Assembly (NCBI RefSeq): GCF_022347545.1 | Contig: NZ_JAKREW010000003.1 | Location: 186,001 to 250,000, forward strand | Direction of reading: 5' to 3' | From: Terribium retamae | Lineage (GTDB): Bacteria > Pseudomonadota > Alphaproteobacteria > Rhizobiales > Rhizobiaceae | DNA: 64,000 nucleotides | Part shown: positions 1-64,000 of the stretch, piece after piece | How the letters are laid out: each line of letters starts with the position of its first letter | How positions within the stretch are numbered: position 1 is the first letter of the stretch | Made by a program: the position numbers and the translations under genes | Notes under the pieces: model-generated | Database searches by the model: none | Told to the model about the DNA's origin: nothing | The model's input: the letters and a program-made list of their open reading frames with translations, nothing else

Positions 1-272
1 CCCTGTGGTTCGGCAGGCTCGGGTTCCGGCATCTCCACGGAAATCAAGTCACCCGCGGCGAGCTTGCGCTTGACCTCGTCTATCCGCTGTCCGCCGATGC
101 GAACGGCCCCTTGCTTGATCAGCGCTTGGATGCGGCTGCGCGACAGCTCCGGCGCCAGCTGCGCGGCAAGCCACTGATCGAGGCGCTGGCCGGCAGCATC
201 TTCGCCGGCTTTGAGCTCGATCGGCGCCGCCCCTATCATTTCTTCGGTGTCTTCGTTATCAGGTGCGGCCAT
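1..272 (-). CDS. RluA-family 23S rRNA pseudouridine synthase, N-terminal part (runs off window)
   Basis: This is the first 90 or so codons of a gene reading off the left edge. After a short acidic leader it contains an S4 RNA-binding fold: GQRLDQWLA, then SRSRIQALIKQG, then a KLAAGD turn followed by ISVEMPEP. That order is typical of RluD/RluC-type enzymes, which isomerise uridines in 23S rRNA. The catalytic aspartate domain lies outside the window, so the subfamily cannot be settled. The ATG (complement of 270-272) is 26 bp from the divergent gene on the plus strand, so the two probably share one promoter region. Confidence 0.85.
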   Translation of the reverse strand, partial: MAAPDNEDTEEMIGAAPIELKAGEDAAGQRLDQWLAAQLAPELSRSRIQALIKQGAVRIGGQRIDEVKRKLAAGDLISVEMPEPEPAEPQ

Positions 273-298
273 CGAAACAGTTCCGGAATAGATCGCCC

Positions 299-679
299 AT
301 GGCCCGGCCCCTTGCCGATGACGAGGAAGACAAGCCGCTCGATCCGAATGTGGACAAGCTGCGCAGGAAGCTGATCCGCTTCATGGTCGTCAATCTTGGC
401 CTGTTGTTCTTCGCCCTTATGGTCGTGGTGGCGGCGCTTGTCTACAAATCCTACACCGCCAAGCCGACCGCACCGATTGCCGGCGATATCCAGACCCCGG
501 CGGGCGAGCCGCAGAGCGGGGATATTGTCCTGCCGGTCGGCGCCAAGGTGCTGTCGCAGTCGTTGTCCGGAGACCGTCTGTCGATCGAGGCGGAACTGAC
601 CGACGGCAGCCGCGCGATCTTCGTCTTCGATATTGCTGAGCGGCGCATGATCGGTCGCTACACGCTGCGCCTGCAGTAG
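299..679 (+). CDS. Small inner-membrane-anchored protein of unknown function
   Basis: The product is about 126 aa. It has a charged acidic cytoplasmic N-terminus, one hydrophobic segment at about residues 29-50 (VVNLGLLFFALMVVVAALVY), and a predicted periplasmic domain rich in short strands that ends in a basic tail. I chose ATG 299; an upstream in-frame start at 263 would overlap the divergent pseudouridine synthase start. Small proteins like this commonly sit beside RluA-type genes in alphaproteobacteria (possibly DUF6476, recalled, not checked). The next gene starts 5 bp after its stop, so the two are probably cotranscribed. Confidence 0.75.
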   Translation: MARPLADDEEDKPLDPNVDKLRRKLIRFMVVNLGLLFFALMVVVAALVYKSYTAKPTAPIAGDIQTPAGEPQSGDIVLPVGAKVLSQSLSGDRLSIEAELTDGSRAIFVFDIAERRMIGRYTLRLQ

Positions 680-684
680 GGCTG

Positions 685-1089
685 ATGAGCGATTTTGCCA
701 CCGGCCGCCGCGTCGCCACTGTTGCACTGGTGGTTGCAGACTATCACGAAGCGATCCGCTGGTATGTCGACCGCGCGGGCTTCACGCTGACGTCCGATGT
801 GGATCTCGGCGGCGGCAAGCGGTGGGTGACGGTCGAGCCGGCGGGCGGGGGTGCCCGTCTGCTGTTGGCCAAAGCTGACGGTGCAAAGCAGACTGCCAGC
901 ATTGGCAACCAGACCGGGGGCCGCGTCGCCTTCTTCCTCGAAACGGATGATTTCGCTCGCGATCATGCAGCCATGCTGGCGCGCGGCGTGGAGTTCCGCG
1001 AAGCGCCACGTCACGAGCCTTATGGCACTGTCGCCGTATTTGCCGACCTTTACGGCAATCTCTGGGACCTGATTCAGCCGAAGAGCTGA
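685..1089 (+). CDS. VOC (glyoxalase/bleomycin-resistance) family protein
   Basis: This 134-aa protein has the single vicinal-oxygen-chelate module layout: VALVVADYHEAIRWYVDRAGF at the start, a central FFLETDDFARDHAAMLARGVEF helix-strand unit, and the terminal FADLYGNLWDLIQP signature with the GN-W-D motif. VOC proteins of this size act as dimers and include glyoxalases, small dioxygenases and antibiotic-binding proteins, so the substrate cannot be named. It starts 5 bp after the preceding membrane protein, suggesting one transcript. No linked pathway gene narrows its role. Confidence 0.85.
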   Translation: MSDFATGRRVATVALVVADYHEAIRWYVDRAGFTLTSDVDLGGGKRWVTVEPAGGGARLLLAKADGAKQTASIGNQTGGRVAFFLETDDFARDHAAMLARGVEFREAPRHEPYGTVAVFADLYGNLWDLIQPKS

Positions 1090-1237
1090 ACGTGGTGTCC
1101 AAAGCCGCCCCTCGGCCTGCAACCATACCGCTGGTCGGGTGGGAGGCGGCGGTGATGGCGTCATGTCGCTTGCGAAACTTGCCTTCTCAGCCTGTTGCTT
1201 TTTCAAACAGGCCAGCCTATATCGCCGGTTCTCGGCT

Positions 1238-1312
1238 GCGCCCATCGTCTAGCGGTCAGGACGGCGCCCTCTCACGGCGCAAACAGGGGTTCGATTCCCC
1301 TTGGGCGTACCA
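1238..1312 (+). tRNA. tRNA-Glu (anticodon CTC), CCA encoded
   Basis: The 75-nt sequence folds as a cloverleaf. The acceptor arm is GCGCCCA (1238-1244) with TGGGCGT (1302-1308), followed by ACCA. The anticodon stem 1264-1268/1276-1280 closes a 7-nt loop with CTC at 1271-1273. The T loop is GTTCGATTC. The first acceptor pair is G-U. The gene stands alone between coding units. Confidence 0.95.
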
Positions 1313-1463
1313 ATCTCTCCGATGACTTACTGTGCTCGCGGAGCCTTCTTAGAAGGATTGACCATCCTTGGAGGCTCGGGCACCTTAGCTGCGGTGGAAG
1401 GGCGTCATCAGGGGATCGTCGATACGGTCGCCACGCCGACAGGCTTTTGAGAGACCTCTTCCA

Positions 1464-1769
1464 ATGTCCAGAAACTTGAAAACTGCAATCGTCGGGATCA
1501 TTGTCGCTCTGGCCGTTGGCCTTGCCGTCAATTATGGACTGATCAGCCAGCAGACGGCCGACGAGATCAAAGCGAAGACCGACGAAGTTCTGACCAACGA
1601 GCAAACGGCGCAGCCCGGTGAGCCAACGGCTCCCGCTCCGCAAACGGCGCCCCAAGCCCCGAACGCTCCATCGGTTGAACCGCAGCAAGAGCCACAACAG
1701 GAAGCTCAGACGCCGGTGCCACCGCCTGCCTCGAGCGGTGGCCAGGAGCCGGCGGCGCCGGCAAACTAA
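1464..1769 (+). CDS. Small membrane-anchored, proline/glutamine/alanine-rich protein
   Basis: This 101-aa product has an N-terminal membrane segment (residues about 7-26, TAIVGIIVALAVGLAVNYGL), a short charged helix (TADEIKAKTDEVL) and a low-complexity tail dominated by P, Q, A and E from about residue 50 to the end. It may be an uncleaved signal anchor with an extracytoplasmic flexible tail. No family is recognised. It starts at ATG 1464, about 150 bp after tRNA-Glu, and its end faces the convergent isomerase-like gene across a strong hairpin. Confidence 0.6.
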   Translation: MSRNLKTAIVGIIVALAVGLAVNYGLISQQTADEIKAKTDEVLTNEQTAQPGEPTAPAPQTAPQAPNAPSVEPQQEPQQEAQTPVPPPASSGGQEPAAPAN

Positions 1770-1830
1770 GCGTTCAAAAGGATGGGTCGCCGGTAATTCT
1801 CTGAAAGAGGGCTTCGGTACGAAACCAAGC

Positions 1831-1859
1831 GAGGCGAATGGCACCTTGCCATTCGCCTC
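1831..1859. terminator. Perfect 12-bp hairpin between convergent genes
   Basis: GAGGCGAATGGC (1831-1842) pairs perfectly with GCCATTCGCCTC (1848-1859) around the 5-nt loop ACCTT. It lies between the ends of the converging genes at 1769 and 1914. There is no long T tract on either side, so it may work as a bidirectional terminator or as a 3'-end stabiliser. Confidence 0.6.
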
Positions 1860-1913
1860 GCACCTGCGTCATCGCAACATCCGGGACCCCTATTGGGCCC
1901 ATCTGCGAGACCT

Positions 1914-2837
1914 TCAAGCTGCTGCGGCGGTGCGCACGAAACGCGCTTTTTCAGCGAGCTCCTTGGTGGCGTCGACCGTATCCTGGGCAGCGTACCAGTA
2001 GCGCTCCTTCAACTCGATGTTGAACAGCACTCCGTCCGGGAACTCGCATTCGGCCATCAGTCTGTCCCAGGGGATGTCGCCCCAGCCGACCGGCAGATGA
2101 AGATCGCCGTGACCGTAAGCGACGCGCTCGCCGTCAGTGAACATCCAGATGTCGTCCTGGCGGCCGAAGCTGTCATGGACATGCAGGTGACGCGAAAAGG
2201 GCGCCAGCGTCTTCACCTCCTCGACAAACTCGTCGCGACGGCCATCGAAATCGAGTTTCAGATAGGCGTGGCTGAAATCGAGGGTCGCCATGACGTTCGG
2301 ATGGTTGATCGCGCCAAGCTCCGTGGCGAGCCGTGAAGGCGAGGCGGCGAGCCCCTTGCCTTCATACCCGGCAAACAGCGTCTCGACGCAGAGGATCAGC
2401 CCATGCTGGCGCGCGATGTCGCCGCTCTTGGCCAGCCATTCGCGCTGGCGCTGATAGCCGGCCTCGACCCCGGCGGCTTGCTGCATTGGCATCAGACCGG
2501 AATGGATCACATAATGTTCGGCGCCGACTTCGGCGGCCACTTCCAGCGACGCCTGCAGCACTTCGAAATGGCGCGGCAGCCGATAGGCTTCGTCCATGAA
2601 GTTGATGGCGAGCGGGCCATGCACGGAATAGACGACGTCGCGGCCGGCGCAGGCACGCTTCAGGGCGGTGAGCTGGGGTTTCCTGATCTTGCCGCCGACG
2701 ACGATATCCATGTCGTAGGTCGGCAGTTCGATCGCCTCGACACCGAGTTCCTCGATCATGTCGAGCTCTTCGGCGAAATCCGAAAGATCGTTGGCGCGTT
2801 TGTGGGCGGAGATTCCGGTGCCGGTTACGGCTGACAT
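1914..2837 (-). CDS. Sugar phosphate isomerase/epimerase (AP-endonuclease-2-like TIM barrel)
   Basis: This 307-aa protein has the xylose isomerase-like TIM-barrel pattern. Metal-site segments include GVEAIELPTYD, YSVHGPLA, HYVIHSGLMP, LCVETLF, ATLDFSHAYL, HLHVHDSFG and the C-terminal VLFNIELK. The conserved H, E, D and H residues fit a divalent-metal isomerase or epimerase. The substrate is not evident. It is divergent from the secreted protein and ugpBAEC, and a repeat of GTCA cores at 11-bp spacing lies about 90 bp upstream of its start. That suggests, but does not prove, phosphate-starvation control. Confidence 0.8.
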   Translation of the reverse strand: MSAVTGTGISAHKRANDLSDFAEELDMIEELGVEAIELPTYDMDIVVGGKIRKPQLTALKRACAGRDVVYSVHGPLAINFMDEAYRLPRHFEVLQASLEVAAEVGAEHYVIHSGLMPMQQAAGVEAGYQRQREWLAKSGDIARQHGLILCVETLFAGYEGKGLAASPSRLATELGAINHPNVMATLDFSHAYLKLDFDGRRDEFVEEVKTLAPFSRHLHVHDSFGRQDDIWMFTDGERVAYGHGDLHLPVGWGDIPWDRLMAECEFPDGVLFNIELKERYWYAAQDTVDATKELAEKARFVRTAAAA

Positions 2838-2924
2838 GGGCGCAGTCCTTTGATTTTACAGGCTTTCGGCCGAGCGATGCTCGACAGGCCGTTGGCCACA
2901 ATGGCGCGCTTTCATGTCCGGCAT

Positions 2925-2953
2925 CTGACCGGCGCATGACACTTCGCTGACGC
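2925..2953 (-). promoter_or_regulatory. Candidate weak Pho box array reading towards the isomerase-like gene
   Basis: On the minus strand the 7-mers GCGTCAG, GTGTCAT and CGGTCAG are separated by exactly 4 nt each (11-bp period). All three keep the GTCA core of the PhoB half-site CTGTCAT, but only the middle one is a good match. The array ends about 90 bp before the start at 2837. The calling basis is spacing plus core; the outer half-sites are poor. Confidence 0.45.
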
Positions 2954-2989
2954 CGGCTGGGGAAAACGAGGCTCGACAGCAGCCGGCAA

Positions 2990-3018
2990 ATGTCATTGAA
3001 TCGTCATCTGACCGTCAT
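2990..3018 (+). promoter_or_regulatory. Pho box: three PhoB half-sites at 11-bp spacing
   Basis: ATGTCAT (2990-2996), TCGTCAT (3001-3007) and CCGTCAT (3012-3018) are separated by exactly four bases each. Each repeats the (C/T)GTCAT core of the PhoB box. The array points at the secreted-protein gene and, further downstream, ugpB. PhoB dimers bind two direct half-sites 11 bp apart; three half-sites suggest cooperative binding. Confidence 0.7.
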
Positions 3019-3020
3019 GG

Positions 3021-3422
3021 ATGAGGATTCGGGCTTTGCGTCGCATGGCTTTGCATTCGGCAGTCCTGAGCGTTTCGCTGCTTGCCGCCGGCGAAGCGAG
3101 CGCGGGCGACCTCACATCAACCGAACTGAAGAATGAACTGGTTGGGCGTTCCATCGCATGGTGGGAGGATGGCGGCTGGCGCGGCGGCTCCTTGATCCTG
3201 GCGCCCGACGGCTCCGCGGAGATCACGATTGACAGATCGGGCGCCAATTCGACCCAGCATGGCGACAAGGGTCGCTGGGCGCTTCGCAACGGCGAATTGT
3301 GTACCGTGTGGAGCGAGATCCGCGAGGGCGGCGAGAAATGCTACAGCGTGCGCCGCGGTGAGCGCGGGCGCTTCGTCACCAGCGGTGGCAACGTCTTCGA
3401 AATCCGCGATGCCGGCGTCTAG
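3021..3422 (+). CDS. Small secreted protein of unknown function, probable Pho regulon member
   Basis: This 133-aa product has a signal peptide (LHSAVLSVSLLAAGEASA, cleavage near ASA-GD) and a compact periplasmic domain: AWWEDGGWRGGSLILAPDG, GDKGRWALRNGELCTVW, then a second cysteine in EKCYSVRR. The W/G spacing and the paired cysteines resemble small rhizobial secreted families such as DUF995, but I cannot confirm this. ATG 3021 starts only 3 bp after the Pho box, so the codon at 3045 (MALHSAVL) is a likelier functional start. It lies between the Pho box and ugpB, in the same direction. Confidence 0.65.
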   Translation: MRIRALRRMALHSAVLSVSLLAAGEASAGDLTSTELKNELVGRSIAWWEDGGWRGGSLILAPDGSAEITIDRSGANSTQHGDKGRWALRNGELCTVWSEIREGGEKCYSVRRGERGRFVTSGGNVFEIRDAGV

Positions 3423-3517
3423 ATCGGTGGCACTCCCGTACGAACATCATCGCGACCTGTTTCGGCACCCTGATCTGCGGGGGATTGTCGTCATTTCATC
3501 ACGAAACCACAACGCAG

Positions 3518-3535
3518 CTGTCATCTGACCTCTCT
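3518..3535 (+). promoter_or_regulatory. Possible Pho half-site upstream of ugpB
   Basis: CTGTCAT at 3518-3524 is a perfect PhoB half-site 72 bp before the ugpB ATG, but the partner 11 bp downstream (CCTCTCT) does not match. A further TCGTCAT lies at 3488-3494. ugp operons are PhoB-regulated in enterobacteria and rhizobia, which supports function; the sequence alone gives only one good half-site. Confidence 0.4.
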
Positions 3536-3595
3536 AGGGGAGGCGCCGTAGCGGGCGTTTCGCTCGCGCAGCAACCTTCCTGTCTGGAGAGGACA

Positions 3596-4927
3596 ATGAA
3601 ACGATTAATCCTGCTCGCGACGACCGCCGTCGTCCTTGCCAGCGGCGCCAATGCCGCCGAACGCACCAAATTCGAATTCTGGTATGGACTCACCGGCGAC
3701 CTGGGCGAAGTGGTGGCCAAGCACTGCCAGTTGTTCAACCAGTCACAGGACAAGTACGAGGCCGTCTGCACCGGGCAGGGTGGCTACGACAAGGCCGAGC
3801 AGAACACGATCGCGGCGTATCGCTCCAAGCAGCATCCGACGATCGTCCAGATCTATGATGCCGGCACGGTGAACTTCATGCTTTCGGGCGCCATCTATCC
3901 GGCGACCAAGTTCGCCAATGACTACAAGCTCGATATCGACTGGAAGTCCTATTTCCCAGGCATCGCCAACTACTACGCCACCTCCACCGGCGAGATGTGG
4001 TCGTTCCCCTACAATTCCTCGACCGCCGTGTTCTACTGGAACAAGGAAGCCTTCGCGAAGATCGGCAAGACCGAGGCGCCGAAGACCTGGGCCGAGTTCG
4101 GCGAAGACCTGAAGGCCATGAAGGCCGCCGGCGTGCCCTGCGGCTTTGCCTTTGACTTCGATTCCTGGATGGACCTGGAGCAGTTCTCTGCGACCAACTC
4201 CATTCCGGTGGCCACGCTGGACAACGGCTATGGCGGCCTCGGTGCTGAACTTGCCTTCAACAAGACCGCTTTCGTCGACCACATGAAGGACTTCAAGTCC
4301 TGGCTCGACGCCGGCTACGCCAAGATCCAGACCAAGCAGATGGGCAAGGACGTCGTCCAGGCATTCGCCGACGGCACCTGCGCTGCGACCATCACGTCGA
4401 TCGCCAACCATGGCACCGTGCACAACACCCAGGCCAAGGACTTGAAGTGGGACGTTGCCATGATGCCCGTGATCGACGCCGCCAAGCGCACCAACTCGAT
4501 GGTGGGCGGCGCTTCGCTATGGGTCATGGAAGGCAAGTCGCCGGCTGAATACGAGGCTGCCGCTGCCTTTCTGAAATATGTCACGGCCCCGGACACCGGC
4601 GAGAAGTACATCGCTGAAAACACCGGCTACATCCCAGTCACGACCAAGGGCTATGAGCTCTTGAAGGCCGACGGCTTCTACAAGGACCCGAAGCGCGTCA
4701 ACCGCGACATCGCGATCGCTTCGCTGACTGCCTCGGAGGTCACGCCGCTGTCTCGCGGCATCCGCCTTGGCAACTTCACCTCGATCCGCGCCGAGCTGCG
4801 CTCCGAACTGGAAGCCGCCTTCACCGGCCAGAAGGACATGCAGGCAGCCATCGATTCGGTCGTCGAACGCGGCAACCAGATCCTGCGCCGCTACGAGCAG
4901 ACCTACAAGGGCGTCGCGCTGCCATAA
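3596..4927 (+). CDS. ugpB: sn-Glycerol-3-phosphate ABC transporter, periplasmic binding protein
   Basis: The 443-aa product has a Sec signal peptide (RLILLATTAVVLASGANA, cleavage before AERTKF) and a family 1 solute-binding fold. UgpB-diagnostic stretches are FEFWYGLTGDLGE, PFNSST-like SFPYNSSTAVFYWNKEAF, GGASLWVMEGK and the C-terminal RLGNFTSIRAEL followed by VERGNQILRRYE. It captures glycerol-3-phosphate, or its diesters, for the UgpAE-UgpC importer. ATG 3596 is chosen because GGAGAGG precedes it and the signal peptide follows directly; the open frame extends up to 3485 without a credible start. It heads ugpBAEC. Confidence 0.93.
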   Translation: MKRLILLATTAVVLASGANAAERTKFEFWYGLTGDLGEVVAKHCQLFNQSQDKYEAVCTGQGGYDKAEQNTIAAYRSKQHPTIVQIYDAGTVNFMLSGAIYPATKFANDYKLDIDWKSYFPGIANYYATSTGEMWSFPYNSSTAVFYWNKEAFAKIGKTEAPKTWAEFGEDLKAMKAAGVPCGFAFDFDSWMDLEQFSATNSIPVATLDNGYGGLGAELAFNKTAFVDHMKDFKSWLDAGYAKIQTKQMGKDVVQAFADGTCAATITSIANHGTVHNTQAKDLKWDVAMMPVIDAAKRTNSMVGGASLWVMEGKSPAEYEAAAAFLKYVTAPDTGEKYIAENTGYIPVTTKGYELLKADGFYKDPKRVNRDIAIASLTASEVTPLSRGIRLGNFTSIRAELRSELEAAFTGQKDMQAAIDSVVERGNQILRRYEQTYKGVALP

Positions 4928-4945
4928 GCAGAACGACCTATCCCC

Positions 4946-4976
4946 GGGCGCCGCAACTTTGTCGCGGCGCCCTTTT
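4946..4976 (+). terminator. Intercistronic hairpin with T run after ugpB
   Basis: GGGCGCCGC (4946-4954) pairs with GCGGCGCCC (4964-4972) around a 9-nt loop and is followed by TTTT. It lies between ugpB and ugpA. In binding-protein operons such hairpins usually act as partial terminators or protect the 3' end, so the binding protein is made in excess over the permease. Confidence 0.7.
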
Positions 4977-5005
4977 CATAAACATGACAGGCAAGGAGCA
5001 TCCGC

Positions 5006-5890
5006 GTGGAAAAGCGTGCGACCTTCTCCAATCTGTGGCTGGCGGCGGCCTTCATTGCCCCGCAGATGCTTCTGATCTTCGTCTTCTTCTACTGGCCCTC
5101 GGGTGAAGCCCTCTATTGGGCCGTGACATTGGAGCCGCCTTTCGGCGGCGGCAACCAGTGGGTTGGCCTGCAGAACTTCATGACCGTGTTCGAGGATCCG
5201 AAATACTGGAACTCGGTGCGCGTCTCGTTGACTTTCGCCTTTTCCGCGACCGTGCTTTCTCTTGCCATTGCTGCGCTGCTTGCGCTTTTCGTCGACCGTC
5301 GACTGCCCGGTCATCAGGTCTACAAGTTCACTTTCTTCCTGCCCTATGCATTGGCGGCCCCCGCGGTCGGCCTGGCGTTTCGCTTCATCTTTTCGCCGGA
5401 TGCCGGCTTCGTATCGGTCATCAACCAGGCGTTCCCGGGTCTCTGGAACCCGGCACTCAACGGCTATGACGCATTTACCCTCATCGTTCTGGCGCAAAGC
5501 TGGAAGATGGTCGGTTACAACTTCATCTTCTTCCTGGCGGCCCTGCAGTCGATCCCGCGCACGATCTCGGAAGCCGGGGCCATGGACGGGGCCAGCGTGC
5601 TCAGGCGCATGTGGGACATCCAATTGCCGTTGATCACGCCCACGCTGTTCTTCCTCATCGTGATCAACATCACCGACAGCTTCGTCGACAGTTTCGGCAT
5701 CGTCGATATCACCACGTCAGGCGGACCGGCGCGGGCGACCGAACTGATGGTCTACAAGATCTATACCGACGGCTTCCAAGGCAAGGACTACTCGCTCGCT
5801 GCCGCCCAATCGATCGTGCTGATGGTGCTCGTCATCGCGTTGACCTTCATCCAGTTCCGCTTCGTCGAGCGGCGCGTCCATTACCGTTGA
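5006..5890 (+). CDS. ugpA: sn-Glycerol-3-phosphate ABC transporter permease UgpA
   Basis: This 294-aa inner-membrane permease has six predicted transmembrane segments and the EAA loop that docks the ATPase (ISEAGAMDGASVLRRMWDIQLPLITP, about residues 190-215). Its N-terminus, NLWLAAAFIAPQMLLIFVFFYWP, is typical of MalF/UgpA permeases. It starts with GTG at 5006 behind AAGGAG (4993-4998); there is no ATG at this position. It follows ugpB after an intercistronic hairpin and precedes ugpE by 14 bp, so it should form the permease heterodimer with UgpE. Confidence 0.92.
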   Translation: MEKRATFSNLWLAAAFIAPQMLLIFVFFYWPSGEALYWAVTLEPPFGGGNQWVGLQNFMTVFEDPKYWNSVRVSLTFAFSATVLSLAIAALLALFVDRRLPGHQVYKFTFFLPYALAAPAVGLAFRFIFSPDAGFVSVINQAFPGLWNPALNGYDAFTLIVLAQSWKMVGYNFIFFLAALQSIPRTISEAGAMDGASVLRRMWDIQLPLITPTLFFLIVINITDSFVDSFGIVDITTSGGPARATELMVYKIYTDGFQGKDYSLAAAQSIVLMVLVIALTFIQFRFVERRVHYR

Positions 5891-5904
5891 GGGGAGGTCA
5901 GGCC

Positions 5905-6801
5905 GTGATCGAACGCACTCCTGTTCTCGACTTCGTCACCCACGCGCTGCTCATCGTCAGCCTCGTGGCGCTGCTGATCCCGTTCTGGATCATCTTCGTG
6001 GCGGCGAGCCATGACTTCCATACCGTAAACCAGGTGCCCATGCCGCTTTGGCCCGGCAGCCATTTCTTCGAGAACATGGCGACGGCATGGGAACGCGGCA
6101 ATTTCGATCGGGTGATGCTGAACTCGATCATCGTGGCCGGCGGCGTCACCATCGGCAAGATCGTGATCGCGGCACTTTCGGCATTCTCGATCGTCTACTT
6201 TCGCTACAAGCTGCGGATGGTGATGTTCTGGCTGATCTTCATCACCCTGATGCTCCCGCTGGAAGTGCGTATCGTGCCGACCTATGCGGTGGCCGCCGAT
6301 GCGCTGAGACCGTTCAAGGAGATATTCGGACTGTTCGGGATCTCCGTCGGCCTGCCGGAATGGAACCTGCTCAATTCCTATTCGGGCTTGATCCTGCCGC
6401 TGATCGCCACTGCCACGGGCACCTTCCTCTATCGGCAGTTCTTTCTCACTGTTCCCGACGAACTGACCGAAGCTGCCAAGATGGACGGCTCGGGACCGGT
6501 CCGCTTCTTCCTCGAAGTGCTGATGCCGCTGTCCAAGACCAATATGGCGGCACTCGCCACCATCATGTTCGTGTGGTCGTGGAACCAGTATCTGTGGCCG
6601 CTCCTGGTGGTCACAGACCAGCAGAACTTCGCCACCGCCACCATGCAGCTTCAGAAGATCGTGCCGGGGCCTGTATTCGGCGAACCGCCGATCTGGAACG
6701 TTGCCATGGCGGCAAACCTCATCGTGCTGACGCCACCGGTGCTGGTCACGATCTTCCTGCAGCGCTGGTTCGTGCGCGGCCTCATCTCCACCGAAAAATA
6801 A
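5905..6801 (+). CDS. ugpE: sn-Glycerol-3-phosphate ABC transporter permease UgpE
   Basis: This 298-aa second permease subunit of the ugp importer has an N-terminal segment ([22 protein letters not shown]), the periplasmic [23 protein letters not shown] region common in UgpE, and an EAA loop at about residues 190-215 ([25 protein letters not shown]). I chose the GTG at 5905 with GGGGAGG just upstream. The open frame runs back to 5611 inside ugpA, but that part has no homology-like content. It is followed 13 bp later by ugpC. Confidence 0.92.
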
Positions 6802-6814
6802 GGGACGATATCCC

Positions 6815-7936
6815 ATGGCCGAAATCACTCTGCGCGATGTGCGCAAGTCCTACGCCAAGAACGAGGTCGTGCACGGCGTGAACCTCGACGTTTCCAGCGG
6901 CGAACTGATCGTCATCCTCGGCCCCTCAGGCTGTGGAAAGTCCACGCTGCTGCGCATGGTGGCCGGGCTGGAGTCGATCACCTCCGGTGAGGTCGCAATC
7001 GCTGGGCGTGTGGTCAACAGACTGGAGCCGCGCGAACGCGGCTGCGCCATGGTGTTTCAGAATTATGCGCTTTATCCCCATATGTCGGTGGCGAAAAACA
7101 TCGGCTATTCGCTGAAGATAGCCGGACTCTCGAAGGCGGAGCGCACCGAGCGCGTCAGCAAGGTGGCTGCAACGCTCGGGCTCACCGAATATCTCGAACG
7201 CAAACCGGCCCAGCTTTCCGGCGGTCAGCGGCAGCGCGTGGCCATGGGCCGTGCCATGATCCGCGAGCCGAAGGTGTTTCTGTATGACGAGCCGTTGTCC
7301 AACCTGGATGCGACGCTGCGGGTGGCCATGCGTGTCGAAATCCGCAAGCTGCACCAGCGGCTCGGAGCGACCACGCTCTTCGTCACGCATGATCAGGTCG
7401 AGGCGATGACCCTGGCTGACCGCATTGTCGTCATGAACAAGGGTGGGATTGAGCAGGTCGGCACGCCGAGCGAGGTCTACGGCAGGCCGGAAACCACCTA
7501 TGTCGCCAATTTCATCGGTTCGCCCGGGCTCAACCTGCTGAAGGGCGCCGCCCATCCGGACGAGGGCGTCATCAAGCTGCCGGACGGCCAGCAGCTTGCC
7601 TATGACCGTAGCCAATGGCCGGAGATCGGCCACGGCCCGGTGATTGCCGGCTTCCGTGCGGAAGCGGTGAAATTCGGTTCTGGTCCGCTTTCCGCGCGCT
7701 TCGACTTTGCCGAGGAACTCGGCATCGCCAAATTGCTGCATGGCTCGTTTGGCGGACAGGCGATGATCGTGCACGTCGCAACGCGTGCCGATCTGCAGCC
7801 GGGCCAGCCATTCTTCTTCTCGGTCGATCCGGGCGACATCCAGCTGTTCGACGCTGATAGCGGGCGGCGGCTGGAGGAGGTGAGGGCGCCTGTGGCGACA
7901 GCGAAACAGACGACGCCGGTGCAGGTCACCGCCTGA
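6815..7936 (+). CDS. ugpC: sn-Glycerol-3-phosphate ABC transporter ATP-binding protein UgpC
   Basis: This 373-aa ATPase of the MalK/UgpC (CUT1) class has Walker [10 protein letters not shown] at about residues 36-44, a Q-loop in [14 protein letters not shown], signature [15 protein letters not shown], Walker [13 protein letters not shown] and the switch histidine in LFVTHD. A C-terminal regulatory TOBE/OB region follows from about residue 235. It energises UgpAE. It is the last gene of ugpBAEC; no ugpQ diesterase follows. The start has a GGGACGATATCCC spacer behind ugpE, and the SD is weak. Confidence 0.92.
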
Positions 7937-8018
7937 CGGCGGGGATGCCTTCTTCGGCTTACTTGCGGTTTACGAGATATCGCTAGGCTTGCTCGTGTCC
8001 GATTCGTGAGGGAAGACC

Positions 8019-8504
8019 GTGAGCAAGATCGTCACTTCATTCGCACTGGTTGCAGTTTTCTCCACCTTGCTTATGGCCTTGAGCCTTGCGGTGGCGCAGC
8101 ATGGCTATCCGTTCGGTGCCATCGGTGTGAAGCGGCTGGACGACATAGCGGATGCCTCGACGTTCCTGCCGCTCGCCGGTCTCTATTTCTTTTCGGCCAT
8201 GCTGATGATGGTGCTGCCGTTGCGTGCGGCAAGCATCGTTCTGCTCAATGCAGCCGACATCATCGTTTGGGCAGTGGTCGTGCTGTTCGCCAGCATCGTC
8301 GGCTCGCTTGCGGCGCGCTGGGCCTTCGGCCAGAGCAGCGCGGTGTGGGCCTTGTGGAACTGGCGGTTCCTCTTCGTCGCTGCTGTCGTCGGTTGCCACC
8401 TCGTCATGAACGAGCTGAGGCGGAACGTCCTGTTGCGCAGTCTGTTCCTGGTTGTCTTCGCCGCTGTAACGCTCGCCTGCCTGTTCTGGTCGTTCGCGCT
8501 TTAG
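8019..8504 (+). CDS. Conserved membrane protein, unknown
   Basis: This 161-aa protein has four to five hydrophobic segments: FALVAVFSTLLMALSLAVAQ, LPLAGLYFFSAMLMMVLPL, ADIIVWAVVVLFASIVGSLA, RFLFVAAVVGCHLVMNEL and LFLVVFAAVTLACLFWSFAL. It has few charged residues and no catalytic motif. The start is GTG 8019 behind GAGGGAAG (8007-8014). It has no obvious link to the ugp operon ending 80 bp upstream. No family recognised; probably a small integral membrane protein. Confidence 0.6.
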   Translation: MSKIVTSFALVAVFSTLLMALSLAVAQHGYPFGAIGVKRLDDIADASTFLPLAGLYFFSAMLMMVLPLRAASIVLLNAADIIVWAVVVLFASIVGSLAARWAFGQSSAVWALWNWRFLFVAAVVGCHLVMNELRRNVLLRSLFLVVFAAVTLACLFWSFAL

Positions 8505-8578
8505 CACAGGGGACAGAAGGGTCGCTGCCGCAGAAGCCTCAGTGCGAGAGACCGCGCGTAAGCTGGACGCGATCGGCC

Positions 8579-8920
8579 TCACGAAGGCAAGCGGCGCAGC
8601 ATTTTGCTCGCCAGAGTGACCAGCCCGATGCCGATGAGGCCGGCTGCCGCCTTGATTGCCATATCCTCGACACGACCATGGCGGCCGGGATCAATCAGCT
8701 GCAGCGTTTCCAGCATGGCAGCAACGCCGATCACAAGGAAAGCCATGCGCATGGTATGGCGGGGAAAGCTCAGCGCAAGTGCGACACCGAGGAGCAGATA
8801 GGCAGCCGCACGTTCCAGATTGGCGTCGCCGAGATGCGGTCTCAGGCCGATCGGCGAGAGGGTCGCAAAGACGATGATCGCCAGAAGGAAGATCGAAGCA
8901 AGGCGGGAAACAAGAATCAT
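8579..8920 (-). CDS. VanZ-like small membrane protein
   Basis: This 113-aa protein has the VanZ-like pattern of four short transmembrane helices: ASIFLLAIIVFATLSPIGLRP, then a NLERAAAYLLLGVALALSF segment, MAFLVIGVAAMLETLQLI with the characteristic E-x-x-Q, and GRHGRVEDMAIKAAAGLIGIGL with the R-x-x-x-D-x-x-x-N/A motif. VanZ-like proteins are of unknown biochemistry; some affect envelope antibiotic sensitivity. It converges with the preceding membrane protein. Confidence 0.75.
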   Translation of the reverse strand: MILVSRLASIFLLAIIVFATLSPIGLRPHLGDANLERAAAYLLLGVALALSFPRHTMRMAFLVIGVAAMLETLQLIDPGRHGRVEDMAIKAAAGLIGIGLVTLASKMLRRLPS

Positions 8921-9085
8921 CCAATGTAGCGAAAGAGCCGTTGCGAGTTGGTGGAAGGTACTGCTGGAAGCAGTTTGTCAGAGCAGGCGCTGGCAGACGA
9001 CCCCATTATCTTCCAGCTTGTCAGATGGGCAACCATGAAACCATGGCCGTATTTGGGTAAGGTTCCTGGAACGAATACCGTCCCT

Positions 9086-9448
9086 TTAGTCGCACGTCAC
9101 GCGCACGCGGCCATCCGCCTGCCTGGCTTCTCCACAGGCGATGGGCGCGGAACTCTGCGATGCCGCCTGGCCGTTTTGGCGCGGTGCCGTCGCCACGCGC
9201 GCAGGCCGGCGCTGCTTCTTTCGCTGCACGACCGGTTGCTGCTGCACGATCGGCTCGACTGTCGGCCGGGTTGGGAAAACCTGTGTGCCGCTTTCGACCG
9301 GCGGCGTCTGCACGGATGGTTCATCGCGCAACCAGGCGCGGCGCATGTCCATGGAAGGCGGAATGACGACGGTTCCGTCGTCCGTTCGAGCGCACCCGCC
9401 CGCTGCCATTGGCAGGCAGAACATCAGTCCGAGAAAATATGGCCGCAT
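9086..9448 (-). CDS. Small putative lipoprotein
   Basis: The product is about 120 aa from ATG 9448, with an N-terminal hydrophobic stretch ending in PMAAGGC, a possible lipobox with A rather than L at -3. The mature part is low-complexity and basic: QQQPVVQRKKQRRP, with scattered prolines and a C-terminal pair of cysteines (IACGEARQADGRVRVTCD). The open frame starts 14 codons earlier at 9490, but the lipoprotein-like start at 9448 is more credible. No family recognised. It is divergent from the hybrid kinase, which starts about 190 bp away. Confidence 0.6.
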   Translation of the reverse strand: MRPYFLGLMFCLPMAAGGCARTDDGTVVIPPSMDMRRAWLRDEPSVQTPPVESGTQVFPTRPTVEPIVQQQPVVQRKKQRRPARVATAPRQNGQAASQSSAPIACGEARQADGRVRVTCD

Positions 9449-9633
9449 TCTTATCATTCCAAGGATTTTGATTACCCGCATGGCGCACATCCCGCAACCC
9501 TCCGGACGAGTGGGAAACGGGTAGCGCCGAAACCGGTTGCGAATTGTTAAGGTTAATCGCCCGTTAAGCCTTCTGGGGCAGATTTAGCCCCGGCTTGGGG
9601 GAAGGCCGTGACGGGCTTTTGGGGGCGATCCGA

Positions 9634-13020
<3,387 letters not shown>

Positions 13021-13074
13021 AAAGCCGGCGTCACGATCGCCGAGAGTTTATAGAAATTACGATAAAAGTGATTT

Positions 13075-13096
13075 GCCGGCTCGTACTGGAGCCGGC
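13075..13096 (+). terminator. GC-rich hairpin after hybrid kinase
   Basis: GCCGGCTC (13075-13082) pairs with GAGCCGGC (13089-13096) around the 6-nt loop GTACTG. It starts 54 bp after the kinase stop and lies upstream of the pst Pho box. There is no T run, so it is at best a weak terminator separating the kinase from pstS. Confidence 0.45.
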
Positions 13097-13190
13097 TCAT
13101 CGCAAACCCATGATTTGCACCCAGAATCCGAGCTTTCGCCAAATCGGACTCGGCAACGCTTTGCCCGCCTGCGCGAAGCGCGTTACCGCG

Positions 13191-13219
13191 GTGACACGAA
13201 ACTGTCATGTGACTGTAAT
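13191..13219 (+). promoter_or_regulatory. Pho box upstream of pstS
   Basis: CTGTCAT (13202-13208), spacer GTGA, CTGTAAT (13213-13219): two half-sites at 11-bp spacing, the first a perfect consensus. A third, weaker repeat GTGACAC (13191-13197) precedes them in phase. The pstS ATG is 75 bp downstream, as expected for a PhoB-activated promoter. PhoB is encoded by the last gene of the same operon, so control is autoregulatory. Confidence 0.85.
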
Positions 13220-13294
13220 AAACGGGCGCTATGGCCTCACGCGGCGCCGCAGGAAAGGCGTCTAGAGACCACCTTCCTAACAGGAGCAGGCCCA

Positions 13295-14332
13295 ATGAAA
13301 AAAGCCCTTCTTACCGCGTCGGCTGCTGCCTTCGCGCTCGCTGCATCGGCAGGCTACGCCGCCGCGCGCGACCAGATTCAGGTTGCCGGTTCTTCGACCG
13401 TGCTTCCTTATGCCAAGATCGTTGCCGAGCAGTTCGGCGAAACCTTCTCCAACTTCAAGACCCCAGTGGTCGAGTCCGGCGGTTCGGGCGCTGGCATCAA
13501 GGAATTCTGCAAGGGCGTCGGCGAAAACACCATCGACATTGCCAACTCCTCGCGTCAGATCAAAAAGGACGAAGTGAAGTCCTGCCAGGACGCCGGCGTG
13601 AAGGACATCCAGGAAGTCAAGATCGGCTATGACGGCATCGTCTTCGCAACCGACGTCAAGGGTCCGGATTGGGCGCTGACCCCGGAAGACGTCTACAAGG
13701 CACTCGCTGCCAAGGTCGTGGTCGACGGCAAGCTGGTCGACAACCCGAATACCAAGTGGAACCAGGTCAATCCGAAGCTCCCCGATTGGGATATCGCTGC
13801 CTACATCCCGGGCGAGAAGCACGGCACCCGTGAGGTCTTCGAAGAGAAGCTGCTGATCGCCGGCTGCAAGAAGCTGGGCGGCGTTGAAGCCGGCAAGGCT
13901 GGCGGTCTCGACGACAAGGCTGCAGAAGCTGCCTGCAAGGCCGTGCGCAAGGATGGCAAGGCTGTCGACATCGACGGCGACTACACCGAGACGCTCGCTC
14001 GCATCGACAGCAACAAGACCGGCGTTGGCGTGTTCGGCCTCGCTTTCTATGAAAACAACGCCGACAAGCTGAAGGTCGCCACCGTTTCCGGCATCACGCC
14101 GTCCACGGAGACCATCGCCAAGGGTGAATATCCGGTCTCGCGTCCGCTGTTCTTCTACGTGAAGAAGGCGCATCTCGGCGTCGTTCCGGGCCTCAAGGAA
14201 TATGTCGACTTCTTCCTCGACGACCAGATGGTCGGCCCCGAGGGCCCGCTCGCCGAATACGGCCTGGTTGCTGCTCCCGAAGCAGAACGCAAGGCCCAGC
14301 GCGAAGCCTTCGATTCCGGCAAGTCGCTGTAA
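13295..14332 (+). CDS. pstS: Phosphate ABC transporter, periplasmic phosphate-binding protein
   Basis: The 345-aa product has a signal peptide (KALLTASAAAFALAASAGYAAA) and a PstS fold: IQVAGSSTVLPYA binds phosphate at the N-terminal lobe, followed by ESGGSGAGIKEFCKG and IDIANSSRQIK. ATG 13295 sits behind CAGGAG; the open frame goes back to 13073 but that part is not signal-like. It captures phosphate for PstCAB. The four cysteines could form disulfides. It starts the pstSCAB-phoU-phoB operon behind a Pho box and is followed by an intercistronic hairpin. Confidence 0.95.
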   Translation: MKKALLTASAAAFALAASAGYAAARDQIQVAGSSTVLPYAKIVAEQFGETFSNFKTPVVESGGSGAGIKEFCKGVGENTIDIANSSRQIKKDEVKSCQDAGVKDIQEVKIGYDGIVFATDVKGPDWALTPEDVYKALAAKVVVDGKLVDNPNTKWNQVNPKLPDWDIAAYIPGEKHGTREVFEEKLLIAGCKKLGGVEAGKAGGLDDKAAEAACKAVRKDGKAVDIDGDYTETLARIDSNKTGVGVFGLAFYENNADKLKVATVSGITPSTETIAKGEYPVSRPLFFYVKKAHLGVVPGLKEYVDFFLDDQMVGPEGPLAEYGLVAAPEAERKAQREAFDSGKSL

Positions 14333-14345
14333 TCCTCCCAGGTGT

Positions 14346-14373
14346 CCGGGGTGCAGGTTTGCCTGCGCCCCGG
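14346..14373 (+). terminator. Intercistronic hairpin between pstS and pstC
   Basis: CCGGGGTGCAGG (14346-14357) pairs with CCTGCGCCCCGG (14362-14373) around TTTG, with one G-U pair. There is no T run. It probably protects the pstS 3' end or attenuates transcription into pstC, giving excess binding protein. Confidence 0.6.
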
Positions 14374-14427
14374 TCGCCGCTGCCGGTTGCTGCCGGTGGC
14401 CCCACGTGACCTTCCAGAGGCCGCTCC

Positions 14428-15885
14428 ATGTCATCCATGCTTGTGCTGGCAATCATTCTCGTCATCGGCATCGTTGCCTTTGTAATCGCAAGACAAAGGG
14501 CTGCGTCGCACAATGACGGCAAGGTCAAGCCGCATTCCCGTGCCCATTACCACGGCTGGTGGGCGTTCCTGCTGGGTGTTCTGCCGGCGGTTCTCTTCCT
14601 GGCTGTCTGGAGCATCGGCGCTTCGGTCTATCTCAACAGCCATCTGCATTCGCAGATGCCGGCCGACACCGGCGTGGCCAGCGAACCTCTGGCTGTCAGC
14701 TTGACCAAGAGCCTGGCAAATGGCCTGCGCAAGCTCGATGCGCAGCAGGTGGCGGCACTGCCGGCAACCTTCGCCGAATTGCAGCCGCTTCTGAACGCGA
14801 AAGGCGTCGCGCTTGCGACCGACACGCAGGACTACATGATCCCGATCGCGGCCGAAGCCAACCGGATGACGGATCGGCTTGGCCTGATGGGTGCGATCGC
14901 CACGATCGCCCTGGCTCTGGCCGGTGCCTTTTACGGAATTTCACAAGTGCAGCCGCGTGCGCGAGCCCGCAACAATGTCGAAAGGCTGATGCTGTGGGGG
15001 CTTCTGGGCGCCTCGACAATCGCCATCCTGACGACCATCGGCATCGTCTTGTCGATGCTGTTCCAGACGCTGAACTTCTTCAACCGGGTGCCGCCGCTGC
15101 AATTCTTCTTTGGTACCGTGTGGGACCCCCGCTTCGCCGCAGCTGGCGCGGGTGCATCCGAAGGCCAGTTCGGCCTGATCCCACTGCTTGCCGGCACGCT
15201 TTACATCGCCCTTGTCGCATTGCTGGTTGCCGTGCCGATCGGCCTGATGTCGGCGGTCTACATGGCCGAATATGCGGCGCCGAAGGTGCGTGCCGCCGTC
15301 AAGCCCGCACTCGAACTGCTGGCCGGCATCCCGACCATCGTTTACGGCATCTTCGCTCTCGTGACGCTCGGGCCTTTCCTGCGCGATCTCAGCGCAGCAC
15401 TTGCAGGCGGTACTTCCTTCATCCAGGCGCAGTCGATCCTGACCGCCGGCCTGGTGATGGGGGTGATGCTGATCCCGGTGGTGTCTTCATTGTCCGACGA
15501 CATCATCACGGCGGTGCCGCGTGCCATGCGTGATGGCTCGCTTGGCCTTGGTGCCACGCGTTCCGAGACGATCAAGCGCGTGATCCTGCCCGCGGCTTTG
15601 CCGGGCATTGTCGGCGCCATCCTGCTGACGGCTTCGCGCGCCATCGGCGAAACCATGATCGTGGTGTTGGCCGCCGGTGTTGCCGCCAGGTTGACCCTCA
15701 ATCCGTTCGAAGCCATGACAACCATCACCGTCAAGATCGTCAACCAGCTGACTGGTGACCTTGAGTTCAACTCGCCGCAAACACTTGTCGCCTTCGCGCT
15801 TGGCATCACGCTGTTTGCGCTGACGCTGGTGATGAACATCGTTGCGCTCTACATCGTGCGCAAATACCGGGAGCAGTACGAATGA
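14428..15885 (+). CDS. pstC: Phosphate ABC transporter permease PstC (N-terminally extended)
   Basis: The 485-aa protein is well above the roughly 300-320 aa of enteric PstC. The C-terminal part from about residue 190 is the standard permease, with the EAA-type loop DGSLGLGATRSETIKRVILPAALPGI. The extra N-terminus has one membrane segment at about residues 2-20, another at 40-65, a periplasmic stretch with SLANGLRKLDAQQVAALPATFAEL, and a third near residue 155. Long PstC/PstA proteins are common in rhizobia. It overlaps pstA by 4 bp (ATGA), so the two are translationally coupled. Confidence 0.93.
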   Translation: MSSMLVLAIILVIGIVAFVIARQRAASHNDGKVKPHSRAHYHGWWAFLLGVLPAVLFLAVWSIGASVYLNSHLHSQMPADTGVASEPLAVSLTKSLANGLRKLDAQQVAALPATFAELQPLLNAKGVALATDTQDYMIPIAAEANRMTDRLGLMGAIATIALALAGAFYGISQVQPRARARNNVERLMLWGLLGASTIAILTTIGIVLSMLFQTLNFFNRVPPLQFFFGTVWDPRFAAAGAGASEGQFGLIPLLAGTLYIALVALLVAVPIGLMSAVYMAEYAAPKVRAAVKPALELLAGIPTIVYGIFALVTLGPFLRDLSAALAGGTSFIQAQSILTAGLVMGVMLIPVVSSLSDDIITAVPRAMRDGSLGLGATRSETIKRVILPAALPGIVGAILLTASRAIGETMIVVLAAGVAARLTLNPFEAMTTITVKIVNQLTGDLEFNSPQTLVAFALGITLFALTLVMNIVALYIVRKYREQYE

Positions 15886-17198
15886 CCGACGTCACCATGG
15901 ATACGGTCGCCACCGCCACGCCTCCCGCGCGCCGCGACATCGGCCTCAAGCGTCGCTACGCCGCCGAACGCCGTTTCCGCCTCTATGGCGTGCTGGCGAT
16001 CCTGGTCGGCCTGGCCTTCCTGGTCGTCATGCTGCTGTCGATCCTGACCAAGGGCTACACGTCCTTCTGGCAGACGACGGTGTCGTTGCCGATCACCTTT
16101 GATGAAAAGGTCATCGATCCGGACAACAAACGGGCGACCGATCCGAACGTTCTGATCACTGCCAATTACCCGGCTCTGGCGCAGAAAGCGCTGGCCGAGA
16201 AGCTGGGCATCGATGCGAAAAACAAGCCGATGATGACGAGGCTGAAAGGCTTCTTGTCGGATGGTTCTCGTGTGCAATTGCGCGATGTCGTCGTGTCCGA
16301 CCCGGCCGTGATCGGCACCACACGCAATGTCGATATCCTCGTCGCCGCCAATCTCGATTCCGCCTTCAAGGGTCAGATCGATCTTTCGGTTCCGGAAGAT
16401 CGCCGCAAGGTTTCCGACCAGCAGGTCGAATGGATGAACAAGCTCAAGGCCGAAGGTGCGATGGCCGAGCGTTTCAACACCGGCCTGTTCACTTTCGGGG
16501 CTTCGAGCCGGCCTGAAACGTCTGGCCTCGGCGTCGCCATCATCGGCTCGTTCTACATGATGGTGATCGTGCTTCTGCTGGCGCTGCCGATCGGCGTTGC
16601 CGCCTCGATCTACCTTGAAGAGTTTGCCAAGAAGAGCCGCTTCACCGATCTGATCGAAGTCAACATCAACAATCTGGCAGCGGTGCCGTCGATCGTCTTC
16701 GGTCTGCTCGGCCTTGCCGTTTTTGTCAATTTCCTTGGCATGCCACGCTCCGCCTCTTTCGTCGGCGGGCTGGTCTTGACGCTGATGACGCTGCCCACCA
16801 TCATCATCGCGACACGTGCTGCGCTTGCAGCCGTCCCGCCGTCGATCCGCTCGGCCGCACTCGGCCTGGGCGCCTCGAAGATGCAGATGGTGTTCCAGCA
16901 CATCCTGCCGCTGGCTGCACCCGGCATCCTGACCGGCACCATCATCGGTCTCGCCCGCGCACTTGGTGAAACGGCACCGCTGCTGTTGATCGGCATGGTG
17001 GCTTTCGTGGCCAACTACCCCGCGACCCCCTTCGATCCCGCGACGGCGCTGCCGGTGCAGATCTACATGTGGGCCAATGAAGCCGAACGCGCTTTCGTGG
17101 AACGCATGTCCGGCGCAATCATCATCCTTCTGGTCTTCCTGATGGCCATGAACATCACAGCGATCGTGCTCAGGCGCCGCTTCGAACGGCGCTGGTAG
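15882..17198 (+). CDS. pstA: Phosphate ABC transporter permease PstA (N-terminally extended)
   Basis: The 438-aa protein is the partner of PstC and is also longer than enteric PstA (about 296 aa). An N-terminal membrane segment ([22 protein letters not shown]) is followed by a periplasmic insert of about 150 residues ([21 protein letters not shown] up to the [12 protein letters not shown] re-entry). The permease domain follows, with the EAA loop [28 protein letters not shown]. The overlap with pstC (ATGA) indicates coupling. Together with PstC it forms the channel energised by PstB. Confidence 0.93.
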
Positions 17199-17212
17199 AA
17201 AGGCAGCCTGAT

Positions 17213-18037
17213 ATGAATATCATGACGGAAAAGACCCTCGAACAGGCAGTGAGCAGCCAGATGAGCGCCCAGACGAATGAAGTCATCAAGATGCGCGGTG
17301 ACAAGGTGACCGTGCACTACGGCGAGAAACAGGCGCTCTTCGACGTCAATCTCGACATTCGCCAGAATCAGGTCACGGCACTGATCGGCCCCTCTGGCTG
17401 CGGCAAGTCCACCTTCCTGCGCTGCCTTAACCGCATGAACGACACGATCGACTCGGCCAAGGTCGGCGGCAAGATCACGCTGGACAGCGAGGACATCTAC
17501 GATCCGAAGATCGACGTGGTGGAATTGCGTGCCCGCGTCGGCATGGTTTTCCAGAAGCCAAATCCGTTTCCGAAGTCGATCTATGAGAATGTCGCCTACG
17601 GACCACGCATCCATGGCCTGGCCAAGAACAAGGCCGAGATGGACCGCATCGTGGAATCCAGCCTGCAGAAAGCGGCGATCTGGAACGAGGTGAAGGACCG
17701 GCTCGGCGAGCCCGGCACCGGCCTTTCGGGCGGTCAGCAGCAGCGCCTGTGCATCGCGCGCGCCATTGCGGTTTCGCCGGAAGTCATCCTCATGGACGAA
17801 CCGTGCTCGGCGCTCGATCCGATCGCGACCGCCAAGGTCGAGGAACTGATCGATGAACTGCGCCAGAATTATACGATCGTCATCGTAACGCACTCGATGC
17901 AGCAGGCTGCCCGCGTTTCGCAGCGTACGGCGATGTTCCACCTCGGCTATCTGGTCGAGGAGGGCGCCACCGACAAGATGTTCACCAATCCCGACGACAA
18001 GCGCACGCAGGACTACATCACCGGCCGTTTCGGCTGA
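17213..18037 (+). CDS. pstB: Phosphate ABC transporter ATP-binding protein
   Basis: The 274-aa ATPase has Walker [10 protein letters not shown], the Q-loop [22 protein letters not shown] typical of PstB, signature [14 protein letters not shown], Walker [16 protein letters not shown] and switch histidine in [13 protein letters not shown]. The N-terminal 20 residues before [14 protein letters not shown] are a variable leader; the ATGs at 17213 and 17222 are both possible, with GAAAGGCAG upstream. It lies 14 bp after pstA and 38 bp before phoU. It couples ATP hydrolysis to phosphate import and takes part in PhoR signalling. Confidence 0.95.
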
Positions 18038-18075
18038 ATGAGCGATTGCTGCCGAGGAAAAACGAGGACACGAAT

Positions 18076-18783
18076 ATGGGCGAACATACCGTCGCGTCGT
18101 TCGACGAAGAGTTGGGACAGGTCAGCAGGCTCATCAGCGACATGGGAGAGCTCGCTTCTTCCATGGTCGCGAGCTCGACCAAGGCGCTGCTCAAATCCGA
18201 TAACGGACTTGCCCAACGCGTCGTTTCCGACGACGCGATCATGGACGCGCGTCAGCGTGAACTCGACACACGCGCCATCACGCTGATCGCCAAGCGTCAG
18301 CCGATGGCGCAGGATCTGCGTGCCGTGGTCGGCGCCATCCGCATGGCCGGAGACCTGGAACGCATCGGCGACCTTGCCAAGAACATCGCCAAGCGGGTCG
18401 GTGCCGTCGGGCAGGGAGCCACACCGCGCGACCTCTCGCATTCGATCGACTCGATGGCGCAACTGGTCCTCGGCCAGGTTGACGGCGTCGTGGAAAAATA
18501 CGCGGCGAGAGATGCCGAGGGCCTTGCCCAGCTTAGGGCTGATGATGAACGGATCGACGTGAAGTACACGTCCGTCTTCCGCGAACTCCTGACCTACATG
18601 ATGGAAGACCCGCGCAACATCACCGCCTGCACCCATCTTTTGTTCTGCGCCAAGAACCTCGAACGCATCGGCGACCATGTCACCAACATTGCCGAGAACG
18701 CCTTCTTCGTGCTGACGGGCGAGCAGCTGCCGCCCAATCGGCCAAAACTCGACGAGACGGCCGCTGCCGTCCCGGCGGCCTGA
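18076..18783 (+). CDS. phoU: Phosphate transport system regulator PhoU
   Basis: This 235-aa all-helical protein contains the duplicated PhoU repeat, with metal-binding acidic motifs ERIGDLAKNIAKR near residue 100 and ERIGDHVTNIAENAFF near residue 205. PhoU links PstB to PhoR and represses the Pho response when phosphate is plentiful. ATG 18076 follows GAGGAC. An open-frame extension to a TTG at 18046 is unlikely. The phoB ATG follows 19 bp after its stop. Confidence 0.94.
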   Translation: MGEHTVASFDEELGQVSRLISDMGELASSMVASSTKALLKSDNGLAQRVVSDDAIMDARQRELDTRAITLIAKRQPMAQDLRAVVGAIRMAGDLERIGDLAKNIAKRVGAVGQGATPRDLSHSIDSMAQLVLGQVDGVVEKYAARDAEGLAQLRADDERIDVKYTSVFRELLTYMMEDPRNITACTHLLFCAKNLERIGDHVTNIAENAFFVLTGEQLPPNRPKLDETAAAVPAA

Positions 18784-18802
18784 TCCACGGACGGACGGCA
18801 AG

Positions 18803-19492
18803 ATGATCGCGCCGCGCGTCATGGTGGTAGAGGATGAGGAGCCGCTAGGCGTCCTGCTCCGCTACAATTTGGAATCCGAAGGTTATCAGGTCGAAGTGGT
18901 GGCCAGGGGAGATGAAGCCGAAATCCGGCTTCAGGAGAATGTTCCCGATCTTCTGGTACTCGACTGGATGGTGCCGGCCGTATCCGGCATCGAGCTGTGC
19001 CGCCGGCTAAGGATGCGCCCCGAAACCGAGCGCCTGCCGATCATCATGCTGACAGCACGTGGCGAGGAGAGCGACCGCGTACGCGGCCTTTCCACCGGCG
19101 CGGATGATTATCTGGTAAAGCCGTTCTCGATGCCGGAGTTCATGGCACGGGTTAAGGCTCTGCTGCGACGGGCCAAGCCGGAAGTGCTGTCTTCCGTACT
19201 CAAGGTCGGCGACATCGTGCTCGACCGCGAGTCGCACCGGGTCTATCGCAAGAAGAGCGAAATCCGGCTCGGACCCACCGAGTTCCGTCTGCTGGAGTTC
19301 ATGATGCGTCATCCTGGCCGTGTCTTTTCGCGCAGCCAGCTGCTCGACAATGTCTGGGGCGAGACGATCTATATCGATGAGCGCACCGTGGACGTGCATG
19401 TCGGTCGGCTGCGCAAAGCGGTCAATAATGGTCGTATGCCGGACGTCATCCGGACCATCCGTGGTTCCGGCTACGCCATCCGCGAAGATTGA
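18803..19492 (+). CDS. phoB: Phosphate regulon response regulator PhoB
   Basis: This 229-aa OmpR/PhoB-class regulator has a receiver with acidic pocket VVEDEE, phosphoacceptor Asp54 in LVLDWMVP, Thr in LTARGEE and the KPF lysine. A winged helix-turn-helix follows from about residue 130 with LGPTEFRLLEFMMRHPGRVFSR and the recognition region TVDVHVGRLRKAV. It should bind the Pho boxes at 13202-13219 and 2990-3018. It ends the pst operon; a double palindrome follows. No phoR lies in this operon. Confidence 0.95.
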   Translation: MIAPRVMVVEDEEPLGVLLRYNLESEGYQVEVVARGDEAEIRLQENVPDLLVLDWMVPAVSGIELCRRLRMRPETERLPIIMLTARGEESDRVRGLSTGADDYLVKPFSMPEFMARVKALLRRAKPEVLSSVLKVGDIVLDRESHRVYRKKSEIRLGPTEFRLLEFMMRHPGRVFSRSQLLDNVWGETIYIDERTVDVHVGRLRKAVNNGRMPDVIRTIRGSGYAIRED

Positions 19493-19501
19493 TAAAGGCG
19501 C

Positions 19502-19593
19502 TCAGAGCGCTTCCGTTTCTACGGAAGCGCTCTGATCTCTTGTCTTTCAGCAATTCCGCACAGAAACCGCTACACACGTTCCCCGGAATTGCT
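19502..19593. repeat. RIME-like double palindrome at phoB 3' end; first arm pair acts as terminator
   Basis: There are two palindromes. The first is a perfect 15-bp stem, TCAGAGCGCTTCCGT (19502-19516) with ACGGAAGCGCTCTGA (19521-19535), loop TTCT. The second has arms AGCAATTCCG (19549-19558) and CGGAATTGCT (19584-19593) with a 25-nt loop containing ACCGCTACACAC. This matches my recollection of the rhizobial intergenic mosaic element (RIME), which has AGCAATTCC/GGAATTGC ends and an ACCGCT-ACACA centre. It lies between phoB and the convergent ROK gene and abuts the latter's stop codon at 19594. It probably terminates both. Confidence 0.75.
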
Positions 19594-20832
19594 CTAGCTT
19601 TCCTGAAGCGCTAATGCCGCCGGGCTGCCCAGCGCGAAGATTTCCTGATCGATGAAGGTCAGCGCGCGCATGGCGCAGCCCTCGCGGATCAGGATCTGTT
19701 CCTTGGGTTCGGTCGCGAAGACGATCGAGTCGGAGTACTGGCCACCGGCAGTCTCGGCAATCGCGCGCCGCAGTGCCGGTTCAATCAGGTCGAAAGCTGT
19801 CGCGCCGATCCCAACGAACGTCACCGGCGCAGGGTCGATGACGGAAAAGAGCGAACCGAGACTGTAGCCGAGGGCCGAGCCGGCCTGCTCATAGGCATCG
19901 CGTTCGGGACCAGCGCCGGCCCGGGCCTTGCCGGCCAAGGACAGCATCTCGTCATCCGGAATATCGGCAGCGGGTTCGGTATTTTCATCCAGCCCATGTG
20001 CGTTACGCCAGATCGCGTAATTGCCGGCATAGGCTTCGACGCAGCCGTGGCGGCCGCAGCGGCATCGCGCGCCTTTCGGTTTGTGAATCATGTGACCGAA
20101 TTCACCGCCGGACGATTGTGTTCCTATGAACAACTCGCCGTTGAGCACGATGCCCATGCCGATACCGTGCGAGAGCAGTACCGCGATGAAGTCGTCGCGA
20201 TAACGGTCCGTGCCGCGCCAGCGCAAAGCTACGGCCATCATGTTGCAGTCGTTCTCGACGATGACCGGAATGCCGAAGGCTTTTTCCAGGATATCCGCAA
20301 AAGGGATGTCGCCGTGCGGGGTGATCGGGGTCCACAGCATGGTGCGTGCTTGGGAATCGGCCGTGCCTTGAACAGCAAAGGCAATGCGCAGCACGCGGTG
20401 CTCGGCCAGACTTCGGTCGTCGAGCCGTCGCCGGACCATGTCCACGCATTCCCTGATCAGCGCCTCCCGCGGCAAGGACAGCGTGTCGAGCCGGCGCGTT
20501 TCTTCGGCCAGGATGTTGCCAGCGTAATCGATGGCGGCAGCCGTCAAAAGATTCAGTGAGAGAACGACGGTCAGTACGGCTGCGGCACCTGGATCGAGCT
20601 GCAATCCCACTTGCGGTCGCCCACGTTTCGACGCCGTCGGTTCACTGCGGCCCTCGCGCAGGATGCCCTCTGCGATAAGATCGGAGGATATGGCAGAAAT
20701 GGTTGAGTGGCTGAGGCCGGTTATAGCAGTGATTTCCGTGCGTGAGGGCTCCTGCCCGGAACGGCGCACGGCGGAGATCACCATCGCACGGTTCCTGCGG
20801 CGCAAATCGTCGTGACGGATCCCGACAGTCAT
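19594..20832 (-). CDS. xylR: ROK-family transcriptional repressor of the xylose transporter
   Basis: The 412-aa product starts at ATG 20832 (complement); an earlier ATG at 20868 also exists. The N-terminal wHTH (ITGLSHSTISAISSDLI, then ILREGRSEPTASKRGRPQV) precedes a ROK sugar-kinase-like domain. The zinc motif CRCGRHGCVEAYAG, the GGEFGHMI segment and VENDCNMMAVAL are intact. It is divergent from xylFHG with paired palindromes between, so it should repress the transporter until xylose or a similar sugar binds. The symbol xylR rests on this context; a different sugar ligand is possible. Confidence 0.85.
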   Translation of the reverse strand: MTVGIRHDDLRRRNRAMVISAVRRSGQEPSRTEITAITGLSHSTISAISSDLIAEGILREGRSEPTASKRGRPQVGLQLDPGAAAVLTVVLSLNLLTAAAIDYAGNILAEETRRLDTLSLPREALIRECVDMVRRRLDDRSLAEHRVLRIAFAVQGTADSQARTMLWTPITPHGDIPFADILEKAFGIPVIVENDCNMMAVALRWRGTDRYRDDFIAVLLSHGIGMGIVLNGELFIGTQSSGGEFGHMIHKPKGARCRCGRHGCVEAYAGNYAIWRNAHGLDENTEPAADIPDDEMLSLAGKARAGAGPERDAYEQAGSALGYSLGSLFSVIDPAPVTFVGIGATAFDLIEPALRRAIAETAGGQYSDSIVFATEPKEQILIREGCAMRALTFIDQEIFALGSPAALALQES

Positions 20833-21023
20833 GTCCTTGCCGTTCCTCCCCGCCGGCCACATGGACACTGTGACCGTTGCGCTGGGTCACCGATGGCGTC
20901 CCAGAAGCGCTATTCGTGCATAGGTCGATGTTCGAGTGAAAGCAAAATGCGTTTCACTCCCACCGCCATGACGGCGCTTTCCTCCACAGATAGTGGCAGA
21001 ACGTGCCATCTTCGTCATCATTA

Positions 21024-21116
21024 TTTCGCGCTTCGAAAAAAATAAACTGCATCTTTCGAATCCCGTTGACAGAAGCGCGCGCCTGCGCGATTATTTTTTT
21101 TGAAGCTCGAAAAAAA
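21024..21116 (+). promoter_or_regulatory. xylF promoter with two ROK-repressor-type operators
   Basis: TTGACA (21066-21071) and GATTAT (21089-21094) are spaced 17 bp, a plausible -35/-10 pair. Operator 1 is TTTCG-N5-CGAAA (21024-21038), upstream of the -35. Operator 2 has arms TTTTTTTTGA and TCGAAAAAAA around AGC (21094-21116) and covers the -10. The outer arms of the two (21030-21045 and 21091-21106) form a 16-bp inverted repeat with one mismatch. The long A and T tracts fit ROK sites. The xylF ATG follows at 21171. Confidence 0.7.
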
Positions 21117-21170
21117 GCTTCTCCAATGGCCAACGCACACAAGCGCGCCTTTGGGCGCGGGGAGGAAAAA

Positions 21171-22211
21171 ATGAAGAGATTCACGTCCGCCGTCCTGGCG
21201 GGTGCTGCCATGACGCTTGCGCTCTCTGCTGTTGCCGAAGCGAAAGACAAAGTCATCGGCGTGTCCTGGTCCAATTTCCAGGAAGAGCGCTGGAAGACCG
21301 ACGAAGCCGCGATGAAGAAGGCGATCGAGGCAGCCGGCGACAAATACATCTCCGCAGACGCGCAGTCCAACCCCGGCAAGCAACTCACCGACGTTGAAAG
21401 CTTGATCTCGCAGGGCGCCAATGCGCTCGTGATCCTCGCGCAGGACACCTCGGCAATCGGCCCGGCTGTGCAGAAGGCCGTGGACGAAGGTATCCCGGTC
21501 ATCGCCTATGACCGTCTCATCGAAAACAAGGACGTCTTTTATCTGACCTTCGACAACAAGGAAGTCGGACGGTTGCAGGCAAAGGGTGTGTTCGATGCCA
21601 AGCCGGAAGGCAACTACGTCTTCATCAAGGGCTCCAGCACGGATCCTAATGCTGACTTCCTGTTCTCCGGTTCAATGGAAGTACTGAAAGCTGCGATCGA
21701 TGCCGGCAAGATCAAGAATGTCGGTGAGGCCTACACGGATGGCTGGCTGCCGGCGAATGCCCAGAAGAACATGGAGCAGTTCCTGACGGCGAACGACAAC
21801 AAGGTCGATGCCGTCGTGGCCGCCAATGACGGGACCGCCGGCGGCGCCATTGCGGCGTTGGCAGCACAGGGCCTCGCGGGCTCTGTTCCGGTCTCCGGCC
21901 AGGATGGCGACCATGCCGCGCTGAACCGCATCGCGCTCGGCACGCAGACCGTTTCGGTGTTCAAGGACGCCCGCGATCTCGGCAAGAACGCCGCCGAAAT
22001 CGCGGCCCAACTCGCCGAGGGCAAGAAGATGGCTGACATCGCCAACGTTACCGATTTCACCACGCCAGGCGGCAACACTGTCAAGTCCGTGTTCCTGACA
22101 CCGGTGGCGATCACCAAGGACAATCTCAATGTCGTAATCGACGCTGGATGGGTCTCCAAAGATGTCGTCTGCCAGGGCGTGAAGGCTGGCTCCGTGAAGG
22201 CCTGCGACTAA
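21171..22211 (+). CDS. xylF: D-xylose ABC transporter substrate-binding protein
   Basis: This 346-aa periplasmic protein has a signal peptide ([22 protein letters not shown]) and the XylF-type binding fold: [35 protein letters not shown], the hinge VIAYDRLI typical of XylF, and [16 protein letters not shown] 21171 follows GGAGGAAAAA, a strong ribosome-binding site. The frame runs back to 21003 through the operator region and is not coding there. It heads xylFHG and is followed by an intercistronic hairpin. Related sugars are possible. Confidence 0.9.
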
Positions 22212-22233
22212 ACGCATCTGCGGCAATGGATGA

Positions 22234-22261
22234 GACCACGGCGTGAGAGCCGTGGTCTTTT
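22234..22261 (+). terminator. Intercistronic hairpin with T run after xylF
   Basis: GACCACGGC (22234-22242) pairs perfectly with GCCGTGGTC (22249-22257) around GTGAGA and is followed by TTTT. It lies between xylF and xylH, the third such hairpin after a binding-protein gene in this window. Confidence 0.75.
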
Positions 22262-22349
22262 GTAACGGCTCCTTGCCCGGGAGCTGACAAATCCCTGTAA
22301 AGTGGCATGCCATGACCGCCAACGCGGCACATGCCTTGGGAGGAATATC

Positions 22350-23666
22350 ATGACTGATACGACCTCAAACGCGCCGGTCGATCGCGCCCGCGCAGCCGAA
22401 CTCAGTGCCATCGGGCGCTTTCTCAAGGCGACGGAGCTTGATACCCGCATGCTTGGGATGGTCGCGGCTTTGCTGATCATCTGGCTCGGTTTGCATTTCC
22501 TTTCAGGCGGCTTGTTCCTGACACCGCGCAACCTGTGGAACCTGTCGGTGCAGACTTCGTCCGTTGCCATCATGGCAACCGGCATGGTTCTGGTCATCGT
22601 CATGCGCAACATCGACCTGTCGGTCGGTTCGGTCGAAGGCGTGGTCGGCATGGTCATGGGCGTGGCCCAGGCCGAGTTCCTGATCCGGGTCGTTGGAATG
22701 CAACTCGGCAATCCCTGGCTTTGGGTGATTGCACTCATCACCGGCATCGTGGTCGGCTTGGCAATCGGCGCGTTGCAAGGCTTCATCATCGCCTATCTGG
22801 ATGTGCCGGCCTTCATCGTCACATTGGGTGGCTTGCTGGTCTGGCGCGGCGTTGCCTGGTGGATCACCAGTGGCCGCACCGTGGCGCCGATGGATGCCAC
22901 CTTCCAGCTCATGGGCGGCGGTCCGGCGGGCTCGATCGGGTCAAGCTGGAGCTGGATTCTCGGCATTGCCGCTTGTGCCGGCGTGGTTGCCTTGCTGCTC
23001 AACGGCCGGGTACAGCGCAAGCGTTTCAAGTTCCCGTTGCGCCCGGTATGGGCCGAGTTCTTTCTGGGTACCATCGCCTGCGTCGTCATACTCGGCGCGG
23101 TGAAGATAGCCAATTCCTATCCGTGGCCGGCCGGTGTCGTGAACAAATATGCCGCCGCCAACAACATCTCGGTTCCCGAAGGCGGGCTTTTCATCGCACA
23201 TGGCATCGCCATTCCGGTGCTCATGGCCATCGCTGTTGGATTGGTGATGACCTTCATCACCAATCGCACGCGCTTCGGCCGCTATGTCTTCGCCATCGGC
23301 GGTAATCCGGAAGCGGCCAACCTCGCGGGTATTAACACCCGCTGGATCACCATGAAGGTGTTCATGATCATGGGCGTGTTGGCCGCGATCGCCGCCGCCA
23401 TTTCGTCGGCCCGCCTGAACGCCTCGACCAATTCGCTCGGCACGCTGGACGAGTTGCTGGTTATCGCGGCGGCGGTCATCGGCGGAACTTCGCTCGCCGG
23501 CGGTTCCGGCACGATCATCGGCGCAATGCTTGGCGCATTGCTGATGCAATCGCTGCAATCGGGCATGGTTTTGCTCGGCCTCGATACGCCGCTGCAGAAC
23601 ATCGTCGTGGGGCTGGTGCTGGTTGTCGCCGTCTGGCTCGACACCATGTACCGCAAGCGCGTCTAG
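22350..23666 (+). CDS. xylH: Xylose ABC transporter permease XylH
   Basis: This 438-aa permease of the RbsC/XylH (CUT2) class has about ten or eleven membrane segments. The key motif [11 protein letters not shown] and the GGLLVWRG region are followed by an extra hydrophobic domain (about residues 215-260), then the conserved [17 protein letters not shown] and the C-terminal [17 protein letters not shown]. The length and central insert are typical of XylH rather than RbsC. ATG 22350 follows GGGAGGAA. It lies 14 bp before the ATPase gene. Confidence 0.92.
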
Positions 23667-23680
23667 AAAGGGCCAGAACC

Positions 23681-24469
23681 ATGGAACAGACCCAAACCCC
23701 GCTCGTCGAAATGAGGAATATCTCCATCGCGTTCGGCGGCATTCGCGCCGTGGACGGTGCCAGTTGCGATCTCTACCCCGGTGAAGTCGTCGCACTGCTT
23801 GGCCACAACGGCGCCGGCAAATCGACCTTCATCAAGATCCTGTCCGGCGCCTACAAGCGCGATTCCGGCCAGATCTTCATCAATGGCGAAGAGGCAGCAA
23901 TTTCCAATCCACGCGATGCCAAGAAATACGGCATCGAGACGATTTACCAGACGCTCGCCCTGGCCGACAATGTTGACGCCGCCGCCAATCTTTTCCTCGG
24001 CCGGGAAGTCATGACCAAATACGGCACGCTCGACGATGCCGCCATGGAAGCCGAGGCGCGCAAGGTGATGGGTCGCCTCAATCCCCGCTTCCAACGGTTC
24101 AAGGAGCCAGTCGTCAAACTCTCCGGCGGCCAGCGGCAATCGGTAGCGATCGCGCGCGCTATCCTGTTCAACGCGCGCATTCTAATCATGGATGAACCGA
24201 CAGCAGCCCTCGGCCCCCAGGAAACGGCTCAGGTGGGTGAACTGGTGAAGCAGCTCAAGACTGACGGGCTCGGCATTTTCCTGATCAGCCACGACATTCA
24301 TGACGTGTTCGACCTCGCCGACCGTGTCTGCGTGATGAAGAACGGCCAGGTCGTGGGTACTGCGCGGACGCAGGATGTCACGAAGGACGAAGTGCTCGGA
24401 ATGATCATCCTGGGCAAATGCCCGCCCGGTGCCATTCCAGGGCCAGGTGCACTCAAAGAGGCCGCGTAG
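23681..24469 (+). CDS. xylG: Xylose-type ABC transporter ATP-binding protein, single-domain
   Basis: This 262-aa ATPase carries a single nucleotide-binding domain, unlike the roughly 500-aa tandem XylG/RbsA of enterobacteria. Walker A is GHNGAGKST, signature [14 protein letters not shown], Walker [14 protein letters not shown], and the switch histidine is in [31 protein letters not shown] is typical of the rhizobial FrcA/XylG class. A homodimer would supply both sites. It is the last gene of xylFHG. A hairpin (24547-24568) follows before the next gene. Confidence 0.85.
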
Positions 24470-24594
24470 CACCATTTGTCAGCAATGCCGGCTTGAGGAC
24501 TTGTCGCTACCAGGCTAACAAAGCATACCGCTTTCGGTTTGTTTTTCCGTGGTCTAAAAGGGCCACGGGGGCTCCTGCGGGCTAGCGGCTGATT

Positions 24595-26220
24595 TTGAAA
24601 AAGTTTTTCCCGACGATCGCTTTCGTTGCCGTCGCCTTGGCCAGCCTTGTGTTGGCCGGCTTCGCCTATTTTGCCTCGCGCGATGCGGCCCGAATCAAGT
24701 TCGAAGCAGCGGCCGACGACGCCGTCAGCCGCATGGAAAGCAGACTTGACCTGCACATGTCGCTGCTGCGGGCGACCGAGGCATTCTTCAGCGCCCAGTC
24801 GGGTGAAGTTTCGCGCGCCGAATTCGAAAGGTTCTACAAGACCCTGGACGTCGACGGGAATCTCGCGGGCCTGCTTGGCCTGGGTTATCTCAAACTGGTC
24901 AGGCCAGGCGAGGAGGGCGCCGCTGAACAGGAAATACAACGTAACTATGGTCTTAGCCGAACCATTCTGCCGACCGCCGGTGTCCCCTGGCAGGCACCTG
25001 TAATGTTGCTCGAGCCGGCAGATAAGGAAGGCATGCGCTACCTTGGCTTCGACGTCGCAGCCGATCCTGCCTCGCGAGCGGCCATGGAGCAGACGATCGC
25101 CGACAACAAGCTGCATAGCAGCGGCCGGCGCATGCTCGATCCTTTGTCCAGCTGGAAGGATCAGTCCGAATCGATGGTCACCGGGTTCGTGATCTTCGCC
25201 AGGCTCGGTTCGGGAGACGCGGCGCAGAATGAGGATCCGGTAAAGGACACCAAAGGGTTTCTCTATGCGATTTTTCGCGCGCGAGACCTGTTCGATGTGA
25301 TCCTCGGCAAGGCTCCGCAACTGCCCGTCAACATCGAGGCTTATGACCAGTCGATCGATCCGAACAACCTCTTGTTCCGGTCGGATGCACCGCCGGTGCA
25401 CGGTTACGGTCTGAAGACCGTTCGTATGATCGAGGTTGCCGGCAGGCCGTGGGCCATCGTGCTGCGGCCGACTGCCGCCTTTACCGAGCCTTCTTCGCCG
25501 TTCGTACCGGTCGTGCTTGGCTTGTTCGGATTGCTGCTTGCAGGAACGATCGCAATGATCGCACGCTACCAGGAGCGGGCGTTCGATGCCGCCTCCCAAC
25601 TGCACGAAACGACCGAGAAAAGCCTGCTGGAGAAGGATTTGATGCTCCAGGAGATGCGGCATCGGATCAAGAATTCTATCGCCCGTGTTCTGGCGATTTC
25701 CCGTCAGACGGCGGCCCATTCGGCAGACCTCAAGGAATTCACGAATTCCTTTTCGGCGAGACTTCAATCGATGGCTGCCTCGCAGGACATGCTGACACGT
25801 TCTCGGCGTCAACAGGCCGATCTCGGGGACTTGCTGCGCGTCGAACTCAGCCAGGTCTTCGGCAAGGAATTGCCCGATGGCTTGCTTTCCGGCCCGCAGA
25901 TCATGCTCGACGAAACCATGACTCAGGCGCTTGGACTTACCTTCCATGAACTCGCCACCAACGCTTTGAAGTACGGCGAAGCCGGCAATTCTGTCGGTGC
26001 ACTGAAGGTGGATTGGTCAGTCGAAGGCAAGGGGCGCGAGCGGACGTTGGCGTTCAACTGGACAGAGACCGGCAAGACGAAGCTGGAAGCCCCGACCAAG
26101 ACAGGCTTCGGCACGCGGCTGATCGACATGAACATTACACGCGAGCTGCGTGGCACGATCGATCGTGAGTTCCGCGATGATGGACTGCGGGTGAGGATAC
26201 GGCTTCCTTATCCTAACTGA
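24595..26220 (+). CDS. CHASE-domain HWE/HisKA_2-type membrane histidine kinase
   Basis: This 541-aa kinase starts with TTG at 24595; no in-frame ATG gives the N-terminal anchor. A membrane segment ([19 protein letters not shown]) is followed by an extracytoplasmic CHASE domain (residues about 40-270, with [19 protein letters not shown]), a second membrane segment ([22 protein letters not shown]) and a short coiled linker. The HWE/HisKA_2 core has phosphoacceptor His356 in MRHRIKNS and the N box [14 protein letters not shown] kinases often feed general stress signalling. There is no adjacent response regulator. It follows xylG by 126 bp, behind an A/T-rich region. Confidence 0.85.
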
Positions 26221-26242
26221 AGGCTGCCGCCGGGTGAACGAA

Positions 26243-26268
26243 AAAGAGGCCGGCTAGCCGGCCTCTTT
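26243..26268. terminator. Perfect 26-bp palindrome between convergent genes
   Basis: AAAGAGGCCGGCT (26243-26255) is followed immediately by AGCCGGCCTCTTT (26256-26268). The palindrome is perfect and symmetric, with A and T tails on both strands, so it is a good bidirectional terminator for the CHASE kinase (plus) and the small lipoprotein (minus). Confidence 0.8.
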
Positions 26269-26341
26269 CCGCAGATTTGAAGAGTTGGAGCGTCCTTTGC
26301 GCATCCCAAACGGGTGTGCGGCCGCTCCAGCGCTGCCCTGA

Positions 26342-26590
26342 TCAGTTGCAGCGACGGGTGTAGATGCGGCCGGTGTCCGGATCGCGATACTGGCAGTAGC
26401 CATTGCGCAGGTTGCGAACCAGCAGGCCGCCACCAGCGCCGACGGCCGCTCCGATGGCTGCGCCCTTCCAGCCGCCCGCCACGCCGCCGATCAATGCTCC
26501 GGCAGCGGTACCGACGGAAACGTCCTGTTCCGTGGTGGTGCAAGCACTGAGGGCGAGCACACCCGCCAGAGCCAAAATAGTCTTACGCAT
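26342..26590 (-). CDS. Small glycine-zipper lipoprotein
   Basis: This 82-aa product starts at ATG 26590 (complement) behind GAGAGGAG. The signal peptide RKTILALAGVLALSAC ends in a lipobox (LSAC) with a TTTEQD mature N-terminus. A glycine-zipper segment follows (GTAAGALIGGVAGGWKGAAIGAAVGAGGGLLV), then a C-terminal YCQYRDPDTGRIYTRRC with two cysteines. Such proteins are predicted outer-membrane lipoproteins of the SlyB/YmgG class. Their function is not established. Confidence 0.85.
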   Translation of the reverse strand: MRKTILALAGVLALSACTTTEQDVSVGTAAGALIGGVAGGWKGAAIGAAVGAGGGLLVRNLRNGYCQYRDPDTGRIYTRRCN

Positions 26591-26753
26591 CAATTTACTC
26601 CTCTCGCTTGAAGTCCCTCGCATTACAGCGCGGCGTCCACTTCCAAGCGGTTCTTTAGCATGGCTGGAGGGATTTTGTCTGCCCCCTCAATTGCTTGGCT
26701 CGCAAGGTGGTCTTTTTCGGGGCAGGCGACACGCGACGTGTCACGACACCGGG

Positions 26754-26966
26754 CTATCTCACCAGGAAAATCAGAGCCACGATCATCGCCATTGCGCAGG
26801 CGATCACAAGCAAGACGGGTGCGGGCTTGAGATTTCGGGGTTTTATTTCCGGAGCCGCGGGCTCTTCGAAATTTCCCAGCGCCAGCCGCGCCGCTCGCTC
26901 CAAGCCGTGCATATCGCCGGTCGCCACGATATCCCCTCTCCAAGCCTTGCGTTGGCTTCTATCCAT
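26754..26966 (-). CDS. Short protein with C-terminal membrane anchor
   Basis: This 70-aa frame has a hydrophilic, arginine-rich N-terminus (DRSQRKAWRGDIV), a HGLERAARLALGNFEEPAAPE segment and a C-terminal hydrophobic tail (PVLLVIACAMAMIVALIFLVR), consistent with a tail-anchored protein. It lies 57 bp after the stop of the PAS-HWE kinase on the same strand, and could be cotranscribed with it. No family is recognised; the support is only composition and position. Confidence 0.4.
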   Translation of the reverse strand: MDRSQRKAWRGDIVATGDMHGLERAARLALGNFEEPAAPEIKPRNLKPAPVLLVIACAMAMIVALIFLVR

Positions 26967-27022
26967 ACGCCGGCAAAGTATCGGAAATCATGGTGAATAG
27001 CGGGTTAAGGCTTGTTGCGCGG

Positions 27023-28069
27023 TCAGTCGGCAGCGAAATTGCCCGCCGGGACCACGAGGTGGTACTCAACCCGGTCGTCGGCAATCTCGAAGGTCGCCAT
27101 GCCGTCGAGAGCTGCGGGAACCACGCGTTCCAATGCCACGGAGCCGAAACGCTTCTGATCGATCGGATTGCTGCAAGACGGGAAGCGTTCGCTCCAGCGC
27201 AGCCACAGGGCTGGCGGGTTCGCGTCAAGATCAGCGAGTCCGGCGGTAACATCGACAATGCCATCCGACTGCGAGAGAGCGCCGTAGCTCATCGAATTGA
27301 CAACGAGTTCATGTACGGCAAGGCCGATATGGAGCGCAGCGTTGGGGTTGAGAAACGGATCCACCCCTTCGAAACGCAGGCTTCGAGCCGGTTCGGCGCC
27401 ATAGCGCTCCATCTGACCCTCGATCAGTTCACGAAGACGGGCGCCGCGCCAGTTGGAGGATGTCACCAGGTCCTGAGAAGAAGAGAGAGACTGGAGACGC
27501 CCTCTAAAACGGGTCAGGAAATCACCGATGTCGCTCGAATAGCGGCCGGTCTGGCTGGCGATGCCCTGGATGATGGCGAGAAGATTCTTGGAGCGATGGC
27601 TGACCTCGCGCAGCAGCGTCTTAAGCGTCTGCTCGCGGCGTTTCTGTTCCGTAACTTCGACCCAGGTCGAGACCACGCCTTGGACAACGCCTGCATCATC
27701 CAGATCGGCGTCGATCCATATATCGAACCAGCGTACACCGTCTTCGTGCGGCATACTCACCTCGATGCGTCCGGAATCTCCTGTCTCCAGCACGTCGCGC
27801 TGGGCAGCTTCTATCCGTTCCAATTGCGCTGGAGGGAGACCCCCGCCTTTCTTTTTCGGAACCAGGGGAGCGAGAATGTTCCGCGTCCAAACCTTGGTCA
27901 GCGACAGATCGTGGTAAGCGACATAAATCCCGGTGTGCCTCAATGCTATGTTGAAGGCGCGCCTGATCTGGGCGTCGCAACCCGGAGGCAGATCATCCTG
28001 TTCGACGCGCCGGCCCGTGGTCGCCTCGGCAAGCGCTGTCTGGATGTTCTCGTTCGCCGGCAGGCTCAT
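27023..28069 (-). CDS. PAS-HWE/HisKA_2 histidine kinase next to phyR
   Basis: This 348-aa soluble kinase starts at ATG 28069; the open frame extends to 28135, but that part overlaps the DUF1328 gene. A PAS fold spans about residues 35-145 (TGIYVAYHDLSLTKVW, DGVRWFDIWIDADL). The HWE-type dimerisation helix with His158 in LLREVSHRSKNLLAIIQGIA follows, and the N box is VHELVVNSMSYGAL. It lies 40 bp after the DUF1328 gene and close to phyR. Proteins like this phosphorylate PhyR in related alphaproteobacteria, so it is the natural PhyR kinase candidate here, although it is cytoplasmic. Confidence 0.85.
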   Translation of the reverse strand: MSLPANENIQTALAEATTGRRVEQDDLPPGCDAQIRRAFNIALRHTGIYVAYHDLSLTKVWTRNILAPLVPKKKGGGLPPAQLERIEAAQRDVLETGDSGRIEVSMPHEDGVRWFDIWIDADLDDAGVVQGVVSTWVEVTEQKRREQTLKTLLREVSHRSKNLLAIIQGIASQTGRYSSDIGDFLTRFRGRLQSLSSSQDLVTSSNWRGARLRELIEGQMERYGAEPARSLRFEGVDPFLNPNAALHIGLAVHELVVNSMSYGALSQSDGIVDVTAGLADLDANPPALWLRWSERFPSCSNPIDQKRFGSVALERVVPAALDGMATFEIADDRVEYHLVVPAGNFAAD

Positions 28070-28109
28070 CTGGCGCTCTGCACTTCCATGATTTCGGATG
28101 CGCCTTGGC

Positions 28110-28274
28110 TCACGCTCGCTTGAATATGCCGGCAAGCAGCGAGATGACGAGGAAGGCCAGGAAAATGAAGAACAGGATCTTGGCCAGACCCGCGGACGCC
28201 CCCGCTATGCCGCCGAATCCGAGTGCGCCGGCCACGATCGCCACGACCAGAAAAACCAGCGCCCAGTACAGCAT
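28110..28274 (-). CDS. DUF1328 small membrane protein
   Basis: The 54-aa protein reads [20 protein letters not shown] at its start and ends in [14 protein letters not shown]. Two hydrophobic segments around a [12 protein letters not shown] turn give the DUF1328/YtjA pattern. It is too short for most ORF cut-offs. An EcfG-type promoter lies upstream at 28303-28328. It is followed 40 bp later by the PAS-HWE kinase, so the kinase may be transcribed from the same promoter. Function is unknown; such genes recur in stress regulons. Confidence 0.9.
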
Positions 28275-28302
28275 GAACCGACTCCTTCGATTGATGCGAC
28301 AG

Positions 28303-28328
28303 AACGTGCTGTCGCCTATGTTTGTTCC
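28303..28328 (-). promoter_or_regulatory. EcfG-type promoter for DUF1328 gene
   Basis: On the minus strand GGAAC (28328-28324) is followed by a 17-bp spacer and CGTT (28306-28303), matching the GGAAC-N16/17-cGTT consensus of EcfG sigma factors. It ends 29 bp before the DUF1328 start. Confidence 0.75.
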
Positions 28329-28364
28329 GCTCTGCTGCGAAAAACACGATCGAAGCCGTCTTCG

Positions 28365-29156
28365 TCAAGCCGCGGCCTTGGCCTGGCGATCAAAGAACAG
28401 CGCCTGGCTGATCAATGCCTTGACCATGTCGGGGTTGAATGGCTTGGTAACGAGGAAAGTCGGTTCCGGCCGTTCGCCCGTGAGCAAACGCTCAGGAAAC
28501 GCCGTGATGAAGATCACCGGCACGGAAGCGGCCCGAAGAATGTCGTTGACGGCATCGATGCCGGAGCTGCCATCAGCCAGTTGGATATCGGCCAGCACCA
28601 TCTTTGGCCGGGCTTTTGCAAAGAGTGCCACCGCTTCAGATTGGGTTCGGGCTATGCCGACCACCCGGTGGCCGAGACTTTCCACCATCTCCTCGATATC
28701 CATGGCGATCAGCGGCTCGTCCTCGATGATGAGGATGTCGGTGGCGACCTGGCGGGAAATCTCATTGCTCGCCTCGACGAGCAGTTGAGCGAAGCGATCT
28801 TCGCCGACATTGAGGATCTCCGCCCCTTCGGCTTCATTGAAGCCCTCGACGGCGACCAACAGGAACGCCTGCCTCGGCAGGGGAGCGAGGGCATCGAGGT
28901 TGGCGGCCGCCCGCTCTTCCCACCCGGTAGGCTCCTCGCCCTTGGGAACACGGATGGCAACGGACGTGAACAACTTCGCGAAGATCTTATAGAGTGCTAT
29001 CCGATCGGACGACCCTTGAAAAATAGAGGTGTCGGCGATGATTGCCTCCAACATGGTCGCAACCATGGCATCTCCGCTATGTTGAGAGCCGGATACCGCA
29101 CGCGCGAAACGGCGTAGATAAGGAAGATGCGGTGCGATAGTGGCGGACAAACCCAT
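28365..29156 (-). CDS. phyR: General stress response anti-anti-sigma regulator PhyR
   Basis: This 263-aa protein has the PhyR layout. A sigma-factor-like domain (about residues 1-140; LPYLRRFARAVSGSQHSGD mimics sigma2, LPRQAFLLVAVEGFNEAEGAEIL mimics sigma4) is fused to a receiver (about 140-262) with IIEDEPLIAMD, phosphoacceptor Asp190 in MVLADIQLADG and the KPF lysine. Phosphorylated PhyR binds NepR and releases EcfG. It is divergent from nepR-ecfG, with facing EcfG-type promoters between them. Confidence 0.95.
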   Translation of the reverse strand: MGLSATIAPHLPYLRRFARAVSGSQHSGDAMVATMLEAIIADTSIFQGSSDRIALYKIFAKLFTSVAIRVPKGEEPTGWEERAAANLDALAPLPRQAFLLVAVEGFNEAEGAEILNVGEDRFAQLLVEASNEISRQVATDILIIEDEPLIAMDIEEMVESLGHRVVGIARTQSEAVALFAKARPKMVLADIQLADGSSGIDAVNDILRAASVPVIFITAFPERLLTGERPEPTFLVTKPFNPDMVKALISQALFFDRQAKAAA

Positions 29157-29226
29157 GATAAACGGCTCCCTCGGATGGCGTCACTGTACGGTAGCGGATA
29201 GAAGTATATGAATACCCGGGACAACG

Positions 29227-29251
29227 AACGCTGCTGCTACGAAAAAGTTCC
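29227..29251 (-). promoter_or_regulatory. EcfG-type promoter for phyR
   Basis: The minus strand reads GGAAC (29251-29247), a 16-bp spacer, and CGTT (29230-29227). This is a consensus EcfG promoter 71 bp upstream of phyR, implying positive feedback. It sits back-to-back with the nepR promoter. Confidence 0.85.
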
Positions 29252-29259
29252 ATCGCGGC

Positions 29260-29284
29260 GGAACCATTGTCTGGGGGAGACGTT
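29260..29284 (+). promoter_or_regulatory. EcfG-type promoter for nepR-ecfG
   Basis: GGAAC (29260-29264), 16-bp spacer, CGTT (29281-29284). This consensus match lies 80 bp upstream of the nepR ATG. The sigma factor should therefore activate its own operon. Confidence 0.85.
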
Positions 29285-29364
29285 ACCGGCCAACCAGGCG
29301 AACGGAAAGACGCTGCCTGTCGGAACCAAGCCGGAAACAGCTCGGGGGACTGGATAAAAGGCGA

Positions 29365-29556
29365 ATGAAAGATACCACCAAGACTGGCGCCGGCGCGCGC
29401 CAGGCCGGTTCTGCCGATCTCCTCGGCACCAATTCCGAAATCGGCCGCAAACTTAAGCAATATTACGACGAACTCGTTTCCGACGACGTGCCGGATCGTT
29501 TTGCCCAGTTGCTGGCGCAATTGGAGCAGGTCGAACCAGGGCGCAAAAAGGACTGA
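29365..29556 (+). CDS. nepR: Anti-sigma factor NepR
   Basis: This 63-aa protein has the NepR core of two helices, SEIGRKLKQYYDELVSDDVPDRFAQLLAQLE, with disordered ends. It binds EcfG when PhyR is inactive. The following ecfG starts 3 bp after its stop, so they are cotranscribed and probably coupled. A consensus EcfG promoter precedes it. Confidence 0.93.
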   Translation: MKDTTKTGAGARQAGSADLLGTNSEIGRKLKQYYDELVSDDVPDRFAQLLAQLEQVEPGRKKD

Positions 29557-29559
29557 CGC

Positions 29560-30108
29560 ATGTCCGCATCCGAGGGCTTCCGGACCGACCTGCTCGGCGC
29601 CATCCCGAGCCTGCGCGCTTTTGCCGTGTCATTGACCCAGAATGCTGACCGGGCTGATGATCTTGTCCAGGAGACCCTGGTCAAGGCCTGGGACAAGCAG
29701 GAGAGTTTCCAGCTCGGCACCAACCTGAAGGCCTGGCTTTTCACGATCCTACGCAACGAATTTTATTCGCAGATGCGCAAACGCGGACGTGAGGTACAGG
29801 ACAGCGACGGCATCATGACCGCGCGACTGGCGATTCATCCATCCCAACACGGGCAGCTCGATCTCAAGGATTTCCGTGCGGCGCTGGAACAACTGCCGGA
29901 AGATCAACGCGAGGCAATCATCCTGATCGGTGCTTCCGGCTTCTCCTATGAGGAAGCGGCGGAAATCTGCGGTTGCGCTGTCGGCACCATCAAGAGCCGC
30001 GTCAGCCGTGCCCGCACGCGACTGCAGGAAATCCTGCAGATTTCGGGCGACGACGATTTCGGGCCTGATGCGATATCGAGCCAGGTCACCGGGTCGTCGG
30101 CGCTCTGA
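29560..30108 (+). CDS. ecfG: ECF sigma factor EcfG (general stress sigma)
   Basis: This 182-aa ECF15-type sigma factor has sigma2 with DLVQETLVKAWDKQESFQLGTNLKAWLFTILRNEFYS and sigma4 with LPEDQREAIILIGASGFSYEEAAEICGCAVGTIKSRVSRAR. It directs RNA polymerase to GGAAC-N16/17-NGTT promoters. It is cotranscribed with nepR, opposite phyR; together these form the full switch. The C-terminal tail beyond the sigma4 helix (FGPDAISSQVTGSSAL) is variable. Three of the four promoter matches lie within 1.2 kb of it. Confidence 0.94.
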   Translation: MSASEGFRTDLLGAIPSLRAFAVSLTQNADRADDLVQETLVKAWDKQESFQLGTNLKAWLFTILRNEFYSQMRKRGREVQDSDGIMTARLAIHPSQHGQLDLKDFRAALEQLPEDQREAIILIGASGFSYEEAAEICGCAVGTIKSRVSRARTRLQEILQISGDDDFGPDAISSQVTGSSAL

Positions 30109-30154
30109 AGCGCGTTTTTTGCAACTGGACGGACGCGGCGAAACAATTTTCAGT

Positions 30155-30179
30155 GGAACCAGCCCCTTAATACGGGGTT
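30155..30179 (+). promoter_or_regulatory. EcfG-type promoter for DUF883-like gene
   Basis: GGAAC (30155-30159), 16-bp spacer, GGTT (30176-30179). It differs from consensus only at the first base of the -10. It lies 47 bp before the ATG of the next gene. Confidence 0.7.
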
Positions 30180-30226
30180 GAGGTGATGCCGGTGCGCGGG
30201 CGCGGTAAAAACGCAGGGAGTTCAGC

Positions 30227-30553
30227 ATGGCCAGAACCACGGAAAAGATCAGCGAAACCACCAAATCCACTGCCGATCTCGAAGCCGATATCCGACAATT
30301 GCAAGCCGATATCGAAAAGCTGACGCGACAGCTCGCTGAAACGGGCGAACACGGGTTCACCGCCGCGCGGCGTGTGGCCGCCCAGGGTGCCGAGCATCTG
30401 CGCCAACAAGGCGAGGCTGCAATGGAGAAGCTGCGTGGCAACGCCCATGATATAGAAGATCAACTCGCGGCGACGGTTCGTGAGAAGCCCATCACCGCGC
30501 TTGCCATGGCGGCGGGTGCCGGCTTCCTCTTTGCACTTTTGTCCCGACGCTGA
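30227..30553 (+). CDS. DUF883/ElaB-like membrane-anchored coiled-coil protein
   Basis: The 108-aa product has a long amphipathic helix (DLEADIRQLQADIEKLTRQLAETGEHG up to MEKLRGNAHDIEDQL), strongly coiled-coil, ending in a C-terminal membrane segment (PITALAMAAGAGFLFALLSRR). This is the DUF883/ElaB pattern; the E. coli member is an inner-membrane protein that associates with ribosomes in stationary phase. An EcfG-type promoter lies upstream, so general stress induction is expected. The next gene starts 15 bp later. Confidence 0.85.
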   Translation: MARTTEKISETTKSTADLEADIRQLQADIEKLTRQLAETGEHGFTAARRVAAQGAEHLRQQGEAAMEKLRGNAHDIEDQLAATVREKPITALAMAAGAGFLFALLSRR

Positions 30554-30568
30554 TCTGCGGGCATCAGA

Positions 30569-31045
30569 GTGGGATCCCTGGCCTCGCTTCTTGTCAGCTT
30601 CGTTACCGGCGAAGCTGGCACCATCGCAAAACAGGTTCGCGGCGCAGCCATCGCCTACGGTCTGGCGCTGCTGGGCGCTTTGGTCGGGATGTGTTTCCTG
30701 GTACTGGCCGCTTATCTATGGGCAGCCAGACGATTTGGTTCGATCGAGGCGGCGCTGGGGTTCGGGATCGGATTCGTGGTGCTCGCTGGCGTGATCGTCA
30801 CCTCTTACCGTTTGATGGAAAAAAAACGAGCCCGTCGTCGCGCCCGGCGTCGCAAGAGCGATTTCTCGGCATTGGCTCTTGCTGCCGGAGTGGCTGCGTT
30901 GCCGGAACTCCTGCGCAGCAAGAGAGGGCTCGGTGCTCTGCTTGGACCCCTTGCCGCGCTTTTTGCCTTTGCGGTCTATCGGGAGAATTTTCCTCCCAAG
31001 CCGGAAGATCCAGCGGGAGGAAGCGGGGATTCCAAACCCGATTGA
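30569..31045 (+). CDS. Small holin-superfamily-III-like membrane protein
   Basis: This 158-aa protein starts with GTG at 30569. Two adjacent membrane segments (AIAYGLALLGALVGMCFLVLAAYLWA and ALGFGIGFVVLAGVIVTSY) are followed by a strongly basic stretch (EKKRARRRARRRK), then further hydrophobic segments (LALAAGVAALPELL, LGALLGPLAALFAFAVY). Phage-holin-superfamily-III (DUF1469) proteins of this form often follow DUF883 genes. It lies 15 bp after the DUF883 gene and shares its EcfG promoter. Function not established. Confidence 0.7.
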   Translation: MGSLASLLVSFVTGEAGTIAKQVRGAAIAYGLALLGALVGMCFLVLAAYLWAARRFGSIEAALGFGIGFVVLAGVIVTSYRLMEKKRARRRARRRKSDFSALALAAGVAALPELLRSKRGLGALLGPLAALFAFAVYRENFPPKPEDPAGGSGDSKPD

Positions 31046-31055
31046 TGTCGCCTGA

Positions 31056-31081
31056 GTGAACGAGGATTTGTCATCGTTCAC
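31056..31081. repeat. Inverted repeat GTGAACGA/TCGTTCAC
   Basis: GTGAACGA (31056-31063) and TCGTTCAC (31074-31081) are perfect 8-bp arms around a 10-nt loop. It lies just after the holin-like gene and 110 bp upstream of the dioxygenase. It could be a terminator without T run or an operator for the dioxygenase-hydrolase pair. Confidence 0.4.
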
Positions 31082-31191
31082 GTTTAGAGCACAGTCCTTC
31101 CTGTTCTCGCCGTCTTTGCCGGCGCCTGCCGCACGCTCATATTGGCGTCGACAGCGGCCACGGGGCCGCATCGGAGAGAAAGGGCAAAGTC

Positions 31192-32124
31192 ATGCTCACC
31201 CAGATCAAGGGCCTGCACCACGTCACGTCGATGGCGGCGGATGCGCGCCAGAACAACGATTTCTTCACACATAAGCTCGGCCTGCGCAGGGTGAAGAAAA
31301 CGGTCAATTTCGATGCGCCGGACGTCTATCATCTCTACTACGCGGACGAATTCGGCACACCGGGCTCGGTGATGACCTATTTTCCGTTTCCCAATATCGG
31401 CAAGGGCCGGCACGGCGTTGGCGAGGTTGGAACTACAGTCTTCTCCGTCCCGGAAGGTACGCTGCCTTACTGGCAAGGGCGTTTTGCCGAGCAGGGCGTT
31501 GGCGGAGTCGCGGCCGAAGAAACATTCGGCGAGAAACGGCTGAAGTTTCTCGGACCGGACGGCGATGGTTTTGCCCTTGTCGAAGACAAGGCCGACACCC
31601 GTGCTCCTTGGCTCAAGGGCGGTGTTCCTGCCGACGAAGCGATCCGTGGTTTCCATTCGGTGTCGATGCGATTGAAGGACGGCGGCGCTACCGAAGAATT
31701 GCTGAAGTTCATGGGCTATGAAGAAGTCGATCGCGCCGGCAACGTGGCCAGGATGGCGCTGAAAAACGGCAACGGCGCCGATGTCATAGATATCGAAACC
31801 TTGCCGGCTGCGTCCTTCGCTGGGCTGGGTGCCGGGTCTGTGCACCACGTTGCCTTCGCCGTTGAGGATCGCGCAAAGCAGCTCGAAGTCCGCAAGGCAC
31901 TGATGGACACCGGCTACCAGGTAACACCGGTGATCGATCGGGATTATTTCTGGGCGATCTACTTCCGTACGCCGGGCGGTGTGCTGTTCGAGGTCGCGAC
32001 CAACGAACCCGGTTTCGATCGGGACGAAGACACGGCCCATCTCGGCGAGGCATTGAAACTGCCCACGCAGCACCAGCATCTGCGGCCCTATTTGGAAAAG
32101 CATCTGCAGTCGCTGGAAGGTTGA
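31192..32124 (+). CDS. Ring-cleaving dioxygenase, MhqO/LinE-like (VOC superfamily)
   Basis: This 310-aa protein has two VOC modules: GLHHVTSMAADARQNNDFFTHKLGLRRVKKTVNFD at the start, and a second from about residue 150 with GFHSVSMRLKDG, SVHHVAFAVED and the metal/ring-site strand GGVLFEVATNEPGFD. This matches MhqO/YkcA-type proteins of quinone and hydroquinone resistance operons. The pairing with an MhqD-like hydrolase 60 bp downstream supports that. The substrate is inferred. It could instead act on another catecholic compound. Confidence 0.85.
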   Translation: MLTQIKGLHHVTSMAADARQNNDFFTHKLGLRRVKKTVNFDAPDVYHLYYADEFGTPGSVMTYFPFPNIGKGRHGVGEVGTTVFSVPEGTLPYWQGRFAEQGVGGVAAEETFGEKRLKFLGPDGDGFALVEDKADTRAPWLKGGVPADEAIRGFHSVSMRLKDGGATEELLKFMGYEEVDRAGNVARMALKNGNGADVIDIETLPAASFAGLGAGSVHHVAFAVEDRAKQLEVRKALMDTGYQVTPVIDRDYFWAIYFRTPGGVLFEVATNEPGFDRDEDTAHLGEALKLPTQHQHLRPYLEKHLQSLEG

Positions 32125-32136
32125 CTCAAATCCGGA

Positions 32137-32161
32137 CACTCGCCGTCGCTCGCGGCGAGTG
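32137..32161 (+). terminator. Hairpin between dioxygenase and hydrolase genes
   Basis: CACTCGCCG (32137-32145) pairs with CGGCGAGTG (32153-32161) around TCGCTCG. It lies 12 bp after the dioxygenase stop and just before the SD (GGAAGGAG) of the next gene. There is no T run, so it probably stabilises the 3' end. Confidence 0.5.
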
Positions 32162-32184
32162 GCTCCCTCGGAAGGAGAGCGAAA

Positions 32185-32808
32185 ATGTCGAACGATTCCT
32201 ACATTCATAAAATTCTGTCAGGCGTGCCAGGTGGCCCGGCCCTGTTCGTTTTCCATGGTACCGGAGGAGACGAGCAGCAGTTCCTCGGTCTCGGACGTGA
32301 GCTCTTACCCGATGCGACAATCGTTTCGCCGCGCGGTGACGTATCCGAGTTCGGTGCCGCGCGTTTCTTTCGTCGCACGGGTGAAGGTGTATACGATCTG
32401 GATGATCTGGCGCGGGCCACGACAAAGATGACGGAGTTCATCCGTGCGCAGGTCAGGGTATTAAAACCTGCGGCGGTACTGGGGCTGGGTTATTCCAACG
32501 GCGCCAACATTCTCGCTTCCGTGGTCTTTGCCGACCCGGCACTGTTTGATGCCGCTGTGCTGATGCATCCCCTGATACCGTTCGAGCCGCAGCTGGCAGG
32601 CAGTCTCGCCGGCCGTCCTATGCTGATCACAGCGGGCCGGCGCGATCCCATCTGCCCGCCAAATCTGACCAATCGGCTCGATGCCTATTTGCGTGCCGCA
32701 GACGCCGATGTCACAGTGGAATGGCACGAAGGTGGCCATGAAGTGCGGCCGAACGAAATCGAAGCGGCGAGACGATTTCTGTCTGCCCAATTGGTGAAGG
32801 GAGCCTAG
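32185..32808 (+). CDS. Alpha/beta hydrolase, MhqD-like carboxylesterase
   Basis: This 207-aa enzyme has the phospholipase/carboxylesterase fold: LFVFHGTGGDEQQFLGLGREL, VSPRGD, nucleophile Ser in LGLGYSNGAN, acid in ITAGRRDPICPP and the histidine in WHEGGHEV. Its size and motifs are those of MhqD/YtpA-type esterases adjacent to MhqO. Together with the dioxygenase it looks like a detoxification pair for hydroquinones. The next gene begins 1 bp after its stop, so it is cotranscribed. The exact substrate is unknown. Confidence 0.85.
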   Translation: MSNDSYIHKILSGVPGGPALFVFHGTGGDEQQFLGLGRELLPDATIVSPRGDVSEFGAARFFRRTGEGVYDLDDLARATTKMTEFIRAQVRVLKPAAVLGLGYSNGANILASVVFADPALFDAAVLMHPLIPFEPQLAGSLAGRPMLITAGRRDPICPPNLTNRLDAYLRAADADVTVEWHEGGHEVRPNEIEAARRFLSAQLVKGA

Positions 32809-32809
32809 C

Positions 32810-33109
32810 ATGGCTGATCAGTTGCCTGAGATCGAACTGCAGGATCACGGCTCCAAGGGCCGCTACGTGTTGCGTAGCCCCGGCGGCGCCGAGGCCGAGA
32901 TGACTTTCACCAAAGTCGGCGAGCACAAGATCATCATCGATCATACGGAAGTCCCGGATGTTTTTCGCGGCCAAGGTGCTGGTCTGAGGCTGGTGACACG
33001 GGCAGTCGAAGATGCCCGCGCATCGCAAAAAAAGATCATCCCGTTGTGCCCGTTTGCCGCAGCGCAGTTCCGGCGTCATGCCGAGTGGGCCGACGTCCTG
33101 GCCAGCTGA
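32810..33109 (+). CDS. YjdJ-type GNAT N-acetyltransferase
   Basis: This 99-aa small acetyltransferase of the YjdJ/Gcn5-related mini-family has a reduced GNAT core: YVLRSPGGAEAEMTFTKVGEHKIIIDHTEVPDVFRGQGAGLRLVTRAVEDARASQKKIIPLCPFAAAQFRRH. The acetyl-CoA loop is RGQGAG. It starts 1 bp after the hydrolase, so it is part of the same transcript. The substrate is unknown. Confidence 0.85.
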   Translation: MADQLPEIELQDHGSKGRYVLRSPGGAEAEMTFTKVGEHKIIIDHTEVPDVFRGQGAGLRLVTRAVEDARASQKKIIPLCPFAAAQFRRHAEWADVLAS

Positions 33110-33221
33110 GTACTCCTATTAAGTTTCCCATTGTCCGGTTGAACAAATTTTGACGTGGACTTGAGGTCTCGAGCGCGTAACAAGTCGCCGTGTCGGTGCG
33201 AACAATCTAGGAGCGGTGCCT

Positions 33222-33758
33222 GTGGCGGGCATGAATGAAGCCGAGCTCGCTCGACTGATGAGGGCGGCAACCGCAGGTGACGAAAAAGCCTATGCCGAGT
33301 TCCTGCGCGGAACCGCAGCGATCGTTCGCAGTTTCGCGCGGCGCAAGATCGTGCAGGGCGGTGTCGATCCCGAGGACGTCGTGCAGGAGACCTTGCTGGC
33401 CATTCATCTCAAACGGCACACCTGGCGGCAGGATGCGCCCATTTTGCCATGGATCTATGCGATTGCGCGTTTCAAGATGATCGATGCCTTCCGCCGCCGC
33501 GGCCGGCGCATCGAAATTGCCATCGAGGAGTTTGCCGAGACCTTGGCGGAGCCCGAGCAGGAAACCGTCAGCGAGCGCGATATAGGCCGCGCCTTGGATA
33601 GCCTGCCGCCGGGCCAGCGTGTCGTGGTCTCGTCGATTTCCGTCGATGGCAATTCAATTGGAGAGACGGCCAGGAAACTCAACATGAACGAGACGGCTGT
33701 CCGGGTCGCGTTGCATCGCGGGCTGGCAGCCATCGCCAAGCGGTTCGGACGGGGCTGA
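33222..33758 (+). CDS. ECF sigma factor paired with NrsF
   Basis: The product is about 178 aa. I chose GTG 33222 because AGGAG (33209-33213) is at 8-nt spacing; GTG 33216 and ATG 33231 are alternatives. Sigma2 has DPEDVVQETLLAIHLKRHTWRQDAPILPWIYAIARFKMIDAFRRRGRR; sigma4 has DSLPPGQRVVVSSISVDGNSIGETARKLNMNETAVRVALHRG. The following gene is its anti-sigma. The target promoters are unknown. It is distinct from EcfG, from which it is about 3 kb away; no GGAAC promoter is seen upstream of it. Confidence 0.9.
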   Translation: MAGMNEAELARLMRAATAGDEKAYAEFLRGTAAIVRSFARRKIVQGGVDPEDVVQETLLAIHLKRHTWRQDAPILPWIYAIARFKMIDAFRRRGRRIEIAIEEFAETLAEPEQETVSERDIGRALDSLPPGQRVVVSSISVDGNSIGETARKLNMNETAVRVALHRGLAAIAKRFGRG

Positions 33759-33759
33759 G

Positions 33760-34398
33760 ATGAAGACGGACGAGCTGATCAGGACGCTTGGCGCCGATGC
33801 GAAAAGCACAGTGATGCCGCTCGGCAAGGTTTGGTTCGCGGCACTGCTGTTTGCTTTGGCCGCTGCCGCTTTCCTGCTTTTCATGACGATCGGAATGCGC
33901 CCCGATTTCATGCAGGCGATGGAGACGGTCCGCTTCCTGTTCAAATTCGTGTTCACGAGCACCGTGGCGATCACTGCTTTTCTGGCGCTGCGGATGCTGG
34001 CCCTGCCGGGGGCGGCTGTCGGAAAATTCGGCCGCTGGCTTCTTCTTGGCCCGCTGCTCATGCTCGCGGCCGTCATGCTGGAGTTGCTGGCAATTCCGTC
34101 GAGCGACTGGGGGCGGCGGCTCGTCGGCAACAATATGTTCGTCTGCCTGACTTTCATTCCGCTTGTTGGCCTTTGCCCACTTGCTGCCCTCGTTGCCACG
34201 CTCAAGCATGCCGCGCCGACGAGGCCGACGCTTGCAGGCGCGGTCGCTGGTCTGCTGGCTGGAGGGGTGGCCGCCACCTTTTATGCCGCGCATTGCGTCG
34301 ATGATTCACCGTTGTTCGTCGCGACCTGGTACAGCCTGGGCATCGCTATCCTCGCTGGGCTGGGAGCGTTGGCAGGCCGCTTTTTCGTGCGTTGGTAA
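33760..34398 (+). CDS. nrsF: NrsF/DUF1109-type anti-sigma factor
   Basis: This 212-aa membrane protein has about six segments and the NrsF layout: short cytoplasmic head (KTDELIRTLGADAKSTV), then alternating helices to FYAAHCVDDSPLFVATWYSLGIAILAGLGALAGRFFVRW, the most conserved NrsF stretch. It holds the preceding ECF sigma factor at the membrane until a signal such as oxidation or metal is sensed. The start is 1 bp after the sigma gene, so they are coupled. Confidence 0.85.
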   Translation: MKTDELIRTLGADAKSTVMPLGKVWFAALLFALAAAAFLLFMTIGMRPDFMQAMETVRFLFKFVFTSTVAITAFLALRMLALPGAAVGKFGRWLLLGPLLMLAAVMLELLAIPSSDWGRRLVGNNMFVCLTFIPLVGLCPLAALVATLKHAAPTRPTLAGAVAGLLAGGVAATFYAAHCVDDSPLFVATWYSLGIAILAGLGALAGRFFVRW

Positions 34399-34552
34399 TT
34401 CGCCAATAAAACAGCAAAATCTTATAGATGCGGATATATGCCAAGTTCGCGTTCACAGCCCTAAATAGTGGGCATGCCCTCTATGCAATCATTCCTTAAA
34501 TGGGTTACTTCATGATGGCAGAAGGGATGCGCCTGGTTGGGTAGATAACGTT

Positions 34553-36808
34553 GTGACGTTTCACCATCTACAAGGACGTGGCCCGGGCAAATATCTGGCG
34601 GCGGTTGCGCTGGGCTTGGGCTATCTGATTGCGGCAGCGGCTTCGATCCTGCTGTCGAGAGTTGGCGACGGGGTTGCCACGGTTTGGCTCGCATCCGCGT
34701 TTGCCTTTGCGATATTGGCCAGGCGCCAATACCCAGCCGGCTGGATAGACTACGCAGCCATTGCGCTCGCCACACTGGTCTCCAATCTGCTCTTTGGCTC
34801 GTCCCCAGCCATGGGAGCGCTGTTTGTCGTCGTCAACGTCGGCCACGCGGCGCTATCACTCTGGCTGGTTGCTCGTTTCGCCGGTGGACTGCCCGTTAAA
34901 ACAGCGCCGCCGGCCCGCATGTTTTCGCTTATCCTTTTTCTGACCGCGGTCGTTGCCGACGCTATAACCGGTCTCGCTTTTGCCGGAGCTGCCCATACGC
35001 TTTACGGCTGGCCGATTGTTTCGACGGCTTGGACATTCTTGTCCAGTAATGCGCTGGGTTACGCATTGCTCCTGCCGTTCTCGGTGTACGTAACACGGTC
35101 CGAAATCTCAGCGCTCCTGAAGCCGCGGTCGCTATTTCGCTTCGCGTTGATGACGTCGATCTGCGCAGGTCTGGCCTATGTGGCGCTCAGCCAGAGCCGT
35201 TACCCATTTGCGCTCGCGATGCTCCCTTTGATGGTCATCGCGCCGAGATTGGCTCATCTCGAACTTGCACTAGTCTGTGCGTTCACCGGGGCAGTTTGCG
35301 TCGCCGCAGCGATGGGTGGGTTCATGCCTGGCATCGACGGTGGTGTGGAGATGCTCAGCGACGGGTTCCAGGTCTCCGTTGCCATCATCGTATCAACGCC
35401 TTTCCTGGTCGGCCTCTACATCAAGCATATCAAAGAGGACCATGCTCGCCTGGCCGATGCCGAGACGCGCTGGAATTTCGCACTCGCCAGTGCTGGACAA
35501 GGCGTCTGGGACGCCGACATGCGCCGCAATACGGTTCACTATTCCACCACGTGGAAGAAGATGCTCGGCTACGAGGATCACGAACTCGGCAACGACCCAG
35601 ACCTTTGGCTTGAGCTTGCGCATCCCGACGATGTCGCACGCATGGCCGCCGCCGATCACGATCATATGGAAGGACGTACGCTGGAATACAAACTCGAGTT
35701 CCGCATGCGCCATAAAAGCGGGCGCTGGATTTGGGTGTCGGATCACGGCAAAGCGATAGAGCGCGAGCCCGACGGGCGTGTGGCCCGCGCGATCGGCTCG
35801 ATGACGGATATCACCGAGCGTAAGGAAGCCGAGGAACGACTGATTGTTTCCGCGGCTCTTCTCGCCGACGAGAAGGAACGGTTGCGGGTGATGCTGCAGT
35901 CGATCGGCGATGCCGTCATCGGCACGGACGCCGACAACAACATCACCTTCATGAATCCGGTAGCGGAAAAACTTACCGGCGTCACCAGCCTCGCTTCGCT
36001 CGGCAAACCGCTCGGCTTCGTCTATCGTGTTGTTGACGAGGAAACCGGGCGGCGGCTCGACGAACCGCACCTTGCCGGCAGCAGGCTGGACCGGGCTGAA
36101 CATAACAGCCGCGCCGTTCTCGTGCGCGGCGACGGCACGCGCTTCAGCATTCGTCAGGTCGTATCCCCGATCCTGAGCGAACAAAACGAATTCAGCGGCT
36201 CGGTCATCGTTTTCCAGGACTTTACCGACGCGCGAACATTGCAGCGGCAACTCGCCCATGCCGCCACGCATGACGCGTTGACAGGTCTTGCCAATCGGCC
36301 AAGCTTTATACGAACGGTCGAGGATTTCCTTGCCAAGACCAGGCAGGATGGTTCCCGCTATCAGCTGATGTTCATTGACCTCGATCATTTCAAACCGGTC
36401 AACGATACCAGCGGGCACGCGGCCGGCGACGCGTTGTTGCGGCAAGTGGCCTCGACGATAAAGGCGGCCTTGGCGCCGACGGATATCGTGGCCAGGTTTG
36501 GCGGCGACGAATTCGCGGTGGTGTTGATGTCGCCTTCGCTTGCCGATGGCGAGAAGGCTGCTCTGGCGGTCCTTGGTGCGGTCAGTGCGCTGGAATTCAT
36601 CTGGGAGGGGCAGACCCACCGCGTTTCTTCCAGCATCGGTCTCACGTCGATCGCGGCCGACGCCGGAGAGGCCAACGAAATCATCGCAAGAGCCGACGCT
36701 GCCTGTTATGCTGCCAAGGCGGCGGGCCGGAACTGCGCCTTCATGGCCTTGCCCGGCTCTGCATCCGGCGTCGCCACACCGATGACGCGCGTGGCAACGG
36801 GAACCTGA
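34553..36808 (+). CDS. MASE1-PAS-PAS-GGDEF diguanylate cyclase without I-site arginine
   Basis: This 751-aa protein starts with GTG at 34553. The N-terminus has eight or nine membrane helices (about 10-290) of the MASE1 type. PAS 1 is about residues 305-420 (WNFALASAGQGVWDADM, with PAC DITERKEAEERL), PAS 2 about 440-560. The GGDEF domain has GGDEF at residues 650-654 and a SIGLTS segment, so it should make c-di-GMP. The I-site position reads APTD, with Ala for the usual Arg, so product inhibition may be absent. No EAL domain follows. Confidence 0.88.
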   Translation: MTFHHLQGRGPGKYLAAVALGLGYLIAAAASILLSRVGDGVATVWLASAFAFAILARRQYPAGWIDYAAIALATLVSNLLFGSSPAMGALFVVVNVGHAALSLWLVARFAGGLPVKTAPPARMFSLILFLTAVVADAITGLAFAGAAHTLYGWPIVSTAWTFLSSNALGYALLLPFSVYVTRSEISALLKPRSLFRFALMTSICAGLAYVALSQSRYPFALAMLPLMVIAPRLAHLELALVCAFTGAVCVAAAMGGFMPGIDGGVEMLSDGFQVSVAIIVSTPFLVGLYIKHIKEDHARLADAETRWNFALASAGQGVWDADMRRNTVHYSTTWKKMLGYEDHELGNDPDLWLELAHPDDVARMAAADHDHMEGRTLEYKLEFRMRHKSGRWIWVSDHGKAIEREPDGRVARAIGSMTDITERKEAEERLIVSAALLADEKERLRVMLQSIGDAVIGTDADNNITFMNPVAEKLTGVTSLASLGKPLGFVYRVVDEETGRRLDEPHLAGSRLDRAEHNSRAVLVRGDGTRFSIRQVVSPILSEQNEFSGSVIVFQDFTDARTLQRQLAHAATHDALTGLANRPSFIRTVEDFLAKTRQDGSRYQLMFIDLDHFKPVNDTSGHAAGDALLRQVASTIKAALAPTDIVARFGGDEFAVVLMSPSLADGEKAALAVLGAVSALEFIWEGQTHRVSSSIGLTSIAADAGEANEIIARADAACYAAKAAGRNCAFMALPGSASGVATPMTRVATGT

Positions 36809-36899
36809 CGTTCAAAAGTAAGCCCGCACCGCATCCGGGATAGAAGCCCGAAAAGCAGAACCGATCATCGGACAGGATGAGGCGCCAATTTGGAGCGGG

Positions 36900-37781
36900 T
36901 CAACGTGTCGGTACGGGATGCTCGCCGCGATAGTCGTAGAAGCCGCGTCCGGACTTGCGGCCAAGCCAGCCGGCTTCGACATATTTCACCAGCAACGGGC
37001 AAGGGCGGTATTTGGAATCCGATAGACCTTCGTGCAGCACCTGCATGATCGACAGACAGGTATCGAGCCCGATGAAGTCGGCAAGCTGCAGCGGACCCAT
37101 CGGATGGTTGGCGCCGAGTTTCATGGCGGTGTCGATGGCTTCCACAGAACCGACACCTTCGTACAGCGTGTAGATCGCCTCGTTGATCATCGGCAACAGG
37201 ATGCGATTGACGATGAATGCCGGGAAATCCTCCGAGACGGTGATCGTCTTGTCGAGCTGCTTCACATAGGCCTTAGCCAGTTCGAAGGTCTGGTCTTCGG
37301 TGGCGATGCCGCGCACCAGTTCGACCAGCTTCATCACCGGAACGGGGTTCATGAAATGGATGCCGATGAAGCGTTCCGGGCGATCGGTCTGCGCCGCAAG
37401 TCGCGTGATCGATATCGAGGACGTGTTGGTCGCGAGCACCGCAGTCGGATTTAATTGCGGGCATAGTTGCGCGTAGATCTTGCGCTTGATCGTCTCGTCT
37501 TCGGTTGCGGCCTCGATAACCAGGTCCGCGGCAGCAAGATCCGCCATCGCCGCAGCGGAACCGATGCGGGACATGGCATTCTTGCGTTCCGTTTCGTCCA
37601 GCTTGCCGGACGCCACCTGGCGAGCCAGGTTGCCGGAGATCGTGGCGATGCCCTTTTCGATCCGGTCGACTGAGACATCGTAAAGCAGGACATTGTAGCC
37701 GGCCAATGCCGAGACATGGGCAATGCCGCCCCCCATCTGGCCCGCGCCGATGATGCCAACTGTTTCGATCTTGCCGGTCAT
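36900..37781 (-). CDS. 3-hydroxybutyryl-CoA dehydrogenase
   Basis: This 293-aa enzyme has the Rossmann start VGIIGAGQMGGGIAHVSALAGYNVLLYD, catalytic-region HFMNPVPVMKLVELV with the His, SEDFPAFIVNRILLPMINEA, and the 3HCDH C-terminal domain to GRKSGRGFYDYRG. It oxidises (S)-3-hydroxybutyryl-CoA to acetoacetyl-CoA. It lies downstream of etfBA on the same strand but is separated from it by a strong terminator. Likely roles are PHB, aromatic or fatty acid catabolism. Names used for this family include hbd and paaH. Confidence 0.9.
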   Translation of the reverse strand: MTGKIETVGIIGAGQMGGGIAHVSALAGYNVLLYDVSVDRIEKGIATISGNLARQVASGKLDETERKNAMSRIGSAAAMADLAAADLVIEAATEDETIKRKIYAQLCPQLNPTAVLATNTSSISITRLAAQTDRPERFIGIHFMNPVPVMKLVELVRGIATEDQTFELAKAYVKQLDKTITVSEDFPAFIVNRILLPMINEAIYTLYEGVGSVEAIDTAMKLGANHPMGPLQLADFIGLDTCLSIMQVLHEGLSDSKYRPCPLLVKYVEAGWLGRKSGRGFYDYRGEHPVPTR

Positions 37782-37829
37782 TCGCTATCCCGCCAACGCT
37801 TCTTCTTGTTTTGTGCGATGCAAACTAAA

Positions 37830-37860
37830 TGGCCGGGGTAGGTTTCGTCTACCCCGGCCA
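37830..37860 (-). terminator. Terminator hairpin after etfBA
   Basis: TGGCCGGGGTAG (37830-37841) and CTACCCCGGCCA (37849-37860) pair perfectly around GTTTCGT. On the minus strand it follows etfA by 30 bp and is followed by ATTTAGTTT. It separates etfBA from the hydroxyacyl-CoA dehydrogenase gene. Confidence 0.75.
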
Positions 37861-37890
37861 ACATATTTTAATACCGATCCGAAAAGGGCG

Positions 37891-38820
37891 TCAAAGCGCC
37901 TTTTGGAGTTCCGGCAGTACCTGGAAGAGGTCGCCGACGATGCCGTAGTCGGCGACCTGGAAGATCGGCGCTTCCTCGTCCTTGTTGATGGCAACGATGA
38001 CCTTGGAGTCCTTCATGCCGGCGAGATGCTGGATGGCGCCGGAGATGCCGCAGGCAATATAGAGGTCAGGCGCCACCACCTTGCCGGTCTGGCCGACCTG
38101 CCAATCGTTGGGGGCGTAGCCGGCATCGACTGCCGCGCGGCTGGCGCCGACCGCGGCACCCAGCTTGTCGGCCACGGGCAGGATGACTTCCTGGAACTTC
38201 TCGGCCGAGCCGAGGGCGCGGCCGCCCGAGATGATGATCTTGGCCGAGGTCAGTTCCGGACGATCGCTCTCCGACAGCTTGTTTTCGACGAAGGTCGAAA
38301 GGCCGGGGTTTGCGGCAGCCGAGACGGTCTCGACTGGAGCCGAACCACCTTCCGGGGCTGCCTGGAAGGAGGCGGTCCGCACGGTGATCACCTTCTTGCC
38401 GTCGCTCGCCTGCACCGTCTGGATGGCGTTGCCGGCATAGATCGGGCGCTTGAAGGTGTCGGCCGAGACCACCTCGATGATTTCCGAGACCTGGGCGACG
38501 TCGAGCAGCGCGGCGACGCGCGGCGAGACGTTCTTGCCGGTGGAGGTGGCCGCGGCGACGATGGTGTCGTAATTGCCGGCCAATGAGACGACGAGCGCGG
38601 CGGTCGGCTCGGCGAGGCGCTCGGCCAGTTCGTCTGCCTCGGCCAGAAGCACCTTGCGCACGCCCTTCAGCTTGCCGGCAGCGTCGGCGGCTGCCTTGGC
38701 GCCCTTGCCGGCGACCAGGACGTCGACGTCGGAGCCGATCTTGAGAGCGGCCGACAGTGCCTTGGCGGTCTGGTCGGAAAGCGAGGCGTTGTCGTGTTCG
38801 GCGATAAGGAGGATTGCCAT
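37891..38820 (-). CDS. etfA: Electron transfer flavoprotein alpha subunit
   Basis: This 309-aa subunit has the ETF-alpha N-domain ([19 protein letters not shown]) and the FAD domain at about residues 190-309: [61 protein letters not shown] and [22 protein letters not shown]. It receives electrons from acyl-CoA and related dehydrogenases and passes them to ETF-ubiquinone oxidoreductase. It starts 24 bp after etfB on the same strand. The terminator hairpin follows. Confidence 0.95.
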
Positions 38821-38844
38821 GTTCTTGATCCCTTTCCGCTTCGC

Positions 38845-39594
38845 TTAAAGCACGCCGGCTTCGTTCTTGAGCTTGTCGACAAGCTCGGCAACCGTCTTGA
38901 CCTTGACGCCAGCCTTGCGGCCGCCCGGTTCCTCGGTCTTGATGACTTTGAGGCGCGGCTTGATGTCGGCGCCGAAATCGGCCGCGGTCTTTTCGTCGAG
39001 CGGCTTCTTCTTGGCCTTCATGATGTTGGGCAGCGAGGCATAACGCGGCTGGTTCAGGCGCAGGTCGACCGTCACAATGGTCGGCATCTTCAATTCGACG
39101 GTCTGCAGCCCGCCGTCGACTTCACGGGTGATCTTGGCTTTGTCGCCGGCCAGTTCCACCTTCGAGGCAAAAGTGCCCTGTGACCAGCCGAGAAGCGCGG
39201 CCAGCATCTGGCCGGTCTGGTTGGAATCGTCGTCGATTGCCTGCTTGCCGAGAATAACGAGGCCGGGCTGCTCCGCGTCGACGACGCCCTTCAGCACCTT
39301 CGCGACGCCCAGCGGCTCGACGGCTTCGTCGGCCTTGACCAGGATGGCGCGGTCGGCGCCCATGGCGAGAGCGGTGCGCAGCGTTTCCTGCGCCTGTGCC
39401 GGGCCGATCGAGACCACCACGATCTCCTCGACCTTGCCGGCTTCCTTCAGGCGGATCGCCTCCTCAACCGCGATCTCGTCGAACGGGTTCATCGCCATCT
39501 TCACATTGGCGAGTTCAACGCCCGAGCCGTCCGCTTTCACACGAACCTTCACATTCGCATCGACGACCCGCTTCACGGGCACCAGGACTTTCAT
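38845..39594 (-). CDS. etfB: Electron transfer flavoprotein beta subunit
   Basis: This 249-aa subunit starts at ATG 39594; the six-codon extension to 39612 is unlikely. Motifs are [36 protein letters not shown] (the ETF-beta signature region), [15 protein letters not shown] and [25 protein letters not shown], with the AMP-binding and FAD-contact sites intact. The recognition loop ([17 protein letters not shown]) is present. It is the first gene of etfBA. Confidence 0.95.
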
Positions 39595-39829
39595 CTGTCT
39601 CTCACCTCTCAAGATGCATTCGGGGCGCTATAACAGTACCGGCCCGCTCAGAGTTGTCGAATGCCGACATTTCGGACGCAATTTCTCAAATTCATCCGCC
39701 AAGCTTCGGCCGCCTAAACGGTGGCTGACAGGGCTGCCGCAGGCGCGCGGACCGTAGTTGCGGGCGCCATCCCCGTCAATATCGGCAAAAGGCCCAAATC
39801 GGTTGAAAATCGCGCCGGAGCGCAGCCTT

Positions 39830-40609
39830 CTATTGCCTGCCCCAGCGTGATGCCGGCTTCGTTTCCGCAACGGTAGGGAGCGGGGGCGGTACGGCTTCGG
39901 CGGGATTGGTTGCCGGCGCTGTTTCGTCCTCGTTCTCCAACAAGGGGACGCCGCGGCTGCGCAGCACCAGAACAAGGATCGCACCCGTCACGATGCCGCC
40001 GATATGGCAAGCCCAGGATATCTGCTCCTCGCCTCCCATAGCGAACATCACGAACTGCAGAAGCACCCAAAGGATCAGGACGATGTAGGCCGGCAGCCTG
40101 AGTGGAATGCGGGCGAAGGCCAATACCCACACTTTCACGCGTGGATAGAGGATGAGATAGGCTGCCACCACGCCGGCGATGGCACCCGACGCACCGATCA
40201 GGGGGTGTTCGGAGCCCGGAGCGACCCAGCCGTGGAAAAGGGCACCGCCGGCGGCACAGGCAAGATAGAAGATCAGGTAGCGGATGTGACCGAGCGCATC
40301 CTCGACATTGTCGCCGAACACCCACAGGAACAGCATGTTGCCGCCGAGATGGAAGATATCGGCATGCAGGAAAGAGTAGGTCAGGTAGCTGAGCTGTTCC
40401 GGGATCACGATGAATTGCGGCGACAGTTCCGCCATGTCGTGAACAACGGAAGGGATGAAGCCATAGCTCAGCGCGGCACCCGCGGCATATTCGTCACCGC
40501 CGACGCGCGTCATCAGATAGATGGCGACATTGAAGAGAATCAGCCCGATGTTGACATAGGCGTAGCGGATGCGGCGCAGATGGTTGGAATCGTAAAGCGG
40601 GATGAACAT
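39830..40609 (-). CDS. Rhomboid family intramembrane serine protease
   Basis: This 259-aa protease has six membrane segments. Catalytic Ser141 is in PLIGASGAIAG and His202 in ACHIGGIVTG; the oxyanion Asn is in HLGGNMLFLWVFGDNVED (around residue 91), so the site is intact. The proline-rich C-terminal tail (PATNPAEAVPPPLPTVAETKP) is cytoplasmic. It cleaves membrane proteins within the bilayer. It is followed by PduO on the same strand, but 36 bp apart, so cotranscription is possible. Confidence 0.93.
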   Translation of the reverse strand: MFIPLYDSNHLRRIRYAYVNIGLILFNVAIYLMTRVGGDEYAAGAALSYGFIPSVVHDMAELSPQFIVIPEQLSYLTYSFLHADIFHLGGNMLFLWVFGDNVEDALGHIRYLIFYLACAAGGALFHGWVAPGSEHPLIGASGAIAGVVAAYLILYPRVKVWVLAFARIPLRLPAYIVLILWVLLQFVMFAMGGEEQISWACHIGGIVTGAILVLVLRSRGVPLLENEDETAPATNPAEAVPPPLPTVAETKPASRWGRQ

Positions 40610-40645
40610 GCGGCCGGCTTCCGCCCCTCATCCGCTGACGCCAAA

Positions 40646-41227
40646 TCAGCGGTTCTTGCCCGGCACCCATAGCACGTCGGACTTTCCATTGTCATTGACC
40701 GTGCGCGCGGCCACGAAGAGGAAGTCCGACAGGCGGTTGATGTATTTCAGTGCTTCGGCGCCAACCTGCTCGTCCGGGTTCTGCGCCAGGGCCACCATAA
40801 CACGTTCGGCACGCCGCGTTACCGTGCGTGCCAGATGAAGTGCTGCGGCCCCCGGCGAACCTCCGTTCAGGATGAAGGATTTCAACGGCTGAAGGTCCTC
40901 GTTGAGCAGGTCGATGTCTTTCTCGAGGCGCTCGACCTGCGAGGCGATGATGCGCAAGGGCTCATATTCCAGCGGCTTGCCGTCGTCCGGCACTGAAAGA
41001 TCGGCGCCGAGGTCGAATAGATCGTTCTGGATAAGGCCGAGCATCCTATCGATTGCAGGGTGCGAGGCGGCGGTGTGCAGACGTGCCATGCCTATGCAGG
41101 CATTGGCCTCGTCGACCGTGCCGCAGGCGTCGATACGTAGGTCGGACTTCAGGCGCCTTGCACCGGTGCCTAGACCGGTGGTGCCGGCATCGCCGGTGCG
41201 GGTGTAGATCTTGTTGAGTTTGACCAA
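40646..41227 (-). CDS. Cob(I)yrinic acid a,c-diamide adenosyltransferase, PduO type
   Basis: This 193-aa enzyme has the PduO-type motifs: KIYTRTGDAGTTGLGTGARRLKSDLRIDACGTVDEANACIGMA for ATP binding, the central helix, and the C-terminal LHLARTVTRRAERVMVALAQ and KYINRLSDFLFVAARTVN segments. It adenosylates cobalamin. It is 24 bp upstream of the rhizobial HIG1-like small protein's stop on the same strand. It need not be part of a cobalamin operon; no cob genes flank it. Confidence 0.92.
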   Translation of the reverse strand: MVKLNKIYTRTGDAGTTGLGTGARRLKSDLRIDACGTVDEANACIGMARLHTAASHPAIDRMLGLIQNDLFDLGADLSVPDDGKPLEYEPLRIIASQVERLEKDIDLLNEDLQPLKSFILNGGSPGAAALHLARTVTRRAERVMVALAQNPDEQVGAEALKYINRLSDFLFVAARTVNDNGKSDVLWVPGKNR

Positions 41228-41251
41228 GGGATCCTCCCGCAGATTTGGAGA

Positions 41252-41443
41252 CTATTTGCGGGTCAGGTACACCGCGATCATGATCAGCACCAATGCCAGG
41301 GCCTGCAGCAGGACGCGGGCCTGCATGAGCTTGTTCGAGGTGACGCCCGAGCCGCCGCGCATCATGTTGATGAGGCCGCGGATCAACACCGCCACGACAG
41401 CGACCATCACGACGATGGCGAGAATGTTGAAGACAGTTCCCAT
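41252..41443 (-). CDS. Twin-transmembrane HIG1-type protein
   Basis: The 63-aa product has two hydrophobic segments (NILAIVVMVAVVAVLIRGLINMMRGG and VLLQALALVLIMIAVYL) with the QARVLLQALAL motif of HIG1-domain (twin-transmembrane) proteins. The C-terminus is TRK. HIG1 proteins can associate with cytochrome oxidase. It lies between pduO and the SDR gene, all on the minus strand. Confidence 0.85.
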   Translation of the reverse strand: MGTVFNILAIVVMVAVVAVLIRGLINMMRGGSGVTSNKLMQARVLLQALALVLIMIAVYLTRK

Positions 41444-41459
41444 GGCGTGTTCCGTTCGT

Positions 41460-42326
41460 TCAGGCGCGCTTGGCGAGGATGCGGTAGAGCAGGGATGCCG
41501 GCAACAGACGTTTCAGCACGACCCCGATTCTGGCCGGCATCGTTACCACATAGTGCGGGCGAGGGCGTTGCGACAGAAGCGCATGGGTCAGCACTTTGTA
41601 GACCGCTTCCGGTCCGAGCTTGTAGGGAGACTGGCTTCCACCCTGCTGAAGCCGTTGCAATTGGGCCTGGTAGGCATCGCGATGCACCGAATTCTCATGG
41701 TCGATGTGCTTCAGGAACCAGGGCAGGCCGTTGCTCGCGATCTTCGAAGCAATCGGCCCAGGTTCGATCAAGGAAACCTGCACGCCGCTGCCTTCCAGTT
41801 CCTGGCGCAGGCACAGCATCAAACCTTCCAGCGCATGTTTGGACGCGGCATAAGCACCACGGAACGGCACCGGGGTGAGGCCGAGAATTGACGAGCAATG
41901 AACGATGCGGCCGTGACCCTGGGCACGCATGACAGGTACGATGCGGCGGGTAAGATCGTGCCAGCCAAACAGATTGGCTTCGAATTGTTCGCGCAATGCG
42001 ACCACCGGCAAGTCCTCGACCGCACCAGGCTGGGCGTGAGCTCCGTTGTTGTAGAGGGCGTCAAGCTTGCCGCCTGTGCGTCCGAGCACGGCTTCGACCA
42101 GGGCGGCGATCGATTCCGGTTCGCGATAATCAAGGTAGAAGGTCTCGATGCCGTCAGCTTCGAGCTTTGCGATGTCATCGACCTTACGGGCGGTGGCGAA
42201 CACCCGCCATCCATCCGTCTTCAGTGCTCGTGCGCAATAGGCGCCAATACCTGACGAAGCACCGGTGACGATTATCGTGCGCGGCGCTTGGGATGAGATA
42301 CTGGAAGAGGCGGCGAGGCTTGCCAT
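41460..42326 (-). CDS. Short-chain dehydrogenase/reductase
   Basis: This 288-aa SDR has the dinucleotide motif TGASSGIG near residue 21, NNGAH for NNAG, Ser145/Ser146 and Tyr159-x3-Lys163 (YAASK). The C-terminal extension (from about residue 200) carries an LPASLLYRILAKRA tail similar to SDRs acting on lipids. The substrate is unknown. It starts at ATG 42326, 8 bp from the divergent BrkB-type gene. Confidence 0.92.
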   Translation of the reverse strand: MASLAASSSISSQAPRTIIVTGASSGIGAYCARALKTDGWRVFATARKVDDIAKLEADGIETFYLDYREPESIAALVEAVLGRTGGKLDALYNNGAHAQPGAVEDLPVVALREQFEANLFGWHDLTRRIVPVMRAQGHGRIVHCSSILGLTPVPFRGAYAASKHALEGLMLCLRQELEGSGVQVSLIEPGPIASKIASNGLPWFLKHIDHENSVHRDAYQAQLQRLQQGGSQSPYKLGPEAVYKVLTHALLSQRPRPHYVVTMPARIGVVLKRLLPASLLYRILAKRA

Positions 42327-42334
42327 TTACCGCA

Positions 42335-43234
42335 ATGACTTCCCATATTCGCCGCCTGGAAACAACCGGAGGGACAGCTTCGTTGCTACGAACCATCGTC
42401 GCCTTCCGCCGCGTGCTCTACGATGCGGTCGGCCATTTCAACAATGACGACGGCTGGGCGATGGCCAGCCATCTGGCGATAACGTCGCTGATGGCGCTGT
42501 TTCCATTTCTGATCTTTGCCACATCGCTGGCAAGTTTCCTTGGTGCGCAAGCCTTCGTCGAGACGATCGTGCCGTTGCTGTTCGACACCTGGCCGGAACA
42601 GATCGCCAAGCCCATCGCACGGGAGGTCGTCAATGTGCTGACGGTTCGGCGTACGGACCTTCTCACTTACGGCGTGCTGCTTGCCGGTTTCTTCGCCTCC
42701 AATGGTATCGAGGCGGTGCGCACGTCCTTGAACCGGGCCTATCGCATGACGGAGACACGTTCGATCATCTTTCGGCGAGCCCAAAGCATCGTCTTCGTGC
42801 TGATTGCAGCAGTGGGCTTCCTGGCGATCAGTCTTTTGCTGGTTTTCGCACCGCTGATCGCACGTCTGGCGGAGGCGCATTTCCATTGGATAGGCCCCTA
42901 CATGGGCACCATCACGCTATGGCGCTTCGTTATCGCTTCGACGGTCATCGTGTTCGCGCTTTTCGCCGTGCATATCTGGCTGCCGATGGGGCGACGCAGC
43001 ATCGTGTCGATCCTGCCGGGCATCGGCTTCACGCTGGTCGGATGGGTGGTAGGGTCGACGATCTTCGCCTCTTACCTCGACCATTTCTCGTCCTATGTGA
43101 CGACCTATGCCGGCCTTGCCTCGATCATGATCGCGGTGGTCTTCCTCTACATCGTCTCGGTGATCTTCATTCTGGGTGGAGAACTCAACGCTGCCATCAG
43201 CCGCTATGCGGAAGCGCGTGCCCGCGTCGGCTGA
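42335..43234 (+). CDS. YihY/BrkB-family inner membrane protein
   Basis: The product is about 299 aa with six membrane segments in the YihY/BrkB pattern: a cytoplasmic N-terminus with AVGHFNNDDGWAMASHLAITSLMALFPFLIF, GVLLAGFFASNGIEAVRTSLNRAYRMTETRSI, and a C-terminal region GWVVGSTIFASYLDHFSSYVTTYAGLASIMIAVVFLYIVSVIFILGGELNA. Its function is not established; earlier claims of RNase BN were an error. ATG 42335 is preferred to ATG 42293, which overlaps the SDR gene. Its end overlaps the convergent DMT exporter by 31 bp. Confidence 0.87.
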   Translation: MTSHIRRLETTGGTASLLRTIVAFRRVLYDAVGHFNNDDGWAMASHLAITSLMALFPFLIFATSLASFLGAQAFVETIVPLLFDTWPEQIAKPIAREVVNVLTVRRTDLLTYGVLLAGFFASNGIEAVRTSLNRAYRMTETRSIIFRRAQSIVFVLIAAVGFLAISLLLVFAPLIARLAEAHFHWIGPYMGTITLWRFVIASTVIVFALFAVHIWLPMGRRSIVSILPGIGFTLVGWVVGSTIFASYLDHFSSYVTTYAGLASIMIAVVFLYIVSVIFILGGELNAAISRYAEARARVG

Positions 43235-44091
43235 GTCGTGGCCAGACCGACGCCGAAAGTGGTGATGGCCATGCCGACGATCTGGACGAGGTTCAGATGT
43301 TCTCCAAACAGGATCCAGGCCATCACGGCGGTGACCGCAGGAACCAGATAGAACAGCGAGGCAACTTTCGACATCGCGCCATCGCGGATCATCACCATCA
43401 ACAGGAAGATAGCGCCGACCGAGAGGACCAGAACAAGCCAGGCCATGGCGAAGATGAAATCGCCATTCAAGGTAAAGATACGGGTTTCGAAAGCGAAACT
43501 CGCAGCCGCCATCACCGCTGTGCCGCCGATATATTGCCAGAAGGTCGAGGCGACGAGATCCCCGGAAGAGGCAAAACGCTTCTGCCAGACGGTGCCTGCG
43601 CTCATCGCGATGACAGAGATAACCGAGGCGGTAAGTGTAGCCGGTGTGATGCCGCCACCAAGCGCACCGAGTTTTGGCCATAGGACAGTGACGACACCGA
43701 CAAAGCCGATGGCCAGGCCGGTCCAATGGCGGGGTTGGATCTGCTCGCCGAGCAGCTTACCCGCCATGACGGCGGTGATGAGCGGCTGCAGGCCGACGAT
43801 CAGTGCCGAGATGCCGGCAGGCAGGCCGCGATGGATCGCCCAGAACACCGCGCCAAGATAGATGCCGTGCATGAGAATGCCGGCGATGATCGCATGCTGG
43901 GCTTGTGCGCGGTTTGGCCAGCGCGCTTTAAGGAGCACGATCAGCCCAGCGAACAGCGCCGCGGCAATGGCAAATCGGATCGCCAGGAAGGTGAAAGGCT
44001 CTGCCCATGGCATGGCATAGCGGGCGCCGATGAAACCGGTCGCCCACAGCACTACGAAGGTGGCGGGAATGAACCGCTTGAACTCGTGCAT
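43204..44091 (-). CDS. DMT-family EamA transporter
   Basis: This 295-aa exporter has ten predicted membrane segments in two EamA repeats (KRFIPATFVVLWATGFIGARYAMPWAEPFTFLAIRF and a second starting GGITPATLTASVISVIAM). I chose ATG 44091 because the N-terminal helix then fits; the open frame goes to 44160. Such proteins export small metabolites such as amino acids. The 3' end overlaps the BrkB gene (convergent). The substrate is unknown. Confidence 0.88.
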   Translation of the reverse strand: MHEFKRFIPATFVVLWATGFIGARYAMPWAEPFTFLAIRFAIAAALFAGLIVLLKARWPNRAQAQHAIIAGILMHGIYLGAVFWAIHRGLPAGISALIVGLQPLITAVMAGKLLGEQIQPRHWTGLAIGFVGVVTVLWPKLGALGGGITPATLTASVISVIAMSAGTVWQKRFASSGDLVASTFWQYIGGTAVMAAASFAFETRIFTLNGDFIFAMAWLVLVLSVGAIFLLMVMIRDGAMSKVASLFYLVPAVTAVMAWILFGEHLNLVQIVGMAITTFGVGLATTQPTRARASA

Positions 44092-44211
44092 GGAATGGCG
44101 GACCGCTTTCTGATGGAGAATGTGCCGCTCTAGCCCGGCCACCGGGCTGGGCAAAGCCAAAACCGCTTACTTTTAAAGTAACGCGAATTGAAGCTGCTGC
44201 CCGAACTGCTC

Positions 44212-45087
44212 CTATAGCCCAACCATGCGGCGGATGTCCTGGGGTGTTGCGCCGGCGGCGCGTAATGCGGTCAAGCCCGTATCCTTCAGGCTCTTTGAGA
44301 GCTTGCGCCCGTCCGGGCCAAAAATCAGTCGGTGGTGGAAGTAGGCCGGGTGCGGCAGGCCGAGCAGTTCCTGCAACAGCCTTTGCACAGCCGTTGCCTG
44401 AAAAAGGTCCATGCCGCGTACGACGTGGGTTACCCCCTGCAAAGCATCGTCCAAAACGACCGACAGATGGTAACTGGTCGGGATGTCCCGGCGCGCCAGA
44501 ATGACGTCTCCCCAATCCTGCGGCCGTGCGGCGATGCTACGTGTGGCCGAAAGGGTCGTGTCTTCGAACTCTGTCCAGAAAAGATCGCTGCCGATCCGCG
44601 CCAGGGCCGCGGCGACGTCGAGCCGCCAGGCGAAGGGAGCACCCTGCGCGATGCGGATATCACGCTCCTCGCGCGGGAGGGTTTTGTCGACAGCGGGATA
44701 AAGCGGCACGCCGTCGGGATCACGGGGCCAATCGCGCCCGCGTCGTTCGCGATCGCTGATGAAGGCACGGATGTCGCCACGGCTCATGAAGGCTGGATAG
44801 ACGAGATTTTCGGCGATCAGCCTGTCGAGCGCCGTTTGGTATGCGGAAAAATGTTCCGACTGGCGCCGCACCGGCTCTTCCCAATCCACGCCAAGCCATT
44901 CCAGGTCGCGATAGATGCCCGCCTCGAATTCCGGCGTGCAGCGTGTGGTGTCGATGTCCTCGATGCGCAGCAACAGATGTGCGTCGACTTCACTCGCCAA
45001 TTGCTGGTTCAGCAGCGCCGAATAGGCATGACCGAGGTGCAGTTCGCCATTCGGGCTTGGAGCGAAACGAAATGTCAGGAATGTCAT
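44212..45087 (-). CDS. gluQ: Glutamyl-Q tRNA(Asp) synthetase
   Basis: The 291-aa product is a truncated GluRS paralogue: catalytic domain with FAPSPNGELHLGHAYS (HIGH-like), RIEDIDTTRCTPE, the zinc-binding region replaced, RGMDLFQATAVQRLLQELLGLPHPAYFHHRLIFG and KLSKSLKDTG (KMSKS). It lacks the anticodon-binding domain, which is the mark of GluQRS, and makes glutamyl-queuosine on tRNA-Asp. ATG 45087 is preferred over the upstream frame to 45153. Confidence 0.92.
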   Translation of the reverse strand: MTFLTFRFAPSPNGELHLGHAYSALLNQQLASEVDAHLLLRIEDIDTTRCTPEFEAGIYRDLEWLGVDWEEPVRRQSEHFSAYQTALDRLIAENLVYPAFMSRGDIRAFISDRERRGRDWPRDPDGVPLYPAVDKTLPREERDIRIAQGAPFAWRLDVAAALARIGSDLFWTEFEDTTLSATRSIAARPQDWGDVILARRDIPTSYHLSVVLDDALQGVTHVVRGMDLFQATAVQRLLQELLGLPHPAYFHHRLIFGPDGRKLSKSLKDTGLTALRAAGATPQDIRRMVGL

Positions 45088-45158
45088 CGACCGGCGGCAA
45101 TCGGGTTTTGCAAGTGTAGCCGGATTGCTACCTTGCCGGCCTTCCTCGGACAAGCAAC

Positions 45159-45800
45159 ATGCAGCGCATCACCTCTCTCAATGACATAGCCGCGGGTCTC
45201 GATGCCTTGTGCGACATCGATCCGCGCCTGGAGACGGTGCGGGCCTTTGCCCGGGACGTGCCGTTGCGTCTTTCGGAGCCGGGCTTTGCCAGCCTTGCTT
45301 CGATCATCGTCTCGCAACAGGTTTCCCGCGCCAGCGCTGATGCGATTTTCGGGCGGCTGATCAAGCTGCTGGACCCATTGACGCCCGAGGCCATCCTTGG
45401 CGCGGGCGAAGATGTTTTCCGCGAGGCCGGATTGTCGCGGCCCAAGCAGCGTGGGCTGCTCGCCGTCGCCGGCGCGGTCGCAGACGGGCTCGACCTGCAT
45501 CATCTCTGTTCGATGGACGCCGACGAAGCGATCGCCGAACTCACCGCCGTTCCGGGCATCGGCCCTTGGACGGCGGAATGTTATCTGCTCTTTGCCGCCG
45601 GGCACCCGGATGTTTTCCCAGCGCGGGACGTCGCACTGCAGAGTGCGGTCGGCCACGCGCTATCGATCGACCCACGCCCGGCCGAGAAAAAACTCATTCT
45701 CCTGGCCGAATCATGGGCGCCTTGGAGAGGCGTCGCGGCGCGACTTTTCTGGTCCTATTACAGGGAATTGAAGGGCAGGGATGCCGCTCCGCCCGTTTGA
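45159..45800 (+). CDS. DNA-3-methyladenine glycosylase II (HhH-GPD)
   Basis: This 213-aa protein has the AlkA-like HhH-GPD core: LASIIVSQQVSRASADAIFGRL, the helix-hairpin-helix LTAVPGIGPWTAECYLLFAAGHPDVFPARDVALQ with the catalytic Asp in ARD, and the C-terminal APWRGVAARLFWSYYREL. It excises alkylated bases. It lacks the AlkA N-terminal domain and is a one-domain form common in rhizobia. Divergent from gluQ. Confidence 0.92.
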   Translation: MQRITSLNDIAAGLDALCDIDPRLETVRAFARDVPLRLSEPGFASLASIIVSQQVSRASADAIFGRLIKLLDPLTPEAILGAGEDVFREAGLSRPKQRGLLAVAGAVADGLDLHHLCSMDADEAIAELTAVPGIGPWTAECYLLFAAGHPDVFPARDVALQSAVGHALSIDPRPAEKKLILLAESWAPWRGVAARLFWSYYRELKGRDAAPPV

Positions 45801-45928
45801 GCCGCAAAAAAGCTTAAAAATCATGCTCTTTTGAGGGGTGTTCGGCAGGGCTTCCCGCTTCACATCCCTGTCATGTCGGGCTTACAGTATCCGCGCCGTT
45901 CGGTTGATGAACCAAGGAGGCAAACAAC

Positions 45929-46486
45929 GTGACGGTTGCCGTATCTCCGGATGGGCTTCCAGCACTGGTGCTGAATGCGGACTATCGTCCGCTCAGCTAT
46001 TACCCGCTTTCGCTCTGGTCCTGGCAGGATGCGATCAAGGCGGTGTTCCTCGATCGCGTCAACATCGTCGCCGAATACGAGCACGCGGTTTCCTCGCCGA
46101 ACTTTTCGATGAAGCTGCCCTCCGTTGTCAGCTTGAAGGCCTATGTGAAGCCGTCGCGCTATCCGGCCTTCACCCGCTTCAACGTGTTCCTGCGGGACCG
46201 CTTCCAGTGCCAATATTGCGGGACGCCGGAGGATCTCACCTTCGACCACGTCGTCCCGCGTCATCGCGGCGGTGCGACGACGTGGGAGAATGTGGTCGCC
46301 GCCTGCTCCCCCTGCAATCTGCGCAAAGGCGGCATGATGCCTTCCCAGGCTAAGATGTGGCCGCTGCAGAAGCCTTACCAGCCGACCGTGCACGATCTGC
46401 ACAATAACGGCCGTCTCTTCCCCCCGAACCATCTGCACGAAAGCTGGATGGATTATCTCTACTGGGATGTGGAACTCGAGCCTTAA
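45929..46486 (+). CDS. HNH endonuclease
   Basis: This 185-aa protein starts with GTG at 45929 behind AAGGAGG. The HNH module is FNVFLRDRFQCQYCGTPEDLTFDHVVPRHRGGATTWENVVAACSPCNLRKG, with zinc-ligand CxxC pairs and the DH catalytic pair. The N-terminus (LVLNADYRPLSYYPLSLWSWQDAIKAVFLDRVNIVAEYE) is the conserved lead of this widespread housekeeping HNH family. The cellular substrate is unknown. Neighbours do not suggest a restriction system. Confidence 0.9.
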   Translation: MTVAVSPDGLPALVLNADYRPLSYYPLSLWSWQDAIKAVFLDRVNIVAEYEHAVSSPNFSMKLPSVVSLKAYVKPSRYPAFTRFNVFLRDRFQCQYCGTPEDLTFDHVVPRHRGGATTWENVVAACSPCNLRKGGMMPSQAKMWPLQKPYQPTVHDLHNNGRLFPPNHLHESWMDYLYWDVELEP

Positions 46487-46500
46487 GGCTCATCGCCATT

Positions 46501-47016
46501 TCAAGTGCGCTTGAAGGCCCCGCGAAAGGCGACTGCCGCCAGGATCAGGCTGGCAATGGCGTTCCAGCCGGCCAGCGACAGCCCGAGGATACGCAGGGCT
46601 GCCTTGTCGCAAGATGGCGGCACGAACTTGTCCAGCGCATCCAGTACGCCTTTGCCGCCAGTATCGACCGGGCCGGCGACATTGGTGCAGTCGGTTGGGC
46701 CCGGCCACCAGCCCCATTCGACGCCGGAATGGAAAACGCCGAGATAGAGGCCATAGACCATCAGCAGCCCGCCGACGACGAGCAGCACGCGGGTGAGCCA
46801 GCCCGGCAGTTTGAACATCGCTGCCAGAGCAGCGAGCAGCATCAGCGGTGCGCCGACATAATAGGGGATGCGTTGCTCGTAGCAGAGCTTGCAAGGGATG
46901 TAGCCGCCTATGTACTGGAAGGCGAGGGCCGAACCGACGGTGACAGCCATGGCCACCGCAAGGAACGCGGCGGTGAGCATCGGGCCGCGCTGTGCGGGTG
47001 TCGTCGCGTCGGACAT
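46501..47016 (-). CDS. dsbB: Disulfide bond formation protein B
   Basis: This 171-aa protein has four membrane segments and the DsbB cysteine pairs: Cys42-x2-Cys45 in PCKLCYEQR, and Cys110/Cys136 in the second periplasmic loop (TDCTNV, PPSCDKAA). It reoxidises DsbA using ubiquinone. No dsbA is adjacent. It lies 32 bp after the YqaA gene on the same strand. Confidence 0.9.
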   Translation of the reverse strand: MSDATTPAQRGPMLTAAFLAVAMAVTVGSALAFQYIGGYIPCKLCYEQRIPYYVGAPLMLLAALAAMFKLPGWLTRVLLVVGGLLMVYGLYLGVFHSGVEWGWWPGPTDCTNVAGPVDTGGKGVLDALDKFVPPSCDKAALRILGLSLAGWNAIASLILAAVAFRGAFKRT

Positions 47017-47048
47017 CGGGTTTGCTCCTATGATCGGCGATCAGTCGC

Positions 47049-47636
47049 TCAAAGCGCGTATTTGGCCGCGAAATAAAGCAGAATGAGAACAACGGCAGCT
47101 GCGCCCGCCAGCAGGCCGAGCCGTTTTTCGATGAACTCGCGGATCGGTTCGCCATAGCGGCGAAGCAGCCAGGCCAGCAGCAGGAAACGGCCGCCGCGGG
47201 CGACGATGGCGAGCACGATGAACAGCAGCAGATTAACGCCGATGACGCCGGAGAGGATCGTCACCACCTTGATCGGAGGCAGATGTGCCGCTCCCGACGT
47301 GATCAGCATCAAGATGATGAAGCCGATGCCGGACGACATGCGCAGCGCTTCGAATTCGTCATACTTGCCGTAGAATTCCAGCACCGGCTTGGCAATCGCC
47401 TCATAGGCGTAATGGCCGAGAAACCAGCCGGCGATGCCGCCGAGAACCGAGGCAACGGTGGCTACGATAGCATAACGATAGGCCCGCTCCGGGCGAGAGA
47501 GCGCCATTGGCAGGTAAAGCACATCTGCGGGCACGAGGAAGACCGAGCTTTCCACGAAAGCGATGAAGGCCAGCCACCACTCGGCCGATTTGCGCGCTGC
47601 CAGCGACAGCGTCCAGTCGTAAAGTCCGCGAAGCAT
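47049..47636 (-). CDS. YqaA/DedA-like SNARE-associated membrane protein
   Basis: The 195-aa protein starts at ATG 47636 behind GGGGGC; the frame extends to 47660. It has a DedA/YqaA layout: WWLAFIAFVESSVFLVPADVLYLPMAL, ATVASVLGGIAGWFLGHYAYEAI, and LITSGAAHLPPIKVVTILSGVIGVNLLLFIVLAIVARGGRFLLLAWLLRRYG. DedA-type proteins affect membrane homeostasis. It probably forms a transcript with dsbB. Confidence 0.87.
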   Translation of the reverse strand: MLRGLYDWTLSLAARKSAEWWLAFIAFVESSVFLVPADVLYLPMALSRPERAYRYAIVATVASVLGGIAGWFLGHYAYEAIAKPVLEFYGKYDEFEALRMSSGIGFIILMLITSGAAHLPPIKVVTILSGVIGVNLLLFIVLAIVARGGRFLLLAWLLRRYGEPIREFIEKRLGLLAGAAAVVLILLYFAAKYAL

Positions 47637-47830
47637 GCTGCCCCCTTTTCGTGAGTGCATGCTCTAGAAAGAATTTCTTGGCCACACAATGGCGACCCCT
47701 TCACGAAAACGAAAGGTCGCACCGGTCCAGAAGCGAGTTTCTGGCGATTTCGGTTCGTGGATGCCACGCCCCAGTTGACGAACCGGTGCGCGACCGTATA
47801 GTCCGCGCGCATCCGGACCGCCCGGTCCGA

Positions 47831-47915
47831 GCCCCTATGGCGGAATTGGTAGACGCGCTCGACTCAAAATCGAGTTCCGCAAGGAGTGCTGGTTCGATCC
47901 CGGCTAGGGGCACCA
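47831..47915 (+). tRNA. tRNA-Leu (anticodon CAA), CCA encoded
   Basis: The 85-nt class II tRNA has acceptor GCCCCTA/TAGGGGC, a long variable arm, D loop TTGGTAGAC, and the anticodon stem CTCGA/TCGAG closing a 7-nt loop with CAA at 47865-47867. CCA is encoded and is followed directly by TTTTT, an intrinsic terminator-like run. Confidence 0.95.
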
Positions 47916-48188
47916 TTTTTCTATCTCACGCGAGTTCGCTTCGCTCACCGCTCCGATGGGCGGCCTGGCCGGCCGACGGGCAGTCGCCCTTGCGAACCCT
48001 TTGGTTCGGATGAAGTGCAGCGGCGTGCCCATCCCGCGCGCGCGCCGGGCTGGACAACATCCCAGGCATTCAAGATTTTGGTCAGGGTCGCGCGCGCCCA
48101 AACGAGCCTGCTTGCCTGGGTAGGTTTGTCTAAAGTGCACACCGTGTAGTCAGATCGACGTGTCCCGATCGACGGAAGTGGCGGCCGA

Positions 48189-49472
48189 TCAATTGCGATT
48201 GAACAGACTTCTTATCCTGTTACGCAGAAGGCGGGCGAAATTGCGGGTCTCTCGGTAGAGATGCAGTTGCGAGGCGGCCTGTCTGGTCGCCTTGTCGGCG
48301 TCGGGAGTCAGGCCGATGACAAAGGTGCCGACCGGCCGCCGCTCCATCCACAGACGGCTCATCACAGGATGATCGGGCACGGCGCAGGAATCCGTCATGA
48401 CGATATTTGGATCGTCGAGATGTTGCTTGGTTACTTCGATCATCAAGAGCGTGCCTGGAGAGAACGTCGCCAGCGTTTCATCATAGGCGGTCTTCCAGGT
48501 GTAGGCATGGCCGGCCTCGACGAAGACAATGAGGCTGGCGATGGTGCGGCCATCCAGCGTCAACGAATGAATGCGACACATGTCCTGCTCGGCAAGACGA
48601 TGCACGGCTTCACGCGCGAACGCGGCGCGGAAGCGGTCGATAGCCATCGCGGTGCGTTCGCGTCCTTTCCAACCTGAGGCTTCCAGCGTCAGGAAGTTCT
48701 CGATGGCCCGGCGGATTTCTTCCGGCCCGCGTGCCACTTCGTGTCTCAACTCACCGGTCTCGCCAAGACGCCGCTTCAAGCGGCGGAACTCGCGGTAGTG
48801 ATGCGAACGCAAGGATTGCTTGAGATAGGTTTCGCCGTCGAGTTTGCTTTGGAGCACCGGACGCTGCGTCTCGCCTGTGATCACCAGCGGCAGGTTGCGG
48901 GCCTCTGCAAGCGCCCTGAGCAGGCTCGCCATCGAACCATCGAGGCGCATGTCCGGAAAGGCGAAGACCTTGGGCAGTTTCAGATGCGGACGCGACAGCA
49001 TCGAGAAGAAATCTTCGATCACGCCAATCGGGTCGTCGCGATCAACGAGGGGAGTGCCGACTGGACCGAACGGGCTTGCCCAGGTGCGCATGATGGCAGC
49101 CGCGAGAGGGATGCCAGGCCGCTCCACCGAGAATGGCACCAGCAGGCGAAGCCGGCTGCGATGCTCGTTGCCATCCCGGATGACGGCAAGGCGCACCTCC
49201 TTGTCTTCCAGGCGCGGCATTGCCGGCGCCAGGAAACGCGGATTGAAGAAAACATTGGGCTCAACGGTGCGATTGCACAGATAATCGAGTTCCTCAACAA
49301 GGTCGAAGCCCGCCGAAGCTGCATAGACGGCAAGCGTCCGTTCACGCCGGTTGGAGGCCAGCAACTCGATTTCCGCCAATTCGGCGGCATCGGGCGAAAC
49401 ACCGGCAAGACCGGTCATAAGCGTCCCCGCGGGGCCGCCGCTTGTCTCTTCGATCAGCGGAACGGCGGCCAT
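48189..49472 (-). CDS. CelD/FemAB-like GNAT acyltransferase, coupled to flippase
   Basis: This 427-aa protein is of the Acetyltransf_6/CelD (FemAB-related) type. A central helix-rich region (LKQSLRSHHYREFRRLKRRLGETGELRHEVARGPEEI) precedes the C-terminal GNAT-like half with IHSLTLDGRTIASLIVFVEAGHAYTWKTAYDETLATFSPGTLLMIEVTKQ. Such enzymes modify exported polysaccharides or lipids. Its ATG overlaps the stop of the flippase (TGATG at 49472), so the two are translated together. The real substrate is unknown. Confidence 0.85.
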   Translation of the reverse strand: MAAVPLIEETSGGPAGTLMTGLAGVSPDAAELAEIELLASNRRERTLAVYAASAGFDLVEELDYLCNRTVEPNVFFNPRFLAPAMPRLEDKEVRLAVIRDGNEHRSRLRLLVPFSVERPGIPLAAAIMRTWASPFGPVGTPLVDRDDPIGVIEDFFSMLSRPHLKLPKVFAFPDMRLDGSMASLLRALAEARNLPLVITGETQRPVLQSKLDGETYLKQSLRSHHYREFRRLKRRLGETGELRHEVARGPEEIRRAIENFLTLEASGWKGRERTAMAIDRFRAAFAREAVHRLAEQDMCRIHSLTLDGRTIASLIVFVEAGHAYTWKTAYDETLATFSPGTLLMIEVTKQHLDDPNIVMTDSCAVPDHPVMSRLWMERRPVGTFVIGLTPDADKATRQAASQLHLYRETRNFARLLRNRIRSLFNRN

Positions 49473-50917
49473 CAGGCGGTTCCTTTCGCGGGAATGAAGA
49501 TAAACATGGCAATGCCAAGCTTGCGCCAGACCGTGAATGACAAGGCTGCGGCCTCGAACACCATGGCAAGCGCGGTGGCCAGCGCAGCTCCCCAGAGATG
49601 GAAGCTTGGGATCAGCACCACATTGAGTGCAACGTTGATGGCCAGCGTCAAGGCAAAAACGGCGGCGCAGATGTTCTGATGGCCGCTCATGGTGAGCAGG
49701 CTCTCGCAGGGTCCCACCGCCGCACGGGCGACGACACCGCAGACGAGCAGGAACAGCAGCGGATAGCCGGTGGAGAATTCCGGCCCAAACAGCATCAGCA
49801 TGGGCTTGCCGAGGAGAAGCACAACGAATGCCATCAAAAGGGACGGCCAGAACGTCCAGGACACCGTCTCGCGGGCGAAGGCTGCAAGCTTGCTCCTTTC
49901 GCCATGGGTGTAATGGGCATAGCGCTGCGCTACGCCGGCCTTCACTGCAAAATAAACAAAATGCACCAGCGCCAATGTTTTCACGGTCGCGAAATAGACG
50001 GCCACGTCGTCAGGAGCGAGATAGAAGCCGACCATCAGCACGTCGGCATTGGTCAGCAGGAAGAAGAAACTCTCCACCAGGAAGATCGGCAACGAAACGG
50101 CGATCCAGTCGCGCAGATGGATGGTTGTTGCGCCTGAGGGCACGCGGCCGTCGGTGCGGGCGGTAACCTCGATCAGCTGGAAGATGGTGGTGGCATAGGT
50201 GGCGACGATCGACGCAACCAATGCAGTCTTCGCGTCCGCTGGCATGCCGATCAGCAGTGCGATTGCCATGCAGGCAAGGATCGCGAGCGGACGCACGATA
50301 AAGACGAGTGAGAGGGCTGACAGCGTCCAGGAATTGGCGCGGGCGACTCCCTGGAGCAGATCGGACATCGCGATCATCGGCAGGCAGAAGATGCCGAGGA
50401 TGAAGGGCATCACATAGTAGTTTTCGATCCAGCCGGAAAACAGCCACACCCCGGCGATTCCGAGCAGTGCGATTATGGTCGAGGCGACCAGGACGAAGAT
50501 CCGGCTGGCCAGCAGGATGCCGCGCAGCTCAGGCAGTTTGCCATGTTCGCGGAATTCGGGAATGAAGCGGATCACAGAAGTATGGAAACCGAGGCAGGAC
50601 AGGTTTCCGACGATGACCATCGTCGTCCAGACCAGCACCAGGATGCCGTATTCGAAAGAACCCATCCAACGCGCCATCAGCACTTGGCTAACGAAGGCAA
50701 TGACGGCGCTGATGACGCGGATGACGAAAGCGAGCAGCGAAATCCGCCCGGCTTCGCCACGCTCATCGGATGAAAAGAGAACTGCATCGAGTTTGTCGAA
50801 CAATGGCCGTGCGCGCAGCGCCAGGCGCTGCGGCAGAAACCGCTCAGCTGTCGTGGCTGTGGAAAAGCGCACGCGGTACTCCCAGTCCTCGCGCCGAACC
50901 CTAACAGGCCTCAGCAC
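49472..50917 (-). CDS. Polysaccharide (Wzx-like) flippase
   Basis: This 481-aa membrane protein has about twelve to fourteen helices of the polysaccharide-biosynthesis/MOP flippase class, with ISLLAFVIRVISAVIAFVSQVLMARWMGSFEYGILVLVWTTMVI at the start and the LFGPEFSTGYPLLFLLVCGVV C-terminal repeat. About 50 residues precede the first helix. It should flip lipid-linked saccharide across the inner membrane. It is coupled to the CelD-like acyltransferase downstream; no glycosyltransferase lies nearby in this window. Confidence 0.87.
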   Translation of the reverse strand: MLRPVRVRREDWEYRVRFSTATTAERFLPQRLALRARPLFDKLDAVLFSSDERGEAGRISLLAFVIRVISAVIAFVSQVLMARWMGSFEYGILVLVWTTMVIVGNLSCLGFHTSVIRFIPEFREHGKLPELRGILLASRIFVLVASTIIALLGIAGVWLFSGWIENYYVMPFILGIFCLPMIAMSDLLQGVARANSWTLSALSLVFIVRPLAILACMAIALLIGMPADAKTALVASIVATYATTIFQLIEVTARTDGRVPSGATTIHLRDWIAVSLPIFLVESFFFLLTNADVLMVGFYLAPDDVAVYFATVKTLALVHFVYFAVKAGVAQRYAHYTHGERSKLAAFARETVSWTFWPSLLMAFVVLLLGKPMLMLFGPEFSTGYPLLFLLVCGVVARAAVGPCESLLTMSGHQNICAAVFALTLAINVALNVVLIPSFHLWGAALATALAMVFEAAALSFTVWRKLGIAMFIFIPAKGTA

Positions 50918-51271
50918 GGCAGACTATCTAGGCGAGACAGCTTAAAAAACGGTTCGGGGCAGGTCCTGATCAACCAGGCCGGGCGAAAGCTGGGACAACA
51001 TCCGGTCGGGCCGAAGACGATCGCCTGGTTGGAAGCGAAACTGAAAGGTTGATGAAATGGCCATGCGCGTATCGTGCTTGGGAGCCGGGTCCGAGGCGCT
51101 GCAAGATCCCCTTTCGCCGGGCAGACATGCCCTTCGAATTTGCGATGAGAATGGCAGGCTTGGTCAGGAGCATGATGCAAGTCGGTAGCGGTGGCGTCGC
51201 CGGGGTTCCAATCGCAAAGTTTCCGCACTAATTTGCCGCCCGGGTGGCACGCGCAAGATTCGGAAGGCTCC
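50918..51271. other. Intergenic stretch, divergent promoters expected, no gene seen
   Basis: These 354 bp separate the flippase gene (minus) from the triplet of membrane-anchored proteins (plus). I see no convincing ORF: a 175-aa minus frame across it has proline/serine-rich composition and overlaps the real gene at 51272. There is no clear Pho box, EcfG site or tRNA. It should hold the promoters of both flanking units. Confidence 0.55.
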
Positions 51272-51850
51272 ATGTTCGGCGGTGTCGGCTCAAAGCTCAA
51301 AGCCTGGATATTGGGCGGCATTGGCACTTTCGCCGCGCTTGCAGTCGGTGGCGCTCTCGGTGCGTTCGATACGCTGGAAAAGCCAGTCGTCGTCCTCGGA
51401 CCAGGCCAGCCGATCGAGACGGGGCCCTGGAAGGTCAAGCCGCTGCGAGCCTATACCGTCGACAAGGGTATCTATGGCTTGCCGCTTAAAGCCGGCGAGA
51501 AGGCGATTGTGTTTGAAGCCGAGATGACCAATCGCACGGCCCTTTCAAGCAAGAATTATTTTACCACCTTTCAGCCAGGCGGCACGGAAGACAAGCCCTT
51601 CGTCGTGCTGGTTCGCGATGCGACGATGTCACCTGCGCTGCAGCCGGGCTTGCCGGAACGCATGGCCTATGTCTGGGCGGTGCCGACCGGGGCAGTGCCG
51701 CCTGAGCGTTTCGTGGTTGCGGTAAATGGGAAGATCCACAAGCAGCGCGACAATCTCTATGGCGTGCCCGGCTGGTATAATGAGCATCTCATCGGCACGG
51801 TGGCGATGACAGTCGGCGTCGGCCCCGACACACCGGATGCAAAGCCATGA
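51272..51850 (+). CDS. Membrane-anchored protein A of an unrecognised cluster (192 aa)
   Basis: The product has one N-terminal membrane segment (about residues 11-32, LKAWILGGIGTFAALAVGGALGAF) and an extracytoplasmic domain of about 160 residues with predicted beta strands: GPWKVKPLRAYTVDKG, KAIVFEAEMTNRTALSSKNY, LVRDATMSPALQPGLPERMAYVWAVPTGAVPPERFVV. ATG 51272 sits behind GGAAGG; the open frame reaches 51191. The next gene overlaps it by 4 bp (ATGA), so they are coupled. It shares the PG-x-P ... V-W-x-V-P pattern with the two following genes. No family recognised. Confidence 0.75.
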   Translation: MFGGVGSKLKAWILGGIGTFAALAVGGALGAFDTLEKPVVVLGPGQPIETGPWKVKPLRAYTVDKGIYGLPLKAGEKAIVFEAEMTNRTALSSKNYFTTFQPGGTEDKPFVVLVRDATMSPALQPGLPERMAYVWAVPTGAVPPERFVVAVNGKIHKQRDNLYGVPGWYNEHLIGTVAMTVGVGPDTPDAKP

Positions 51851-52425
51851 TGCGAAGGGTTGCCAATCTGGCGGTTTTCCTGATTGCCATTCTGCTCTGT
51901 TACGGCATGCAGACGACCAAGCCGCATTACGCCGACCTTACCGGCCCGATCCCGGCCTACGGCGCGATCTCAAATACGGTTCATACACGCACCTTCGACA
52001 TCGGTGTCGACAAGGTTGTTTTTGCGCGCACGCTGAAATTCGATCAGTTCGGCAAGCAGAAACTGCTGACCACCGGCGGTGTCTGGGCGATCGTCACCGC
52101 CAACCTGGCTGCAACCAAGGATTCGGCCATGGTCGCTGCGGCCACCTGGCGAGGGCCGGACGGTCTCAGCTACCGCGCGAGCGAGCGGGCGTCTCTCGCC
52201 ACCGGCGGATTGCCGATGGCGCTGGATCCTGGCGTCCCTGCCAAGACGCGCATGGTGTTCGAGATTCTTCCTTCGCAGGCAGACGAGGCGATGCTGCTCG
52301 TCTCCGGCAAGCTTTTTGCTCCACTCGATTCGGAAGCGCGCATCGCGCTCGGTCCAGTCGCGCTTCAGGCGGACGGAATGCCGGAAGGCACCGTGGAGAC
52401 CTATGAACTCGGCAAGACATTCTGA
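51847..52425 (+). CDS. Membrane-anchored protein B of the unrecognised cluster (192 aa)
   Basis: This protein has the same length as protein A and the same design: membrane anchor at about residues 5-21 (VANLAVFLIAILLCYGM), then about 165 extracytoplasmic residues. GGVWAIVTANLAATKD aligns with A's AIVFEAEMTN strand, and ALDPGVPAKTRMVFEILPSQADEA aligns with A's PGLPERMAYVWAVP. The domain also contains HTRTFDIGVDKVVFARTLKFD. It starts inside the stop of A (ATGA) and is followed 9 bp later by C. No function is known. Confidence 0.75.
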   Translation: MMRRVANLAVFLIAILLCYGMQTTKPHYADLTGPIPAYGAISNTVHTRTFDIGVDKVVFARTLKFDQFGKQKLLTTGGVWAIVTANLAATKDSAMVAAATWRGPDGLSYRASERASLATGGLPMALDPGVPAKTRMVFEILPSQADEAMLLVSGKLFAPLDSEARIALGPVALQADGMPEGTVETYELGKTF

Positions 52426-52433
52426 GGTCCGTT

Positions 52434-53009
52434 TTGAGCATCGCTACGCAGGGAACCCGGAACGAGCGCACGGTGACGGAGCAACGCTGGTGGTTGCGCA
52501 GCCTGCTGGCATTGATTGTACTGATCCCTGCCGCGCTCGCAGTGATGTCCTACGACAGTGTGAAGACACTATTGGGCAATCAGGACTTTTTCGCTCAAGA
52601 CGTCGCCTGGAAGAGCAAGGCTCGTTTCGGCGGCAGCGAGTGGCAGTTGACGGACCTGCGTGCGGCGCTTGGCCGTTCTGACATCCCGCCGGATCTGGTC
52701 CCCATATTGGTCGACTTCACGGTCACTGTCGGTGAACCTGATCTGCAGAAGCTGTGGCTTGGTTGCAGGATCATGCTCATTGATGCTGCAGATCGTCATT
52801 GGCTGCCGACGGGGGCGGTATCGTTCCGACAGGCGGATGATGCCAAGACCTGCGTTTCGGCGATGTTTTCCGGCGCTAAGAGTGGCGATACGCTGAAGGT
52901 ACGCGAGACTTTTCTTGTACCGAAGGACGCGACCGCGACCATCCGGCCGGCCGTGAGCGTAGGCAGCGAGCGCCCCTCATTCCTGCTCTTCCAGCGGCCG
53001 CAAGATTAG
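52434..53009 (+). CDS. Membrane-anchored protein C of the unrecognised cluster (191 aa)
   Basis: This third tandem copy in the same layout starts with TTG at 52434 (GAGGT upstream); a GTG at 52473 is an alternative. Membrane segment LLALIVLIPAALAVMSYDSV (about residues 25-44), then an extracytoplasmic domain with SEWQLTDLRAALGR, which mirrors A's PWKVKPLRAYTVD (W-x-[VL]-x-x-LRA), VPILVDFTVTVGE, and KSGDTLKVRETFLVPKDATATI, equivalent to the PG-x-P...VP motif. Its 3' end faces the membrane protein gene, 23 bp apart. Confidence 0.75.
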   Translation: MSIATQGTRNERTVTEQRWWLRSLLALIVLIPAALAVMSYDSVKTLLGNQDFFAQDVAWKSKARFGGSEWQLTDLRAALGRSDIPPDLVPILVDFTVTVGEPDLQKLWLGCRIMLIDAADRHWLPTGAVSFRQADDAKTCVSAMFSGAKSGDTLKVRETFLVPKDATATIRPAVSVGSERPSFLLFQRPQD

Positions 53010-53032
53010 ATCACGGTCTACCGTGCGCCGAT

Positions 53033-54334
53033 TTATGCCGGCTTGCCGACCGCTTGCGCCGAGGCGCGTTTCGGCAATGCGAAAGCGCATTCCAAAATGG
53101 CGGCGAGAAAACAAATCCGCAGCGGCTCGACGAGGATTCCCGTCGAACTGTCCTGGAACGGGCTGCCGAACAGGAAAGTCACGCCATGGGCGATCACCTG
53201 CCAGGTGTCGAGATCGTGCGGGCCGATCAATCGCGTGGCGCCCAACCATGCCCAGGCAGCCGCCCAGTCGATCAGCCGGTAGCCGACGATAAGGACGACG
53301 ACCAGCAGCACGCTTGAACTCAGCGTCAGCCGCACGCCGTTGGCGATCGGCAGATAGCGGGAGCGGTAGCCACTGATGAAATGTTCGACGAAGTCGCGCA
53401 GGAATTTCGGGATCGTCTTGTAGCGCTCGCCGAAACGCTCGACACGCTGGTGGATCCGCATCAGTTCCTGGTCGTCACGAACATTGTAACCATAGATCAG
53501 TGCCGTCATCACCAGCCAGATGACCGGCATGAGCATGTAGAAGAACAGGTTGATCAGAGTGGTGGAGATGCCGAGCGGCATCATCTCCACGGGCGTGACA
53601 ATCGGCGCTGCAGCCATGGCCTTGCCGATCGGCGCTGCCATGCCGTCTCCTGCGGCCTGAAAGAATGAACCGATGTTGCGGCTCATCACCCAGGACATTG
53701 CCGAATCCTTCCAACGGCTGATGACGTAGAGACCGATGAAGATCCAGTTGGTCTCGCAGATGACGACGATGATCTGCCATGCGGAGGAGGCGCCGCCGCG
53801 TTTCTGCATTTCCTTGGCGACGCGCCGGATCAGCCAGGAAATGGCGACTGAAAACAGCAGCCAGCGTGAATCCAGCACGTCGAGGACATTGCCGGATTCA
53901 CCGAAGGGAGCGAGATCCAACGCTGCGCGTGAATATTGACGTACCGTGTCGCCGAGGAAGCCCCAGGCGGCGTAGTAGGCGAAAAACGGCAACAGGGCGA
54001 TGGTGACCATATTGGTCAGCCGTGCGGTGCCGCTGGTTTCGCCCTCTCCGTTCGTCGTGCCGGCTGCCGCGGCCTGGGCGGCACGTATGGCAGGCAATGC
54101 CGGGCGCAATATCTGGAACATCGCCACCGTCACCACGAGTTGCGTGAGCGCCACCAGGGTCAACAAAGCAAGGCCAGCCATGTGGTTGACCATGGCCACA
54201 TGGGTGGCAAGCCGCATGAACAGGCCGCCGGCAACGATCCCGAGAAGCACCAAAGCGATGAGTTGTGGCCAGAAACGGCAGAACAGGCGCAGCGTCAGTC
54301 CGACCGGCCTTACAATGTCGGCAAGCATATCCAC
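53033..54334 (-). CDS. Polytopic membrane protein facing the A-B-C cluster
   Basis: This 433-aa protein has about nine predicted membrane segments: LIALVLLGIVAGGLFMRLA, LALLTLVALTQLVVTVAMFQIL, MVTIALLPFFAYYAAWGFLGDTV, FSVAISWLIRRVAKE, IIVVICETNWIFIGLYVIS, TTLINLFFYMLMPVIWLVMTALIYGY, LTLSSSVLLVVVLIVGYRLIDWAAAW, GVTFLFGSPF and ICFLAAILECAFALP. A loop of about 60 charged residues (NVRDDQELMRIHQRVERFGERYKTIPKFLRDFVEHFISGYRSR) is cytoplasmic or periplasmic. It looks transporter-like but I recognise no family. It converges with A-B-C (ends 23 bp apart), so it may work with them. Confidence 0.75.
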   Translation of the reverse strand: MDMLADIVRPVGLTLRLFCRFWPQLIALVLLGIVAGGLFMRLATHVAMVNHMAGLALLTLVALTQLVVTVAMFQILRPALPAIRAAQAAAAGTTNGEGETSGTARLTNMVTIALLPFFAYYAAWGFLGDTVRQYSRAALDLAPFGESGNVLDVLDSRWLLFSVAISWLIRRVAKEMQKRGGASSAWQIIVVICETNWIFIGLYVISRWKDSAMSWVMSRNIGSFFQAAGDGMAAPIGKAMAAAPIVTPVEMMPLGISTTLINLFFYMLMPVIWLVMTALIYGYNVRDDQELMRIHQRVERFGERYKTIPKFLRDFVEHFISGYRSRYLPIANGVRLTLSSSVLLVVVLIVGYRLIDWAAAWAWLGATRLIGPHDLDTWQVIAHGVTFLFGSPFQDSSTGILVEPLRICFLAAILECAFALPKRASAQAVGKPA

Positions 54335-54536
54335 CTCGCGACGCGCCCCCGCAGCCTTTTAGCAAAGTTTCAGCCGATGTCTGCCCTTGCAGTCGTCGAT
54401 ACGGCCGGCTGCTGACAGTTCCGCGGCGAGGTCGTAGGCGCGCTTCCCGAAAAGCCGATTGGGCCAAGGGAACCATGCCGGCAGTTTTTCATTGGAAAAT
54501 CGCCGGACGGGAGAGGACCGGCAGGAGGAAAACGTC

Positions 54537-54908
54537 ATGAAAACCGCACTTGCCATCCTGGTGGCGGCCGTTGCTTTTGGCCAATCGGCAGACGGGCTGT
54601 CAGCCGCGCCGTTGAACACGATGAACGAGGTGGGAACTGCATTGCAGAATTGCTGGAGCCCGCCTTCCGATGCAGCGAAAGGGGCGGTGACGCTGCAATT
54701 CAGTTTCAAACGCGACGGATCGCTGATCGGCCCGCCCAAGGCGACCAGCATTCGCGTGGAGGGCGATGCCGACAAGCGCCAACAACTCGTCCAGGCAGCG
54801 ATCGATGCTATTCAGAAATGCCTGCCGCTCACTTTCGCACCGAAGCTGGCGGACGGCATGGCGGGCACGGTCTTTACCTTGCAACTGGCTTCGCCGAAGC
54901 AGCAATAG
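54537..54908 (+). CDS. Small secreted protein with TonB/TolA C-terminal-like domain
   Basis: The 123-aa product has a signal peptide (KTALAILVAAVAFGQSADGLSA) and a domain with MNEVGTALQNCWSPPSDAAKGAVTLQFSFKRDGSLIGPPKATSIRV and AAIDAIQKCLPLTFAPKL, the layout of TonB/TolA C-terminal domains (W-P, conserved strand, K-C-x-P). Two cysteines may form a disulfide. ATG 54537 follows GGAGGAAAA. It is divergent from the polytopic membrane gene, about 200 bp apart. Confidence 0.8.
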   Translation: MKTALAILVAAVAFGQSADGLSAAPLNTMNEVGTALQNCWSPPSDAAKGAVTLQFSFKRDGSLIGPPKATSIRVEGDADKRQQLVQAAIDAIQKCLPLTFAPKLADGMAGTVFTLQLASPKQQ

Positions 54909-54947
54909 CGCTGCTCCGGAAAGTGACGAAGCCGTGAGCCGGTTCGG

Positions 54948-57674
<2,727 letters not shown>

Positions 57675-57915
57675 TCAATGGTCCTTTCGCTTGCAATCCT
57701 GGGCGCGGGAGGGAATGCGGCAGGCATCCCATAAACCCACCTGAACAGAGAAACACCAAAAAGCGCCCGGAAAACGGTTCTGGACGCAAAGTCGTTGGAC
57801 AGATAAGAGGGGGCACAATCGATGTCAACGCTGCGTTACCGAGCCGCGGAACGCCTAATTCTGCCACATTCCGGCTGATCAAAAGACCCACTCATCCACA
57901 TCGGAGCTCTTTCGT

Positions 57916-58845
57916 ATGTCTTTACTGTCTCGCCGCGCGTCGCTCGCCAGCCTCGGACTGGCTGTCGGCCTGTCGGCTCTGTCGCTTTCGCCGCTCGCCG
58001 CCCAGGAAACCCAGCCGGCCAAGCCTGCGGACGCTGCTGCAGCCCCGGCCCCCGCTCCGGTCGACCCGAATGCGGTTATCGCGACTGTGGACGGAAAGCC
58101 GATTACCGAAGCCGATCTGACACTTGCAGAAGGCGAGCTGTCACGCCAGTTCGCACAGCTCCCACCGGAGCAGCGCCGGGCTGCGGCCTTGTCGGCTGCA
58201 ATCGAAATCAAGGTCCTCGCAGCGAAGGCGGTCGCTGATGGGCTCGACAAGGATCCCGAGTTCCAGCGCCGTTCCGCTTTCCTGCAGCAGCGCGCGCTGC
58301 ATGGCGAACTGGTCGAGAAGGAAGTCGTCGGCAAGATCACCGAGGAAGAAATCCGTGCCCGCTACGACAAGGAAATCGCCGCGCAGCCGCCGGTGAACGA
58401 GGTGCATGCCCGTCACATTCTCGTGAAAACGAAGGAAGAGGCGGACGCCATCGTCAAGAAACTGGATGCCGGCGAAGATTTCCAGAAGCTCGCCAACGAA
58501 AACACCAGCGATCCCAGCGGCAAGACCAACGGTGGCGACCTCGGCTTCTTCGGACCTGGGCAGATGGTGCCTGAGTTCGAAAAGGCGGCGATGGCGCTGG
58601 AAGTCGGAAAATACACCAAGGATCCGGTGCAGACGCAATTCGGCTGGCATATCATCAAGGTAGAGGACAAGCGCCAGCAGCAACCGCCTGCCTTCGATCA
58701 GGTCAAGGAACAGGCTAAGTCGGCGGTTGTCCGCGACAAATACTTCGCTGCCGTCAAGGAAGCACGCAAGGCCGCCAAGGTCGAGATTCCGGACGAGACG
58801 TTGCGCAAGGCCGTCGAGGCGGCCGAGGGCGGCGCCGCCAAGTAA
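57916..58845 (+). CDS. Periplasmic parvulin-type peptidyl-prolyl isomerase
   Basis: This 309-aa secreted isomerase has a signal peptide (residues about 1-29, cleavage near LAAQ), an Ala/Pro-rich linker, a SurA-N-like segment (VDGKPITEADLTLAEGELSRQF), and a parvulin domain at about 160-255 with EVHARHILVKTKEEADAIVKKLDAGEDFQKLANENTSD and GGDLGFFGPGQMVPEFEKAAMALEVG. It folds exported proteins. ATG 57916 is preceded by GGAGCTC. A strong terminator follows. Confidence 0.92.
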   Translation: MSLLSRRASLASLGLAVGLSALSLSPLAAQETQPAKPADAAAAPAPAPVDPNAVIATVDGKPITEADLTLAEGELSRQFAQLPPEQRRAAALSAAIEIKVLAAKAVADGLDKDPEFQRRSAFLQQRALHGELVEKEVVGKITEEEIRARYDKEIAAQPPVNEVHARHILVKTKEEADAIVKKLDAGEDFQKLANENTSDPSGKTNGGDLGFFGPGQMVPEFEKAAMALEVGKYTKDPVQTQFGWHIIKVEDKRQQQPPAFDQVKEQAKSAVVRDKYFAAVKEARKAAKVEIPDETLRKAVEAAEGGAAK

Positions 58846-58874
58846 GCTGCTTCGCTCAGAGAAGTCACCGAAAG

Positions 58875-58902
58875 AGCGGCGCCTACACAGCGCCGCTTTT
58901 TT
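58875..58902 (+). terminator. Rho-independent terminator after parvulin gene
   Basis: AGCGGCGC (58875-58882) pairs with GCGCCGCT (58890-58897) around CTACACA and is followed by a run of T to 58902. This is a classic intrinsic terminator 30 bp after the stop. Confidence 0.9.
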
Positions 58903-58955
58903 GTATCATCGAACAGCCAGGTCGCCGCGGTTTGAAGCCGAAGGCGCAGGAAATT

Positions 58956-59549
58956 CTAGGCCTTTATTCCCCGAACGATGGCGCGGATGGCGGTGCGCAG
59001 CTTGTCCGCGTCTTCGTCCAGCCGCCCAGTCAGAAGATGGACCCAGGCATAGGACGAGACCAGATCAGCCACCTGGCTCGGATCGACATCATCGGCCACT
59101 TCGCCCCGTGTCTTGGCGCGTTCGACCAGCTTGCCCGTATGGGCCCGGCGGCCATGTGCGTAATCCGCGAGCGCTTCGGCCGCTGTCTCGTCGAACTGGG
59201 CCTCGGCGACCAGCGAGCGGAAGATGGTGCCGGCCGGTGTGTTGCGCCATTGGTCAAACAGGCTCTGAGCGAACAGGAAGAGATCCTTTTCGATATCGCC
59301 AGTGTCGGCATAAACGATGTCGCGTTTCTGGCGCTGGTAGACTTCGATGAGGAGCGCGGCCTTGCTCGGCCACCACCGATAGATGGTTGGTTTGCCGGCG
59401 CGGGCGCGCCGCGCCACAGCTTCGATGGAAAAGCCTGAGTAACCTTGCTCCTGGAGGACGGCTTCGGCCGCAGCCAGGATGGCCTCGGCGCTGGCGGGAT
59501 TGCGCCGGGCGCCGATCGAGCGGCGGGCCTTTCCTTCACTTGCGGTCAA
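58956..59549 (-). CDS. TetR/AcrR-family repressor
   Basis: The product is about 197 aa. The TTG at 59549 gives [18 protein letters not shown] and has an AGGAG site at suitable spacing; GTG 59582 is the alternative. The HTH is [57 protein letters not shown], with YRWW as usual. The ligand domain includes [21 protein letters not shown]. It is divergent from the small membrane protein gene, with two operator-like palindromes between. It should repress that gene and itself. Confidence 0.9.
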
Positions 59550-59595
59550 TGCACTGACGCTCCTCGAAACTTTGCCGAGCACCTTACACCGACTC

Positions 59596-59646
59596 TTGAC
59601 GAAACGAAACGATCCGTTCTATATATGCAACGAAACGTATCGTTCC
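59596..59646 (+). promoter_or_regulatory. Promoter with two TetR-type operators
   Basis: TTGACG (59596-59601) and TATATA (59620-59625), spaced 18 bp, form a good promoter for the gene at 59648. Operator 1 is GAAACG-AT-CCGTTC (59606-59619) within the spacer; operator 2 is GAAACG-TAT-CGTTCC (59632-59646) over the transcription start. The two share the GAAACG...CGTTC half-sites, with centres about 26 bp apart, suggesting cooperative TetR binding. Confidence 0.75.
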
Positions 59647-59647
59647 A

Positions 59648-59917
59648 ATGGAGAGAGCCATGCCTGCTGTTGCAAGCGCTTCGTCCGTGTCCACCCCATC
59701 CCGATTTTCCCGGCCACGCTTTGCACTGCTGGTGCTGGCGGGCGTTTATCCGCTCATCACGACCATTCTTTATGCACTGGCGCCGCTGACAGAAGGATGG
59801 TCGATCTGGCAGCGCACGCTGCTGATCGCGCCGGTCATGGTGGTGGCGATGATCTGGGGCGTGATCCCTACTGTGCAGTGGGCGTTCCGGGGTTTCATCA
59901 ACCCGCAGGCACGCTGA
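59648..59917 (+). CDS. Small two-helix membrane protein under TetR control
   Basis: This 89-aa product has two hydrophobic segments ([25 protein letters not shown] and [23 protein letters not shown]) and a short hydrophilic leader. ATG 59648 follows the second operator closely, with ATGGAGAGAGCC at the start; the ATG at 59660 (MPAVAS) is an alternative. It is the only gene between the TetR and argJ, so it is the likely regulatory target. No family recognised. Confidence 0.7.
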
Positions 59918-60015
59918 CGGCGGACGGGTGGGGCGTCAGAAAACGCCTTGCGAAGCCTCGCGCTATCGGGCAAACGGTGCATGCCTTACCGTTTTCCGGA
60001 CTGCAGAGGTCTTTC

Positions 60016-61257
60016 ATGTCCGCTACGATTTCCCCGCTCGCCCCGAAGAAATATCCCAAAATGCCGGCGATCGAAGGGGTGCGCATAGCGACAGCCGAAG
60101 CAGGTATCAAATACAAGAACCGCACCGATCTCCTGACCATGGTGTTCGACGCGGGAACAACAGTCGCCGGCGTCTTCACGCGCTCGAAATGCCCATCGGC
60201 TCCGGTCGACTTGTGCCGGCAGAACCTCGGCCAGGGAAAGGCCCGCGTGCTGGTTGTGAATTCCGGAAATGCCAATGCCTTCACCGGCAAGAGGGGTCGC
60301 GAGACGACATCGATGACTGCCGCCGCCGCCGCCAAGGCGGTAGGCTGCAGTGTGGAGGAAGTGTTCCTGGCTTCGACCGGAGTGATCGGTGAACCGCTCG
60401 ATCCCGGCAAATACAGCCATCTGCTGGCCGGCATGGCCAAGGACGCGCGCCCGGACCAATGGAGCGAAGCCGCCAAGGCGATCATGACCACAGATACCTT
60501 TCCGAAGGTGATCACGGCTACGGTCAAGCTGGGCGACGTCGATGTGACCCTGAATGGCATCGCCAAGGGGGCCGGCATGATCGCGCCGGATATGGCGACG
60601 ATGCTGTCCTTCGTCGCCACTGACGCTCCCATCGCTGCGCCGGTATTGCAGGATTTGCTGTCCAAGGGCACAGCCAAGACCTTCAATGCGGTGACGGTGG
60701 ATAGTGATACCTCTACCAGCGATACGCTTTTGCTGTTTGCCACCGGCGCCGCGGCCAAGCGTGGTGCCCCCGAGATTACCGACCCCAAGGATGCGCGTCT
60801 CGGTGCTTTCCGACGTGCTTTCAACAAGATGTTGAAGACGCTCGCCATTCAGGTCGTGCGCGATGGCGAAGGCGCCCGTAAGCAGATCGAGGTCACGGTG
60901 ACCGGTGCGAAGTCGGCGCGTTCGGCCAAGCGCATCGCGCTGTCGATCGCCAATTCACCGCTGGTCAAGACCGCCGTAGCCGGCGAAGACGCAAATTGGG
61001 GTCGCGTCGTCATGGCCGTGGGCAAGGCTGGCGAACCGGCGGATCGAGACCGGTTGGCGATCTGGTTTGGCGACAATCGTCTGGCTGTCGACGGGGAGCG
61101 CGATGCAGGCTACTCGGAAGAAGCGACTTCGGCCTACATGAAGCGTGACAGCATAGTCATCCGGGCCGACATTGGCATCGGCCGAGGCAAGGCTACCGTG
61201 TGGACCTGCGACCTCACCAAGGAATATGTCGCCATTAATGGCGATTACCGGAGCTGA
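60016..61257 (+). CDS. argJ: Bifunctional ornithine acetyltransferase/N-acetylglutamate synthase
   Basis: This 413-aa enzyme transfers acetyl from N-acetylornithine to glutamate, and can also use acetyl-CoA. The proenzyme cleaves itself at the ATML site in [16 protein letters not shown], with Thr as nucleophile; the conserved [11 protein letters not shown] and [17 protein letters not shown] regions are intact. ATG 60016 is used; the open frame runs upstream through the previous gene but has no start there. It is the first gene of argJ-GNAT-mutT. Confidence 0.95.
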
Positions 61258-62035
61258 TTTGTTGAACCCGCAACATCCTGCCACCGTGCTGGCCAAGGTG
61301 CGCCGCTACGAGGCTGCGGGCTTTCGCGCCTGGCCGGCGGCGGCGGTGCACTATGACGGCACCTGGGTGGTGCGGTTGACGGCAGGCCACCCTGCCAAGC
61401 GGCTGAATTCGATCAACCCTCTCGATCCGGGCGATGTCCACCAGCTTGCCGAGCGCATCGCGCGAGCCGGCCGTCGTTTCGAAGCCTATGGACGGCCGTT
61501 GACCTTCCGCATTTCGCCTCTGGCTGGTGCGGCGCTTTCCCGCCACCTCGATGCAGAGGGCTGGTCGCGCTTCGGCGAGTCGCTGGTCATGCGCGTGCCG
61601 CTTGCAAAGGCGCCGGTCGACGATGTCCTCGATCAGATTCCGCTCAAAGATATCAGCCGCTTCGTTTCCGCGACGTTGAAAGTGCATGGTGCCGATGCTT
61701 CGTTGCGGCCCGGCTTGTCGGAGATCATCGGTGCGATCCAGCCGGAAGCTGGCTTATTCGCGCTCGAGCGGGGCGACGAGCCAATGGCAACGCTGATTTG
61801 TGTCCATGACGGCGATCTCGCCGGCCTGTTCGAAATTGCCACGGACAAGACGGTACGCCGACAGGGCTACGGCCGACAACTGGTGTTGTCGGCCTTGAAA
61901 TGGGCGCGGCTGCGCGGCGCCCGCGAAGCCTGGCTGCAGGTCGAGGCAGACAACGCGCCGGCATTGGCGCTCTATCATGGCCTCGGTTTCGAGGAGGTCT
62001 ATCGTTACCATTACCGGCAACCGGCCTCCCTATGA
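61238..62035 (+). CDS. GNAT N-acetyltransferase
   Basis: The 265-aa product overlaps argJ by 20 bp at ATG 61238; a TTG at 61262 with GGAG upstream is an alternative. The C-terminal GNAT core (about residues 170-255) has [72 protein letters not shown], with the RRQGYG acetyl-CoA loop. The N-terminal half ([44 protein letters not shown]) is conserved in this family and could bind substrate. It lies between argJ and mutT and overlaps both. Confidence 0.88.
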
Positions 62036-62454
62036 CCTCTGAACCGCCAAAGCCGAAGCGGCTGCTTCTGGTCGTCGCCTGCGCTCTGGTCGATGCTGAC
62101 GGGCGCGTGCTGATTGCACAGCGGCCGGAAGGCAAACAACTTGCCGGCATGTGGGAGTTTCCGGGAGGCAAGGTGGAGCCGGGCGAGACGCCGGAAGATT
62201 GCCTCGTGCGCGAGCTGCGCGAGGAGCTCGGCATCGAGACCAAAACAGCCTGCCTCGCTCCGCTGACCTTCGCCAGTCACAGCTATGACGATTTCCATCT
62301 TTTGATGCCGCTTTATGTCTGTCGCCGGTTCTGGGGTACACCGGAGCCAAAAGAGGCGCAGGCGTTGAAATGGGTGCGGCCGAAGCAGATGCGCGATTAT
62401 CCGATGCCGCCGGCCGATGCCCCGCTTATCCCTTTCCTCATCGACCTGCTCTGA
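62032..62454 (+). CDS. mutT: 8-oxo-dGTP diphosphatase MutT
   Basis: This 140-aa Nudix hydrolase has the box GGKVEPGETPEDCLVRELREELGI (residues about 43-66), matching GX5EX7REUXEEXGU. AQRPEGKQLAGMWEFPGGK precedes it, as in MutT. It removes 8-oxo-dGTP from the nucleotide pool. ATG 62032 overlaps the stop of the GNAT gene by 4 bp (ATGA), so the three genes argJ-GNAT-mutT are coupled. The C-terminal half ends in PLIPFLIDLL. Confidence 0.93.
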   Translation: MTSEPPKPKRLLLVVACALVDADGRVLIAQRPEGKQLAGMWEFPGGKVEPGETPEDCLVRELREELGIETKTACLAPLTFASHSYDDFHLLMPLYVCRRFWGTPEPKEAQALKWVRPKQMRDYPMPPADAPLIPFLIDLL

Positions 62455-62541
62455 TCGCCACAATTAGCGTTAACAGAGGTTTAATCCACTCATGAAAGAG
62501 TGCTCCGGGTTGCGGCAACTGTGTCGTCTTGGGGCAAGGGC

Positions 62542-62853
62542 GTGAGCATTGACCGGGAATGGGCGGATATCCACCCTCGGCGTTCGATGGGCGCTGTCGG
62601 CATGGGCGTGCTGAGGGTTACGCTGCTCTTCGGTTCGGCAGCCATCGCGCTCTCCATTCTGAGCGCCTCCTATCTCGACAGTCATTTTTCGCAGCATTTC
62701 GCAAGCGCCGATCCGCAGTCCGGGCTCGATATGATGAGCACCGGGTCTATCGGGCGGACGTCCACCTACACGGTACGCCGCAGCGTCTTGCAGCCGAGCC
62801 CGGAGGCCGTGTGTATCATCCGCGAGAACGGTGCTCGCTCCGGTTCGTGTTGA
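62542..62853 (+). CDS. Small membrane/secreted protein, unknown
   Basis: The product is about 103 aa from GTG 62542; GTG 62500 also fits. A hydrophobic segment (VLRVTLLFGSAAIALSILSASYL, about residues 23-45) is followed by a hydrophilic C-terminus with a conserved-looking MMSTGSIGRTSTYTVRRSVLQPSPEAVCIIRENGARSGSC tail containing two cysteines. No family recognised. It lies between mutT and the Flp pilin, on the same strand, 88 bp after mutT. Confidence 0.6.
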   Translation: MSIDREWADIHPRRSMGAVGMGVLRVTLLFGSAAIALSILSASYLDSHFSQHFASADPQSGLDMMSTGSIGRTSTYTVRRSVLQPSPEAVCIIRENGARSGSC

Positions 62854-62946
62854 ATCGTCGTCACCGAATTCATGCGCCGTTAAGGCTGCCGCGTTAACCT
62901 TTGTAAATCAGTCGGCGTTAAGGTCCCCCCGAGAGGGAAGGCGAAC

Positions 62947-63126
62947 ATGTCATTGCTGCCAAGATTCCTGACGGACAAGACAGGCGCGACAGCCATTGAA
63001 TACAGCCTGCTTGGCACCTTGATTGCTGTCGCCATCATCGCCGGCGTCGGCGCGACCGGCGAAAGGCTGGATTGGCTGTGGAGCAATAACAACAGCGAAA
63101 TCGTCAAGGCGCTCAACAAGAACTAG
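62947..63126 (+). CDS. Flp/Fap-type pilin
   Basis: This 59-aa pilin is too short for most ORF cut-offs. It has a basic leader (SLLPRFLTDKTGATAIEYSLL) with the conserved G-x-T-A-x-E-Y processing region, a hydrophobic helix (LLGTLIAVAIIAGVGA) and a hydrophilic tail (WSNNNSEIVKALNKN). GAGAGGGAAGG precedes the ATG. Flp pilins form tad pili. No prepilin peptidase or tad genes are in this window, so this is a solitary copy here. Confidence 0.9.
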   Translation: MSLLPRFLTDKTGATAIEYSLLGTLIAVAIIAGVGATGERLDWLWSNNNSEIVKALNKN

Positions 63127-63160
63127 GACAACGGCCCGGATGACCTCCCAGGCGATGCGC

Positions 63161-64000
63161 TTATTGGTTGCCCGGGTCCTGCAGGATCTTTGCTAGCGAC
63201 ACAGTGGCTGATCCAGGTTTCAGCGGCTTTTGTTGCGACGCATCCGGCGCCCAGCCGGAAAGCCAGATGATCGAAAAACTCGCTTTTACGCGACCGTCGG
63301 CATCGGAAAAGCGCTCCGCATAGATTTCGGCGGTGCGCGCGAGCAACGCGCTGCTCATCGGGCGCCGGCTGCGGTCGATCAAGGCGTTGGTTTCGCCCAT
63401 CGCCTTGAGATCACTCATGAGGCTGAACGGCGTCCCATAGCGAACTGTGACGGTGTCGACGTCGGCGACGGGCAAAGCGAGACCGGCCCGCTGCAGCAGT
63501 GCACCGACATCACGTACATCGGCAAAGGGAATCACGCGCGGACTTGCTCCGCCGTGAAGTTCGGTTTCAGCCGCAAGCAGGCTTTCGCGCAGTTCTGCGA
63601 GTGTGCCTGCGCCGGTCATGGCGCCGAGGAAGAGGCCGTCCGGCTTCAGAGCACGGCGTATCTGGGCGAGCATGCCGGGAATGTCGTTCATCGACTGCAG
63701 GGCCAGAAGCGATACGACGAGATCGAGGCTGCCAGGTTCGAACGGAACAGTCTCGGATTCCGCAATCATGCCCGCCCCATCGGCCAGAAATGCAGGGTCA
63801 GCCTCGACGCGAAAGATCTCACCGACTTTGTTGCTGGAAGCGAGGATCTCGGCTGCATGCGTGGTCTGGCAGAACAGGGTCGCGGCACGGCTGAAGCGGC
63901 GCTCTACCGCTGCCAGCCGGTCGGCCAAATCATCGGCGACCCGTTGGGCCAGGAAATCTGCACCCTGGACCGATCGGGCAAGTGCGCGGCGTTTCCTCGC
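63161..64000 (-). CDS. SAM-dependent methyltransferase, BioC/NDUFAF5-like, N-terminus outside window
   Basis: This partial gene runs off the right edge. The first visible residues (ARKRRALARSVQGADFLAQRVADDLADRLAAVERRFSR) are the lead helix of the BioC/C20orf7 (NDUFAF5) family. PFEPGSLDLVVSLLALQSMNDIPGMLAQIRRALKPDGLFLGAMTGAGTLAELRESL is the methyltransferase post-I region. In alphaproteobacteria this protein is often annotated as BioC-like or complex I assembly factor. About 280 codons are visible; a few dozen are missing. Confidence 0.88.
   Translation of the reverse strand, partial: ARKRRALARSVQGADFLAQRVADDLADRLAAVERRFSRAATLFCQTTHAAEILASSNKVGEIFRVEADPAFLADGAGMIAESETVPFEPGSLDLVVSLLALQSMNDIPGMLAQIRRALKPDGLFLGAMTGAGTLAELRESLLAAETELHGGASPRVIPFADVRDVGALLQRAGLALPVADVDTVTVRYGTPFSLMSDLKAMGETNALIDRSRRPMSSALLARTAEIYAERFSDADGRVKASFSIIWLSGWAPDASQQKPLKPGSATVSLAKILQDPGNQ

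What the first reader, a model, noticed from the sequence alone, without database searches (positions are those of the whole stretch)
51272..54334. Unrecognised cluster: three equal-length membrane-anchored paralogues plus a convergent nine-helix protein
Three consecutive coupled genes encode 192, 192 and 191 aa. Each has one N-terminal membrane anchor and about 160 extracytoplasmic residues. They share short motifs in the same order: W-x-[VL]-x-x-LRA in A and C (PWKVKPLRA, EWQLTDLRA), an alternating strand (AIVFEAEMTN, WAIVTANLAAT, PILVDFTVTVG), and [PS]G-x-x-x-[KR]...[VF]-x-[VIL]P (PGLPERMAYVWAVP, PGVPAKTRMVFEILP, SGDTLKVRETFLVP). This looks like one beta domain triplicated, coupled (ATGA overlap, 9-bp gap), then facing a polytopic membrane protein only 23 bp away. 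A simple model is a three-subunit periplasmic assembly on a membrane channel or sensor. I recognise no named family.
Basis: partly seen in the sequence, partly recalled or inferred. Interest (0 to 1): 0.68.

Follow-up and report, generated by a model that had tools for sequence, protein, structure and literature searches.

The report
Undescribed four-gene inner-membrane protein module
Three small membrane-anchored proteins with antibody-like outer domains and one multi-pass membrane protein form a conserved four-gene set that some soil bacteria keep or lose as a unit; it probably makes an inner-membrane complex that nobody appears to have described, and its substrate is unknown.

Summary
The genes are real and at the stated place: A 51272-51850, B 51847-52425, C 52434-53009 (+), D 53033-54334 (-).

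They are a module. Nearly every D locus checked (L001-L080, alpha- and betaproteobacteria) carries A-B-C in that order beside D, in three orientations. Among 146 genomes of the genus, all 60 with a near-full-length D also have B; genomes without B have only D fragments or no D. In one genome ABC and D lie on different contigs, and both halves persist.

B and C are predicted to have the DUF4352/telokin-like immunoglobulin fold. A is related to B by profile (P=3.5e-6), and only marginally to C (P=0.015). D has about eight hydrophobic segments, no family match and no clear fold match.

In the window the module fills a roughly 0.3-kb gap between a flippase gene and secA that is empty in relatives.

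Best reading: an undescribed inner-membrane complex, D core with a three-part periplasmic cap, possibly transporting an envelope substrate. The complex is inferred and the substrate unknown.

The parts
51272..51850 (+). gene A: 192 aa, one N-terminal anchor, periplasmic beta domain; invariant W53, N87, R115, P125, E129, W135, K157, N161, L162, W168 across 35 relatives
   Evidence: alignment A2; profile homology to B
51847..52425 (+). gene B: 192 aa, one N-terminal anchor, predicted DUF4352/telokin-like Ig fold; overlaps A by 4 bp
52434..53009 (+). gene C: 191 aa (TTG start), one N-terminal anchor, predicted DUF4352-like Ig fold; two invariant cysteines (C111, C140) in its outer domain
53033..54334 (-). 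gene D: 433 aa polytopic inner-membrane protein, about 8 hydrophobic segments, N-in/C-in by charge; no known family or clear fold match
51207..51248 (+). possible promoter/start region of A-B-C (TTCCAA, 16 bp, TAATTT, then GGGTGGC); conserved in window-type relatives; weak
   Evidence: the consensus scan finds no sigma-70 match, so only footprint evidence
54344..54361 (-). possible -10-like TAAAAG and following G-rich GGGGGCG upstream of D, resembling the A side; weak

Best explanation
A, B, C and D are the four subunits of an undescribed inner-membrane complex. D forms the membrane core. A, B and C are three different single-pass subunits whose Ig-like (DUF4352/telokin-type) domains sit on the periplasmic face and cap or gate D. 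All four are needed, so the set is gained, moved and lost as a unit. The most likely activity is transport or handling of an envelope or small-molecule substrate through D, with A-B-C as a substrate-binding or scaffolding cap. Shown: conservation, near-obligate co-occurrence, co-inheritance, rearrangement without loss, and predicted fold of B and C. Inferred: physical complex, periplasmic orientation (positive-inside rule), fold of A, transport role.
For: Adjacency in nearly all D loci with order A-B-C kept, in three arrangements relative to D (57 convergent, 13 D-A-B-C, 1 A-B-C-D of 71 complete loci). A Shinella plasmid also has D-A-B-C with D and A overlapping by 4 bp. A/B overlap of 4 bp in 56 of 71 loci and 1 bp in 13. 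Census of 146 genus genomes: 60 of 60 with near-full-length D have B; the four genomes with D but no B hold only D fragments, and A was absent there too. In G956 (locus L037) a rearrangement separates secA-D from ABC-flippase-GNAT onto two contigs, and all four genes remain intact. Pairwise distances of A-D correlate at r = 0.92-0.95. No other gene is conserved at these loci beyond local synteny. The B and C models (mean pLDDT 89) match DUF4352/Ig structures at Z up to 12.7 for C and 11.0 for B.
Against: No interaction was tested; only B and C (as one read-through construct) and D alone were modelled. Correlated distances partly reflect shared ancestry of linked genes. D gives no function: the best fold match is yeast PNS1 (SLC44) at Z 9.2, rmsd 5.4 over 227 residues, below the level the tool calls meaningful for helical models, and no PF04515 hit at E up to 1 in 36 D proteins. 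A was not folded. G956 is, by its record title, a metagenome-assembled genome, so a misassembly could fake the split.
Confidence: 0.6

Rival explanations
1. A signalling or envelope-stress sensor: the Ig-like domains bind a periplasmic ligand and D passes the signal through its conserved basic cytoplasmic segment (about residues 283-335) to an unknown partner.
For: DUF4352 is found linked to kinases and peptidases and a ligand-sensing role was suggested for such domain pairs (PMC3924330). The cytoplasmic segment of D is among its most conserved parts.
Against: No kinase, sigma factor, protease or regulator is a constant neighbour.
Confidence: 0.17
2. A cell-surface protection or defence module against phage, contact toxins or antibiotics, which would explain the patchy, horizontally moved, often decaying distribution.
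For: Present in about 47% of genus genomes and rare elsewhere; on chromids and conjugative plasmids; one transfer into Alcaligenaceae is the simplest reading of the tree; decayed copies; sits at a site with other variable cargo.
Against: No PADLOC match; neighbours are metabolic, transport and regulatory genes, not defence genes.
Confidence: 0.13
3. An envelope-building enzyme complex (polysaccharide or lipid modification) with D as a membrane enzyme.
For: In the window it lies beside a polysaccharide flippase gene (49472-50917, PF01943).
Against: That neighbour is only the local insertion site: flippase and secA are adjacent without the module in other genomes, and most loci have no such neighbour. 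D shows no obvious catalytic motif.
Confidence: 0.1

Closest known systems
DUF4352 (PF11611) / telokin-like Ig domain proteins: B. subtilis YjhA, YcdA, YxkC; M. tuberculosis MPT63
   Same: Predicted fold of B and C (Z 10.7-12.7 for the best four); seven of 35 B proteins touch the DUF4352 profile, best E 2.5e-4; secreted or membrane-attached, outside the membrane
   Different: No window protein reaches the family score; three different single-pass copies in one operon tied to one orphan polytopic protein; in Gram-negative inner membranes
Yeast PNS1 / SLC44 choline-transporter-like proteins
   Same: Best whole-length structural match of D (Z 9.2, 227 residues)
   Different: rmsd 5.4 and Z below the helical noise level; no PF04515 sequence match; no Ig-like partners known to me
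Eukaryotic TRAP (translocon-associated) complex
   Same: Works-like analogy only, from my own knowledge: several single-pass subunits with beta-sandwich domains plus one polytopic subunit; one TRAP-complex chain appears at Z 6.3 against B
   Different: No homology shown; different membrane, no evidence of a link with Sec although secA is next door in the window-type loci

Membership tests
DUF4352 / telokin-like Ig superfamily | DUF4352-type Ig-like beta-sandwich fold | tested here: met
   B and C models: Foldseek E down to 2.4e-6, VIA Z 12.7 (YxkC model), 11.4 (YjhA), 11.0 (YcdA), 10.7 (MPT63). A only through its profile match to B. DUF4352 being an Ig fold: PMC4520260.
DUF4352 / telokin-like Ig superfamily | Pfam PF11611 score over the curated cut-off (25.9 bits) | tested here: not met
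   Window A, B, C: no hit, own genome none. Best among 35 B proteins E 2.5e-4; L064 B 16.3 bits over profile positions 2-106 of 122.
SLC44 / choline-transporter-like (PF04515) | PF04515 sequence match | tested here: not met
   36 D proteins, none at E up to 1
SLC44 / choline-transporter-like (PF04515) | SLC44 fold | tested here: inconclusive
   PNS1 Z 9.2, rmsd 5.4 over 227; Foldseek E 7.5 only
Known anti-phage defence systems | match to a PADLOC model | tested here: not met
   none for A-D
TRAP-like complex | physical association with the Sec translocon | not testable with these tools
   only the chance neighbour secA in window-type loci

The most novel reading that the evidence does not exclude
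A new type of bacterial inner-membrane machine: a three-part Ig-like periplasmic cap on a membrane protein of a new fold and family, spread as a four-gene unit and doing a job not covered by any described system.
Probability: 0.3. Interest if true: 0.75.

Novelty: new variant of a known kind. Interest (0 to 1): 0.52.

Why it matters
It turns four hypothetical genes into one testable unit with a clear prediction (a D-A-B-C complex), adds the DUF4352-type fold to a Gram-negative inner-membrane system, and gives D, which has no family entry in Pfam or NCBIfam, a set of near-obligate partners. The patchy distribution means natural genome pairs with and without the module exist for phenotype comparison.

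Tried and rejected
Reading the flippase, GNAT or secA neighbours as functional partners: rejected, they are the local insertion site. Finding a constant fifth gene: none across loci L001-L080. Defence role by PADLOC: no hit. PDB sequence search with D and B profiles: nothing useful. Fold search with D: no Foldseek match with E below 0.001; middling VIA rows only. Folding A, B and C in one read-through frame of L061: the alignment placed A rows on B, so B and C were folded from L001 instead, with the in-frame stop read as a residue purely as a convenience; no inference was drawn from their relative placement. Shared regulatory motif: GGGTGGC near both promoters in Mesorhizobium, but mostly one clade, so kept as a side note. 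Literature: only general statements on DUF4352 (PMC4520260, PMC3924330); no paper on this gene set was found, though I searched by domain name only and had no locus tags.

Full report
What is there. The window lies in a Mesorhizobium-like genome (G000:C59:186001-250000; nearest named relatives Mesorhizobium sp. 1M-11 and M. loti LU). Between a polysaccharide flippase gene (49472-50917, minus) and secA (54948-57674, minus) lie A (51272-51850), B (51847-52425), C (52434-53009) on the plus strand and D (53033-54334) on the minus strand, plus a small exported protein E (54537-54908). A and B overlap by 4 bp, B and C are 8 bp apart, C and D converge with 23 bp between them. None of A-D matches a family in NCBIfam or PADLOC, or at a meaningful level in Pfam.

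It is a module. A scan of bacterial genome contigs with D gave 152 relatives, of which 80 loci were kept. In these, A, B and C are found beside D and in the order A-B-C almost without exception; the exceptions are contig ends, a few loci where C is too diverged for tblastn with the window query, and one split case. Three arrangements occur: A-B-C convergent with D (57 of 71 complete loci), D-A-B-C in one direction (13, one Mesorhizobium clade) and A-B-C-D (1, Reyranella). A Shinella plasmid has D-A-B-C with D and A overlapping by 4 bp. A and B overlap by 4 bp in 56 and by 1 bp in 13 of 71 loci. No other gene is shared between the loci except through local synteny, and the Pfam families of 74 neighbours show no recurring partner. 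Pairwise distances of the four proteins correlate at 0.92-0.95.

Co-occurrence. In 146 genomes of the window's genus, D is found in 68 and B in 65. Reading the two tables together: 60 genomes have near-full-length D (two with one internal TGA) and all 60 have B; eight have D only in pieces, four of which also lack B (G881, G919, G943, G945), and A is absent from those four as well. The only B without D is a 35-residue scrap (G970). Outside the genus the family is rare: the phylum sample gave 5 of 398 genomes, four of them of the genus itself, and the class sample only the window's own genome among 376; a sample of the window's family gave B in 14 of 199. Locus L037 (genome G956/G981) first looked like D without A-B-C, but the same genome carries intact A, B and C on another contig: one contig reads secA-D, the other A-B-C-flippase-GNAT, that is, the two halves of the window's arrangement apart, both intact. 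This argues that the genes are kept together for function and not only by linkage; the genome is metagenome-assembled, so the split should be confirmed.

Spread. The D tree puts all Achromobacter, Bordetella and Pigmentiphaga copies in one clade inside the alphaproteobacterial ones, as one transfer would give; the tree is drawn with a midpoint root and has some long branches. Copies lie on chromids and conjugative plasmids. At the window's own site, relatives without the module there have flippase and secA about 0.3-0.5 kb apart (for example G073, G331, G486), against 4 kb in the window; G486 and G402 carry the module elsewhere. Two genomes (G422, G155) have other cargo at that site, a large LuxR-type regulator and a small exported protein, judged from their translations. 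The flippase neighbour is therefore an insertion site, not a partner.

A, B and C. Profile comparison relates A to B (P=3.5e-6; shuffled and reversed controls far lower), A to C only marginally (P=0.015, score above all 20 shuffles), B to C not at all. I folded B and C of the near relative L001 in one job, using the fact that they lie in one frame with a single stop between them, which was read as a residue; mean pLDDT 89. Both halves match the same group of solved structures: C matches YxkC (Z 12.7), YjhA (11.4) and 4les (9.5); B matches YcdA (11.0), MPT63 (10.7) and 3qfg (8.2). These are DUF4352/telokin-like Ig domains (grouping from my own knowledge); DUF4352 as an Ig fold is stated in PMC4520260. 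Seven of 35 B proteins touch the DUF4352 profile, best E 2.5e-4, but L064 B scores 16.3 bits against a cut-off of 25.9, and the window proteins do not hit at all. Basic residues before each anchor and two invariant cysteines in C fit a periplasmic location (inference).

D. Hydropathy over 60 sequences gives eight hydrophobic segments, with the basic stretches placed as expected for cytoplasmic N and C termini. The model is all-helical (mean pLDDT 77, pTM 0.76). Foldseek finds nothing with E below 0.001; the best second-look match is yeast PNS1, Z 9.2, rmsd 5.4 over 227 residues, which the tool's own notes class as possibly only a common arrangement for a helical protein. No sequence relative in the PDB.

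Mechanism. The best-supported reading is an inner-membrane complex with D as core and A-B-C as a three-part cap. Shown: conserved order and co-occurrence, co-inheritance, persistence after separation, fold of B and C by prediction. Inferred: physical assembly, orientation, transport. Sensor, protection and enzyme readings are kept as rivals with tests. Compared with known systems, B and C (and A through B) belong by fold, not by Pfam score, with the DUF4352 superfamily; D is an orphan. TRAP is an architectural analogy only.

Regulation. Upstream of both A and D in Mesorhizobium-type loci a TAnnnT is followed by a G-rich GGGTGGC/GGGGGCG; the word GCCACCC is shared by the two upstream regions in 28 of 58 loci against 2.8 by shuffling, but most of these belong to one clade, and no sigma-70 consensus is found.

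Noticed in passing
window 50918-54947: The flippase-secA interval is a variable site: about 0.3-0.5 kb and empty in several genus genomes, this module plus E in the window type, and a LuxR-type regulator plus a small exported protein in G422 and G155.
   Followed up: partly
window 48189-49472: GNAT/FemAB-like protein matches NCBIfam 'T4SS effector crotonyl transferase BspF' at E 6.7e-200 but below its cut-off (664 of 775 bits); it sits next to the flippase gene also in relatives, so the effector name may mislead as an annotation here.
   Followed up: no
window 54537-54908: Small exported protein E with a weak TolA C-terminal-like match (E 0.04); found among the fetched loci only with the window-type locus (L001, L002, L121).
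   Followed up: no
window 51207-51248 and 54344-54361: Similar -10-like and G-rich elements upstream of A and of D, possibly a shared control.
   Followed up: partly
G857, G926, G936, G943, G945, G978, L061: Broken or partial copies of D; where D is reduced to scraps, A and B are usually gone too.
   Followed up: partly
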